This document shows, piece after piece, positions 1 to 64,000 of a DNA stretch of 64,000 bases (within the stretch, counting starts at the first letter, position 1; each line of letters opens with the position of its first letter). Location: the NCBI GenBank assembly GCA_021234155.1, contig JAJEKV010000003.1, positions 21,622,386 through 21,686,385 on the forward strand. The letters run 5' to 3'. The notes below the pieces were generated by a model. That model had not been told where the DNA came from, ran no database searches, and worked only from the letters and a program-made list of their open reading frames with translations. Both the position numbers and the translations under genes were made by a program. This DNA comes from Isoetes taiwanensis. Its lineage: Eukaryota > Streptophyta > Lycopodiopsida > Isoetales > Isoetaceae.

Positions 1-213
1 AGAATCCTTATGGAAGCTAGCCGCAATGCACGACGTGACTTGTATTCTTTGTTTAGGTGGATTTTAAAGGCGGCATATGATATGGTCCCTCGGGACTGTT
101 GTGGCAACGCTTGCGGGAGCTACATGTCCCACAGGATTTGCAGAATGCCATCTACCGGCTATATGACGGAATATATGCCACTTTACTGCGTCGGACTCTG
201 CGGGTGAACAAAG

Positions 214-1530
214 ACGATAGGTGTTAAACAGGGATGCCCGTTATCTCCAATGCTTTTTGGACTCTATATTGACAAGTTGGAGACCTGGATGCAAGAACAT
301 GGAGGTGGTAGCCCGCATTGCCGTGAGGCATATCTGATAAAGCAGTTGCTCTATGCAGACGATCTGGGCTTATTGTCCCATACAGCTAGGAGTATGCAGG
401 AACATTTGAATGCTCTCAGTCAATTCTGTGACATAGCAGGAATGATAGTCAACTAGCAGAAAACCAAACTGTTGCCAATCCTGTCTGCGCAGCATGATAT
501 CCCAGACTTCTATTACAGAGGACAAAGGATGGAAGTTGTAAGGACCTTTAAGTATCTGGGAATCGATTTCTCTGCTAACATGCTATGGGATGACTGTGTA
601 GAAAGAAGGATCAGCGCTGGATGGAAAGCCCTGTATGCAATGCAGAATAGTTGTTACAGAATAGATCTCTGTGATTGGGCACGCAAAGCACACCTGTTCC
701 GAGCATTCATGGAACCAGTATTGCTGTATGGAGTAGAGGTCTGAGGGCCAGGGGTTAGCAAGGGAAGCTAGAGAGCTAGAAGGCTTTCCTGACATACAGC
801 CTAGACGTCAAGGACACGGTGCCTTATCCGATTTTACTGTATGAGACTGGCTTTTGGCCCCTGCAGCATTCTGCTATGCGCATGCGCCTTGCGTATTTCC
901 ATAAGGTTGATAGAATGGATGCACAACGTCTTCCTCCCCGGCTCTGTTATTGGCACAAGGGCCACAACGTCTGAAGAGAGTGTGGCAGGAGCATTGTAGG
1001 AGATGGTTCGCAAGATGGTCCATAGACTATCAACACATTATGGATATGTCGGATACCACGGAGCAGGAGCTGCATTTGAATGAGCGCTTTGCTGCCTCTC
1101 TGTGGGATGCGCCCACTCTTGCAAAGCCCAAAGCGAGCACTACCACACGCAGTTAATCCGTCCGCTGAACATGGCCCCCCCCCGGTATTTGAAGGCACAC
1201 ATCTCTACCAAGAAACTAAGAGCTATAGCTGCAATAATGACGGGGTCCCACCATCTCGTAATTGAGAGCCATTGGGGTACGGATGGAGGGCGGGGAATCC
1301 CCCGGCATGAGAGATTATGCCAGTGCTGTCACATGCAGATAGTAGAAGATGAACACCATGCTCTACAAGAATGCCCAGCATATGCACACATCCGAGCAGC
1401 TCATGCCGATCTCAGATGCTCTGAGATAGCAATTCATCAACTGCTGGCTTCGCCAATGGTTGCACGTCTCGCGTCCTACATTCTGCAAGTCTCCACCGTC
1501 AGGGAGTCCCTCACAGCACGGGGAATTTGA
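214..1530 (+). pseudogene. LINE reverse transcriptase / C-terminal zinc-knuckle relic
   Basis: The reading frame shifts repeatedly. The segment from about 214 to 456 carries the GVKQGCPLSPMLFGLYID motif followed by LLYADDLGLL, the catalytic Asp-Asp box of LINE reverse transcriptases. After a stop near 454, the segment to 744 continues with the thumb-like region (FKYLGIDF, WKALYAMQ). The segment at 1102-1530 holds a C-x2-C-x12-H-x4-C zinc knuckle (CQCCHMQ ... HHALQEC) typical of the end of such ORF2 proteins. At least three breaks show that it is a pseudogene. In this family the enzyme copies element RNA onto nicked chromosomal DNA. Confidence 0.82.
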
Positions 1531-1719
1531 GTGCCCAGATAGGGCCTCTCAACACCTACTACAAGGGTTTTTCCTCCCACATGGAGGATTTTTTCATCCC
1601 AGTGGTAGAGACACATTGTACAGGGTTTCTGTGGTTTTCTTTTGTGTTTGGAAACTTTCCGCTATATTGTATCACCGTCTCATAAGCCAGTTGGCCTCCG
1701 TGGACGTTAAAACAAACTT

Positions 1720-1758
1720 CCTTCCTCCCTCCCTCCCTCCCTCCCTCCCTCCCTCCCT
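1720..1758 (+). repeat. CCCT microsatellite
   Basis: About nine tandem CCCT units lie directly downstream of the LINE 3' untranslated region. This could be the terminal repeat of the LINE or an expanded simple repeat. Confidence 0.9.
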
Positions 1759-1849
1759 CAATTTTCCTATATGATGCCCTATCTCCAACAATAACTGATG
1801 AGAAATACACATTTGTATCCGATCACAACATTTGCTATCCCAAATCTTC

Positions 1850-3046
1850 CAGCTAAGGAAAGGGAGGAAGAATACATGGAAAGCTTTTTTCTATTCTAAA
1901 GACTATAGGCTCTCAAAGACCATGAAGAGAGCTACTCAAAGTTAAAGGAATTCCCAATATTGTGGTAGCAATAGATCTGTTTAATACTTTGATACCCTAT
2001 ATGCATACTTCTGGAGATTCCACAATTATGGCACATTTATTCCCATTAAGGAGGATTCTTGCTACCCTTCCAAATCTGTCAATAGCCTCAAGAAAGTTTA
2101 TTAAACTATTATCACCATGCTTTAGAAAGACAAAAATATCAATACTGCATAATGGTAAAAGTGCCATTATCTTTTGGTAGCTCTAAGCATTTAATGCCAT
2201 CTCTACTTTGCAGATGTGTTACCATTCTAGTTACCATTTCAGTAGCAATAATGAATAGATATGGGGCTAAATGACACCCTGCCTAACTCTCCTCCTACAT
2301 GGAAATTGTTTAGAGGGGTACATTTATAATCAATGTTGATGAGGTTGTGATATTGAAACCCAATATCTTCATGTACACAGTTTCTGTAATCCAAGGTGAG
2401 CTATTGATTTCTCAAAAAATTGCCATCTTATTGTGTCATATGCTCTTTTAAAGTCTAGTTTAAGTAAAATACATCCTTGGTCTGAGAGCTTATCCAGTGT
2501 GCAGACCTTTAGTTGCCCCAACATAATTGTCTAAAGTGTTCCTCTGGGGGAGAAAAGCTGATTGGCAGGGACTGATCAGCTTTTGTAGGATTGCCTTTAT
2601 CTTCTTTGTCATAATTTTGGCTAACGCCTTATAACTAGTATTAGTTAAAGATATTGGCCTCCAGTCTCCTATTTCTGAAGGACTACCAATTTTAAGGACT
2701 ACCAGTTTTAGGAATCAGAGTAATATGTCCAATATGGATAGTTGGGTTCAGTGTTTTGGCTTTCCATGCTCCCTGAATAAAAGTTATAAAATCATTATAT
2801 TCCAAAATTCAACATAGAATTCTGGTTAAAACACATCGGGTCTAGGACTCTTCCCATGAGCCATAGCTTTAAGATTGTCTAAAATCTCTTTTTCTTCTAA
2901 AATTTCCTTCCCTTCAATAGTTTGGGCCTTTTTAGGGATTTTCTTAAAGAAGTCTTCTAGCAAACCCTCATCCACCTTATACTTGTCAAACAAGGCATTG
3001 TATTCCCGATGAAAAATATCTTTCATTTCTCCTTGCTTTTCTAGAA
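1850..3046 (-). mobile_element. L1-type LINE, distal part (reverse transcriptase), split by the chromovirus
   Basis: On the minus strand the translation, broken by many stops and shifts, shows the L1 pol motifs in order. GKSPRPDVF (for GKSPGPDGF) comes near 2830, then the DWRPISLTN block near 2660, then a KLDFKRAYDT block near 2450, then a decayed RQG..SP block near 2290. The upstream part of the same L1 (endonuclease) lies at 19160-21140, on the other side of the gypsy element. The pentanucleotide TAGAA at 3042-3046 is repeated at 19155-19159 as the gypsy target-site duplication. The 3' end of the L1 near 1850 is approximate. Confidence 0.8.
3042..3046. repeat. target-site duplication TAGAA (left)
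   Basis: Five bases directly outside the left LTR, matched exactly by 19155-19159 outside the right LTR. This fixes both ends of the chromovirus. Confidence 0.93.
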
Positions 3047-4587
3047 TGTGACGTCCCCTACTCATATACGGTGCACTCGCCGTATACAAACAGGAGTTCA
3101 TCCCCCATACCAGCTCCATGCTGATACAAGGCCCTACACGTACCACTGCAACCTTGACGAGTTCCAGTGGGAAGAATGAAAGGGTCATTTTACCCTGTCT
3201 CCCTCAGGGCCTACCTAGCTGCGGAAGCGTATACATACATGTCAGTACAAATACATCAACATCACATGACCATCACGAAGGATGGTTCACCACATATCTG
3301 CATAGACAAGATCAGTACATCACATATGGAGATCCTACCCGAGGCTCAGACTCAAGAGGGATGACTGACGGCTTGGGCCTCCAGAAGTCGTTGCAGACAG
3401 AATTCATGGCAAATGGATTTGGCTGGCATAAGAACATGGCTTAGGGTAGTCCACTCCATCCGCCCCTCCTGTGCACACTTTGCAGAGTAGGTTGAAAAGT
3501 GTTGGGACTTGACTGTAGCCCGCCGGATGCGTAGCCAGAGGGGCTACTCCTGGGTTGCATCTCCCCAATTCCGATGGGGCAGGTAGGGATTGCTCCCACC
3601 AGAGGTTGGCATGCTGGCTCAAGGTGACTAGAGGGCCACTGCCCGTACTCGACTGAACTCCATGGAAGGTGTCCACCACCCCAAGAGTGCCGAACCCATG
3701 CAAAGCCAGCACGCAGTGGCAGAGCATTAGGTCTAGTGCACTGTAGTCCCCGATAGGCTTTACTACCAGAGGGACGTGGTCATGAGCCAGGACATGCACC
3801 TCCTTGTAAGCCAGTCTGGTCCCTCCACCCACAACCAGGTTTGGTTCTTATACACAGGTCGAATTTAATAGTGCATTAAAGAGGGCTAGCTAGGAGCATC
3901 AAACTACTAGGCTTTTAAGGCCTCTACCCCCCCCTTCCCAATACAATGATTTCACAGAGATCATCATCACATACATATCATAGAAGAACTAAAGAATAAG
4001 ATTTAATCTAAATCACAGAGTTAGGTTCTTTAGTTATGGCTCGATATCTAGAGGTCTAGATGGCTGCTATGGGCAATTCAATAGGCTAAACCTACTTATT
4101 CTATGCCTGGGAGGCGGATTAGACTATTGAATTGGCAAAATACCTGATCTCTGGCTTGCTCCTCCTGCTCTGAATGCGTCCATGCTGCAGATCTGCTTGA
4201 AGATGAAGCTAGAAAGGGAAGCTGATGAGCTAGGCTGCTCAGACAGACTTCGGAGTCAAGATTGGCTCTTGGAGCAAGCAAAACGGAGTCCTAGAAGGCT
4301 GTGGACGAAAATGGAAAGTTAGGGTTCAGATGCCTTATATAAGTTAGGGCTAGGGTTTCCATTAACCCTTGAGCATGTGGGATAAATGGGTGTGGCCCAC
4401 TTGCCTATATTAATTAAGTGGGCTAAAGTGTACACATGAATAAATGTGCACACACTTGCAAGTTGCCCCCTAGGGTGCTACTTGCTTAGCTATCGTACGC
4501 ATTACCGTCAATCGAGATGGCGTAATGCGGATGGCAATCAGAGACAATATATGTCGGGGACCGTGATCTTGTCTTTGGAACGTCACA
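3047..4587 (-). repeat. 3' LTR of the 16.1-kb chromovirus (1541 bp)
   Basis: It is nearly identical to 17775-19154 over most of its length, for example 3090-3900 against 17805-18620. It differs by about 140 bp (around 4173-4305) that is absent from the other LTR. It also differs in its last ~95 bp (4491-4587), where the two LTRs share only a central CGTCAATCGAGATGGCGT block and the extreme end. The open frames inside it have no retroelement homology and are not called as genes. Confidence 0.93.
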
Positions 4588-4600
4588 TTCTCCCCACCTT
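4588..4600 (-). other. polypurine tract
   Basis: Read on the minus strand, the purine-rich AAGGTGGGGAGAA abuts the first base of the 3' LTR. This is the expected place for the plus-strand priming site of an LTR retrotransposon. Confidence 0.75.
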
Positions 4601-5450
4601 GAAATGATGTTGTCCGCAGCATCGTGGGTCTCCCCACCTTGGGATCTTCTTGTCCTGCAACCAACTTGATGCATACAATTTATTACTATTATACTTACAC
4701 AATTATTAGAATTGCTCTAAGGTAATATTTTTAAAACATTACTACGACATTACATTATCCCAATAACTTATCAATTCATAGCTCCATTAAAGTAAGGTAC
4801 TTATTAGCCTCACTTAATACAACATTTAAGTTTATCAAATTCAACAATTTCATATACAATTATCCTTCGAGGTACTCTTCATTCCTTGCAACACATTCCA
4901 ACAAAATTGTGTTGCAAGTCTTCGTAGCTCGACCTCCTTGCCCTCCGGAGCGCTCTATTGGCCTGCAGGTCGACACTACATTAGTACCATTTTAATTATT
5001 AATAGAATTATGGTTATAAGGTAACCACCCATCTAATTAACTAAATGAATGCATGACTAATCTCCCGGCGTAGGAAGAGGATGTTTCTTCCATCGTGGTC
5101 GTGGAGACAGCGCCCTATAATGCCTAAGATGACACTCATGCCTACACCTTTAGTTGCCTTTGGCGTGAAGGATGGCGTCCTCCCCGTAGGCATTGACTAG
5201 AGGTGCTTTCCTATCAATGCATGCCTGAATGGCCTCTTATCTCTCGGGGTCATCTACTTCCGTGAGACGGAAGTAGACTTTTTAATCTACCTTCAAACTA
5301 ATGCAAGCAAAACCGCGGTCATGTCTACAATGACATTATACCACGTCCTAGAGATCACCGCAGTGGTCCCATCATCGATAAATACGTATGCAACCCATAC
5401 CTAGCATAGGCTGCATGCGTAGATTAATCTTAACTACACATGAAATTAAT
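4601..5450. other. chromovirus 3' non-coding region
   Basis: Between the end of pol and the polypurine tract I see no coding frame or known motif. The sequence is AT-rich up to about 5050 and more mixed after that. Confidence 0.5.
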
Positions 5451-6551
5451 CTAAACAAAAATTGACATGCCTGAGCCGATTACTTCGGAGATGACCTTGC
5501 CGTCCCATTGCTCCATGAACTGCGGGTACTGCTCTATCAGGTCCTTCTTAAGTACCCATGTCGCGTCTTCCACTGGAAAGTGTACCCACTTGACCAAATA
5601 TTGGAGAAACTCTGATCTCCTTGTCTTCTTGATCGCCTTATCAAGGATCAAGTCTGGGACTATCTCTAGCTGCTCTTCTATCATTTCCAACAACGTTGGC
5701 GTGTCCAAGACTTCTTCTGGGTTTGGAGTATGCTTCTTCAACAAACTCACGTGGAAGACATTATGAATTTTCAGGTGTGCTGGCAGCTCTAACTTGTAGG
5801 ATTGGTTACTTACTATTCTGCAAGGGCCAGCCCACCTTGGAGCAAGCTTCTTACAATTTCCGATGCGGAGCTTCGTCTGCTTCACTTTGATCTTGAGCCA
5901 GACATTGTCGCCAACCTGGAACTCTCTGACCGTTCGGTGCTTGTCGGCGACGCTCTTTTGTCGACTCCTTGCTGCAAGAAGATATCCTCGGACTTCTTCT
6001 ACCAGCTGCTGCATGTTGGCCAACATTTGCTGCGAAACCTCTACCTTTGACACAGGATTGTGCCAAGTGTCTGGAGTTAGACATTGGTAGCCGTAGTTGA
6101 TCATGAACGGCGACATCTGGGATGATTCCTGCTTGGTGCTATTATGAGCGAACTCAACCAAGTGAATGTATTCTTCCCACTTACTCTGCTTGTTCCATAC
6201 ATAGTTTCTTAGCATATCTTCCAAGATTCTGTTGGTCCGTTCTGTTTGCCCATCCGTCTGAGGATGATAGGCCGTGCTCATGGATAGTTTCGTCTGGATC
6301 GTCGCAAAAAGATCCTGCCAAAAGGCACTCATGAACTTCGGGTCTCTGTCGGAGATGATCTCTCTCGGCATGCCATGGAGCCTGAAGATTTCCTTGGTGA
6401 AGAGAGCCGCTGTATCCAAGGCTGTTCGGTAGTCCTGCAAGGCACAAAGTGTGCCATCTTCGACAACTTGTCGACCACAACCATCAGGACATCTTTTCCT
6501 CTTGCGGTCCTCGGGAGCCCTGTTATGAAGTCCATACTGATGACTTCCCAC
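5451..6551 (-). pseudogene. chromovirus pol, integrase C-terminal half and chromodomain
   Basis: This 366-codon frame continues the integrase from the preceding frame. From about residue 42 it reads on through ISDRDPKF (second catalytic Asp, about residue 70) and the YHPQTDGQTERTNR motif (catalytic Glu, about residue 104). It then enters the integrase C-terminal GPY-like region (FQVGDNVWLK, APRWAGPC) and HNVFHVSLLK. About residues 295-345 form a chromodomain (YLVKWVHFPVEDATWV), which in chromoviruses directs integration to methylated-histone chromatin. The first ~40 residues are out-of-frame translation of the upstream segment. The break from the RT/integrase frame lies near 6430-6445. Confidence 0.92.
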
Positions 6552-8449
6552 TTACCATTTGGCACCGCTAATGGTTCCAATGCTCCTGGAATTCGAAGCT
6601 GCTCTGCGTTCGTCTGCTGACACAACTGACACTCTTTGATGCAGCGAGCTATATGCTTCTTCATCCCTGGCCAATAATAGCTGATGCGCACTTTGAAATA
6701 TGTCTTCATAAATCCTGCGTGGCCAGCTATTGGACTGTTGTGGGTGTCGTGGAGAATCAACTTCCTCATTCGTGATGATTCCGGCATGCACAACTTATTC
6801 TTATGGTACAAAAGGTTACCTTCCTTCTTAAAATTCTTGAAGGTCTCCCTCTCCTTATCTGTTCTTGCCTCCCTGCACAAGCTCGCCCACACTTCCTTGA
6901 AGTCTGCATCTGTCGGCAAGGTTTCTTCGATCTTCTTTCCGAAGTCGCTGGTGAGCGTCGAAATTGCGTTGCAGTGGACTCTTGTTGTCAGAGGATGTCT
7001 TGAAAGCGCATCTGCTACCACATTAAGCTTCCCCGGCTTATAAACTATATCAAAGTCATATTTTTCGAGGAACTCCATCCACCTTCGCTGCCTCAGGTTG
7101 AGATGTGGTTGCGTGAACACGTATTGGAGGCTCTGATGGTCTATGTCCAACTGGAACTTCCTCCCCAACAGGTAGTGCCTCCAAATTCTTAGTGCTCTGA
7201 CAACTGCAAGCAACTCTTGATCATGAGTCGGGTAGCGCGTTTCGGCGTCGTTCATCTTCCGAGAGTCGTAAGCCACTACTCGCTCTTCCTGCATCAGCAC
7301 TGCACCTGTGGCAATCATACTTGCATCCGTCGCCACAAGTTTGTCCTTCTCGGGGTCTGGCAGGGTCAGGACGGGGGCGGTTGTTAAAGCTTCCTTCAAC
7401 ATCTCGAATCCTGCTTGGGCTTTCTTCTGCCAGTGATCTGCCCAATCCTTTACTTTTTCTGCCCTCATCAAATCCGTTAGCGGGGCTGCTATCTTTGCAA
7501 AGTTCTTCACGAACTTCCTGTAATACCCTGCTAGGCCGAGAAAGCTTCTGATCTCGTGGATGTTCTTCGGCGCCGGCCACTGTATGACTGCTTCAATCTT
7601 GGCAGGATCCGTCGAAATCCCTTCCGATGAGATCACATGACCCAGATATTCTACCTTCTCCATTGCGAAGTGGCACTTCGACAACTTAGCATACAACTGG
7701 TGCCTTCTTAGCTTCTCGAGCACTTTCCTTAGGTGTTGTACGTGTTCTTCCAGGGATTTGCTGTACACCAGAATATCATCAAAGAATACTATGACAAAAG
7801 TATCCAAAAACTCCCTGAAGATGTCGTTCATGAGTCTCATGAACGTTACTGGAGTATTTGATAAACCAAATGGCATTACGGTGACGTAATGCCTATATCT
7901 GGTCCTGAATGTTGTTTTGTGGACATCTTCTTCCTTAATCCTGATCTGATGGTACCCCGACCTCAGGTCTATCTTGGAGAAAACTTTTGCGCCTTGGAGC
8001 TGATCCATCAGGTCGTCCGATCTGGGGAATGCATACTTATTCTTAATGGTGTGCTTGTTTAGCTGCCTGTAATCTATGCACACCCTCAAGCTGCCATCCT
8101 TCTTCTTCACAAAAAGGATGGGTGCCCCAAATGGTGAGACGCTAGGTCTAATGAACCCTAGGTCAAGCAACTCCTGCAATTGCTTCTTCAACTCGGTCAG
8201 CTCTTGTGTCGTCATCCTGTACGGAGCTTTGCTCGTCGGCTTCGTACCTGGTTCGAGTGCTATCTCGCACTCAACTCCCCTGTAAGGAGGAAGCTGCTTG
8301 ATCTCGTCTAGGAAGAGATCATGGAACTCCTTTACCAATTTAGCTACCTGCTTTGGTAATTTGCTGAGCACCTTATCTTGCTTTCTTCTGACTCGGGCTC
8401 TTCGATCTGAAGCTTGAAGACATAGGCTACCCGCTCGCTCTTTATGCAC
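6329..8449 (-). pseudogene. chromovirus pol: reverse transcriptase, RNase H, integrase N-terminal part
   Basis: This 706-codon frame contains the RT domain, with [12 protein letters not shown] (catalytic Asp near residue 161), MPFGLSNTP and [10 protein letters not shown] (catalytic Asp pair near 224-225, an FFDD variant of YxDD). RNase H follows with LVATDAS (Asp near 375), the HDQELLAV motif (Glu near 412) and [10 protein letters not shown] (Asp near 480). The integrase has an HHCC zinc region ([17 protein letters not shown] ... CIKECQLC, residues ~567-610) and the first catalytic Asp in [10 protein letters not shown]. After about residue 665 the frame is lost and integrase continues in the 5451-6551 frame, so one indel separates them. 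The 5' end is cut off from protease by the insertion at ~8480-11763. Confidence 0.95.
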
Positions 8450-9042
8450 TTGAGCAGCCGCTTACTAGACATACACTATATGATAGGAACAACTTCTTTA
8501 CCTGCTTTTGAATGCTGAATGCTTCTGGGCATCTCCTTGATAACCAAAACTAGTACATACAGATAGCAAGCTAGTGAAACCATTATGGCCGGGATTAAAA
8601 AACCTCGCCCTTTTGGGTTTTCGAGGAAAAACCCTGACAATAATGGGATCACTAACCGATGCTAGGTCCAAAAACATAATAGATCTTGTACCCTCATGCT
8701 GACTAGTCTTATTGGGTGATAGTACATTACAGCAATGAAGTTGCCAAAGACGAAACATGTTTGAATTGTCTTCTCCATAGATCTTCATCTTGTGCTTCGA
8801 ATCCAAAGCTCTCTTCCAAATAGCCACGCCAAACCCTGCATACACAAAAAAGACCAACCAAAGGCCACCAAGGCCATCCAGCCACCAAGGCTACCAACTA
8901 GGCACCAAGCCTTCCACCAGGCACACCGGCCTCAACCAGGCACAAAAGCCCACCAGGCTCTCAGCCCAAAAACAGGCACTAGGCCTCCAAACCGAATGTT
9001 AGTTTACCAACAAGCTAATCATGCAAGGAAGGGTGGGGGGGT

Positions 9043-9216
9043 GGGCCTGACCGTAGGAAAAGATGAAGGAGATGCAAAGAGGCTGATGAAGAAGGAAATG
9101 GACGTGCAAGAAACTAAATAGGGCTGGGAAACTGCTAACCTAACTAACTCCTAACTACATCGTAGTTCAAGAATTATGTTTTCCTTCTATTCGGTGAAAC
9201 GAAGGAAAACATTATT
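9043..9216. repeat. 174-bp direct repeat, copy 1
   Basis: Almost identical to 11590-11763. Near its end it contains the inverted repeat ATGTTTTCCTTC ... GAAGGAAAACAT with a 13-base loop, so each copy can form a terminal hairpin. Confidence 0.9.
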
Positions 9217-9304
9217 TCTAGAACTACTATGAGCGCACACAGACAAGAATGCTGAAACAGAGGCAGACGGAAGCAGAAGAGTAGAAGTTGTTGATGGACA
9301 AGCC

Positions 9305-9764
9305 CAAAGCCAGATACCATAAAAGGTCACCCACTTCCAAAAATTCGCAAAGGCAATTGTCTCTTAGAGAACAAGAACATAGGAACAAGTGGTATATAAA
9401 AGGGGCAAAATAATTATAGTGAAAGTTAGGTATAAAGCTGAGAGGCACAAAGCTTAGGGTAAAACCATACCGCTTCCCCTCGCACAACAAAGGGACCAAC
9501 TTAACAACAAACAATGTTCGGGTCACAACCCCAAAGCCGGATACCATATAAGGCCACCTACCTTGAAAATTCGCAAAGACAATCGACTCTTAGAGAACAA
9601 AAACATAGGAGCAAGTGATATAGAAAAAAAAAAGGGCAACATATCCATAGTGACAATTGGGCATAAGGTTGAGAGGCACAAAGCTTAAGGTAAAACCATA
9701 CCGCTTCCTCACGGCCCCTCAAAGGAACCAACTTAGCCACAAACAATGTTCAGGTCACAGCCCC
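9305..9764. repeat. tandem duplication, period 228 bp
   Basis: Copy one runs from 9305 to 9532 and copy two from 9533 to about 9764. Each begins AAAGCC.GATACCATA and ends near GGTCACA.CCCC. They are roughly 80-85% similar by eye. The hydrophobic open frames on the minus strand here are by-products of the repeat. Confidence 0.85.
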
Positions 9765-10827
9765 ATACAAAAAGCAACCAACCAACCAGAAGGTTATAAC
9801 TTATAAAAGGCCCTTAACTCACTTGAAATATAAAAAGTCCCATTAAGTTAGACTGGATTGATTTAAGCAATCGTTTAGAAGACATCACTAGAAATATAAT
9901 AAGGACATTTAGCTAAACCGAATTGATCTAAGCAATCATAAAGAAGACATCCTGCCTTATCAAAGAAACCATCTTGACATGTTGCCATACGCCACTATGT
10001 GAATAAGAAATATGAATGAAGTAAGATAAAAATCACAAAGAAAATGTGTGAACATTATCAGATGTAAGGAATATGAACGAAGTAAAATAAGATAACAAAG
10101 AAGAATGTATGAAACATTATTAGATGTATGTTATTAAAAGGGGTTGAAACAAGACAAGATGCAAATTGGGATCCGATAGTGTAAATGGAGGTAACAATAA
10201 AGCGTGATAAAGCGTTAATGAATAGTAAGAGCGAAATAAACTGCCTTACAAACGGAAAGCGAAAATAGCAGAGACAATCAAAGGAAAAACAGAGAAAGAA
10301 ACAGAAGAGGGAAGGACCAAAATAGATATGCCTTTCACGCCCAAAGATCCGCTATACCAAACCCGAAGGCCAGATCCACAACCTTGGCATGCTTGCAACT
10401 AAAATCTGGAGTTCAAGACCATAAAACCGGAATACAGAAACTGCACAATCCTCAACTAGGTTAAACGGCCCCAGGTATGGCAAAAACTGAAGAAACAAGT
10501 CAAAACAGGGGGTTTCCATTTAGCCAACACTCCGGATATGGCTGGGCTGCTTGCCAATGATTCTGAAACCCAAATTGACCACAGCCACAGGCCGAGAACA
10601 TGACAGCTGTTAAGAGCAACCAGTGCAACCAAAGAAGAAACAAGAATTGACAGAGAAAAAAATTATTAATAGGGCCCTGAAAGGACCAACTGTTACAGCA
10701 TCCTTCTTCCCGAAACCAAGATCTTAAACACCAGAAGGAAACTTATTACACCGGAAACTTATTACACCCAGCAAACAACTGAACAAAATAACAGAACAAT
10801 TGAAATGAGCAGACTGAACCCCAGATC
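9765..10827. other. A-rich non-coding stretch inside the insertion
   Basis: No recognisable coding or structural signal. Adenine is enriched on the plus strand. Short direct repeats such as ATGAACGAAGTAAAATAAGAT occur in two variants near 10015 and 10075. Confidence 0.4.
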
Positions 10828-11358
10828 CTAAAGTCCCATTTTAGTGTCGTTCTTCAAATCAAAAAGGGTTAAATCCCCCATCTCGTAGAAATCTGCAACC
10901 CTTGGTCCCTCCCTATCCCTGATGCAAATAATATTCTTTCTGTTAGCAATCAAAGACTTACCTCTATCAATGATGTTCTTGGCTGCAGCGTCCAGGGACT
11001 TATGCAATTGTAAATGACGCTCTAAATCTGCGAAGCAATCCTCCAATTGATTCAAAACCTCAAACTGTTTTATGTTCTCATGAAACTTTAGGAGAGGAGC
11101 TCTCGCCCTCCCGCTCTTCTGCTCGATCTCCTCTTGAAGAGCCGAAATCCTGGCCTCCAAGGCCACAATAATCTCTGCCTTTGCGCCAATCAAATCATCC
11201 AACCTAGCCTGCAACCTGCTCTCCATAAGGTCGTTCAGATTGTTTACCTTAGCTTCCAGTCTTCCCTCCATGTCTCCAAGCCATGCCGGAGTCTACTCAG
11301 AAGAAGCGTCAAGTGCATGCCTCTTCCTAAATTTCAACGAACCAGGTTTTGGGGCCAT
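10828..11358 (-). pseudogene. coiled-coil ORF inside the insertion, broken by one TAG
   Basis: Starting from an ATG at 11358, the frame reads a basic start (MAPKPGSLKFRKRHALD), meets a TAG at 11293-11295, and continues in the same frame to 10828. The second part is 147 codons rich in heptad-like Leu/Ala/Glu (for example VNNLNDLMESRLQARLDDL and ISALQEEIEQKSG), predicting a coiled coil. It then ends in a more mixed region. The shape (short basic N-terminus, then coiled coil) resembles the first ORF or Gag of small retroelements. I see no zinc knuckle or catalytic motif, so function is not assigned. Confidence 0.5.
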
Positions 11359-11589
11359 AGCCAGCAACGTGGATGCACTGAAGAGATAAACCAAACCGAA
11401 AACTAAAAGCCTGATACTTACAAAACTTGAAACCAGGCGACCCAGCAGCAACGGCCTAAAGAACAAATATGAACACAAGACTCCAGAACCCACAGAATAG
11501 CCGAAAGCGGCAAAGGCGGCGGTCGAAAGGAACAAAGGGGATCGTACACAAACTGGACACCCAAACAGAAACACCGGTGGGAAAGTGAG

Positions 11590-11763
11590 GGCCTGACCGT
11601 AGGAAAAGATGAAGGAGATGCAAAGAGGCTGATGAAGAAGGAAATGGACGTGCAAGAAACTAAATAGGGCTGGGAAACTGCTAACCTAACTAACTCCTAA
11701 CTACATCGTAGTTCAAGAATTATGTTTTCCTTCTATTCGGTGAAACGAAGGAAAACATTATTT
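11590..11763. repeat. 174-bp direct repeat, copy 2
   Basis: Partner of 9043-9216, including the same terminal hairpin. It forms the right edge of the insertion: protease coding begins immediately to its right. Confidence 0.9.
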
Positions 11764-12503
11764 TCTATGATTTTGCCGTTGGGCGCCATCAAGGTTACTT
11801 TACGGTTCCCACAGTCGATGATGGCCTTTGCTGGAGCGAGGTACTCCATGCCGATGATCAAATCATACTTTCCGATGTTCATCACTTCTGCTCCCATTTG
11901 GATGTTGATCCCTGGCAAATCGATGTCGAAATTTATCCTCTTGCCTGCCGTGTGTCTCACTGCCCCGCTTGCTAATACCACGGGTCTCGGCTTTGACTTC
12001 AATGTCTTGAGCTTCAACATCTCAACCATTCTCGGAGACGCAAAGTTGTGGGTGCTCCCCGTGTCTATCAGGACTATGAAAGATTTGGCCTTGGCCTTCC
12101 CTACTGTGGAGATTACCTGATACTGATTTTCTGCTTGGTCTGAATCTATGGCAGCAAAAATGTGACACTCACCCTGGATGAAGTCGCGTGCTTCTCCGCC
12201 GTCGTCGTCAGAGGGAGTCTCCCATCCACCCAACTCTGCTAATGCTGCATTCATGACAAAAGGGCAGTTTGCTGTTCTGTGGCCTGGCTGGAAGCACCTG
12301 AAGCAGAGTTGTTTCTCAATGCACTCCTGCCTCTTCTCCTTAGGCATTGCTTGTAAAAAGGATCGCACCGCTTTCGAATAGTTTGACCCTTCTTGCTTAT
12401 CTTTGAAGGATACCTGTTTCTTCTCCTGCTGCTTCCCATAACTGCCACTGTATGGAGCTTTTGCTGGTCCCGGACTAGCTGCCCTAGGGCTATAACTTCC
12501 CAC
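11733..12503 (-). pseudogene. chromovirus Gag zinc knuckle and aspartic protease
   Basis: The 256-codon frame contains a CCHC zinc knuckle (CFRCFQPGHRTANC, Cys67-Cys70-His75-Cys80), the RNA-binding end of Gag. The aspartic protease follows, with its active-site motif VLIDTGSTHNF (Asp147) and later LIIGMEYLAPAKAIIDC. Gag and protease are thus fused in one frame, as is usual for chromoviruses. The last residues are encoded by the neighbouring 174-bp repeat, so the natural protease end and the link to RT are lost. Upstream Gag is in other frames because of indels. Confidence 0.9.
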
Positions 12504-13440
12504 TGCTTTGCCCTTATCCTGATAGTACTGATGTTTCTGCCCGTAGGGCCGGATCCTTGCAGGCTAACTGCTTTCGATTCTGCTTCTGATACTGTTCGAG
12601 GGTTAATTGCTCTTACCAGCTCATCGTTTAATTCCTCGATGTACCCTTCCATTGCCTGGCATAAGTTTCATGAACTCTTCCGTGTATTTCTGCACTGACT
12701 TGTTGCCCTGCTGTAGTCGATAGAATTGCTGCATCATGTGATATTTGTGCTCCCTTGGCACATAGTGGCGCTTGAATGCCTTTGAGAATTTCCGAAACCT
12801 GCAGCTGTCTCGGCTCAGTCCATGTGCTTTGGCGTATCCCTTCCACCAAATGCGAGCTGCGTCCTTGAGGTTGGCTGTTGCCACCCTGCCTTTGTCTTTG
12901 TCCTTCATTCCGTATATATTGCCATATTCTCTCATCTCGTCCAGCCAGGTCTCTGCCTCCATGCCTGACCGACTGTCACCTGAGAACTGTTCGAGCTTCC
13001 TTGCCTTCCATACATTGCTCAGTGCAGAATCTACTTTCTTCTGGTAGTATGAGGTCTTTTATGTCCCTGAGTCTGCCATCTCTATGGTCCTGCACCTATT
13101 CTACCTCTTCCTCGGAGTCGGAGTCCAAATCTGAGCTTGTGTTAGAGGAGTCCGTGCTTGGGGACCTCCTTCTCTTGCTCTTCTTCTTATCCTTTGCCGC
13201 CTTTCGAGGTGGTGCTTGCGGCAATTGGATGTTGTCATCTGGGCCAACTCCTGCTTGTGCTACCAAAAAGGCCTTTATTTCTTGAAGGTTCAATCTCATC
13301 TGCGACATCTCCTCTTCGGGAGTCATGGGACCGAATTCTTCATACAGGTTCCTTGCTGGGTGCTGCCAAGCCGGCGTCTGTTCATCTCTATGGACTCGCC
13401 GCTCTTGTTCAGCTGTTCCTGGACCTCTAGCTGCATACAC
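12504..13440 (-). pseudogene. chromovirus Gag, frameshifted
   Basis: Three successive frames encode Gag. The first (13096-13440) has an acidic/basic, Ser-rich start (KDKKKSKRRRSPSTDSS). The second (about 12621-12962) has the typical retrotransposon Gag core (ARIWWKGYAK, FKRHYVPREHK, YRLQQGNKSVQKYTEEF). The third (about 12540-12652) continues with YIEELNDELVRAINP. I infer at least two indels between them. Gag would form the particle in which reverse transcription happens. A good ATG at the 5' end is not visible, because the first frame starts on a GTG. Confidence 0.85.
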
Positions 13441-13607
13441 AAGTAGATCATAGCCTTACGGTTAGCTTTATTTGTTTTGCATTATATGTGTTTGCTGATA
13501 TAGTTGTGGAAGCAAAATACATCAACAAAACATTTAAAATGCGAAACAAAATGTATTTTTATATATATAATAGCTTAATTACAATGGTTCCGGGATCAAA
13601 AGTCTGA

Positions 13608-15133
13608 CTATTCTTGGAATCGCCGGAAGGATGGGTTGTCCTGAAGGAACTTCTTAACTTGGGCCATTCCTACCGAGCGTCCCAAGTTCCTGAGGATATT
13701 CGTTGGTGTCCCGCTCTGCAAGGCTGTCACCAAGTCTTCTAGTCTGCGGTCCGAAGTGTAGGCCGCGGTCACTGCTAATCTTCCTTGCCGTCGGTAGGGT
13801 ACGGCGAAGTCGAAGATATCAAGTGCCATCGTTCTCTTGACTAGGATGACATGGTCAACTATTGGGATCAGCCGAGCATGCCTACCAAAGCCTGAGAGCG
13901 CGATGAGCATGAACACTCCTTCTTCGCCCCTTGAGCTGAATTTGCGATGTATGACTGCTATCCTCCCGTCCATCAGCAGAGGAAGATAATACCTTAGCGA
14001 TCTATCCCTGCCCGTCGCTGTTGATTCGTCGTCTGCTCGGGCACCGGCTCTATGTCTTCCCGCATATTCATCGACGTCAATCTCTGTGAGTTCTCCGTGG
14101 TCCCTTATTGTTGATGTGATTCTGGTCAGGTTGATCTCGCCCCTTCTCTGAACATAAGTGGGGGGCTGGTGTCGAAGAACTTGGCATCAAAATGTTCATG
14201 GTCTTGCCACGGATCCCCATCCGTTCTTGGATGGCGTAGAATTCTTCTTCGGACGGCAGATCCCGAGCTTCCATCATTTGCCGGATGCTGCTGTACGCCT
14301 GGATATCTGAAGTCGACTCCCCGGTGTAGGCGTCGGCTTCTCTTACATGGATTGGGAAGTCAGAGGCCTCCCGGTCGATGAAGTTATCCAGATCTGGTTG
14401 TTGCCGCAGAAGGTACAGCAACTCATCAAGTCGGTACTCCCTGGCTCTGTATTCGGGGAGGTTCTGGATGTCGCTCAGGAGCAAGTACTCCTGGCAGTTG
14501 ATGATGATAGGGGCTAGGCTTGTGATACCTAGCCTGAGCGGGGGAGCGATCCTGAGGGTCTGCCAGTCCTGTTCGAAAGCCGGTATCTCCTGCTCTGCTA
14601 GTTGCCACTCTTGGTCGGGGTCAGTCTTCGTCATCTGAGTCGAGCGCTTCGTCTTCGGCTCTTCCTTCTTGCTCCACTTGATATTGCAAGAGGAGCTGAC
14701 CCTCTGCTGAAGAGGGGTCTACATCCATGGCAGGGATAGAGGGTTCCCCGATTGGGTTCTGGGCACGGTGAGAAAGAAAGATGGCTAGGGCAGCGGTGTA
14801 GGAGAAATACTTGGCCCTATTAGCTGTCATGACCATGTAATCTGGCAACCTAACAACTTTGTTGTTCAGATATTTGGCAATGTTGGGGACATCACCCAAG
14901 GCTGCTTGGAGGGATTGCTTGGGAACAAAATATCCTGTACAGGGGGGAAGCTGTACTAAGGATGGTCCTACTCTAGCTTGAAACTCAGTCATGACTTCCA
15001 TATAGGATGGAATTGCCTGCAAGGTGGTTTGGATGTCTATCTCCTTCTGGAAGACTTGGAAAATGACATTGATGTCTGCCTCAGCTACATGGGCACTGGC
15101 GCTGTACCATCACTGGAAGTCTGCAGTTGCCAT
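13608..15133 (-). pseudogene. unknown accessory gene 2 of the chromovirus (about 500 aa)
   Basis: The frame opens with ATG at 15133, meets a TGA at 15110-15112 (codon 8) and then stays open to 14621, ending in an acidic stretch (EALDSDDED). The adjoining frame 14634-14077 overlaps by 14 bases and continues with PDQEWQLAEQEIPAFEQDW, and a third frame (13973-13608) ends with NPSFRRFQE. Together these look like one ~500-residue protein broken by one nonsense codon and two frameshifts. I recognise no domain: no envelope-like membrane segments, zinc knuckle or protease motif. It has its own TATA box and paired upstream hairpins like the H3-like gene, so the two appear to be a matched set. Confidence 0.6.
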
Positions 15134-15217
15134 TGATCTTGAGTGACTGGGACTATCAAACAGCTCCTGCTTAAAAGTTGGGAGCAAACCTGTAGGATGC
15201 TAAATAGATATGGGGGC

Positions 15218-15227
15218 CTATTTATAG
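15218..15227 (-). promoter_or_regulatory. TATA box of accessory gene 2
   Basis: The minus strand reads CTATAAATAG, 85 bp upstream of the ATG at 15133. The identical decamer stands 101 bp upstream of the H3-like gene. Confidence 0.65.
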
Positions 15228-15428
15228 AAAAAGGAAAAAACCCTAATTTTTGGATAACTTGGAAAAATCTTGGGGTTGGGCAAATCTCACCTATTTTGAG
15301 GTCAAAATGAGGATTTGAAGGCTATTTTGAGGGTCTGAGCATGACTAAGACTATCTAATGAACCTGCTGCAACAACTTTGAGGTCAATTGGAGGTGGAGG
15401 TGGCATGAAAGAGAAAATGTTGAAAGTA

Positions 15429-15485
15429 ATGGTGTGCGCTGGGAGGCTGACCTAAAATTTAGGTCGAGGTCCTGGCGCATACCAT
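15429..15485. promoter_or_regulatory. hairpin 1 (upstream of accessory gene 2)
   Basis: Imperfect inverted repeat. ATGGTGTGCGC pairs with GCGCATACCAT (one G-T pair), and an inner CTGACCTAAA pairs with TTTAGGTCGAG. It is one of four related hairpins sharing the arm CTGGCGCATACC.TGAG. Confidence 0.8.
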
Positions 15486-15628
15486 GAGCAATTTGCCCCT
15501 AATTGGTCAAGACTTATCTAAACAAGATGAACTAAGGGTTAAAACCTGATGGTCTCACCGAGATATGCAAGATTGACCCCTTACTTGGCCGATTTGGAGG
15601 TGTTTGGGACCACTTTTGGTGTGAAATA

Positions 15629-15688
15629 CTCACGGTGTGCACCTGGGACCTGACAAATTTAGGTCGATGCTCTGGCGCATACCGTGAG
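15629..15688. promoter_or_regulatory. hairpin 2 (upstream of accessory gene 2)
   Basis: CTCACGGTGTGC at the left pairs with GCGCATACCGTGAG at the right, with an inner ACCTGACAAATTTAGGT fold. It lies 200 bp from hairpin 1. Confidence 0.8.
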
Positions 15689-15834
15689 TAACTTCTCACT
15701 TTTTGGCCATATGATGTCCATTTTAACTAAAACAAAAGGCAATTATTGCTAACTGAATCTAATTAACAACATTTATGCCCTTATAATTTACTCAAAACAA
15801 CTTTTTTTATTCACAAAAGTTATTATTTATAAAA

Positions 15835-17080
15835 TTAGCGTTCCCCTTTTATGGAACTGGCCAAGTGCATGTCCTTGGTCATCAGATTACCTTCTTGGTG
15901 TGTATAGTGCACGCCGTTGAGTCTTCAAAATGCTGCACCAGCTTCTGCTCAGCTGCTTCTTGCAAGGCTAGCAGCATCTCGCCTATGACCCTCTTGCTCG
16001 AGTCGAACTCCTGTACTACTTCCTTCACGAGCCTGGCGAACGGTGCATGGGGGATGAGAAGGCCATAGCTTCTCTGAAAATGCCGGATCTCCCGGATTGC
16101 TTGTGACAGTTTCCATCCGGCTTTCCTGGCTTTTGGCTTCTTGGGAGGAGTAGGCTTCTCTGGAGGCAGTTTAAGAGTCTGCTTCTTTGATGGTTGTCCT
16201 CCTTCAACATAGGTGACCTTGTTCGCCTGGTAGTAGGAGTTGTAGGCCTCCCACTTCTTCATATATTCCTTGTGTGCCTTCAACTTCTTCTGGTAGACCC
16301 TGAGATGGTCTACTACGTAAGACTCCCGGGCAGGTCGGGGTGGCTTCTTCGGATCCTTGTCCTTCTCCCATGTTGGGTAGGGTGGGGGCGTCTGTACCTG
16401 CTGATCCCTGTCCGTCCGATCCTCGTCTATTGGCTTGGAGGAGCTCCCACCTTCTCGATGAGGATTATAATCTTCGTCATCTGAGTCGTCCGAGGATGGG
16501 GGTGGTCGGGCGGCCGTTCGTTGATGACGATCTTTACATTTGGGGTCTTCTTCATCTTCCTCTTGTGCTCTTCCTTCTCCTTGCCCTTGAGTTTCTTCTT
16601 TGCTTCTGCCTCCTTTGCCTCCTTTTCTTCTCTTTTCCTCTTCTTCTCGGCCTTTCGCTTCTCGCGGCGTCGTGCCTTCGCCTCGTGCATTTTGATCCAG
16701 ACCTCGAGCTCTTCTTCTAAGGTCGGCTCGGAAGTGGGGTCCCTCTGCTCCTCCTGTTCCTTGGCCGCCTGCTCCCGTTCTGCCCTTTCTTGTTTTTCCT
16801 TTTCCATTTGCTCGAACACTCTTTGAATTTCATCATCCTCCGATCCAATGTCTGCTTCTTCGTCCACCTGCTGGTCGATGATGTCGGTCAGCTTTTCTTG
16901 TGATCCTTGCTCGGATCCCTCCTCCTGCAGCTCCTCTGAAGTGCTCTCCTCGCCTGATGAAGGTTGGTCTCCTCTTGCGAGAAGTTGCTCCCGAAGTAGC
17001 TGTTGTATGCGCCTCTTATCTTGGGCGCTGGGCGTTTCACCTGGTCAATACTTTCGGGCAGTCTGTTTGGTGCGCGCCAT
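15835..17080 (-). pseudogene. histone H3-like accessory gene of the chromovirus
   Basis: The ATG at 17080 is followed by ARTKQTARK, the exact start of histone H3 (K4 and K9 kept, S10 replaced by Tyr), then TGA at codon 12. The same frame stays open through an acidic/charged linker (EEADIGSEDDE, then Lys/Glu-rich repeats) to 16427. A frame change near 16500 leads into the frame that carries the H3 fold (about 16130-15835): AIREIRHFQRS, PFARLVKEVVQEF, LLALQEAAE, VQHFEDSTACTIHTKKV. A one-base loss at about 15885 moves the end, TKDMHLASSIKGER-stop, to the next frame, exactly where H3 ends in GER(A/S). The L1 loop is as long as in canonical H3. I infer one ~415-codon gene with a TATA box and two hairpins upstream. 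Homology is very strong. Function is inferred. Confidence 0.9.
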
Positions 17081-17180
17081 GTCTTACTTCACGTCAATCG
17101 GAGCTCTGGTGCCCAAAAATTGCCTCAAAATGCGGAGCTAACTTATAAACAGGAAGTCTGCAAATGAGAGGGGTTTGGAT

Positions 17181-17190
17181 CTATTTATAG
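17181..17190 (-). promoter_or_regulatory. TATA box of the H3-like gene
   Basis: CTATAAATAG on the minus strand, 101 bp upstream of the ATG at 17080. It matches plant TATA elements and equals the decamer in front of accessory gene 2. Confidence 0.65.
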
Positions 17191-17294
17191 TTTGGGCAAA
17201 TTTTAGGTCAAATTCTAAGTTACTCATTTTCATGTGTCAAAGCACCTATTAACCTAAAACATATACTTACTTCAGAGTTTTCTAAGCAATTTTA

Positions 17295-17357
17295 CTCATG
17301 GTGTGCGCTAGAGGGCTGATCTAATATTTAGATCAAGGCTCTGGCGCATACCGTGAG
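17295..17357. promoter_or_regulatory. hairpin 3 (upstream of the H3-like gene)
   Basis: CTCATGGTGTGCGC pairs with GCGCATACCGTGAG, with an inner CTGATCTAAT/ATTTAGATCA stem. Same family as hairpins 1, 2 and 4. Confidence 0.8.
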
Positions 17358-17506
17358 CTCTTTTGCATTTTTGACTAAATTATATGATTTCTAGGCATAT
17401 TCCTGGGGGTGTGATATACAATTCTAACTAAACTTTACCTTAAATTTTGATTTAGCATATTATATTGTTCAAATTCTTCAAGTTTCAAGGTGATTATGGC
17501 CAGTTA

Positions 17507-17568
17507 CTCATGATGGCGCCTGGGGCTCAATCTAAAATTTAGGTTGATGCTCTGGCGCATACCGTGAG
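17507..17568. promoter_or_regulatory. hairpin 4 (upstream of the H3-like gene)
   Basis: Fourth member: CTCATGATGGCGCC at the left and CTGGCGCATACCGTGAG at the right around an inner CTAAAATTTAGG palindrome. It lies 212 bp from hairpin 3. Its left arm has diverged most. Confidence 0.75.
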
Positions 17569-17761
17569 CAAATTCCATGCTTAGTGAAATTTTAGTTCAA
17601 CTTTTTAGTTTGGTTTTCAATTCTTCTAAGTGTTACTAGCTTAGCATAACTACAAAAAAATGAGAAAAAATTTTCCCACTTTTTTCGAGGTTTGAGAATT
17701 CTACTAAGTTAGTACTACTGGGAGCATGGCCAGTGCTTTGCTCTTGGTCTCCAAGAACATT

Positions 17762-17773
17762 GCTCTGATACCA
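17762..17773 (-). other. primer-binding site, initiator tRNA-Met
   Basis: The minus strand reads TGGTATCAGAGC one base inside the 5' LTR. This is the classic plant retrotransposon site complementary to the 3' end of initiator methionine tRNA, where minus-strand DNA synthesis starts. Confidence 0.95.
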
Positions 17774-17774
17774 C

Positions 17775-19154
17775 TGTGACATCCCCTTCACCGTATACAA
17801 ATAGTCATCCCCCATACCAGCTCCATGCTGATACAAGGCCCTCCACGTATCACTGCAATCTTGACGAGTTCCAGTGGAAGAATGAAGGGGTCATTTTACC
17901 CTGTCTTTCTCAGGGCCTACCTAGCTGCGGAAGCATATACATACATGTCAGTACAAATACATCAACATCACATGACCATCACGAAGGATGGTTCACCACA
18001 TATCTGCATAGACAAGATCAGTACATCACATATGGAGATCCTACCCGAGGCTCAGACTCAAGAGGGATGACTGACGGCTTGGGCCTCCAGAAGTCGTTGC
18101 AGACAGAATTCATGGCAAATGGATTTGGCTGGCATAAGAACATGGCTTAGGGTAGTCCACTCCATCCGCCCCTCCTGTGCACACTTTGCAGAGTAGGTTG
18201 AAAAGTGTTGGGACTTGACTGTAGCCCGCCGGATGCGTAGCCAGAGGGGCTACTCCTGGGTTGCATCTCCCCACTTCCAATGGGGCAGGTAGGGATTGCT
18301 CCCACCAGAGGTTGGCATGCTGGCTCAAGGTGACTAGAGGGCCACTGCCCGTACTCGACTGAACTCCATGGAAGGTGTCCACCACCCCAAGAGTGTCGAA
18401 CCCATGCAAAGCCCGCACGCAGTGGCAGAGCATTAGGTCTAGTGCACTGTAGTCCCCGATAGGCTTTACTACCAGAGGGACGTGGTCATGAGCCAGGACA
18501 TGCACCTCCTTGTAAGCTAGTCTGGTCCCTCCACCCACAACCAGGTTTGGTTCTTGTACACAGACCGAATTTAATAGTCCATTAAAGAGGGCTAGCTAGG
18601 AGCATCAAATTACTAGGCTTTTAAGGCCTCTACCCCCCCTTCCCAATACAATGATTCCACAGAGATCATCATCACATACATATCATAGAAGAACTAAAGA
18701 ATAAGATTTAATCTAAATCACAGAGTTAGGTTCTTTAGTTATGGCTCGATATCTAGAGGCTAGATGGCTGCTATGGGCAATTCAATAGGCTAAGCCTACT
18801 TACTCTATGCCTGGGAGGTGGATTAGACTATTGAATTGGCAAAATACTTGATCCCTGGCTTGCTCCTCCTGCTCGAAAATAGAAAGTTAGGGTTCAGATG
18901 CCTTATATAAGTTAGGGCTAGGGTTTACATTAACCCTTGAGCATGTGGGATAAATGGGTGTGGCCCACTTGCCTATATTAATTAAGTGGGCTAAAGTGTA
19001 CACATGAATAAATGTGCACACACTTGCAAGTTGCCCCCTAGGGTGCTACTTGCTTAGCTACACGTCGGCGTACACGTCAATCGAGATGGCGTGTACGCAT
19101 GACGATGCAGTACAGTATATGTCCTGGGACCATATACTGTGCTGGAACGTCACA
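17775..19154 (-). repeat. 5' LTR of the 16.1-kb chromovirus (1380 bp)
   Basis: TGTGAC ... GTCACA ends, adjacent PBS on one side and TSD TAGAA (19155-19159) on the other. It lacks ~140 bp found in the 3' LTR and has a different last ~90 bp (19062-19154). Confidence 0.94.
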
Positions 19155-19159
19155 TAGAA
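19155..19159. repeat. target-site duplication TAGAA (right)
   Basis: Exact match to 3042-3046. The L1 sequence resumes here. Confidence 0.93.
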
Positions 19160-19609
19160 TAACTTCATCTTTATTCATGACTTTAACAATTCCATTATTC
19201 AATATTCTATGTTTAGTTGTCCTGAAGAAGAAGGTTGAACTGCCTCATACATTTTGTTGATGTATTTGCATCTACTTCTCACAGCTAGACTTCTTGCCTC
19301 ATTGTCCTCAATGCTTTTCACTTTGATCTTCAGATCATTCTCTTTATCTTGTAGAGCCATATTTTCTTTATCCTAGAAGTTACCATTCCTTTTTCCATTT
19401 TTCCATCCAAGTCTTGACCTCTTTCATCCTTTGAATGAAATATTTCATGGATTCTGTCTTGAAGATCCTAGGAAGCAAACTGTAGTCCCTTTAAATGCAT
19501 CACATAATGCCTTGTTATGTAGCAAATTTGTGTGAAATTTGAAAAGTATGTTGGATCCTCCCTTTCTGGCATGTACCAGAATTTGTGGACATGAGGCAAT
19601 AAGATTGTT

Positions 19610-20213
19610 TCAGGATTCCATATTTAAGTTGCACAAATAGAACGTATCTAAGTGACAATATATGCTTTGCTCTCCCTTCCTCTTATTGCTCCATGAATAT
19701 TGGTATGAGGAGGATGGAGGGATATAAACAAAATAGTTCATAAGTAGATCCCAAGCCTCTTTCTCCCGTTTGGACATGCTTAAATTCTTTCCCAATTTTT
19801 GGTCCCACACTAGTATATTATTGAAGTCACCAGCCATCAACCAATTGTCTATGCTTTTATTCAAAATCCAATTATTAATTTGTGCCATTGTTCCTCCCGT
19901 TCCGCTGGCTCAATTGAAGCATAAACATTAATAATACCTATCTTTTCTTTCCCTTCCTCCAGAATAGCAACAGTCCACCTACCTGGCTATACTTATCTAG
20001 ACATTGGAACCCATGCCAGATCATACAAATGTCCCCTTTAGTGCCATCTGCTGGAGTCCATACTGAATCCCCATTTGGGATAATCCAATCACCTAGTCTA
20101 GCTATTTCAAATTGTGGTAGTCTGCATTCTTGTAATAGGATGATATCAACCTTCATCTCCCTAATGGCTATTAGTGCCCTTTTCCTTTTGAGAGGTCCTT
20201 TAATACCTCTCAT
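19610..20213 (-). pseudogene. L1 apurinic-type endonuclease, broken
   Basis: The frame at 19938-20213 has the L1 endonuclease start MRGIKGPLKRKRAL ... VDIILLQECRL (catalytic Glu in LQE). The frame at 19610-19888 has WLMAGDFNNIL (catalytic Asp/Asn of the GDFN motif) and YSWSN. They belong to one domain separated by a frameshift. In L1 elements this enzyme nicks the target DNA. Confidence 0.85.
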
Positions 20214-20498
20214 GTTCCAAGTTCTTCATCAAGATAGGAATTCTTTTTTCGCTCTGTCTTCTCAAGTTCATTGCAGGGCTATTGTCAGTAAATTGGAAAA
20301 TTCTAAGCCCTTTCTTCCTTGTACAAGAAGCATAGAATTTTTCATCTTTATCTCTCTTCATCATTCTTGTTTTCTTTAGGTTTTCGTCCTACTCTCCATA
20401 TCATCCTTTCCACATGGACTTATCAGGCCTACTCCTCCCAGAACATGTGTGATAATGGAGGACAAGACTTAGCCATTTGTATTTATTGGACTATTGCT

Positions 20499-21105
20499 CT
20501 AGTTTACTAGATCAATATCCAGGCCATTTGGATTTAAAAGATCTTGTTGGCTTATGTTAACCAATTCTTGGCCCTTAAAACTTATAAGGTCATTGGTGTT
20601 TATAAGGTCATTGGATTTTAGATCATCCTCTTCAGAGTCAGAGGAGAATCTCAATTCTTCTGTACCTCCTTCAAATTCGTTACTACCAATTTTGAAAATC
20701 CATAGGGGATCTTGTAAAAAATTAAATTGCCTTTTCATTTTGTTGGCTAGTGTAGGGGAATGGGACACAAACAAGTGCCTCTAAGATCTTCAGTAGTATC
20801 TCGTGAATCTCTGGACAAAGATCCTATTACTAATTAGAGAGCTGGAAATCCATGCTTGTGGAGATGACATGTGACCTTTCCATATTAGATGGTTCACCTT
20901 TGAATAATTTGGTACTCGCTACTGACATATCAGAATCTGATGAATATGGGTATTCATTTATGAAGGTAAGATGAGCAGCTAATGTGTCACAATCATACGC
21001 TGATGATACGAATTTTAATTGACTTGAAGGTAGAATGATGGCCACATATTTAATGTTGCGTACTCCATGAAGCCTAAATATGTAGCGCATTTCATATTCC
21101 TCCAT
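20499..21105 (-). pseudogene. two short frames 5' of the L1 endonuclease, unrecognised
   Basis: Frames of 91 codons each (20499-20774 and 20830-21105) are acidic and Ser-rich (SSDSEEDDLKSNDL; PYSSDSDMSVAS). Their place fits the ORF1/ORF2 junction region of the L1, but I see no RRM or zinc knuckle, so identity is not established. Confidence 0.3.
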
Positions 21106-21140
21106 TTTAGTATTTCGCCTCCTCCATCGCCATGCCTAGC

Positions 21141-22229
21141 AGAAGAGAATTCAAGATGCAAAAATTGAAATCAAGCATCTCCTTGCCAAAACTCTCGCAT
21201 CTTCTTTGAGATGCAAGCAATGCATGTGCAAAGTCGAAGGGTGTGAAAGATTATGCTTGAAATAGAAAACTTCTGCTCCAAGTTCTTATTCAAGGCATAG
21301 CATTCTAGAAGATAATCAGAACCCCCCTCCCCCCCTCCCCCAACACACGCACAAAACATATGGATCAGGGTAGAGAGAGCAGCAGATTGAAGACGAAGAA
21401 GCCAAAGAAAGCTTGGAGAAGAAAGAAGAAGTTGTGGATTGCCTGCTTGCAAAATTTAATGACGACGAAGAAGAAGAGGAGCTAGATGATTGAAGAAGAT
21501 TCACCATAGGGTCCCCCTTTCATTTTTCTTTATTTTTTAACATTCTGCTATCTTTCGTGGGAGCTAATCAGCTCTAAAAAAGTCTAAATTGGAAATCTAA
21601 AACAGAGCTTGGCATCTCGTTAAACTACCTAAAAATTGTGAATGTTATCAGAGCTAGGCAACCTCCTTCAAAAGACCTCTCTGATGTATGCTTTTTATAA
21701 AAAACAAATAAATAAATAAATAAAGAAATTAATGAGTCATGCCCCTTTGGACCTCGAGCAGCGACACAATAAGTCAATGTTATTATAACTTAAGTAAAAG
21801 CATTCTATGCTAGTTTGTCTCAAACGCTTGCCCACTTTCTCTCAATCTGTAGTGCCCTCACCCCTTTCTCTCCCTAGTGCCTGGCCAGTTTCTCTCTAGT
21901 GCCAGGTGACACTCTCTCTCTCTAGGATTAGGTTTTTGCCTAGATTCTCTCACTCGGTCTATCTATCCCACTAGTGCCTGACCACTTTCTCTCTACTGCC
22001 AAGTGACACTCTCTCTGGGATTAGGGTTTTGCCCACATTCTCTCACTAGGGTTTTGCTCTCAGACCCCAAAATGTTGTGTGTACGTCATTTTTGAGTCCC
22101 CGTTTTGGATTCCGTTGTTTGCTTAATTCTGCACATTCATCACTAGAATCCCATCGATCCAAGCCATTAGATCGAGACTCTAAGGATGATTGAGCAGCAT
22201 TGCTTGGCAAACATGGGTTTATAACTCAT
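21141..22229. other. non-coding, CT-rich tract
   Basis: No gene seen. About 21830-22060 consists of degenerate repeats of CACTTTCTCTCT..AGTGCC and TAGGGTTTTGCC. 21410-21500 is an AAG-rich tract. AAATAAATAAAT lies near 21705. Confidence 0.5.
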
Positions 22230-23540
22230 ATTGTCTTTGCAAATGAATGTTTTGGATTAATCAAGAATTGATGTTCTTCCTTATGTATTGGGGGCAGTGG
22301 TTGGGACCCCATTCTGCCACATCAATAGGGACTAGTGGTAGGAGGGAGTGGCTATCTGGCCGTGGTAGAATGAGGAACCAGGTGTTGTTCTTCCATAATA
22401 TAGAAGCTGGAGATAGAATTTCATGCATAAAGAAGGAGCTAAAGAACTCTATTATACATCCTTCGATGGTCTTATTATAGATTTAACAAGCTACAAATTT
22501 GAAAACATGAAAAGTATTTCAGAAGAGGGATAAGTATGGCATTTCAATAGTAGAGAATTTCATATTATATTCAATGTTCTTCCCTTTATGTATTGGGGAC
22601 GGTGGTGGCCATGGTAGAATGAGGAACCAAGTGTTGTTCTCCCATAATATAGAAGTTGGAGATCGATTTTCGTGCATAGGTAAGGAGCTAAAGAAGTCTA
22701 GTGTACATGCATCGAATGGCTTTATTACAGTAGAGAATTTCGTATTATATTGAATGTTCTTCCCTTTATGCATTGGGGACGGTTGTTGGGACCACATTCT
22801 ACCACATCAAGTGAGACTAGTGGTAGCAGGGATTGTGTACCCGACCGTGGTAGAATGAGGAACCAAGTGTTGTTCTCCCATAATATAGAAGTTGGGGATC
22901 GATTTCCAGGCATATCTAAGGAGCTAAAGAAGTCTGGTATACATCCATCGAATGACATTATTACAGATTCAACAAGCTACAAATTTGAAAACATGAAAAA
23001 TATTTCAGAAGAAGGATAAGTATGATATTCCAACAGTAGAGTATTCTGTATTACATTGAGTGTTCTTCGCTTTATGTATTGGGGGCGGTGGTTGGGACCC
23101 CATTTTGCCACATCGAGAGGAACCAGTGGTAACAGGGGCTGGGTATCCAGCCGTGGAGGAATGGAGAACCAGATGTTGTTTTCCCATAATATAGAAGTCA
23201 GGGATCAATTTTCATGTATATATAAGGAGCTAAAGAAATCTGGTACACATCCATCGAATGACCTTATTACAGATTCAGCAAGCTAAAAATTTGAAAACAT
23301 GAAAAATATTTAAGAAGAGGGATAAGTATGGCATTCCAATAGTAGAGAAATCCATATATATATTGAACGTTCTTCCCTTTATGTATTGGAGGCGATGGTT
23401 GGGACCCCAATCTGCTATATGAGAGTGACTAGTGGCAGTAGGGAGTGTGTATTCTGTTGTGGTATAATGAGGAACCAGGTGGTGTTCTCCCATAGTTTGT
23501 ACACATCTATTGAATGGCCTTATTATAGACTAGTAAATTG
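22230..23540. repeat. satellite-like tandem array, about 306-bp unit, 5 copies
   Basis: The anchor GGGG.CGGTGGTTGGGACC recurs near 22289, 22595, 22776, 23081 and 23388, giving spacings of about 306, 181, 305 and 307 bp. The second copy lacks about 120 bp. Each unit also holds GAATGAGGAACCA.GTGTTGTTC and AAGGAGCTAAAGAA. Copies differ by 10-20%. The open frames on both strands mirror the repeat and are not genes. Confidence 0.9.
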
Positions 23541-24120
23541 CCCACCTTCGGTGGGCTTCACATGTGATTGTTTACCGTTTGTGATTGTTCGATGTGATTG
23601 TTCTTTGTACAGATCGGGCTTATTGAAATCTTCAACTTGATATTAGGATTGCTGCGTTCGAAACACAATGCAAGTTTTATGAAGAGCCAAAACAGGTTGA
23701 CAATTGGCAGAACACATTCTATTTTTCCTGCAAATCAAAAAACTGCGACAAATGTGCAAAGGTCGGAGAACATATATCAACAATGCCATAGCTCCAAGAT
23801 GAAAATAAAGCATCTTCGTGGGACATCTTGGATTATCAGTTTATAATCCGAGCCATGAGAAATGGGGGAGTTACCCAGAGCATATCATGCACAAGCAGTG
23901 TGGGGGTTTGGGGGTTACAAAGGTAGGTATACAGAGACCAGCATGAAGGATGGTTGCCTTTGTTAGAAATTGTCATCCAGCATTCACAAAATTATATTGA
24001 AAGTAATAAATGAGGTGGCAGTAAAAGGATGTGGCAACCATTAAAAAATCTGGCCTAAATATCAGAGCAACGCAAATTGTAATACCAGCACGTGGAATCC
24101 TTTTCTGCATAAATTCTGCT
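23541..24120. other. unassigned
   Basis: No open frame with recognisable similarity. The stretch lies between the satellite array and the CER1-like exons. Confidence 0.4.
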
Positions 24121-24525
24121 AGTTTTTTCTTCCAAGTCTGTCAAATATTTTTGAGCCTTTGGCGGTGATCCTGTTGATAACTATTGCAGCATTCAAAGCC
24201 AATCCATCTGTAATACGATTTTTTAAATTGTCTAAGCTTTTCACAAAGATAGCATCGCTCGTATTCAATACCGTATCCTGTAGAAATCAAAACCAGCAAG
24301 TCTGACTGAGTGCCAATGAATAGCCTAAGTTAAAAGTCCAAAATTTCTACATCGAAGTCATATTAAACTTTTAATACCTTATTGTGCATCCCAAGACTGA
24401 TGAGTTTGGCTCCTTTTTCTTCTGTAGCCAGGATGGATTTCTCAATTATTGTGTTTATTGGGGGCCTTTCGGATGCCAGATTGTATTGCAGGCTCACACA
24501 GAAAAAATTGAGACCATACCTGAAA
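24121..24525 (-). pseudogene. CER1/WAX2-like (aldehyde decarbonylase family) exon fragments
   Basis: Two exon-like pieces on the minus strand. The first (about 24525-24381) reads YGLNFFCVSLQYNLASERPP then INTIIEKSILATEEKGAKLISLGMHNK and ends at a GT donor. The second (about 24283-24121), after a TTTCTACAG acceptor, reads TVLNTSDAIFVKSLDNL ... ITDGLALNAAIVINRI and then a stop. INxxIExxILxAxxKGxKxxSLGxxN followed by (V/T)DGxxLxAAxVxN is the central signature of CER1/CER3 cuticular-wax proteins. The N-terminal hydroxylase domain is absent and the C-terminus is short, so this is probably a fragment. Confidence 0.6.
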
Positions 24526-25602
24526 GTTGAATCTAAGAACCGTCCATGTTTCGATTCGAAGAAAAAAAAATGCAAACCCTAAAAGGATTAAACAGGTTAG
24601 TTTGGGGCACAGATCCTAAAACAGATCAAGCATCTGAAGAAAGGTGCAGATTCTTACTTGAATGCCTGCAGAAAACTGTTCCATCCATTCTGGTGGATGC
24701 TGTGCGCAAAAAACAAAAGGATTTATAAGCCGCTGTGCTGCTGCTTCTTCAGTTAAAATTTGGATTTTTTTATTTAAGAGGTGCAAAGGTATAAGGGACT
24801 CACGAAATCGAAGGAGCTTTGTCGATGACTGATTCTGTCGATTCCTTGAACAACCACTTGTGGCATTTATCGATGCAACCTTGCCCATTAATCTGCCATC
24901 GCCATAGCCAAGTCCGGCGTCAAACCAAGAAAAATGAATTGGGTTTTTGTGTTCTTGCATTTCATTTACTCTTTTTAGTTTATTGAGAGTTTGATTTGCG
25001 AATGCGACCCAACCCATGGCCAAATCCGGCAGAAAATAAACGAAAAACACAGAAAAATTGGTTGCTTAATGAGCAGATTTTTTGCAGAGAGATGGGATAT
25101 CTAACCCTTCGCCAGTTACTGGGATTCTTGAAAGAAATCGAGTTTTAAAGCTTAGATTGAAGTCTTGGGTGCAGATTGAAGAAGGGTTTTGGGTTTTTCG
25201 GTGGGATTTGTTTTAACGTATAAGCTTCCTTCGTCTCCAACCTTGTAGCCTACTCAACCTCTTAATCTTCTGCGAAATCCAGCGCCATGGATCGGTCAGA
25301 TTTGAGAAGAAACAGAAAATGAAGAAAGATCTATATACTCACGGCCTCGGGCTGATTGTCCAGAAAACCGAATATACCCACTCGAAATTGATGCACACAT
25401 TTCTCAAGCTTCGTGAAGCGCCATAACTGCCATAACCTCCCCCAAATAGGGGTTGTTCAAATTAGGTCTCCATGGACGACATAACTTTTCGAGGAGTGCC
25501 TATAGCACCTTTTGGCTTAAAAAAAGATGCCACGAGGCACAATCTGAGCCCTCCATGTTTGATGCATGACATAAATACTTAAGCTATAATTTTATAATAT
25601 AA
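24526..25602. other. unassigned, includes an open frame of unclear status
   Basis: A 144-codon minus-strand frame (24616-25050) has no motif I recognise and no supporting neighbours. The rest shows nothing coding. Confidence 0.3.
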
Positions 25603-25707
25603 AAAGATTCAACAAGCTACAAATTTGGAAATGTGAAAAATATTTCAGAAGAGGTGTAAGTATGGCATTCCAATAGTAGTAGAAAATATTATATTATATT
25701 GAATGAC
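25603..25707. repeat. stray partial copy of the 306-bp array unit
   Basis: AAGATTCAACAAGCTACAAA followed by ATATTTCAGAAGAGG and TAAGTATGGCATTCCAATAG matches the junction part of the array units (for example 22965-23060). It lies 2 kb outside the array. Confidence 0.85.
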
Positions 25708-25809
25708 CACATGCTGCACAACAAAATCGAAACCCACCTTCTATATTGGCACTAGATGAACAATTATCGACGAGAAAGTGATAGGTGATAACGGGTAACA
25801 AGTTCTAAC

Positions 25810-26031
25810 AGATGCCATTTGGTCTTTAGAAGTTTGAACATCCTTCTGGGGGCCTCTATTGAGGGATAAAATTTTGTCTGCATGATCAGTTCCTGACTTT
25901 GAAGTTACGTCCGGATGTCAAGGATGAGGTTTTTGGGTTACCTCAACCTCCCTTGACTTCCCTTTGTATTAGCATCTTCCTATTAATATAAAGTTTCTTT
26001 GTTCTTCAAAAAAAAAAAAAAAAAAAAAAAA
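25810..26031 (+). mobile_element. 5'-truncated LINE insert with poly(A) tail
   Basis: A 222-bp insert ends in an uninterrupted run of about 24 A after CTATTAATATAAAGTTTC. It is bracketed by the 13-bp direct repeat AACAAGTTCTAAC (25797-25809 and 26032-26044). This is the hallmark of target-primed reverse transcription. The unbroken A-run and exact duplication suggest it is young. Confidence 0.93.
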
Positions 26032-26773
26032 AACAAGTTCTAACGTGGGTGTTGCCATCAATCAGACTTCAAAATCCCTACCACCTCTAGCTAGATATTC
26101 TGCCGCCGTATGTCATGCTGCAGGCAATTGGCGAATTTTGTATAGCTACTCCAGAATGTGTACCAGAATTTTTGTCGGCAAGCAGAACTTGATCCAAAAA
26201 TTAGGGATTTAAATCGAAATGAGGGAGCCCTTGTTTTTCGATGCCTATGTGCCATTGAAAAAGTATAAAATAATCATACAAAGTATAGGTAGGGGGACGT
26301 TTTACAGACAAAACATACGTGAGTACAAAATCGAGACCCAACTTCAATAATGGAAACTAGGTGAAAATTATCGACGAGAAATTATCATACGTAGGTATAA
26401 ATATCATACGTAGTATAAATATTCTCATATGCAGTATAGTACGTTATTCATACGGTGTATAATACATAGTACAATACTGTAGATATACGGGCCCGACCTT
26501 CCGATTATGCGCACCGTACGGTTTTGCCATGCTGTCGGCCAACCGGCCGGAGCCGAGAAATCTGCACCGTCCATCTCTGATCACACAGGACGGTCCAGAT
26601 TCAGGGCCTGGCAGGCCAACCGATCCGAATCGTCTGCTCCAAAAATGGACGGCCCAGATGCTCGCGCTTTCCCCCCATTCTTTTTCTTTTGTGTGCCAGC
26701 CGGGGCTCCTCTTTTCCTCTCCTTAGGCGCAAAAATTGTAGCTCCACAAATCTGCTCCTTCGATCCGGCAGCC

Positions 26774-28084
26774 ATGGTTTGGATTAAATTCTTCCGAATT
26801 CATTCCTGTTTTTTTTCATTCCTGTCTTGCAAAATTTGGCGTCGAATTGAGTCTTTTTTTCTCTTGAAATTCTGTTTTCTGTAAAGCTTTTGCACAATCG
26901 GCTATGGTTTTTCTTAGCTGATCGATCGGTTCTGTTTGTTTTTTTTTTAATTTTTTTGTGGGTTCTTCAGGTTGGGTATTCAATTGCTTCATCGCAGAAG
27001 CTGGCTTGGCTGGAAGCTCTGCTTACAGAGAAATTTTTTGTGCCTTGCAACAAGCATGCGAGCTTGAAGAAAAACGAGAGGAATATTTTCTGCGCAGATT
27101 GCAGCGGCAGTATTTGCCAGCACTGTTTAGCCTCTCATAATGTCCATCGGCTTCTCCAAGTAACAGTCTAATCTACAGTGCCTCTATTATTGCCTAGCTT
27201 TTGGTCAGAAAAGATAGAAATTTTTTTGCAGTACATGTCCCCTTTTCTGTTTCTCTTGCTTCTAATTTCAAATTATTCGTATTGCTTATGCGCTTGTTTT
27301 ATGCTTTCCAGATTCGAAGATATGTGTATCACGATGTAATTCGGCTCCAAGATATACAGAAATTGCTTGATTGTGGGCAAGTACAGGTTGATTCTTGTGG
27401 CTTTATATATAAATTACGAAGAATTAGGGGTGATAATCCAGATTTATAGAGGTCTTGCATTGAAAAGATTGAAAAGATGGATTAATTCCGGCACTAAATG
27501 TTTCTGGCTATGGCGGAATTATGCAGCCCTATATAATAAACAGTGCAAAGGTAGTTTTTCTGAATCAAAGGCCCCAACAAAGGCCCACAAAATCTGTTGG
27601 AAATGCATGCCGGACTTGCGAAAGAAGCTTGCAGGATTTATACCACTACTGCTCTGTTTCGTGCAAGGTATGTGCAAATTCAAACCCAAAATTGAGCTAT
27701 GGCGAATTTTTTTCACAGACCCAATTGAAGAAAATTAATCTGCAGGTAGAGGGAGTGATCAATCAGGAAAAAGATTTATCAGCCCTTCTTGCAGTCTGTG
27801 ATACCCTTGATTTTAATTTCTCACCCGGCTCATCATGTCCTCCATCGCCGATTGACGATCCTGCTTCTCAAACCTCTTCCGGATCGACGGGAAACGAAGA
27901 ATTGGGCTTGAAAATTAACGACCCAACTGCTTTAAATTCCACCGCTGCAACAAGCGAGCCTCCTCTGAAGAAATCTCGAATCAGCCCGGCTATGGCAGAA
28001 GGACAACGGTCTCCGAAATCTGTTTTGAATTCTGTTCCAAGTAGCAGGAGAAAAAGAACCCCTCATCGGTCCCCTCTTATCTGA
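26774..28084 (+). CDS. PLATZ zinc-dependent DNA-binding protein
   Basis: Inferred exons: ATG alone at 26774-26776, then 26971-27159, 27312-27386, 27527-27667 and 27746-28084. All junctions are GT-AG and phase 0, giving 248 residues with no stop. The protein reads LAWLEALLTEKFFVPCNKH, then a Cys/His-rich zinc region (IFCADCSGSICQHCLASH..HRLLQ), IRRYVYHDVIRLQDIQKLLD, INSAKVVFLNQRPQ..P and CETCERSLQD-like NACRTCERSLQDLYHYCSVSCK. These are the PLATZ family landmarks in order. The C-terminus is Ser/Pro-rich with a basic stretch (KKSRISP, SRRKRTPHRSP) and should be nuclear. PLATZ proteins bind A/T-rich DNA and repress transcription. The one-codon first exon is an inference. It seems to be a functional host gene. 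Confidence 0.88.
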
Positions 28085-31000
28085 TTTCCTTGCCGGATTT
28101 GTTAGCCCAGAAGAAGAATTTTGCAGCTAGATTCGGCCAGGGTTTAACAGAAGAAAGGATCAACGGTTTTTTTGGCAAATTTGGCTTGGATCAACAGTTT
28201 ATTTTTGCGGATTCGACTACCCAAATTCAAATTCTTCGCGGATTAATATGGATTTCGCAATTGAGGCCGGATGAAGAGCAATTCTGACAAATCGGACCTG
28301 ATTTGGAAGTAATTGGACACCATTTTTGATGAAGGATTTGGATTTGGATGAAGCAGAGCTTGTAACGTAAAGCCGGTCGTTATTTTAGTAGCAGTAATTA
28401 AGTAGGTGGATTTGAGAAAAAAAAAGAAAAGCAAAAACTTGAATCTGTGGAATCTAGCATTGATTTGGGGCGGATTAATTAATTCTCTTTTTGTCCACAA
28501 CTAAAAAATGGGGATGCATTTTTTTTTAGTCGGCAAAATTCAAGATCAAATGCCTAGAATAGAAGGAAAAAAGTTGATATTTTTTTTTCTAAAGAGATAG
28601 GTTCAAGCGACCGTTCCGTATGAAGAAACATGCCTACAACATCTAAAAAGGGAATATATTAAAGGATTGGCCCCATGTAAATTCCTTTTCTAACGAGTTT
28701 TAAAGTTTCTCTGTCTTAAATCATGATATTTTTATTTTGCCAAAGATCTAACACCCAATTTTTATTCCTCGCTTTTATTGCTTTCAAATTGCTTTTTTGA
28801 CTAGCCTTAGTTATGTATTCGTTTTATAGAATAGAATATGGTTTTATCGTCCACGGAAACCAACTGGCCTATGGGACCCAAGTACAAAGAGAGAGCAGCA
28901 GGCGTATTACTATCAGGATTAAAATAGATTTTTTAATGTTCACTAGGGAACTCATACAATGAGCTAGTACAACCATTACTACTAGGATTAGAAAACCCCT
29001 CTAGATAGATAGATAATATTTAACGTTCATTGAGATTGATTTGTCATGGGACCTTTGCAGTAATGATATGATACTAGGCACTTAAATAATCCACAATTTT
29101 ACACAAAGAAGATCAATTGACTGCTGATTATAGCATAATGGAATTCAAATACTACTATATTTCAAGTAAATGTGATGCAATACTACTACTATAAGTAGTT
29201 ATGAAGTATATCAAATAAATGCTTAAACAAAACTCAAGGGTATGTTGTGAAATGCATCAAACAATATCATGGTTGGGTTGCAATTTCTTTCGGTGGTGTA
29301 TTTTCCCGATGCCATGTGGCATGGCCAATATCCCAGAATCCTAATCGGTATAAAGATTCCTGATTACCTGTTGATCTGGTTACAGAAACACAGAAATTTG
29401 TGTTGCTGCTTGTGTCTCTCTGACCCTGTATAGAAGCTGAAGGACAGCTAGTACTGTTTTGCGTCTATTCCGACCTTGTACAACAGCTGAAGAAGAGTCA
29501 TGAAAGGGAAACATATGTCAAAACCAAACAGAGATCAAAATCATAACACTATAACGGTGAGCTTAAAATCACTCCCCAACCATGATATTGTAATGGTAAG
29601 AAAACTAGTCAGTGATTCACCGGCTTGCAGCTCCCCGCTAATACCAGTCGTTGCCAATCCGAGAATCACTTCCCAGTTGTCTTACGCGTATACATTAAAG
29701 TATTTTGTAGTTTTTTCCATAAAAGTATACAAATATAAGCATTGCTATTTCAGTCACTTGGTATTCCATCTTATAGTCAAGTCCAATGGTATATACAATT
29801 GACATACAAATCTAGATATCTTGTGTCATTATTATTGATTGCCCTTTCCCTTGTTATTGCTCCAACTACTATTGGAGTTCATTATTGCTCCAACACAAGA
29901 GCAATTGGGTTGTGATTCATGCCAATGGGAAAGCAAATGTTTAGGTCTTAAAAAAAGAATGAAGCAAACTATGTTCAAAGTATCCAAACGCTTTAAGATA
30001 TTTCCCTATAATTTGCAACTAAACAAGACTTTTTCATTTAAATAAGACTAGAAGAAATATTCCTCGAAGATGAGTCCCTCCTCTAGTTTAAAGATACATT
30101 TTCTTACAATTAGCTATTGAAGGACATAGAGACATTTTTATTTTCTTACAACTAGCTACTAAACAATGACGGAAAATGTTTCTCCAAAAGCATATATAAT
30201 AGTTAATCCTATCATAAACTTTACTTCCTATAATGTGCCATTGACTCTCTCTTCTTACAGTCTAACGAGCATTAAGGCAAGCTTGTTTGCTTGTTTGGGG
30301 ACAAGACTGATGTTCAGCAACTGGTGTTCATGTTGAATTTTCACTACCAATTTTATTTGTTTGCCTTCGAACTCATGATTGAGCTTGAAATAAAGAAGAA
30401 ATATATGATTATATCTTAGGTTGCATGATTTTCATGTCCAGCTTATGAAACCATTAGAAGACAACATGATATCAAAGCAGAACACTTAACTAATGTTTAT
30501 ATGTTTTTACAGATGCCGACAACATAATTAGCATCTTTAATTAGAGATTTGTAGCAAGCAAGAGAGGCTCATTTGAGTCATAACCTAGGCACCTAATGTG
30601 GCCATATAAGTCTTTTTGGTAACTTTTTTCGTCTCATAGACCGCAAGGTCTTTATGAGATTGTGAATATACTTGTACTATATGATCTCTCTTTTGAAAAG
30701 TTTTAGTTCTATAGAATAGAATAGAAGGAAGTTTGGCATTTGTATAGCATGCGTGACTGATAACTTTCGAGATTTGTGAAGTATTGTGAGAATAAGTATC
30801 TGAGAAGAGATCTATTATTAAACATTAAAATTCTGTACCTTCCAGAGGAGAGTTTGCTTTCGCATTCCGGGATTGTTGGACCATCTATTTCTCGGGATTC
30901 CATTACTTTGCAATCCTTCTTTCGCATTCTGGGATTGTTGGAGCATCTATTTCTTAGGGTTCCATTTTCTTGCAATCCTCCTATGCTTTATCCAAGAAAC

Positions 31001-31640
31001 AATTTCACCCATTGGCCAAAACTGATATTTGTGCCATCTACTGCCACTTTGTGATTTTGCTGGCATTGCATTTGTGGCTCCATGCTAGTTACAAGAATCT
31101 TGAATGCAAAGAATTGATATAGATGAATGTTGTCAATGATTGACATGCTGCTTTGCTAAGTAGCATATCAAAAGACTGAAGTCAAGTGGCTTGAAGCCAT
31201 GTATGGCAAATTTCATCATACAAGGCAGAGTAGTGTGGTGGAGGAAAACTTGTAGAGATATCCGACATACTAGTAATGACTTACTGTCTCCAACACAATG
31301 GATTCAATAAGTCAATACACGACAGTAATGACTTACTGTCTCCAGCTAGGATTACAAAACCTTGTGAAGAGTCTTCGAGGGATTTCTTTTTTAGTAGTAC
31401 TAAGAGTACAAGGATTACTAATCAAGAACAAGGGTTATGAAAGGACAAGGGTTATATAATTTTAGAGGAGGGAGCGTCGTGTGGACACGTGATGGCAGAT
31501 TTAAATTGTTTGGGAGCTAAGATTTGCAATAATAGCATGTTGATAAATATGATAACTGGTTGATTATCTTTATTGCAGAGTGTGGCGAGTCATATGAGGT
31601 GTTTTGACACAATCAAATTCAATTCGTTAGTGGAGAATGA
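28085..31640. other. intergenic, no gene recognised
   Basis: The stretch is AT-rich with short open frames only. The first 250 bp probably include the 3' untranslated region of the PLATZ gene. The only structure I see is the 62-bp tandem duplication at 30857-30980. Confidence 0.5.
30857..30980. repeat. tandem duplication, 62 bp x 2
   Basis: CTTTCGCATTC.GGGATTGTTGGA.CATCTATTTCT recurs with a period of 62 bp (30857 and 30919) with few differences. Confidence 0.85.
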
Positions 31641-31646
31641 TAAGAG

Positions 31647-31973
31647 TTGCATAATGATTATGGGATTGTTTTGTCCATTGTGTTGAAAGCTTTTAATAGA
31701 AAGAGTTATGGGATGCGTCTAGGTGTTGTGGGTCAATGGTGGATTCCGTATATATCTAGAGTTAAGAGGGTCTTGGCATGTTTTCCAGGATGTGGTGGGG
31801 TTTCGAGCTATGGGTTCAAGTGTGATGCTGATATGGATCCTGCTACTTACGCTAAGCAGCTGGGTATGCAGACCTTTTTTCGTAAGATGAATAGGTTTGA
31901 TATGGAAATTGTCAACCGTGTAATACCACAACTTGGAATTTTTTTTCGTCATTGTGAATATGCTGTGGAATGA
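31647..31973 (+). other. 108-codon open frame, unrecognised
   Basis: It includes VLACFPGCGGVSSYGFKCDA and FFRKMNRFDMEIVNRVIPQL, which looks more protein-like than the surrounding AT-rich DNA. I know no family for it and see no start context, so it may be a fragment of a decayed gene just outside the MULE. Confidence 0.2.
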
Positions 31974-32079
31974 CAAGCGATATAAAATTCCATAGATCTG
32001 TCATGCAAATAATCTGTCTTGAAGGTGTTTTGCAAGATAATGCAGACTCAATGTATTGTGCTATGGCAAATGGTTTAGG

Positions 32080-32359
32080 CTCAGGATACTCTTACCCTGC
32101 TTTCGGGGATCCCGGAGGTAAAAATACCGTCCTCCGGTATCACCACCAGGGCTCGACGGAACCCGTTCCAGGCCCCTCCGTTTCACCGTACTGGCGCACG
32201 TGAGGGGCCCTGCACCAATCTCGGTCGTCCGCTTCCACGCCACATCCGGGCCGTCCGTGGTGTTCCCCGCCTCTGGTATCACCATAAAAAGTACGCAGTG
32301 ATCCCGCCGTCCCGAATCGCCAACACGTGATCCCGGCCTCCAGGATCCCCATGCCGTGG
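32080..32359. repeat. MULE left terminal inverted repeat
   Basis: It pairs with 39301-39577 reversed. The sequence from CTTACCCTG.TTTCGGGGATC to GGATCCCCATGCC aligns over the whole length at roughly 85-90% by eye. Confidence 0.93.
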
Positions 32360-32422
32360 CCATCGACAGGTCTGTTTTTATTGTATTAAAAGCTTATTTT
32401 AACCCGTTATGTTATTTTATAG

Positions 32423-34851
32423 ATGGTGGAGGAGTCGATTAACGTCGAAATCAGCCTAAATACGTCGATTAACGAGAACTGGAATGGGGGAATAGAAGAA
32501 AACTCGGCCTGGAAATTGCCCGACTGCTTCAAAGATATCGCTGGGATTGAATCTGACCAAGAGGTTCAATCCCCGAACAAGAAGAAATTAAGGGCAGAAG
32601 CAAGAGCTAAAGGAGCTTCGCCACAGAAGGTTAACCCTGCTGCCATGCCCGAGGGTTCAGTCGATGGTCAATGGGAAGGAAATGCAGATGTGGAACAAAA
32701 TGCCCAAAATGCAGATGAGGATGAGGGCCCGAAAAGTAATATTGAATGCTTCAACGTGAATCCAAGTGAGGAACTGGCATCAACTCAGGATTTTTTGAAG
32801 GATTACAGGTATGATCAGCTCAGTCAAAAATGGCGTTGCCAAGTCGGTGACTGCAGCAAAACCTACAGCAGGATGGTGGAACTGGAGAATCACAGGTTCC
32901 TGGTGCATGAGTTATGGGAAAATTTCAGGGTTCCAGATGCGCCAAGGGGTCGAATTCCCAAGAATAAGGCTGAGGTGAGGGTTAGAGATTATGGGAAGAT
33001 TAGGATCCAGAGATCTCTTGATCCTGACTTCAAATTCAGCCACAATCTGACTAGAAAACTTCAGAGGGCAAGGGCAGCAGCAGAGCGTATGGCAGATGGC
33101 CAAATCGCCCTCGGCCTTCTTGATGACACGGCCCGAAACGAGTTTATAAACCTGCAGGTGCGGAGAAAGGAGGCCACAGAACGTGAATTGCAGGAAGAGC
33201 GGCTAACGGAGATCAAGGCAAGGATTAGGAGCCAGCATGGCAATTTGGAAGATAAGGTTTTGTTTGGTGATTTGAGCTCTGAACAGCGCCAATTGGACGA
33301 TGATGATGTGAATGCGGGAGGTAGAGGCTGCGAAGACACGTGAATTTAGTTCCCCTCCTCCCAAAACCCCAAATTCGAACACCCCAAGAAAGCGGACCTT
33401 TGTGCAGGCCCGGAGGGATGCAGATCAGATGGCTCCAAACCATATTGTGCATGAAGAATCAGAGGATGAGCCTGCAACTGCAGATGAATTGGCTCCCCCG
33501 CCCCCGAGCAAGATAAAAATGTATTATTTGTATGTGCTGGACCCTTACTTCATTGAAGCTCTAATATCATATGACAAAGGGATTAGAAGGGAGCTTTGGC
33601 AGTTTAAATTTTCTCTAAATTATCTAATTGTGGTCCAAAGTCCTCTGTTGAAGGTGGGCAGCAAATCATCCGATGTTGAATTCCACATCTCTGAGGCAGA
33701 GGCCCTCAAATTCTCCACTATTCCAGGTGCCCTCGGTTGTGAGGATTCTGAGATCGATGCCGACTGCTTAGCTTATTTACTGTAAGTGTGTTGTCCTTGT
33801 TTTTATTTCTTGCATGGTAAACTAAATTCAGTGGCTCAGGGTTCTTGCACACTCAATTCCGGCCCAAAAACGTTGTCACCATGTCCTCCTGCACCCTGCT
33901 GCTTTTGGTCTGTTCCTAAATGGTTCAAAACCAGGGCTGTGTGCTGCCTACGACTAGTTTGTGAAGCTAATTCCAGGGTCCCCGTTTGGTAAGGCAAATT
34001 GGAAAATCCAGTATGCACAGTTCTACTACATCCCGATTAACGCAAGGTAATTTGGGATTGGGACTCCGAATTCTTTATTGCATTGCTAGTTATAGTTTGA
34101 ACTTATTGCAGCTAGTGTTTTGCAGTGGCCATTGGAGCCTGTTCATTTTGGTAGCTGATCCTTTGGCATGCCAGAAGCTGAAGAAGCCCTCTTGCATACT
34201 GCATTTCGATTCCTATGAACCCCTCCATGCTTCAGTCCGAGGGTTCATCACCTTGTGAGTGTGCCTTTTGCCAATTTCAATCTATTCAATCTATGTTTTC
34301 AATGTTGTATTCTAATGACTTGACTTGCAGGTTCTTAAGTGATGTATTCATGAGGTGGAAGCATGAGGCATCAGCATTGCATAACGCACCTTGTATTTCG
34401 ATGGAAGCTCCACAACAGCACAACAACCAGGACTGTGGCATCTATGTTATTGGTTATGTTCAGAAATTCATCAGAGAGATGTACAGCAAGGAGAATGATG
34501 TGAGTGATAATAGTCTTGTTTTTGTTTAGTGAGATTATTATGGATTTCCCACTTACAATCTACTGACTCCAGATGGTGATTAACCGGGACTGGTTTGCCA
34601 AAGATGACTTGGACAATTTGAGGGCTGGCTTTAAGTTGATGCTGCAGAAGTTAAGTGACTGTGTCACTGCTGGAAAATCAACTTTCTACTTGCCCGAAAC
34701 TAGCAACTACTTTTCTCGGGTGGTGACCCTGTTGATGCTGAATGGTCTCTTATTTGAACTCCCTCACGTGATTGAAGAAAATGGTTCCTTGTTCAGAACA
34801 TGTAAATTGTCCCCTCTGTTTGAAATTGTGAATCCAAATCACACTTGTTAG
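32423..34851 (+). CDS. C2H2 zinc finger / Ulp1-like (C48) cysteine protease of the MULE
   Basis: The first frame (32423-33343) is acidic and then has one C2H2 finger (WRCQVGDCSKTYSRMVELENH then RFLVH) and a long helical Arg/Glu-rich region. The frame 33312-33785 continues; a small intron or a frameshift near 33310-33415 is needed. Later exons are 33977-34047 (FYYIPIN), 34126-34256, 34331-34499 and 34573-34851. The protease core is visible: GHWSLFI (His), LHFDSY (Asp), then NNQDCGIYVIGY (Gln and catalytic Cys). Ulp1 enzymes cleave SUMO. The splice from 33781 into the IPIN exon does not keep phase, so the model is incomplete there. The protease may be functional. Confidence 0.75.
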
Positions 34852-34979
34852 TGGTTAATTGAAGTGGTAATTTGCTTCCCTTTTCACTTCTCTCCTTGCT
34901 TACTCTTCAGTTTTCAATTTGGATCCACTGTTAGTCATTGCAAAACACTGAAACCATTCAATCATTTCACAACCATTGA

Positions 34980-35194
34980 AACAGGATCCCCAAATTTGAA
35001 CACCTCCGGGATCCCCAAATTTGAACACCTCCGGGATCCCCAGTTCGCGGAGGGGAGAAATTTAAAATAAAACCTTCGACTCTTAGAGAAACAAAAATAA
35101 AAAAAGATTCCGTCCGCTAGATGGTGATCCCGGAGGACGGCATCGCCAAATGGTGATCCCGGAGGACGGGATCACCATGCAACCTCCGGGAGAA

Positions 35195-35233
<39 letters not shown>

Positions 35234-35830
35234 AATCCTTAAAGAACAAAAATAAAAAAGAAATCCGTCCGCCAGATGGTGATCCTGGAGGACGGCATCG
35301 CCAGATGGTGATCCCGGAGGACGGAATCGCCTGCATGGTGATCCCGGAGGACGGGATCACCTCCATGCGCCTCCATGGGATGGGATCACCATGGAGGTGA
35401 TCCCGTCCTCCGGGATCACCATGCAGCCTCCGGGAGAAATTTAAAAAAAAAAGGGGACCCTTAGAGAACAAAAATAAAAAAAGATTACGTCCGCCTGATG
35501 GTGATCCCGGAGGACGGCATTGCCCGCTTGGTGATCCCGAAGGCGGGGATCACTAAGCCCGCGATGTCGTCCTCCGGGATCCCCAGCTCGCAGACGGGAC
35601 AAATTTAAAAACCCGACCTTAGATCCTTAAAGAAAAAAAATAAAAAAAATATTACGTCTGCCTGATGGTGATCCCGGAGGACGGCATCGTCCGCATGGTG
35701 ATCCCGGAGGCGGGGATCGCCATGCCCGCGATGCCCTCCTCCAGGATCCCCAGCTCGCGGACGGGACAAATTTAAAAACCCGACCTTAGACCCTTAGAGA
35801 AATTTATCGTCAACGGGATATGCTCCTCCG
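34980..35830. repeat. MULE internal GC-rich repeat block
   Basis: Between the two convergent genes lie 4-5 units of about 150-210 bp. Each contains TTAGAGAAC.AAAATAAAAAAAG, CGTCCGCC.GATGGTGATCC and CGGAGGACGGCATCGCC, often followed by the reverse form GGGATCACC. A run of about 40 A interrupts the block at 35190-35230. The GGTGATCCCGGAGG core is shared with both TIRs. Confidence 0.88.
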
Positions 35831-35951
35831 GAATCACCGGATAGACACTTCACCATTACATTACATTTAAACATTACACTTAGTGATATGCATTGAAAGA
35901 TTGAGAAATACAAGTTCTGAAACTCATGTTTCAGCCCCCAAAATTTGGGAA

Positions 35952-38943
35952 TCAGGGCGACTTGTATAAAGCCTCCATCTCAACTTCCTTCCAACTCTTC
36001 CTTGCTTTCTTCACCTTACGTTTTCCAAGTTCTATCACAGGCTTGAGCCGTGACAAGCTAGTACCACAGTTCACCTCCAAGGTAAGCTCAGGTAGACTTG
36101 ATATATTAGTGCTCGTGCCGGCTATGTCATCCATCTTCTCAAGTCTAAAGTCGAGCTGCCTCGTGAGAGAATCAGTTGCAACTAAAATGTTAGGATCTTT
36201 TCCAGCCCTAGACATCACTCTAGCAATTACTGCCTCCAAGGAGGCCTGAGTCTTCTTCAAGTCCACTTGACTGCTTGTTTGCAAGGGAGACTCTTCTCCT
36301 AGGCATACTACCTCAAGCACCTCGGATCCATGGTCGCCACAACTCTCTTGCACGGCTTCGTATGGCTTCAGGTGGTCCATGCCCACACCTATTGTCCCAT
36401 ATTGGGAACCCAACACCTGTAAGAGATCTTGATCCCTGTAATTGCCAAGCATTTGCATAACTTTTACCTGATGCTTACATAGATTACCCTTAGCTCCCCA
36501 AAGGCAATCACAACATGCCCAATTCTTGTGTGCTCCAGCAACAAAATATGGGCCCTGTCCAAGAGTGCGCTCGCTTTGCACTTCAGCCTCGCCCTCCTCA
36601 AAGTTGGTAAATGTGACTTGTTCGTCGGCAATATTCCGAGCGCCTCTAATTGCACACTCTAGTATTTGTTCCTGTGAGGTGTTTACTACAAATCCATGTT
36701 CCTTCATAGACCTAGAAAATAGCTATATAACAATCATTTGAAGGTAAATTAGACTAGGTAGTGGTATATAAATGTTACCTCATGTAAGCCATGTCTGTCT
36801 CCACATTGTTTGTGAGAATGTAGAGCAACCAGTCAATTCTCCTGCCTCGAAGTGCACGTTTACATATGCCTAGGCGCAACTTAAGGGCAGCATGCCATGC
36901 CTCTATGGCAGCATTGGTCTTTTGATTGGAGTGCATGTACATTCTTGTAGCCAATACCCATTCACAGATGTTCTTAGTCCACTCCTTACTCATGTAGGCT
37001 GACAATTTAGGGTATTGAGGATACTTCCTCACCAACTCTTCCAACCTCTTGATGGCCTCTTTCCTAACAGCTTCCCTGTACTCCTCACCATACTCATTGT
37101 CCCCTACAGGACCCTCTGTCTTGTACATTATATTCCCTAGCTCCTTGAACATTTCATTTCTATGCACCTTACTCCTTACATTTTTACGTAACCACTTAAT
37201 CCAGGCTCTTCTCACATGCCAAATGCATATTTGCACATGCACGTTTGAGAAAACCTACAAGTGCAGAATGTCAGTCCATAGTGTTAGAAAGTATGCAAGA
37301 AAGGTATAAGAAAGGGGAAGGGTGATAAATTGCCTGGGAACTTACATTTTTTACGGCCTTGATTTCAGCATCAGCATCGTCAGTAATGATGCAAAAAGGG
37401 TGCCAATCTGGATCATCCAGGCATAGTGAATCCTTTAGTGCTTTCAACCACTTAGTTATAGCCCTAGTTTTTTGAGAATTGGTTATGACATATGCCAATG
37501 GCAAGCCATTGCAATGGTCATCGAAAGCAATGAGTGTAAAAAGATAGTACCTACATAACAGAAACCAATAGCTCTCATTGGATCTAGAATTGAAATGCTA
37601 TAGCCATTTTAAATGGACTATGGAAAAGATCTAGAATGGAAATGAACCCAAAGTAGTGTACCTCTTATCATTAGTTTTGAAGGTTGCATCCATGCAAATG
37701 GCCCTATTCCTTCCAAACTTCACCATTGCCTCTCTCTGGATTGGAGTCATCACTCCCAATTGGAACGTGTCACCATGTTCATAGAAGAACACGGACTCTA
37801 GATGTTGTTGCACCCACATGTTGATGCTAGTGGGAAGGTCTTCATGTAGCTTCCAAGTGTTTCTAACAACACTCTTCTCAATGTTGTAAACATCCCGGAT
37901 CTTCAGCACGTCATCCCTACACATACTATCCTTGCCATGCACATCGAGTTTAAATCTCCACCTCTTCTGGTGCATGTTCATAGCACTTCGTGGGGTGTGC
38001 CAATGCACGAGCTTTTCTCTAACCCATTCCCTCAATTCCTGAGAGATCCACGGTGCTAGCTTGAATCTGATACCTTTCTCTACGTCAACAAATTTACCAT
38101 GGGAAGACTCACCTTGGAGATTTCTATGCTCAAACCCATAATAAGTAACTTGCGAGCAATCTGGGAGAAGGTAGAGTTGCCTAATGGTAAAATGGCATTG
38201 GCAGCCCCTACGCACACTCTCTCCCCTCTCAACTCTTTTCCTGCGTGTGCCAGGTTGACGTGATCCATCAGCAACCACGTGAGTGTTCAAAGTCTTGTCC
38301 TGGGGACCATATGTGCACCAATACCTGTTTTGAGTGTTCAAAATTAGTGCATGAAAGTAGTGCATGTACATGTTTTCTACTACAGAAACAACACAAGTAA
38401 ACTAGAGGATAGGGTTTTAGAAATACATACCTCTTCATAGTCAAATAAGAATCCCTGGTTGGCCTCCTTAGCACCCTCTTGGGATTGGAACTCCTTAAGT
38501 AGAAACTGCACGGTGCCACACAATTTCTTTGCTCTCCAAGAATGAAGTCTTCAATCCGGTTTGTTGGGAAGTAGCAGGTCCAGACAAGCATTTCTCCACC
38601 TCCATGTACAGAAGGAACTTGGTGCTCTTCGAGAAACCAGTGTAGGTTGCTGTGGTCGAAAATGCCATTAGGGGGTGACTCCACATGTATTTCAGCACGC
38701 AGCTGGGAATGGCGAGAAAGGGAGCTCAGATATACGTTTCTTACCTCCTAAAAATAATCTTAAGCAGATGAATACCTGTGCTCTCTTCTCCTCCAGCCCC
38801 CAAACGTCCATAGCTGCCAGGCCGCTTCGAACATCCGTCTGTGCATGCAGCAGCGCAGAGAAATTCTGGAAGACAAAAGTGGGATCTCGGAGGGTGGTTT
38901 CCAACATCCCAGGTGTCCAGATCTCAATGGTTGGTCCGTGCAT
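35952..38943 (-). CDS. MULE transposase (MURA/FAR1-like, DDE)
   Basis: Inferred exons (minus): 38943-38776, 38702-38431, 38324-37662, 37550-37346, 37254-36779 and 36711-35952. All introns are GT-AG and the phases agree, giving 847 residues with no stop. Landmarks: an N-terminal DNA-binding-like region, CMDATFKTND (first catalytic Asp), FCIITDDADAEIKAV (second Asp), CIWHVRRAW (the C-x2-H motif), KTNAAIEAWHAALK (Glu region), and a C-terminal SWIM zinc finger CCDCLWGAKGNLCKH. The enzyme cuts and joins element ends. The intact frame contrasts with all other elements in the window and suggests recent activity. The short first exon is the least certain part. Confidence 0.9.
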
Positions 38944-38949
38944 GGGCTG

Positions 38950-39300
38950 ACATGTACAAAATTGGCCGCTCGATCAGTCCACAGCCGCTGGCCACCGTCG
39001 ATTTTCAGGCATAAAGTCGTGGGGATCCCAGAGGGGGGGATCGCCCCTGCTCTCGGCCACGCAGTGGTGATCCCAGAGGACGTTTTCACCGAAATGTCCT
39101 CGCGGGGATCCCGGAGGGTAGCATATTCCCCGGCCCCCCATATCGGCCATGGTGGTGATCCCGGAGGCCGGGATAACCTGGCGTATATCGGGCGGCCGAT
39201 ATCGGCCGAGCGATGGTGATCCCGGAGGAAGGGATCACACCCGTCGGATTCGGGGATCCCGGAGGAGGGATCCACCATGGCTGATACAGGCGCATCGGGC
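38950..39300. repeat. MULE right subterminal GGTGATCCCGGAGG repeats
   Basis: About six degenerate copies of GTGATCCCGGAGG..GGATCAC lie between the transposase 5' end and the right TIR. Nothing comparable separates the left TIR from the protease gene. Confidence 0.8.
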
Positions 39301-39577
39301 ATGGCATGGGGATTCCGGAGGCCAGGATCACGTGTTGGTGATTCCGGATGGCGGGATCACTGCGTACGTTTTATGGTGATACCGGAGGCGGGAACACCAC
39401 GGACGGCCCGGATGTGGCGCGGAAGCGGACGGCCGAGATTGGTGCAGGGCCCCTCACGTGCGCTAGTACGGTGAAATGGAAGGGCCTGTAACGGGTTCCG
39501 TCGAGCCCTGGTGGCGATACCAGAGGCCGGTATTTTTACCTCCGGGATCCCCGAAACCAGGGTAAGACTATCCTCAG
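39301..39577. repeat. MULE right terminal inverted repeat
   Basis: Reverse complement of 32080-32359. It ends GGGATCCCCGAAACCAGGGT followed by AAGACTATCCTCAG. Confidence 0.93.
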
Positions 39578-39778
39578 GGTGCCCTTCTTTCACCCATTCC
39601 CCTTCAATGGCCCACTTTTTGCCCATTAATATACCACTTTTCGCCCCTTGATAGTTCACTTTTGCCCTTTAATAGCCCACCTTTGCCCTTCAATAGCCCA
39701 CCTTAAAAACTATTAAAAATTGAACTAAATGCATGGTCTATTGATGGCCACCTATGGTCCAATAAAGGTCAATTGTGA

Positions 39779-40168
39779 GTATTTAGTGGTCCATTGAAGG
39801 GCATTTGGGAGTCTATTGGTGTCAAAATTAACATATAACTTAAAATCTTTATAGCAACCTTCCAATTTAATGAAACAATTCGTGCTTAGTATCAATTGAA
39901 GGCTAAACTTTGAAATTTCATAATGTTGTTTCAAAATAAGAGATTCAAAAAAAAAAAAGTCATAATAAAAAAAAACTTTATTATGACTTTTTTTTTTTGA
40001 ATCTCTTATTTTGAAACAACATTATGAAATTTCAAAGTTTAGCCTTCAATGGATATTAAGCACGAGTCGTCTTTAAATTGGAAGGTTGTATGATAATTTT
40101 GACACCAATAGACCCCCAAATGCCCTTCAATGGACCACCAAAAGCCCTTCAATGGACCACTAAATTAT
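39779..40168. mobile_element. foldback / MITE-like long inverted repeat
   Basis: Two arms of about 180 bp face each other around the centre AAAGTCATAATAAA...TTTATTATGACTTT near 39970. The outer ends are ATTTAGTGGTCCATTGAAGG and its complement. The arms are nearly identical apart from a ~20-bp block (39840-39860) missing from the right arm and a duplicated CCTTCAATGGACCAC on the right. A single strand would fold into one long hairpin. No coding content. Confidence 0.9.
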
Positions 40169-40540
40169 GGGCATCCTTCCCTAATCTTTTCTAGGAACAC
40201 AAGGCCAATATTAGAGCGCCAGGCTCTTGTTCCAAGCGTCACTTTTATTTAGGTATCACTGTCATGTCTTTATCTTTATGAGTTGTTGATTCATGATGTT
40301 GTATAAATAGAGTTGTATAGGAATTGTTGCATGCACCTTGAGTGTGTCACGAAGTTAATGAGCGCAATGGTTGGTAAAGCTTTGGAGATGAGACATACTA
40401 ACTTATAGTATATGCCTGTTGCATCTGAAGAAGGTATTTTTTGGGTTGCCCCTAGGGGGCAAACCCTCGTTTATGTGGGTTTATGACATATCCAAGTATA
40501 TGCCAGCATATGCTTAGAATATGCTGGTGACTGCTCCAAA

Positions 40541-40879
40541 TTGGCTGTTGCCAGTAAACTGGCGGTCAGCCATGTTGCCGCCCGAATCCCCTTCAGGACT
40601 CCGGCTTCGGCTATGGCTATGCCTCTCGCCGTGTTGCTCTTCTTTTTGCTTGCAGTGGCGAGTAGTAAAAGTCATGTGTGTTCGTCAATTAGTTCTCCTT
40701 CTTCAACTAAGAAGAGGACCAGTGCTCCATCAATGCAGGTACCTCGTTGCCAAATAGAAGGTTGCCAGACTGATCTTTCTACTGCCAAGGATTATCATCG
40801 CCGTCATAAGGTTTGCGCCATCCATTCCAAGGCTCCCAAGGTCATGGCTGCTAGTTTAGAGCTTTTGGATGTCCGGTGA
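40541..40879 (+). pseudogene. truncated SBP-box (SQUAMOSA promoter-binding-like) gene
   Basis: The 112-codon frame ends with PRCQIEGCQTDLSTAKDYHR then RHKVCAIHSKAPKVMAA, the first zinc-binding half of the SBP domain (Cys-Cys-Cys-His). It then diverges and stops before the second zinc site (RFCQQCSRFH) and nuclear-localisation part. SBP proteins bind GTAC cores. Half a domain cannot fold normally, so this is a fragment or an exon with a missing partner. The preceding ~75 residues look non-homologous. Confidence 0.85.
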
Positions 40880-41189
40880 TCCCCTCTGGTAGCAGCTTTA
40901 TGCCAAGCCGTAGGTCGTTCTATCCGGCCCTGCCATAGTTTTTTTAAGCCTGGGGTTCTGGTGTTCTGGGAGCTGAGATTGTGCTTTGGTTCTTGCAACA
41001 AACAAGTTTCTTGCCTGCGATTTGCTCTGCGAACAACTAAAACAGCAACAACACGTTCCTTCAAGCGTTTGAGTTCTCGCAATGACAAGTTCCTTCAAGC
41101 AGAGGACAATGATAATCTAGGTTGTATCTAGTTCCTTTCTCTATTATCCTCTTTCCATTTTAATCGAAATATGTTGCATTCTCTGAAGA
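40880..41189. other. unassigned
   Basis: No recognisable continuation of the SBP domain and no other gene. The convergent phospholipase pseudogene ends to the right. Confidence 0.4.
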
Positions 41190-42699
41190 TTATGGCAAAT
41201 CAAATAGAAGCATCGCACCTAGATCATGAGTAAATTGTGTTAGTTTTATCTTGTGCGCAACTAATAAGGATGGAGAATTTCCACTTGATTTGGTCGATAA
41301 ACTATCTCTTAGATCTGCCATTCTATAAAGCAAGGTCTCTGTCCGTGCTTGAACAGAACCCTTTTCCAAATCCAAGGTACCCATCTAGCAGATGCAAATG
41401 AGCTTCCAAGTTATGGTGACAGACAGGGTTCAATGTGGGCTGTAGATATTCCGACATATCAGAGCTCAGCACAAACTCTGTGCCAACATGAGAATATATC
41501 CATGGCAGGTTATCCACAAAATTTCGAAGCATCTTGAAGTTTTCGTTGAATAATAACCCTGGCAGTTTGGGTACTATATCTTTCTCATTAACTATTCTTA
41601 ATGTCTTGACCTGTAGATCTTCACATTTCTTCTTAAAGGCTTTGTTCCCAACTCTTGGAGCAGAGAAGGAGATAACAGACAGAGGTATTTTCTTCTGCTC
41701 ATCTCTTTTATTGCAAGGGCGAAAGAGGGGCTCTAGATGGTCTCCATCTTCATGATGTTTGCAGGGACTGCCTGAGACATTTTTACACTTGCTTGTCAAT
41801 TCGAATTTAGCTATGTCATAAGCACTTAACAGAGCTAGAGCACCTCCAAGACTGTGCCCTGTTACTGTTATGCTAATCTCTTCACCCTTATACATGTTGA
41901 TCAGTCTTTGCAGCTCCAATAGCAATTGCTCTCTAGCACTCTGCTTGTTATAGCTGGACTGACTATTCTTGGTTGTGTAAAGGTGTAAAAATCCACTCTC
42001 TACTTTCATACGAGGATACTTCAGCCCTAAAGGGCATAAAAATCTTTGATAGTTTCTAGCCACTCTAACTCTGTAACGATGCCCCACCAAGCAACCACAA
42101 TATCTCTCCTGCCAAGCCTTTTAATCTCTTCTTTAGAGTTACATACTGCTACATATCCCATCTAGTTAGAGTACTTGCACCATGGATCACTGCTTTCTTT
42201 TGGCATAGCAAAATACCCATTTAGGTCTGACTTCGAAGTTGCATACAGATATTTTGTAACTTCATAACCTGTATTTGGCAAGCCAACCTGCTCAAAAAGC
42301 CTGCTCTTGTTGTACTTACGACTTCCGCGGGGTTTTGAATGGGCATCATAGTCAAAAGCATCATAGCAGACTTGAGCAAATTCTCCATATCTTATCAACT
42401 CAGATCTAAGTGGGGATCCAAGGGATGAAGAAGCCCTTCCCAGTCATTAGATCCTTGAATCACTCTCCATTTCTTATGCAAACCTACTTCAATATCCTCA
42501 TGCTGTTGTAAATTTTGTATGTTGCTAAATTCTTGCAAAGGTCGATGTGAGCTTCTAATCTGGGAGCTTGAGCATGTGTTTTATTAGGAAATGAAAATAC
42601 TGCAAAGTACTGGGGTGTTTGAAGATTGGTGTAAGACACGAAGGAAGAAGAAGATGAATATGGCAGTTCAGGTAGCCTCAAAGACTTGGATGAAAGCAT
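41190..42699 (-). pseudogene. phospholipase A1-I (DAD1-like, class 3 lipase) pseudogene
   Basis: The minus strand carries the whole family outline. There is a Ser-rich possible plastid-targeting start (42699). Then come WRVIQGSNDWEGLLHPLDP and IRYGEFAQVCYDAFDYD (42398-42162), [20 protein letters not shown] (about 42160), ESGFLHLYT, and the lipase nucleophile motif ITVTGHSLGGALA. Later, VISFSAPRVGNKAF and VPKLPG lead to the SHVGTEF and HNLEAHLHLLDGY (His) region. The frame changes at about 42484, 42410, 42090-42160 and 41330, so it cannot encode one protein. Intact relatives release fatty acids from chloroplast lipids, for example for jasmonate synthesis. Confidence 0.9.
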
Positions 42700-42835
42700 T
42701 TTGAATATCTAGCACAATAACAGGGGTTCTTTTTTGTGTTTTTGTACGTTTTTCACTAAGGTTTTCCTATGATTTCGTGATGTATTCAAATGGATGTACT
42801 AATGCGTACATCTAGAGTGCACCATTTCTGAGCCA

Positions 42836-42972
42836 TTGATTTTAGCCTTTTTTTTTTCCAATGGTCAACAACCAATGGCTCACAACAAAAGCCCTTTTTT
42901 TGTGCGTGTGGTGCATAATGGGCACATGAAGGGCTATTGATTTTAGCCTTTTTTTTCAATGGTCAACAACTG
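42836..42972. repeat. direct repeat, period 101 bp
   Basis: ATTGATTTTAGCC plus a T-run and CAATGGTCAACAAC occurs at 42835-42872 and again at 42936-42970. Confidence 0.75.
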
Positions 42973-44214
42973 CAACATGGAAGGTACACATGCCAAAGCT
43001 TCTTCAAGTTGCCAACATGTGCACAATAGATGGCCTTTTGAAGAGGTCGACCATGTTGGAGGTAAGGAAATTGAGAGCCAACGGTTAGCTTCAGAAGGCG
43101 CCATTTCTCAGTATCTGCAATGTTGTATATGAGGTAATATCCATTGAGTCAGTCAAATTTTTATTAGGTGCATAATTTATATCTTATGCCTACTAAGATG
43201 TATATATGCCCCTTCCTATTATAGGCCCAAAAAAGCTTTCATATTTCACATGTTGCATTCGAGGACCTTCTATTCTTGAATACAAACATTTAAATGCAGT
43301 CATCTATGTAAGAAAGAAACAAATGATGCATATTTGCAAAGAAAAAAAAACAGCATATGTGTTGCTTTGAAGGAAAGACATGGTTTACATAATTTAGGCC
43401 AGGGCTAATCCTACTGAGTCTAATTTGGCCTTGGGTTGCAGGAAATGAATATTACCTGACATATCAATACATCCCCAGCCAGCAATGTAAGGAGATGTAG
43501 AAAAATTACAGAGCATTACAAGCTAATCGATGTTGTTGATACGATAACCTGCCTATGAATTACATACACGTTAGAACTATATTATCAAGCACATGCCTAA
43601 CTTTCAACAATTCTGCACTGTATTATTTATAAAATGCAAATTGGAATCAGAATCATTGGGTGTCTTTTATCCCCCAAGCAACATGTAAGAATCACTTTTG
43701 TTTTCACCCATTTATGTTGATTATAAAACTTTATCATGGGCATCATGAGTAGCTTATAATTCAATGGAATCTCTTATGGTCTAATTGACATTGTTGCTAT
43801 TAATCTTTAAACCTATGTTATGATTTGCCTAGCCATTTTATTATAAAACCATTGAAGATGGCCCCCAACTCTATGACGCAACCTTTATCACACAATACCT
43901 AATGTCAAAGTAAACAACTAATTTTTTTTTAAGGTAAACAACTCGTAAGTAAACAACAGCAGAGCTTCTTACAGAGCTTTCTACAGGACTTCTTGCAGAG
44001 CTTCTGGATCTTCTTGCAGAGATACACACCTAGCAAACCGTTGTCACCAATATACACACTTAGCAAAACTTTATGTTACAAAGCTTCTTGTTGCCATAAA
44101 TATTTTTGAGCAAAGCTTACATTGGCTTTAAAAGGCATCAAAACACATCCACTTTAAGTGCATCAGCGACCAGGCCTGTGGGTTCTCCGGCGTGAGCAAA
44201 TAGTTCCATTTTGG

Positions 44215-44450
44215 AAATGAACTTCATATTCTTTGCCATAGCTAGCAAGGACATCTGCAGCAGCTATATCCAAGGCCAGATCTCAAGGCCATAGCCAGGA
44301 CTTTCCGAAATGAACTCCATATTTTTCGCCATAGCTAAGGGCCAGATTTCATTGCCATAGCCACATGGCTTCATTTTAGGGACATCTGCAGTGGCCATAG
44401 CCAAGGTCGGATCTGAATGCCATAGCCAGGGCTTTGCATCTCAAGGATTT
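44215..44450. repeat. degenerate GCCATAGCCA repeats
   Basis: The phrases GCCATAGCCA, GACATCTGCAG and CCAGAT(C/T)TCA recur several times over 235 bp in irregular order, a decayed tandem array. Confidence 0.6.
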
Positions 44451-45355
44451 CTGCACTGGCCGTTTTCTTATTTAGTTTTCCAGTTCTTATATTAACTGAA
44501 GCATATGCATGGCAGAGCTCTCAAACTATGATATGCTGCTTCAAATCCGTGATATATTGTCTTCAAATTTGTAATATGCCACTCTTAAGTCCCCAGGCCT
44601 GTGTTTTGCTTGCCACTTAGTAGGCTAACCACATGTATCCCACAGGCAAAAAGTTTCTTCTATTCTACTGTAAAATGTCAGAGAAACATCCGGTAAGCAC
44701 TCAATTTTGATTCAATTCGTCTACTTGTTCTGATGATATTTTAGCCTTGCAGCATTTACAGCAGAGACATTCGTCATCACTAATAGAAATTCATTCTTCA
44801 TCCTTGAAGGATTATAGACAGAGCTGCTGGAAACCCCAGCGGATTGCTGGAGGTATATGGAAGTAACATCTTGTGGGAAAGAAAAAGATATGTTTTTCTG
44901 GCACAAGGACAAAAGAAGTTCCAGCGACAAGTATAAGAAGGTCGGTGTGGTCCTATCTATTGCAACTCCTGATCCAAGACATGTCACTTTGTATGTGGAA
45001 GATGTCATGAACCTACGCGAAAATAAGGAAAATACGCAAGAAATACGGAAGAAATATGCCAAGATCAGCAAAGAATCTGATATATGAACAGGAATCAAGA
45101 GTACAATGGCTTGAAGGCAAGCACGAACACGAGACAGATGCCTAGAAGGCTTAAGACTGGCACTGAACCGGAATGGTTCGACAAGAAGGAGGTGCCTCCT
45201 TATATATCTAGGCCAACGGTCAGGATCGTGCCACTCCAATGGATGAGATCATGCCAAGTGTCACGCATGCATGTAGGTTCTAGAATATTCTAGAACCTCC
45301 TGGAAACAACCCTGGATGTGAGAAAAACATGAAGAAATATCTTTAATAAATATTG

Positions 45356-45425
45356 ATAGCGCACTTGGCAAAGGTGTAACTCGCAATTGGAAGATTGCGA
45401 GTTCAAACTCTGTTTTGTGCAACTA
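45356..45425. other. tRNA-like segment with A- and B-box within the LTR
   Basis: TAGCGCACTTGGCAAAGG resembles a pol III A box and GAGTTCAAACTC, 42 bases later, a B box. Between them CTCGCAAT and ATTGCGAG form a stem. The matching part of the other LTR (about 50727-50790) is more decayed. It could be a tRNA-derived SINE remnant captured by the LTR. Confidence 0.5.
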
Positions 45426-45469
45426 CTCTTTTGCATCCGTATGACGACCGTCTCTTGTATTTATGAGTA

Positions 45470-45768
45470 GCATGTTATAGTGTACCTTAAAAAGTATTAT
45501 TTAGGGACCATAAAACTACCTAAAAAAGTACCCAATACTAGGTACTGGGTACTTATATGATGGCTCAATAACTAATAAGTATTAAATTGGGTTCATTCAT
45601 TTTCACCTCCAATAGTACTGTCTTTATCTTGGCCTTCAACATTAACATGCTTTTGACTTTTATTTTGGACTTTTGAATTAATAAAAAAAACAGTACCCAT
45701 TTCTAAAGTACCCAGTGTAGGTACTTTGGCAGGTTCCAAAAGTGGACACCTGTAGCATGCTTATGCCC
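45470..45768. mobile_element. about 300-bp insertion in the LTR of chromovirus 2
   Basis: This sequence is absent from the right LTR. It contains several copies of AAGTACCCA/TGGGTACTT facing both ways. The pentamer GAGTA occurs at both edges (45465-45469 and 45769-45773), compatible with a target duplication. A small non-autonomous element is likely, class unknown. Confidence 0.6.
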
Positions 45769-45871
45769 GAGTATAATATTTGTATGATACGAATATCCGT
45801 ATGGTCGTCACAACATCCCCCTCCTACGACGGCGACGGTCCTCGGAGCTGGGGCCGGAGTACTCAAACTTG

Positions 45872-47265
45872 GCTTATCTGGGTAACGTCGATGAAACTCT
45901 GCAATTTTATCAGGAGCATTAGTTAGATTCTCGACAGGCTCCCAGGTTCTATCACTTGGTGAGTAAGCTTCCTAATCGACAAAGTAATACAATCGTCGAC
46001 GAAGAAACTTGGAGTCCAGAATCTCTCGAACCTCGAACTCCTCATGATCATCAATTTCTACTGGTGGCAGCGGAGGAACGCGATCTGAGAAAGTATTAAC
46101 TGTGTAGGGCTCCAATAGAGAAACATGAAATAGTGTATGGAGCCGAACAACTAGAGGGAGCACGAGCCAGAATGCCACATTGCTAATCTGAGTCGTGATC
46201 CGGTAAGGACCAAGGCGACAATAGTCAAGCTTGTTGCAGGGACGTGAGGTAGGGAGATCCTTACGAAGAAGCTAGACAAGGTTACCAACGTGCCGATACA
46301 AATCGTGCTGAAGATCTGATTGAAGAGCCTGGAGTTTCTCAAGTCGAGACTCCACATTAGGATTGACAGAGTCACCGCCAGCGATACTAAAGAACCAACG
46401 AGGATGCTAACCAGAGTTCAGAAGGAACGGAGACTGGCCAGTGGAAGGACTGAGTTAGTATAGGCAAACTCAGCTAATGGAAGATAATCGACCCAATCAT
46501 CCTGCTAATAACTGATAAAGCAACTTAAATATTACTCCAGAGTCTAATTATTGCGCTCCGCCTGCCCATTAATTTCTGGATGATGATCAGATGTCAGTGA
46601 GCGGTTGATATGCAACAACTCCAAAAGCCACTTTCAAAAACCTGCGGCGGACTGCGGTCCACGATCGCTGACGATAATATCGGGCAAGCCATGAAGTCTG
46701 ACTACTTCACGAAGAAGAAGATCCGATGTTCCCTCACTGGTGATGGTGATGTTGCAGGGAATAAAATGAGTCACCTTAGAGAAAGGATCAACAACAACCA
46801 CGATGGCATCATAACCCCGACAGAGTGGCAGCTCCGGAATAAAGTCTATAGAAATGCTCTTCCAAGGTCCATCTCGGCATGGCTAAAGAAGGCCATGATA
46901 AGATGCCTTGGAACCTTCGCTCGATAGCAGATGTCACAGGATCGAATAAAAGCTTCGACAGAGCGACGAAGCCCAGGTTACCAATACTCTTGACTAATAA
47001 GTTCAAGAGTCTTGGCTACACCAAAGTGTCCGGCCATAGGTGAATCATGGCAAGCCTGGAGAACCCAAAGCCTAGAAGCACCATCTGGCACATACAGAAG
47101 CCCATCACGGAACATGAGTCCATCTCGAACCTCAAAATGATCTAGTGTGATTGCAGAGCCAAGGTGTGAGAATACATCTTGAGCCAATGGATCGGAGGGC
47201 AGAGATGCTCGAACAGACTCCAACAAGGCCGTATCATGAGGCCTCTCGAATAAAGTGGGGGCCAT
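45872..47265 (-). pseudogene. chromovirus 2 integrase and chromodomain
   Basis: Frames in order are 46978-47265 (zinc part: LQACHDSPMAGHFGVAKTLE), then broken integrase core pieces, then 45972-46178 (LHTLFHVSLLEPY ... EEFEVREILDSKFL..RRLYYFVD). After a stop, DRTWEPVENLTNAPDKIAEF appears near 45960-45890. The last two together are a chromodomain. Several breaks lie in the core, near 46200-46980. Confidence 0.85.
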
Positions 47266-47487
47266 AAGCTGGAACCGATCAGGCCCTAGAATAACCTATG
47301 ATTGCTGATCAAATGCAGGATCACCTAGCTTGGGCTCAAGGTAGGAGCGCCGGGACAAGGCATCATACTTCCCTTGGAGGGATCCAAAATGGTACTTGAT
47401 CACGAGATCAATACGGGATAATACTTGAGTATGCCACCGGGCCTGGCGACGGTTGAGCACTTGAGCAGACTGAAAATATTCTAGATT

Positions 47488-48616
47488 TCAATGATTTGTA
47501 TAGACCGTGACCTTGTAAGGTGATCCCTCCAGGAAACGTCTCCACTCCTCGAAAGAATCCATTATCGCCAACAACTCCTTGTCATAAATGGGATAATTGA
47601 TTTCAACAGCCTGAAAATTCCGTGAGTGATAGGCGATTGGATGCAATTCATGGTCATCCCCCTCCTGTGACAGGATTCCACCAAGAGCAAAATCAGAAGC
47701 ATCTACATCGACAACATATGGGCGCAAAGGATCTGCATGAGCAAGAACTGGCGCCGTGGTAAAAGCATGCTTTAGAGTAACGAAAGTAGATTCCGCTTCC
47801 ACACTCCATTCAAATGGCACGTTCTTAACCGTGAGGCGTGTCAAAGGAAGGGCAATCGCCGAATAATCCCGAATGAAACGCAGATAGAAATTGGCAAACC
47901 TAAGAAAACATTGAACATCTCGAACGGATGAAGGTGTTTGCCATTCCAGAACAGTGCTGACCTTTTCGGGATCCATAGAGACTCCATGAGGAGTGATATG
48001 ATAGCCAAGGAACTCCACATTATTCTGCTCAAACTGACACTTCTCAAGTTTGGCATATAACCCGTGCCCACAAAGCTTCTGAAAGACCTGTCGAATATGC
48101 CTCTCATGTTCTTCGAGAGCTTAGAATAAATAAGAATGTCATCCAAATAGATGATAACAAAAGTGTCTAAGAACTCTCGATCATTGGCCATATACTCGAA
48201 TACTGCTGGAGCATTGGTAAGTCGAAACGGCATAAATGTGTACTCAGAATAACCATACTGAGTATGAAAAGCTGCTTTCCACTCATCACCCTCCAGATCC
48301 GGATAAGATTGTAGCCACCCAAAAAATCAATCTTCGTAAAATAATGCGCACCTTGGAGTCGCACCAGTAACTCTGGGATCAGAGGAAGCGGATATTGATT
48401 TGGCACTGTGATCTTATTGAGGCCACGATAATCAACAACCAGACGCAACGAATCATCCTTCTTTTTGATGAAGAAGATAGGCGCTCCAGCAGGGGACTGA
48501 GAATGTCGAATGAAACCAGTGGCTGGATTTTCTTCAATGTAATCCCACAAAAACTTCAACTCAGCGGGAGATAGACCATATACCAGACCATATGGCGGCA
48601 TTGTCCTGGGCTGCAA
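47488..48616 (-). pseudogene. chromovirus 2 reverse transcriptase and RNase H
   Basis: Three overlapping frames encode RT and RNase H. 48167-48616 has APIFFIKKKDDSLRLVVDYR and [13 protein letters not shown]. 47841-48233 has [15 protein letters not shown] and [11 protein letters not shown] (catalytic Asp pair). 47488-48018 has the connection region and RNase H (YVVDVDASDFALGGIL, IYDKELLAI). At least two frameshifts separate them. Confidence 0.92.
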
Positions 48617-48849
48617 ATCAATAGGACAATCATATGGACGATGCTCTGGGACCTTTCTGGCCTTGATTTTGTCAAAAACATCAGAGAAGTCGCCATATTT
48701 ATCAAAAACAGCAGACTTTACTGGTGCCGAGCTAGCTGACGGGTGAACCTGGATTGCAAATATTGAACTTAGATCTTGCCTTCCAGATTTAACGAACTCG
48801 CGAAGAGAAATCCTCGAGATACGAACCTCAGGGCATGAAGAAGTCTCTA

Positions 48850-48985
48850 CAAAAGCAGGAGCAGGAGCAATTGGAACAGGAACTAGAGCAGGGACTGGAG
48901 CAAGAACTGGAGCAGGCGCAGAAGCAGGAACTGGAACTAGAGCAGGAGCAGGAGCAGAAACTGGAACTGGAACTGGAGCAGGACA
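48850..48985. repeat. GGAACTGGAGCA-type minisatellite in chromovirus 2
   Basis: Imperfect 6-12-bp units (GGAGCA, GGAACT, GAGCAG) run over about 135 bp between protease and RT. On the plus strand they encode a spurious Glu/Gln/Leu repeat, on the minus strand a Cys/Ser repeat. Confidence 0.85.
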
Positions 48986-49239
48986 TCATCGAGAATATGG
49001 TCAGAATCTGGGGCATGAACTGGAACAGAGGCAAGAGTCGAATCAGAGCATGGAGCAGAAATAGGAACAACAAGGACGGAATCAGGAGCCCATGATACTG
49101 CACGGACTGAAGTCGATATTGGTGCAGAGACCTGAACTGTAGATGAACTGGAACTAGAGCTAGAACCGGCAAATCGAAATGATCTAATACGCCAATCAAT
49201 CTCGTGGATTATGTAGCTCGAGCCAGGGCAGACCCAAGA

Positions 49240-49542
49240 TTATTGGCGCATGTGGGCTAGCGATGAGATTGAAGGAAATACTACAAGAAACTCCCTCGGA
49301 CAAAACCTAAAGAGGCGCATGACTGCATCCGAGGAGATCTCCCGTCCATCAATCACTTCGACAGAACTGGGATGCTCAATCTTGCTTCTAGGGATGACAT
49401 GTTTACTGGCGAACGCAATATCCATAAAGCAAGCATTTGCGCCACAATCAAGTTGCGCCAATGCTTCCAACCTTCCAATCTTTGATTTCAATGATATAGA
49501 GATGAAAAATGCCTTGCTGACCTTATCCAATGGAATAAACAT
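49240..49542 (-). pseudogene. chromovirus 2 protease
   Basis: The frame contains EALAQLDCGANACFMD, an aspartic-protease-like active site in which the usual DTG/DSG is DCG, followed by HVIPRSKIEHPSSVEVIDG. It sits between gag and RT as expected. Confidence 0.7.
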
Positions 49543-49629
49543 GTCAAGAAGTGTGGAAGGAGTCTAAGAAAAGGCGGCCAGCCGACGAGAGACTCCTACT
49601 ACTTGGACCAACCCCTAAAGTTTTCCGAC

Positions 49630-50340
49630 TTATTTGGGTGCCTCACAGGACAGGGCATCCACTAGCAATATGGCAAGCTCCTCCATAGTGGAGGCAAAGA
49701 TTAGGGGAGACATAGCTACAGGCGCTTGTGTGATTGGGAAGATCTGATTATGTCTCTCCTGAATACGTTTGAAGAGCCGATTATCACATCGAATTGCAAA
49801 TCTGATGGCTTCTTCCAAAGTCTGAGGGTCCTCCATAGACAACAACATATCTTTGACATCCTCACGTAACCCCCTTCGAAAATAATCTCGAAGTGCAACA
49901 TCATCCCAGGCAGTATCTACCGCAATTTGACAAAATTCTGCTGCAACTCTGGGGCTCCTTTCTCCAATAAAGGAGCAAACCAACTTAGAGCTGGCCCTGT
50001 GAGGAGAGAATCAATCAGCCCAACTTGTTCCTGGGCTGTGGGATACCTATGAGGGTGGAGCTGGATCACAAGCCTAATCTGATTCAAAAAACCACAGAGC
50101 TTGGACCGAGTGCCGTCAAACTTGTCTGATGGGCTGATCTTAGGCTCCGATAGCCTTAATCCTCAGCTAGAAGCAGACTCATGTGAAGCAACACGTTCCT
50201 TAAGCTCTTTATCGTCCAACTGCAACAGCTGGCATACTTGAACAAGCTGATGGACCTGCTGTAATAAAGTCGAGACCTTCTCCATAGATATAAAATCACC
50301 AAATACGAGCAAAAAAATGCTTAGGATCAGAGCAGGCAAG
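49630..50340 (-). pseudogene. chromovirus 2 gag
   Basis: The frame 49630-49983 (AWDDVALRDYFRRGLREDVK, PQTLEEAIRFAIRCDNRLF) matches the C-terminal part of the retrotransposon Gag domain. Upstream to 50340 the N-terminal part is broken by stops. No zinc knuckle is visible. Confidence 0.75.
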
Positions 50341-50366
50341 GACCGGTAAGAGATTCCGGTTCAAAC

Positions 50367-50868
50367 TGTCATGAACCTATGCGAAAACAAAGAAAATACG
50401 TGGAAAATATGGAAGACATATGCCAAGATCGGCAAAGAATCTGATATATGAACAGGAATCAAGAGTACAATGGCTTGAAGGGAAGCAGGAACACGAGACA
50501 TATGCTTAGAAGGCTCAAGACTGGCATTGAACCGGAATGGTTTGACAAGAAAGAGGTGCCTCCTTATATATCTAGGCCAACGGTCAGGATCGCGCCACTC
50601 CAATGGATGAGATCATGCCAAGTGGCACGCATACATATAGGTTCTAGAATATTCTAGAATCTCCTGGACATAGCCCCGCATATGAGCAAGACAATGAGGG
50701 AATATCTTTAACAAATATTGGTAGTGCATTTAGCAAAGGTGTGTGACTTGCATTTGGAAGGTTCAAATTTTGTCTTGTGCAACTACCCTTTTGCATCCAT
50801 GTGATGACCATCTTTTGTATATACGAGTATAATATTTGTATGATACAAATATCCGTATGGTCGTCATA
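50367..50868 (-). repeat. 5' LTR of chromovirus 2 (502 bp)
   Basis: Matches 45003-45812 without its 300-bp insertion, and ends in TA instead of CA. The inner flank does not carry the initiator-Met primer site seen in chromovirus 1. It begins GTTTGAACCGGAATCTC on the minus strand. Confidence 0.93.
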
Positions 50869-50919
50869 GAAGACGCATTGAAGGGATAATTTTACCTCAC
50901 CAGGAAATTGTCAGTCTCA

Positions 50920-53104
50920 AATTATTCTTCTACATCGATGAGCAAGCCCAAGGGGACTGACAAAAGGCCGGCGCCTCTAAATTGAGAGAACTTGGGCTGG
51001 AAGGATTTGGAAGGGATGAAGGAGTTTGGGACGCTCACTTTAAGGGAGCTCGGAATGGAAATTTCCAGGGTGCGGGAGAAGCTCTTTAATACAGGGATGT
51101 TCACATCCAGTGTGCTTAAGAGTTTAAAGTACTTAACAGTTACGAATGATGTTGTTGAGAGGGAGGAAAGTCCAGACAAGAGTGCAAGTGCGGAAACTGA
51201 AAGCACTCCAGAGGATTTTGATGCGGAAGATGACGAAATGGTAGACTCCCAGTTCTTGGATCCAGACGACCAAATAAAGAAGTCGCAGAGGGGGGGACCA
51301 AAAGATGAAATGCCTAGCTCAGTTTTATCCACTGGGGATTGGCCATAAGTTGCTACTGGACATAAGACGCTTGAAGGTTTGGACTGGTGATGTGGTCCTC
51401 TTCAACCACATGGAATTTAATCCAGCTCACGTGCTAGAGATACTGAGCCTCATGGTGCGTCATCCTATTGCGGATCCAATGCCTGCAGTCGTTATACCAT
51501 TCAGCAGAGCTAAAGGTGAGTTGTTCAGGTGGGGCACTGAGGAAGACCTGAAGGGTAAAGATGTGAGGTTCTAGGTTGATTCCGTGAGGTCAGCACAAGT
51601 GTTGCAGACAGAAAAGGAGGTCCCACGGAGGATTAAGGATCGGTATTCCAAATGGGAGTGCAGCGTTCTCTCAGCAGATACACCACCCACCAAGCTTGCC
51701 ATCATTAGCCACTGTCAGAATATAGAAGCAAGTGCCAGCTACATAAGGTATTTTACTCAGCCCGCACTAGGGCGATTCTCGACTCGCGAGTCGAGAAACC
51801 CTCCGCACCCTCTGTTTTTTGTCTTCCTTTGGGTATTCTTGACTCGCGAGTCGAGAATACCCAGAATTGTTAGTTTACTGCTATGCGGAGGCTTTCTTGC
51901 AATTAGGGACTTTCTTGACTCATGAGTCGAGAAAGCCCCACTTTTTTGTCTTCCCATGGATTTTCTTGACTCGCGAGTCAAGAATACCCAGAATTGCTAA
52001 TTTACTGCTATTCAGAGGCTTCCTTGCAATTGAGGACTGTCTCGACTCGCGAGTCGAGAAAGCCCCGCACCTTCTGTTTTTTGTCTTCCCATGGATTTTC
52101 TCGACTCGCGAGTCGAGAATACCGAGAATTGTTAATTTACTGCTATTCAGGGGCTTCCTTGTAATTGGGGACTTTCTCGACTCGCGAGTCGAGAAAGCTC
52201 CGCACCCTCTGTATGTTCTCTTCCCATGGATTATTAAAATAATTGTTCTGACATAGTCATTGCAGCGTATCCTGACCAGATCATACACGCTCGGCAACAG
52301 TGGAAGGCATTGGGTTGTCCTCAGCGGCCTAAAGGAAACCGGGCTCCCTCAGACAAGTGGAAGACCCTCGAGAAACTGTGCAGATATGTCCTTCTGGAAG
52401 GCCAGGAAGATGATGAGGGGGATGATGAAGATGAGAAAAAGAAGAAAACACCAAGAAAGGGCAGGGAATCTCTATCGGACCAATATGACCTCATTCTGTG
52501 CAGTGAGGCGGTCTGGGTAAAATGGACTGATATCTGGGCTCTCTGGATGAGAGGCAAGCTTAAGGACAGCAATGGAAAATTGCCAACAAAGCCACACCCA
52601 AAGTTGTTTGACAAGTAGTTCATGAAAAGGATACAGGGCCTCACGGACAAAGAAACGCTTGACCTACAGCGCAAAATCCTGGATTGGACAATCCTGCTAA
52701 GGAAGACTAGGAGTTCAAAAATGCAGGACGCAAAGGATTATGCGACAGTCCTGAAGAGACGACGTTCGTTGGAAGAAGGCATCACAGAATTCTGTAATAT
52801 TGCATCCAACGCACGCCATAATTTTGATTACTATAAGGAGAAGGCCGCGCTTGATGAGGATGACATGAAGGAATTGAACCGGCTATGCCAAACCTACTTT
52901 CCTGAACGTGCTATGGCACTTCTGAAGTGAAAGCTTGGATTCGGGATGGTGCCATTTAAGATGGATGATAGCTCCTCTCCCTTCTTGGTAATCTTGGGTC
53001 ACAAGGGATTCGGTGGTCTGGAACTAACGGCTGTGACCAAGCCTCTCCATGAATCAAAAAGCGACCCCAAATTCTGCCATACATACACCTGGAAAGCCAG
53101 ATAA
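50920..53104 (+). pseudogene. unknown multi-part gene, broken
   Basis: Coding-like frames run along the plus strand. 50992-51348 is acidic near its end. 51305-51574 reads VWTGDVVLFNHMEFNPAHVL and PAVVIPFSRAKGELFRWG. 51584-51747 follows, and then, after an intron-like segment, 52268-52930 (WKTLEKLCRYVLLEG, a Lys/Asp-rich patch, AVWVKWTDIWALWMRG, NIASNARHNFDYYKEKA), with a TAG at 52618 and a TGA at 52928. A last open stretch runs to 53104. I do not recognise the family. It could be a decayed host gene or the non-catalytic gene of a DNA transposon. Confidence 0.45.
51748..52265 (+). other. intron-like segment with seven 22-bp palindromes
   Basis: It begins GGTATTTT after ACATAA and ends CATTGCAG, as a GT-AG intron would, though the flanking phases do not match. 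Inside are copies of TTCTCGACTCGCGAGTCGAGAA at 51776, 51836, 51912, 51963, 52039, 52098 and 52174. Spacing alternates between about 51-60 and 76 bp, so the higher-order unit is about 130-136 bp. Confidence 0.85.
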
Positions 53105-54996
53105 AATCAATTTATAGTCAGGTCAACACAATCTGCCAATGAACTATCAAAATCTATATTCTAGAATCAAGCCTAAGCTCAAGCTCAAGCACAGAGAAAC
53201 TCAAGGTTATTAAGATCAAGCAAACCCTTGAGTCCAGAAATTACATCACTGTCTGCAACACTTTATCCAGGTCAGTCAGGCAGCTCAGCTCATCTGAGCA
53301 TCCTCCCACATACAAGCGGCTGTCCAACGAAAACTTATAGTTGCCTTCGCATTTGTGAGTTTCGAAATATAAGGCCTTAAAAAGATGAACTAAAAAAGTT
53401 CCTAAAAAGTTTGTTAGGTTAAAAATAATAAGCCCTTAAAAAGATAAACGAATGAAATAATATAAGCCCTTAAAATCATATAAGCTTCTTTATTTCCCTT
53501 TTCATGTTTATCTACATCTTTTCCTTTATATTTATATGAACTCTCAATTGTTCAGCATGCACAAAAAAACCCTATTTTTGAATAAACATTTTTTCCCTAA
53601 CAAAGAACTTGTAAAAAGCATTTGCCAACATAACAAGAGCATATTGGTTGTCTTGGCCTCTGACTTTATAATCCTACACTTAAGATTTGATGCTTGATCT
53701 TATCCCTTTTAACAAAGAATTACTGGGTGCAATGTGAAATGCAACACCTTAATTCGTATTCGAAGATGGTTATTTCAACGGATTTACTTAAGCCCCTACG
53801 CATTTGATCTACAAATATACCTCCCACTTGTGTAAATGGACAATTGAGGTAATTGAGAAGTGAAAACTAAAATGTAATGTGCATTAAAGGTCCATAGAAA
53901 CACACTTACTATAATCTTAAAAGCAGGATCCAGGGGTTCCCTTGTAAAGGTACAAGAGCAAAATGCCCATTGAGTTCACCGTAAACGTATATAATATATG
54001 AGAAAATATCGAGGAATCCAAGATTGACTTAAGGAAATCATGGGAATCTAAATTAGCTTTATAAGAAGTTCTAGTGTAACCTTCATATAGAAACTCAATC
54101 GAAAACACGTTGAACTGTATGGAGTGTTGATGGATTTTCACGCAGTATGTGAATCTATATGGAATCTATCGACAACAAATTATTGAGATTCTAATGGAAT
54201 CTTTACACATGCTCTTAGAACCTTAGCTATCTTGGCTCATATAATCAACTATCTACAATCCTCAAAATAGATACATGCAACTTTATACAGGCCCTATATA
54301 GTACAAACACACAATTAATATAACTCTTTAAATAATCAAATTATAATACAAATTGTTCCATGATTATTACTCTATCTCAGCTTATGAGACAAAAACACAA
54401 CAAACAATTGTGTGCATGGGCCTTGTGCCCCCATTCAATTTATATTGGTGTCCTTAATTGTTACTAGAACATAAAAGATATTCAGAATAGAAATGATTTT
54501 ACAACTCAAGAGATAAATGATCAAAAGTCATGAAGGTAAAAGCCATAGGGCACATTAAAAGAGGAGTTCCAAATTATTCTCGAACGAATTGAGCAATACA
54601 ACCATGAAGTAAAGGTTATGAATACCAATACCATATTTTAAGTAGGGGAATTGAATTAGTTTTTATCATCCAGGAGAGAGGTGAAGATGACAACCTAAAC
54701 TTTTGGAAGCTCTAGATGTTCCCAAGAACGATTGAAAGGTCATACCCTACCATGGGCCTAGATGAAGAGAAAATAAGGAAATGCTGGATGCAGATCTACC
54801 AAACAGTAGTATTTATTTTTATCACAGTGTGGTTTAATCCAAATGAAGAATATTTTGGTCTAAACGTCCAGCTTGAAAAGACAATGTTGAGGAGCTGCCA
54901 GTGCAACTTATCGCCCGTATATAATTGCCCATCATCAAATAACGTAATGTAGATTGCGTTCGAAGTATATATGGAATCAAATACATGTAACCTTCT
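53105..54996. other. intergenic, AT-rich, no gene recognised
   Basis: Only short open frames (for example 54716-54952, 78 codons) without motifs. Confidence 0.5.
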
Positions 54997-55512
54997 CTAG
55001 ATGTGGATTTCTTTTATAAGGGCTAACATATCCATGAACTCACCTGTTGTAGAAGCAACCACTTCCCTAAAATAAGGAAAAAAATCATAGGAGGGACTAG
55101 GTATCACCTTCCAAATATTCGTCACTGGATTCCCAACCCTAACGACACCATCTTGGGATCTTACACAGACTAATCCACCATCAAAGAAGCAGCGGACCTT
55201 CCCTTGAATGGACAGAAGCATGATATTCTCGGCAGACAGCTCCATACTTGAAGACCGAAGGGCGCCCAACTCCGGCTTAGCTTCGCTCCAACACATAATA
55301 ATCTTTGGGCTTGGGCTTTCACAAAGTTGGGGGCTTGGGCTTTCACAAAGTTGGGAGTGTAACTGGTGGAAAGACTTGGAATAGAGTATCATTCTTCTCC
55401 AGTTCTTACACACCAACAAGCATGATTTGAAGAGATTTTCTATGTCTATAAACACTAGTATGTGCATCTGAATATCCTCTGGAATCCGTTCTGCCATCCT
55501 GCTCCGTCCCAT
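54997..55512 (-). CDS. F-box protein, short
   Basis: The 171-residue frame starts with an F-box (RIPEDIQMHILVFIDIENLF, then SCLLVCKNWRRMI), the SKP1-binding module of SCF ubiquitin ligases. It continues with a region like that before kelch repeats (GGLVCVRSQDGVVRVGNP, then NIWKVIP) and then stops. A 9-residue unit (QLCESPSPx) is duplicated. A 31-bp duplication carrying the start (ATGGGACGGAGCAGGATGGC, at 55512 and 55543) puts the upstream ATG out of frame. The usual length of F-box/kelch proteins is 350-400 residues, so this is truncated or has an unseen downstream exon. Confidence 0.7.
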   Translation of the reverse strand: MGRSRMAERIPEDIQMHILVFIDIENLFKSCLLVCKNWRRMILYSKSFHQLHSQLCESPSPQLCESPSPKIIMCWSEAKPELGALRSSSMELSAENIMLLSIQGKVRCFFDGGLVCVRSQDGVVRVGNPVTNIWKVIPSPSYDFFPYFREVVASTTGEFMDMLALIKEIHI

Positions 55513-58500
55513 GAATCCGTTCTGCCATCCTGCTCCGTCCCATGAGTAAGTTCCAGATGTAGAATATAAAGTTCTTGGTACAGATGTATATTTTTGAAAA
55601 TGGGAGCCTTTTCCAGAGCCACGTTTTATTTTTAGCAGGGTTGCCTAACCCCAGTTTTAGAGTATCCACGTGTCATGCCACGTAAGCCATGCCGTCGGAT
55701 TTCATATTTTCCAATCCAACGGTCACGAGTATTCTAAAAATCCAGGTAATTCCTTCGTCTTCTACACCGGGCTCCGATTCACTCCGGCATGCGACTAAAT
55801 GTGCTTCGTTACCTGCTTCTTTGTATTTCTTTTAATTCAGTGCACGAGGCTAAGTAATGCTTTGCAGAGTAAGCAGCGGCTCATCAGGCATGCTCTACCC
55901 TTTCGCTGTTGCCAGTGCTCCGGGCACCCTCTCATGAAGGAATGTAATCGGATCATCCATAAGCTATTGTTGATTCCATACGTGATACCTGAATGAGTTG
56001 GGCATGCATTCTGTAGTGCGTGATGCCCTGAGCAGTTAGCAAAATGAGGAAAATGCATATGACAGTTTGCAGAAAAAGGGTATATTTCGAGTTTCGGGCA
56101 CGAAGGAAGAGGCACTTCAATATTGAACGGTCGTGGAAAAGGCTTTAATGAAGCTGATATCTCATTTTTTATCATTCTTTATTTTCTTCTAGTCACAGGT
56201 AATCAATCTTCATGTTGGGTTGAAAATTTAGCATTATAATAAGTGGAATTTACCAGGAGGATATGGAAATTCCTAGATTACACTGTATAGGTTCCAGGTC
56301 AATGGGATATTCATTAAAGTCTACCGAAGTTATGAAGCAGCAGGGAATCCCTGTAAACAAAGACTAAATGAGTTGCTTCAAAACACAAATGCCTAAAAAT
56401 TGAATATTTTAGAAGAGTATTTGCAGTGCTTACAGTGGATTAGATTCATTCACCTTCTTGGCTGACCATCTAATTCGGCAGAAACGTTTCTCCAAAGCTT
56501 TAGGTCAAACATCATTGGCTCGTTATCATTGCTTGCTGCCTCTAGAACATATGGCAATTTGGAACTTAGTTCTACCGATGGTCAGCGTTCCGTTTATCAG
56601 ATCAGAAGTGGTGATCATGTCTTGTCTAAACTTCTGATGAAGTAGATAGTCTTTTGCTCTTTACCTCGTAGTTAGAATGCTGGTAATTTGTTACCTAATT
56701 CTTGTCTATCTGTTGCCTCTATCATAGGTGAGGAAAAAAAACGTCTGAACTGTTTCTCCTACTTTGATATAGACATTGGTAGGCAAGGCTTTGGGAGAAT
56801 TATCCCTGGTTGGACTCCATGATGCATCCGAATATGTACTTATGTCAAGCATCTACATATGATTAATTTTAATGCATTCATGTGAGATGGAGATTCCCTG
56901 TTATAATGGACCCTGACTAATCCGCTGCAAGTTTAGACCCTGTCTTTTTCTTCCATTGTCTTCTAATTCGATATTTTTTATTTTTTGGCATTTGAATGCT
57001 TTGGGTCCCCAAATCACTGCAGGTAATAGTTAATAGTAGTATTGCAGAATGTGCAAGGGGATGTTTCGGCTGTAGACTCCACCACTACCAATGTTCATGA
57101 TCTGCCAATGTCTACTTCAGTTATCGAGCCAGAACGTTCTGTATCTTCGGCAAAGAATGCAGTGTATACGAGTTGCTTGATGGTGGTTTGAGTAAGTATT
57201 TTTAATATTCATTTCTTTCTTTATTGTGGAAGTAAGAGAATAAATGGCTTTTGGAAATTGTCAGTAGATCGATGCATGCTCATCTCTGTTACTTTAAAGA
57301 GGTATGAAGTAGGGAGACTCTTGGGATGCTTTCTCAATCTTCTGCAATGATATCGTGCTAACAATAGATTTCACGAGTAGCGTCTTAGCACCCAAAGCAT
57401 GTTTTGTTACAGCATCCAACTAGTTCTCTTTAAAAGTGGCACCATTTGTGTCCACGGACATTCTGAAACCTGGTTTATAAGAGGCAGTTACTGGCTTATA
57501 GGTTTCCATATAAAAGTTAGCCAAGAGCAATATGTTTCTGCTGGCAGATTTGTAATCTCAAAACTGTTATTGCAGTTGCTATTTATGCAGTTTATCAGCT
57601 CAATAGCTTATCAATGACGACCATCACCAACATATAAAGCATCAATTGAAGTTCTACCTTGGTTTTATTTGTAACAGAGATTAGGATTTATGTCGATTCT
57701 GTTATAGCTATTCTGCAAGAGACTATTGATTTTGCATATTAGCACTGCGGAGCATGTGTGACTCTTGTTGGATTTGCAAACCGGATCCTCCTATCCTTGT
57801 GAATCCTAGAGATTATTTCTTATAGAGCTCCTTCTTGCAAATTTCCATTCAAGGAAGCTCACTACATTGATATAAAGGCCACCATTGCTTCATAAATGTA
57901 ATTATTTGCTTAAAAAACAGTAGTCATATTTGCTGCTAGAGCAAAGTCTTTAGTTTAATTTGAACATTTCTAATTTTGCTTTTTCTGAAGCAATTTCAGC
58001 CTTCTGCCTTTTGGAGTGGTTGTTCATTAATTAGCCTTTCCCTTTCTCTAGACATTCCAGGACTCAGAAAAGGTGTGGAAGTTGTATGTTAGACCCATGC
58101 CTCAGAGAATGTGTTCTTAGACGAGATAGAAACTATTGAAGCTGTGCATTTCTATTTGCATGAGCAGACGTGTGTAGAGAAAACTGCTCAAATAAGTATG
58201 TACCAAGCAAGAAACAATGACCCTTGCCCGTTTGAGCATTTAGAGACCAAGAACATGGACAGTGCTCCCTCATTGTACAATATTGTTCTGTGAAAGTTGG
58301 TTATATCAGCAATTTTGTTGGCTTGGTTCAGCTTTCACAATGCACAATGTGGCTCCTTTATGGTGTTACTGCAGTGACTTGGCTTGGTTGGTCTCCATTC
58401 TCATGCTTGATAGATTGGATGGGAAGACAAGTTTATGAAGGACAACCAAGTCACCATTCTATGCACCTGTCATACCCATATTGTGGCATTGTTGCTACAT

Positions 58501-59200
58501 GCAAGTGGTGATGGCTTGCCAAACATGAGGGACTTTCTGCAGTTGATTTGTGGGGGCTTCTGAGAAGTTGCAATTGCAGAAGGTCTAACACAGACACATG
58601 TGCTCATGGTAGAAAGCCGATAAATATTGTAATAGCCACTGCAGGATAATATATTACTTTAGAGGATTAATGCTACACTTACAACCTGTTGTACCTGAGC
58701 TATATCTGCATATCGTGATGGGTAAAGAAAGGATCTATTATACGGGACCAATGTCTGCAGCCAAATGCACATGCAGTGAAAGATAAAAGAGATTTGGCTT
58801 TCTTTGAGTCGTTATACTTTAATAGCTTTCATCTGCTTTTGTGTAGGAATGTCAAACGTAACTGAAATTTTCTTATAAACCATAACTAGCCCCACTGTCA
58901 TGTTTTATATATCAGAGTATATGTGGGGATGGATAGGAGATGAAACATTTTGAAAGCATCTTGGATTTACGGAAGGCCGGTTCCAAGTAAGGTATCTTTT
59001 CTGGATAATCAAACATTATTGTGCCCCACAACTGGATCCTTTTGTTAAAGCGAATATATCATTGTTACCAGATATTGAATCTGCCTACATTATAATTTAC
59101 ATGGTTGGAGCTCCTTTGCAGATTTTAAAGTTTTGTGTTCAAACCATGACATGCATAAATCCTTACCTATTGCTTATGAATTCAGTTTCTCTAATATCTA
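55513..59200. other. mostly unassigned, a few exon-like patches
   Basis: A GC-rich patch at 55680-56000 may be a promoter or first exon. One exon-like patch (57050-57198) reads VQGDVSAVDSTTTNVHDLPM between AG and GTAAGT. Another open stretch lies at 58111-58293. I cannot link them to a family. Confidence 0.25.
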
Positions 59201-59214
59201 ATTGTTTGCAGCCA

Positions 59215-59325
59215 GACATATCGACAACTTAAAGATCAAGACACCCATATTTCTCAAGCGATTGGGTGGATAATGGCCTTCATTGTGTTGTTTGTGTGCT
59301 GGAAATTCTGGAAAGAAACACTGTA
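59215..59325 (+). other. possible terminal exon with membrane anchor
   Basis: After TTGTTTGCAG the frame reads YRQLKDQDTHISQAIGWIMA then FIVLFVCWKFWKETL and a stop. That is one hydrophobic segment ending in a short basic/polar tail, as in tail-anchored proteins. It could be the last exon of a gene whose other exons lie at 55.7-59.2 kb. Weak call. Confidence 0.25.
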
Positions 59326-61084
59326 GAATGATAGTGCATAAGTAGTGGAAATCCCATGTTAGAAACGAGGGCATCTTCCTATGTTGTTGGTCATGGATTT
59401 TCTCCCTCTCACATTGCTTAACATCCAGATGTTCCACGGGTCTTTACGTGAAATGACGAACTATTACTAGTAAAACAGGAAATGGGAGGTTTCCAAACAA
59501 TGGTTGACCTAATGTGTTCCATATGCCTCTCCACAAGAAAAAAAAAAGGTGAGCATTGGTGTTGGAGGCTCCATCTCATATTATTCAAGTTAAAATTTTA
59601 GATCATTGGAGGAACTTATCGAGGCTTGAATATTACATTGTCCAACATTTAGCTAATAGCACAATGTGTACAAAATTAGATGGAACATTTAAATTCTAAA
59701 TTGGCATATGCTTTTCAAATTTGTCTTCATAAGAATGTGCTTACGGGCCATGTGTTGCTTCTTTTGTCTTTAGAAAAATATTGCAATGCAAATAGAAAAT
59801 GGGTTGTCCAACCTTTTCATTAAAACTTACTCTTCTTGACTCATCAAATCCACAATTTGAGCTTTATAGGGCCTTTTAAAATGCCGGTTCCAATAAAGGA
59901 TTTTAGAATTGCTGAGAAGGATGCAACTGAATGCCACTAAGAAATATATTTTTATTTTCCAATCCCAAAGAATTGAAGTTTTTTTTGACGAACGAAAGCC
60001 AAAATTTTTATTAAGAATTGAAGTTGTAGACAATGGATCTTTCTTGAAATAACAGAACCAGAACCTGAACCAACTCCCCATATCTTCGTTGCTTGCAAAC
60101 TTTCTGAGGATCAGGCAAGAGGAGTAAGACGATTGCTTGTCTAAAATGGGGCAAGAGGAGTAAGACGATTGCTTGTCTAAAATGGCTTACATTCCATTTA
60201 TAATTTGATTTTTTTTTTTCTTTTTTTGGCAAGGGGAGTAAGAAAATTGCTATCTAACTTAGCTCATCCCACCTTAGTTACTTGTGGATGCTAGCCATAT
60301 GTCAGGGCATTGCAATATCTAGCCCATCTATTTTGGGCAATAACTAGAGACAGTATCACCAACATTTTAGTTGGCGGTCATCCATTTATGGGCGATAACT
60401 ACAAAAGATACCAGTAGCACAAATTCTCCCCAATTTCTTTTGATCAACATTAACTTTTTCACCATTATGAATGCGATACCATCGAGCTACATTATATTAG
60501 TGACCTTTCCTTAGATTTGGTTACACCTATAAGTTTATTCTAATCACTGAAATAGCAATAAATTTTTGTTGCTACAAGCATTGCATCTTGATTCTAGATC
60601 TGAACTCATCCCCCAAGCTTGGGATAGGTGCATTGGTACACTTATAATCTATAGCATGAGAAAATTTTGCATTGCCACACTTTTCTTCTTTCATCAAGGC
60701 ACTCGTCCAAGTAAGAGAATACAGATTAAATGCAGCAGGGGGAGTGCAACCATGAGTGACTAGTTTGTAGTTTGTAAAGAATATAAGAATATCATCTACA
60801 ATAATACTGAACAATCGACCAACCTCGACCATACAAATCTTGGAAGCTTTTTCTAGACACCATCTTCCAAGATTCATTATCCTCTTCCAATTCCAAGATA
60901 CCAAGCCCTATGATGTCCTACTTTATATTCCTCAAAAATTCGAACAAAATAGTTACAAAGTATTTGCCTCTATATATAAAACTTGCAATGCAACTCCAGT
61001 ACTCATCATGCTCATCACCATTCTCTCCCAGTGGAAACTCAAATGGGTTAAATTGGAATTCAATGTGCATGTGCAAGCATCCCT
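59326..61084. other. unassigned
   Basis: No supported gene. It contains the 37-bp tandem duplication listed next. Confidence 0.4.
60115..60190. repeat. tandem duplication, 37 bp x 2
   Basis: GGCAAGAGGAGTAAGACGAT and TGCTTGTCTAAAATGG are repeated head to tail. A third, diverged half copy (GGCAAGGGGAGTAAGAAAAT) follows at about 60228. Confidence 0.88.
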
Positions 61085-61530
61085 AGAAATGCAAGAACGG
61101 GTAAGGAAAGGGAAACCTTCAAACATTATAAGAAGAAAGATAATCTATTGTACTTCAAGGACAAGCTATGCGCTCCAGAGTCATTAGGAGTGGGAGTTTG
61201 ATCCTTCATGACACACGTAATAGCCTTATTGCCGGTCCCACTAGATTTATCAAAACCTAATTCGAAGTAACTATCATTGACCAGACATGAAGATCCAGAT
61301 AGCGAAGTACATCTGTGAAAGTAGACGAAGGCGAAACAACTCCAAATTCTAGGTCAGTTGGAACCGTTGTTCATTTTGGATGCAAAATGGGAGGTCATAA
61401 CTATAGACTTCATAACTGGTCTCCCAAGGATAGCAATGAGCTATGATGCCTTAACAGTAGTGGTTGGCAAAATATCTAAGATGGCACATTTCTTGCCATG
61501 TTGAACCATTTACAACCTTAGATGCTGCCT
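61085..61530 (+). pseudogene. gypsy integrase N-terminal relic (plus strand)
   Basis: Broken frames read LLYFKDKLCAPESLG, LILHDTRNSLIAGPTRFIKT and SKMAHFLPC. These line up with [32 protein letters not shown] and SKMAHFVPC in the pol gene of the 16.1-kb chromovirus. This is a fragment of a related element on the opposite strand, with large losses in the zinc-finger region. It ends where LINE coding starts. Confidence 0.8.
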
Positions 61531-63842
61531 TGCTCATTGACGCCCTCGGTGCAGCTGCAGAGAGGTGTTTTGGGAGAAGTTGCCCCCGACAAACCTCGAG
61601 AGCTACGACCTTTTTGCATAACCAGTGGTTCGATGCCGAGTGCAAAGAGCGCAAACGCTAGCTCTGCCAAGTCACAGACCTTGCTCTATGCTCGGATGCA
61701 GTCAAGCAATACTGCACTTTCCTTAAGGCTAGAAAGGTCAGGTACATTACGGCCCATCAACAGGAAATGTTCTTCCTCCTGGAACGTCATCCCAGGACCT
61801 TCTGGCGGAGAGTGCTCAGGAGGCCAGTGCCGCCCATAGGAAACATCACTCCAGACCAGTGGGGGCAATACCTAAAGCAGCTTTACGTCTCTGAGGGTGC
61901 ATGGGCAGCATTACCCCCCCAGCATGGCCCAATACTAGAAATCACAGAGGCAGAGGTAATGCAGGACCTGCAACGTCTAGCCAATGGAAAAGCACTAGAC
62001 CTTGATGGCATGCAGGCTGGTTACTCAAGTGGGCAGGATCACCCATGGCACCGGTACTGACCGACATGTTCAACAAGGCATTGCGGGAAGGTCTTCCCCA
62101 GCAATGGACCACTAGCAGGGTTGTCCCAATCTACAGGCAAGAGACCGCATTGCCCAGCCAATTACCGGACCATCATGATCAACTCAGTGTTTGCAAAGCT
62201 CCTCGCCGGGATCCTCGAGCGGCAGTTGACAGGATGGGCAGAAACAACAGAAGTGCGGGCACTTACACGAGCAGGATTCAGGCCGAGGCACTCAACCATA
62301 GATCATATCTTCACGCTGCCGACTCTAGTTGAGGACAGCAGGAACCGTCGGTAAGATCTGTATTGCTGCTTCGTAGACTTCGCCAAGGCTTTTGACATTG
62401 TGCATCGGGAAAAGCTGTGGGCAAGATTGCAGCAGCTAGACGTCCCTGCCGAACACGGTGTACAGGTTATATGAGACATGCACCGGCTGGCTCTAGCAGG
62501 CCAACCATTCGAGAGTAGTATCGGGGTCTGCCATGGATGCCCTCTCTCTCCCACACTATTTGGCATGTATATTGATCAGCTGGAGAGATGGCTCGCTGAT
62601 AATGGAGGCACTGGGACTCACCTTTTACACCAGATCATCAAGCAACTGATCTATGCCGACGATGCGGACCTCCTAGCACACACTCATGCAGACATGCAGC
62701 GCCATCTCGATGCCCTGGACATATTTTGCCAGGTGACTGACGTGTGCGTCAACTTAGCCAAAACTAAGGTAGTTCTGGTATCATCCGCATGCCAGCCAAC
62801 ACCTCCAATCCCCAGTTATCGTGGCCAAAATGTTGAAGTGGTGCTTGCTTACAAATATTGGGGGTGGAGTTCCCGCCGACCATGAACTGGGACAATTCCA
62901 TCCGCTTGCAAGCCGCAGCAGGTTGGAAGGCACTCTATGCAATGGTGAACAATAGCCGGCACAAGGCGGAGCTGTATGATTGGGCCCACCAATCGCATCT
63001 ATTCAAGGTGCTAGTAGAACCTGTGCTTTTGTACAGGGTCGAGGTCTGGGACCCAGTGATTTCCCTCGCCACTTGGAATGACTTGGAGCAGATGCAGAAA
63101 GCTTTCTTGGCACGAGCCATGGGGGTGAAGTCCACAGTTCCATACCAGATACTGTTGCAGGAAACAGATTTCTTGCCTCTTCAAATAGGGGCCCTTGACA
63201 GACACATCGTCTACTTCCAGAAGGTGGTCAACATGGATGATACTCGTCTCCCTCACCACTATGGCAAGGGGGCCTCAACGCCTAAAAGTCTGTTGGTAGG
63301 AAAAGAGAGCTCAGTGGCTGGCTAGATGGATTATGCAGGAGCACAAGTGCATCGAAGTGCAAACGGAGGCAGATTGCCGCAGTCTTAGACAGTACCTTGA
63401 CGTATGCTTCCTCAGTAAGCTATGGGATGTCAGCACCCTTGAACAGGTCAAGACCGCAAATTATCAACGCCACATAAATCCCAAGTTGGAGCGGGCCCCG
63501 CAATGCTACATGCACACTCATCTACCCATGAAAAAGCGCAGATCTATTGCCTCTATCCACACAGGTGCACACCATCTCCGGATTGAGATAGGGAGATGGG
63601 TTGGGGAGCTGCATTAGGAGAGGCTTTGTTAACGCTGCCAGGTTGGAGCTGTGGAAGACGAATGTTACAACCTTCAGAGTTGTCCGGCATATGATGACAT
63701 TCGGATACGCTATGTTGAACTGGTCCATCCTGGCCAGCCCCTGCATGAGATGCTGAGCACGAGCTCGGTACGGAGGTTGGGCTCATACATTCAAGAGATC
63801 ATGGATCGCCGAGATCAGCTCGGCCCTCGGGCATTTACCTGA
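61531..63842 (+). pseudogene. LINE B reverse transcriptase ORF, frameshifted
   Basis: Pieces in order are: LQRLANGKALDLDG (61980), NYRTIMINSVFAKLLAGIL, FRPRHSTIDHI, CCFVDFAKAFDIVHR (palm motif A, near 62370), GVCHGCPLSPTLFGMYIDQL, QLIYADDADLL (catalytic pair, near 62655), AGWKALYAMVNNS and VEPVLLYRVEVWDPV. The end is YNLQSCPAYDDIRIRYVEL (63660 onward), which keeps part of the zinc knuckle. At least five frame changes or stops are present. Confidence 0.87.
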
Positions 63843-64000
63843 CACATGTACATATTTCTGTCTATATTTGTTTTTGTATTTGTACAGTTTGACAGCAAGC
63901 CTATTCCTATCACGATTTTTTCCCCAAACAATCCTTTAGGACGGGGAGGGGGTTTTTTAACCAGGACAGTAATACGCTTGCTGCACCTCCTGTTTGGGTC
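61531..64000 (+). mobile_element. LINE B, second copy of the left-end LINE family
   Basis: Broken frames cover most of an RT-bearing ORF and run off the window's right edge in a G/T-rich 3' region (GGACGGGGAGGGGGTTTTTT at ~63940). It is more complete than LINE A at the 5' side and shares the same C-terminal half. Confidence 0.87.

Follow-up and report, generated by a model that had tools for sequence, protein, structure and literature searches.

A Ty3/gypsy chromodomain retrotransposon lineage of Isoetes taiwanensis carries a conserved gene that ends in a histone H3 fold

Described mobile elements with captured genes

The nearest precedent that we found for a mobile element with a histone gene is provided by fungal hAT DNA transposons, for which H3-like (H3L) genes are described in the available parts of accounts on Pyrenophora (PMC3538342) and Pseudocercospora (PMC6710886). 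These systems are like the family considered here in that a transposon family with an H3-like gene has been amplified to hundreds of copies, but they are cut-and-paste DNA transposons in which the H3 gene lies beside the transposase, not LTR elements. In P. fijiensis 90% of the H3L copies are given as truncated and RIP-damaged (PMC6710886, in the part available), and no fusion of H3L to element-specific domains is described in the available parts of PMC3538342 and PMC6710886. A captured H3 of the fungal type, in a TIR element with hAT transposase, was considered for the present locus and rejected, because the window (the whole stretch of DNA that was analysed, 64,000 nt of Isoetes taiwanensis, GCA_021234155.1, contig JAJEKV010000003.1, positions 21,622,386 to 21,686,385 of the forward strand) has LTRs and pol instead.

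It is also noted that acquired domains in LTR elements are already known from what is available of PMC7264820 and PMC9289625. According to the available part of PMC9289625, orchid Ty3/Gypsy elements carry an ALKBH5-like m6A demethylase; like the window element they are LTR elements of a Gypsy lineage in which an extra ORF encodes a domain taken from the host, but domain and activity are different and the acquisition is recent and confined to one genus, and a histone is not named as an extra domain in that part of the account. A review of plant LTR retrotransposons with additional ORFs describes the extra ORF as lying outside gag-pol, as is the case here, and the word histone is absent from its available part (PMC7264820). 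The chromoviruses of non-seed plants (Tcn1/Galahad etc.) have a chromodomain Ty3/gypsy integrase and occur in lycophytes, again as here, with no histone ORF described in the part of the account available (PMC3350952). In the main text of the genome papers of I. taiwanensis (PMC8566536) and I. sinensis, as far as available, the word histone is likewise absent. In the literature searched, outside which many subscription papers and preprints lie, we found no LTR retrotransposon with a histone; the first-pass annotation, too, knew of no described chromovirus with a histone gene, and within that literature the histone fusion stands alone as a lineage-wide gene of an LTR element.

The window element and its H3 gene

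The window contains a Ty3/gypsy chromodomain LTR element of which both ends are present and the coding part is damaged. Its features, in window coordinates, are as follows.

3047..19154, minus strand: whole LTR retrotransposon with a nested insertion (LTR pair by self-BLAST, ends read)
3042-3046 and 19155-19159: 5-bp target duplications TTCTA flanking the element
17775..19154, minus strand: 5' LTR, about 1.38 kb, with TG..CA ends
17761..17773, minus strand: PBS-like TGGTATCAGAGCA, read from the sequence
17502-17575 and 17291-17364, minus strand: long hairpins before the H3 ORF, in the leader
17048..17080, minus strand: start codon and tail M-ARTKQTARK-Y; in the window copy an in-frame stop comes next
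16101..17047, minus strand: charged/coiled-coil body of ~300 residues in place of H3 residues 10-35, frame-shifted here
15835..16100, minus strand: H3 fold with alphaN, alpha1, loop 1, alpha2, loop 2 and alpha3 (PF00125, PDB and tblastn with host H3)
15622-15695 and 15422-15495, minus strand: long hairpins after the H3 ORF
13608..15109, minus strand: ORF2, in three frames here, between the H3 ORF and gag
12621..13455, minus strand: gag (Pfam PF03732 capsid, 6.3e-14)
11733..12563, minus strand: zinc knuckle and aspartyl protease (Pfam RVP_2, 4.4e-12)
6329..8461, minus strand: reverse transcriptase, RNase H and start of integrase (Pfam RVT_1, 1.3e-36)
5451..6551, minus strand: C-terminal part of integrase with chromodomain (Pfam PF00385, 6.3e-8)
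3047-4587, minus strand: 3' LTR, self-BLAST partner of the 5' LTR

The two LTRs are 97.0% identical over 1098 columns and 90.3% over 289 columns by self-BLAST, and a purine tract precedes the 3' LTR; the TGGTATCAGAGCA site we take to be a PBS of the initiator-Met-tRNA type. With the TG..CA LTRs, the target duplication, the PBS, the purine tract, the gag-PR-RT-RH-IN order and the chromodomain, the features of a Ty3/gypsy chromodomain LTR element are all present, and on the minus strand the genes follow one another as H3 ORF, ORF2, gag, protease, RT-RNase H and integrase with chromodomain. The location proposed in the first-pass annotation, between the PBS and gag of a bounded chromovirus and in its orientation, thus holds with the addition that ORF2 also lies between the H3 ORF and gag. 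ORF2, which forms a single frame of 490 aa in another element copy (L051:6036-7505), is conserved within the window type and matched no family in the Pfam search; it matches the ORF2 of group D (see below) with a phmmer value of 2.7e-8 in a set of ten sequences. Since the two are related, the common ancestor probably already had an ORF2.

Some further observations on the window are given here. A nested insertion at 9043-11767, between protease and RT, has direct repeats of 175 bp at 9043 and 11589 that are 99.4% identical, with a gag-like coiled-coil frame inside, and at 22242-23494 there is an array of ~306-bp direct repeats that are 60-90% alike. The four long stable hairpins, two on each side of the H3 ORF, recur in other element copies; in 89 distinct hairpins, kept for stability, the 9-pair core shows pairing in 752 of 799 cells, and three of its pairs have double-sided changes.

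The H3 ORF extends from 17080 to 15835 on the minus strand, in the sense of the element and between PBS and gag. The H3 fold in it is confirmed and is part of something larger than was first noted: a gene had been proposed at 15835..16130, where the fold does lie and where all the quoted segments are found on the minus-strand translation, while the gene itself is far longer, starting at 17080 with an H3 tail and containing an inserted body that had been missed. The frame 16829-15882 matches the Pfam Histone family PF00125 at 3.9e-16 with 59.9 bits against a cut-off of 26.4, the profile search proposed at the outset, and PDB H3.3/H3 chains at 2e-16, so that the match to H3 is not due to chance. 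Loop 1 has the length of canonical H3, and the equivalents of C110, H113 and D123 are kept, as had been stated, together with that of R116. The one-base slip is also seen: directly behind the loop-2 segment, near where the fold ends, the frame slips and then meets a stop. With this slip, the other frame shifts and the stop directly after the tail, the window copy is broken, and uninterrupted copies are found elsewhere in the genome.

One such copy (L025) encodes 415 residues, comprising the tail, a charged body of ~300 residues, KKP and the fold up to the C-terminal end, with the KKP beside the fold aligning with K36-K37-P38 of H3. As M-ARTKQTARK has exactly the first nine residues of H3 and the C-terminal part is an H3 fold, the window-type protein reads, by alignment, as an H3 with residues 10-35 replaced, that is, H3 residues 1-9, ~300 inserted residues and H3 from about K36 on. 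By the same alignment numbering, the replacement means that K14, K18, K23 and K27 are gone. Complete window-type folds are 47-57% identical to host H3 over ~90 residues. Among 45 such folds, R83 and R116 are kept in 45, C110 and H113 in 44, T118 in 43, and D123 and L126 in 41, and R129 is changed to H, Y or S in nearly all, R63 to P and R128 mostly to S; the latter three changes may alter tetramers or nucleosomes, or keep them from forming at all. Structure prediction, which had been suggested as a check, gave a poor AF2 model of the window-type protein (pLDDT 54.8, pTM 0.20, the body mostly as low-confidence helices), the models of the window type and of group C each resting on 10-11 sequences, and the identity of the fold therefore rests on sequence.

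Copies, related groups and selective constraint in the genome

In the genome (1,658,258,908 bases in 1,110 contigs), a query of 315 residues gave at least 128 matching stretches, with 126 scored of 22,331 first-look candidates, and most copies in this first match list carry stops or frame shifts. The loci L001-L050 comprise the 30 best matches and 20 chosen for long open frames. The H3 tail is present with at most 3 substitutions in 45 of these 50, and an uninterrupted frame runs from tail to fold in 12, reaching the end of the fold in 10, one of them with a changed start codon.

The position in the element recurs as well. The first-pass annotation had proposed a search of plant genomes for full-length copies with the ORF between LTR and gag. 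In the same genome, L051/L052 and L053/L054 repeat the order of the window, from a leader through an H3 ORF (~430 residues), ORF2 and gag to pol, with H3 at the same place in L051 and L053. At 12 or more of the 30 best gag places, counted by eye, an H3 place lies ~2-4 kb upstream on the same strand. It had also been considered that copies of the family without the ORF would make it a one-off host-gene insertion; in the 901 bases upstream of five further long-frame gag copies, for which no such H3 place was listed, the fold was found in four, with none in those of the fifth (L097). A second, partly overlapping copy in L054 (reverse strand, 3495-9900) has the leader joined straight to gag, without H3 ORF and ORF2, and with up to 3 mismatches allowed this H3-less junction occurs at only 2 places genome-wide, which share a contig, a count that covers junctions of the L054 type, with H3-less elements of other structure lying outside it.

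The M-ARTKQTAR codon pattern has 904 + 984 = 1,888 exact places genome-wide, host H3 genes included, and its reversed control has 0. The window-type tail is ARTKQTAR followed by K or by V/I, with lysine at position 9 in 1,051 of the 1,888 matches (again with host H3 genes included). Among 16 tail places that were read, six have by reading a recognisable H3 fold within ~1.5 kb, and L086 is one uninterrupted protein of 393 residues with an H3 tail. At L095 (41-1045, plus strand) and L089 the body that follows the exact H3 tail is unrelated; the ~1.5 kb read showed no H3 fold, and no Pfam family scored above cut-off.

A second search, with the Pfam Histone profile, scored the best 150 of 8,704 first-look candidates, all of which passed the cut-off, ~15 being ordinary host H3 at 164-165 bits. 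Reading 20 of these places gave 5 ordinary H3, 13 proteins of 411-459 residues and 2 fragments of such proteins. The 13 proteins have an N-terminal part without an assigned family and an H3 fold at the C-terminal end, and they fall into three groups, B with five members, C with seven and D with one. LTR pairs of ~1.6 kb, 93.8% and 92.0% identical, flank the one B copy and the one C copy whose surroundings were read; in both the H3 ORF adjoins the 5' LTR and is followed by ORF2-like frames, gag and RT, and in group D ORF2-like frames, gag and protease lie on the downstream side, the side read. The RT of the window element is 77.6% identical to that of C and 71% to that of B, and the RTs of B and C are 88% identical. 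Groups B-D are without the ARTKQTAR tail, and R stands at their K36 place; R128 and R129 are present in all 15 folds compared and R63 in 14 of them. Their N-termini begin with METPKQ (B), MPRFKLT (C) and MANTKSA (D), each with lysine at the K4 place, which is at most a hint that they could be degraded H3 tails. In the model of group C the N-terminal part (~residues 7-235) is predicted well and the remainder poorly (mean pLDDT of the model 60.5), with no clear match in PDB. All these proteins are thus like canonical H3 and CENH3 in the histone fold, having either the canonical tail (window type) or a fold 82-90% identical to host H3 (groups B-D), but they differ in the 300-residue insert or the orphan N-terminal domain and in being encoded by mobile elements.

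Comparison of the element copies shows purifying selection on both the fold and the tail. Among the window-type folds (38 found, 24 of equal length, 250 pairs) the medians are dN 0.065, dS 1.0 and omega 0.063, by simple pairwise estimates as for all omega values here; the pooled omega is 0.070 in frame and rises to 1.32 and 3.07 when the other two frames are read, and the differences by codon position are 0.105, 0.066 and 0.364. In the 10 uninterrupted copies, selected because their frames are open, the nine tail codons have an omega of 0.109, the body one of 0.222 and the fold one of 0.092, and in the other groups the fold has 0.023 (B), 0.032 (C) and 0.053 (B, C and D together). The many copies, the selection in frame and the genome-wide tail matches with a control of 0 mean that the H3 ORF is an element gene, not a one-off host insertion. 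A Ty3/gypsy chromodomain lineage thus carries a conserved gene upstream of gag that ends in an H3 fold.

Origin and possible role of the element H3

In an unrooted tree of 46 folds, with CENH3 from flowering plants only, there are three clades: the window type (19 rows, 100/99), CENH3 (98/94) and canonical H3 with groups B-D (98/96), in the last of which B, C and D come together (87/80) beside canonical H3. Between the window type and C the fold divergence exceeds the RT divergence, which speaks against one simple clock for the two; the history may be a single capture, followed by rapid change of the window type, or two captures. That the window-type fold derives from CENH3 and not from canonical H3, and acts at centromeres, could be suggested by features common with the plant CENH3 compared (LIP.APF, R.T.E.LLALQEAAE, TLM.KD), but we consider it quite improbable. 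Loop 1 of the window fold has the canonical length, where a longer one would be expected of CENH3; the tail, too, is that of canonical H3 and not CENH3-like; and with three separate clades no CENH3 affinity is shown, for which reasons of clade and loop a CENH3 identity of the fold was rejected.

The element H3 probably exploits or undermines the way in which the cell packages its chromosomes. In the form that we favour, to which we give a little less than an even chance, a selected element H3 pairs with host H4, enters chromatin, and resists silencing and/or guides integration. The element protein would pair with host H4, as the kept H4-facing and H3-H3' residues suggest, and would become part of nucleosomes, or of a complex resembling H3-H4, on the chromatin of the element and of its targets. 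It would offer there a tail with K4 and K36 but without K14, K18, K23 and K27, and, in roughly every second tail match, without K9 as well. Silencing marks could then not be written on the element tail (no K27 and often no K9 marks), while K4 and K36 marks would be possible and K4 readers, possibly including the chromodomain of the element's own integrase, could still dock, the outcome being resistance to silencing and/or guided integration. A mechanism based on this tail cannot be common to all groups, because groups B-D have no ARTKQTAR tail and R at K36. More tentatively, and with some doubt, we propose that the whole LTR clade makes its own H3 variants as standard equipment, with the fold, in some with the tail, fused to element-specific domains, and that element-made nucleosomes with editable tails evade silencing or steer integration. 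If this is true, the element encodes part of its own chromatin state.

The same observations bear on other roles. The protein might act outside nucleosomes as a histone mimic or sponge that titrates readers and writers of the H3 tail, H4 or chaperones, weakening silencing in trans. The tail with its free-A1-type start is the best-kept part outside the fold, two of the 16 tail places (L089, L095) join it to an unrelated body, the large insert separates it from the fold, and R129, R128 and R63 are changed, all of which would suit such a role; yet the fold is under stronger constraint than tail or body, the DNA-contact residues R83, R116 and T118, of which a pure decoy needs none, are kept, and groups B-D are without such a tail, and we regard this role as unlikely. 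Alternatively, the basic H3-like protein might with host H4 condense the element nucleic acid in the particle, or tie the pre-integration complex to chromatin. This is consistent with the H3 ORF lying before gag in every element examined whole, with the long basic and coiled-coil stretches and with the chromodomain of the integrase, but it leaves the exact ARTKQTAR tail unexplained, and gag already has a zinc knuckle; we regard a role in packaging or nuclear entry as likewise unlikely. As many transduced genes are copied along without use and gene capture by transposons is common, the H3 gene might also be a mere passenger that goes back to a single capture of a host H3 mRNA; the stops or frame shifts in most copies of the first list would agree with this. 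The fungal hAT copies, too, are mostly truncated (PMC6710886, in the part available). This reading is nonetheless highly improbable in view of omega values of 0.02-0.09 at a synonymous divergence near 1 with a frame control, the same H3 place in diverged groups and uninterrupted copies in 10 of 50 loci; gene conversion with host H3 is an unlikely source of the low omega, given an identity of only about 50% between the two.

Few proteins of the cell are as constrained as histones, and the silencing of transposons works through histone marks. In a retrotransposon lineage with its own selected H3, nature has set up an experiment: a parasite alters the substrate on which its silencing acts. The lineage also supplies a ready set of H3 variants, with the tail kept and the fold drifting or with the fold kept and the tail replaced, from which one may learn what parts of H3 are important, and counts of H3 genes in such genomes include element genes.
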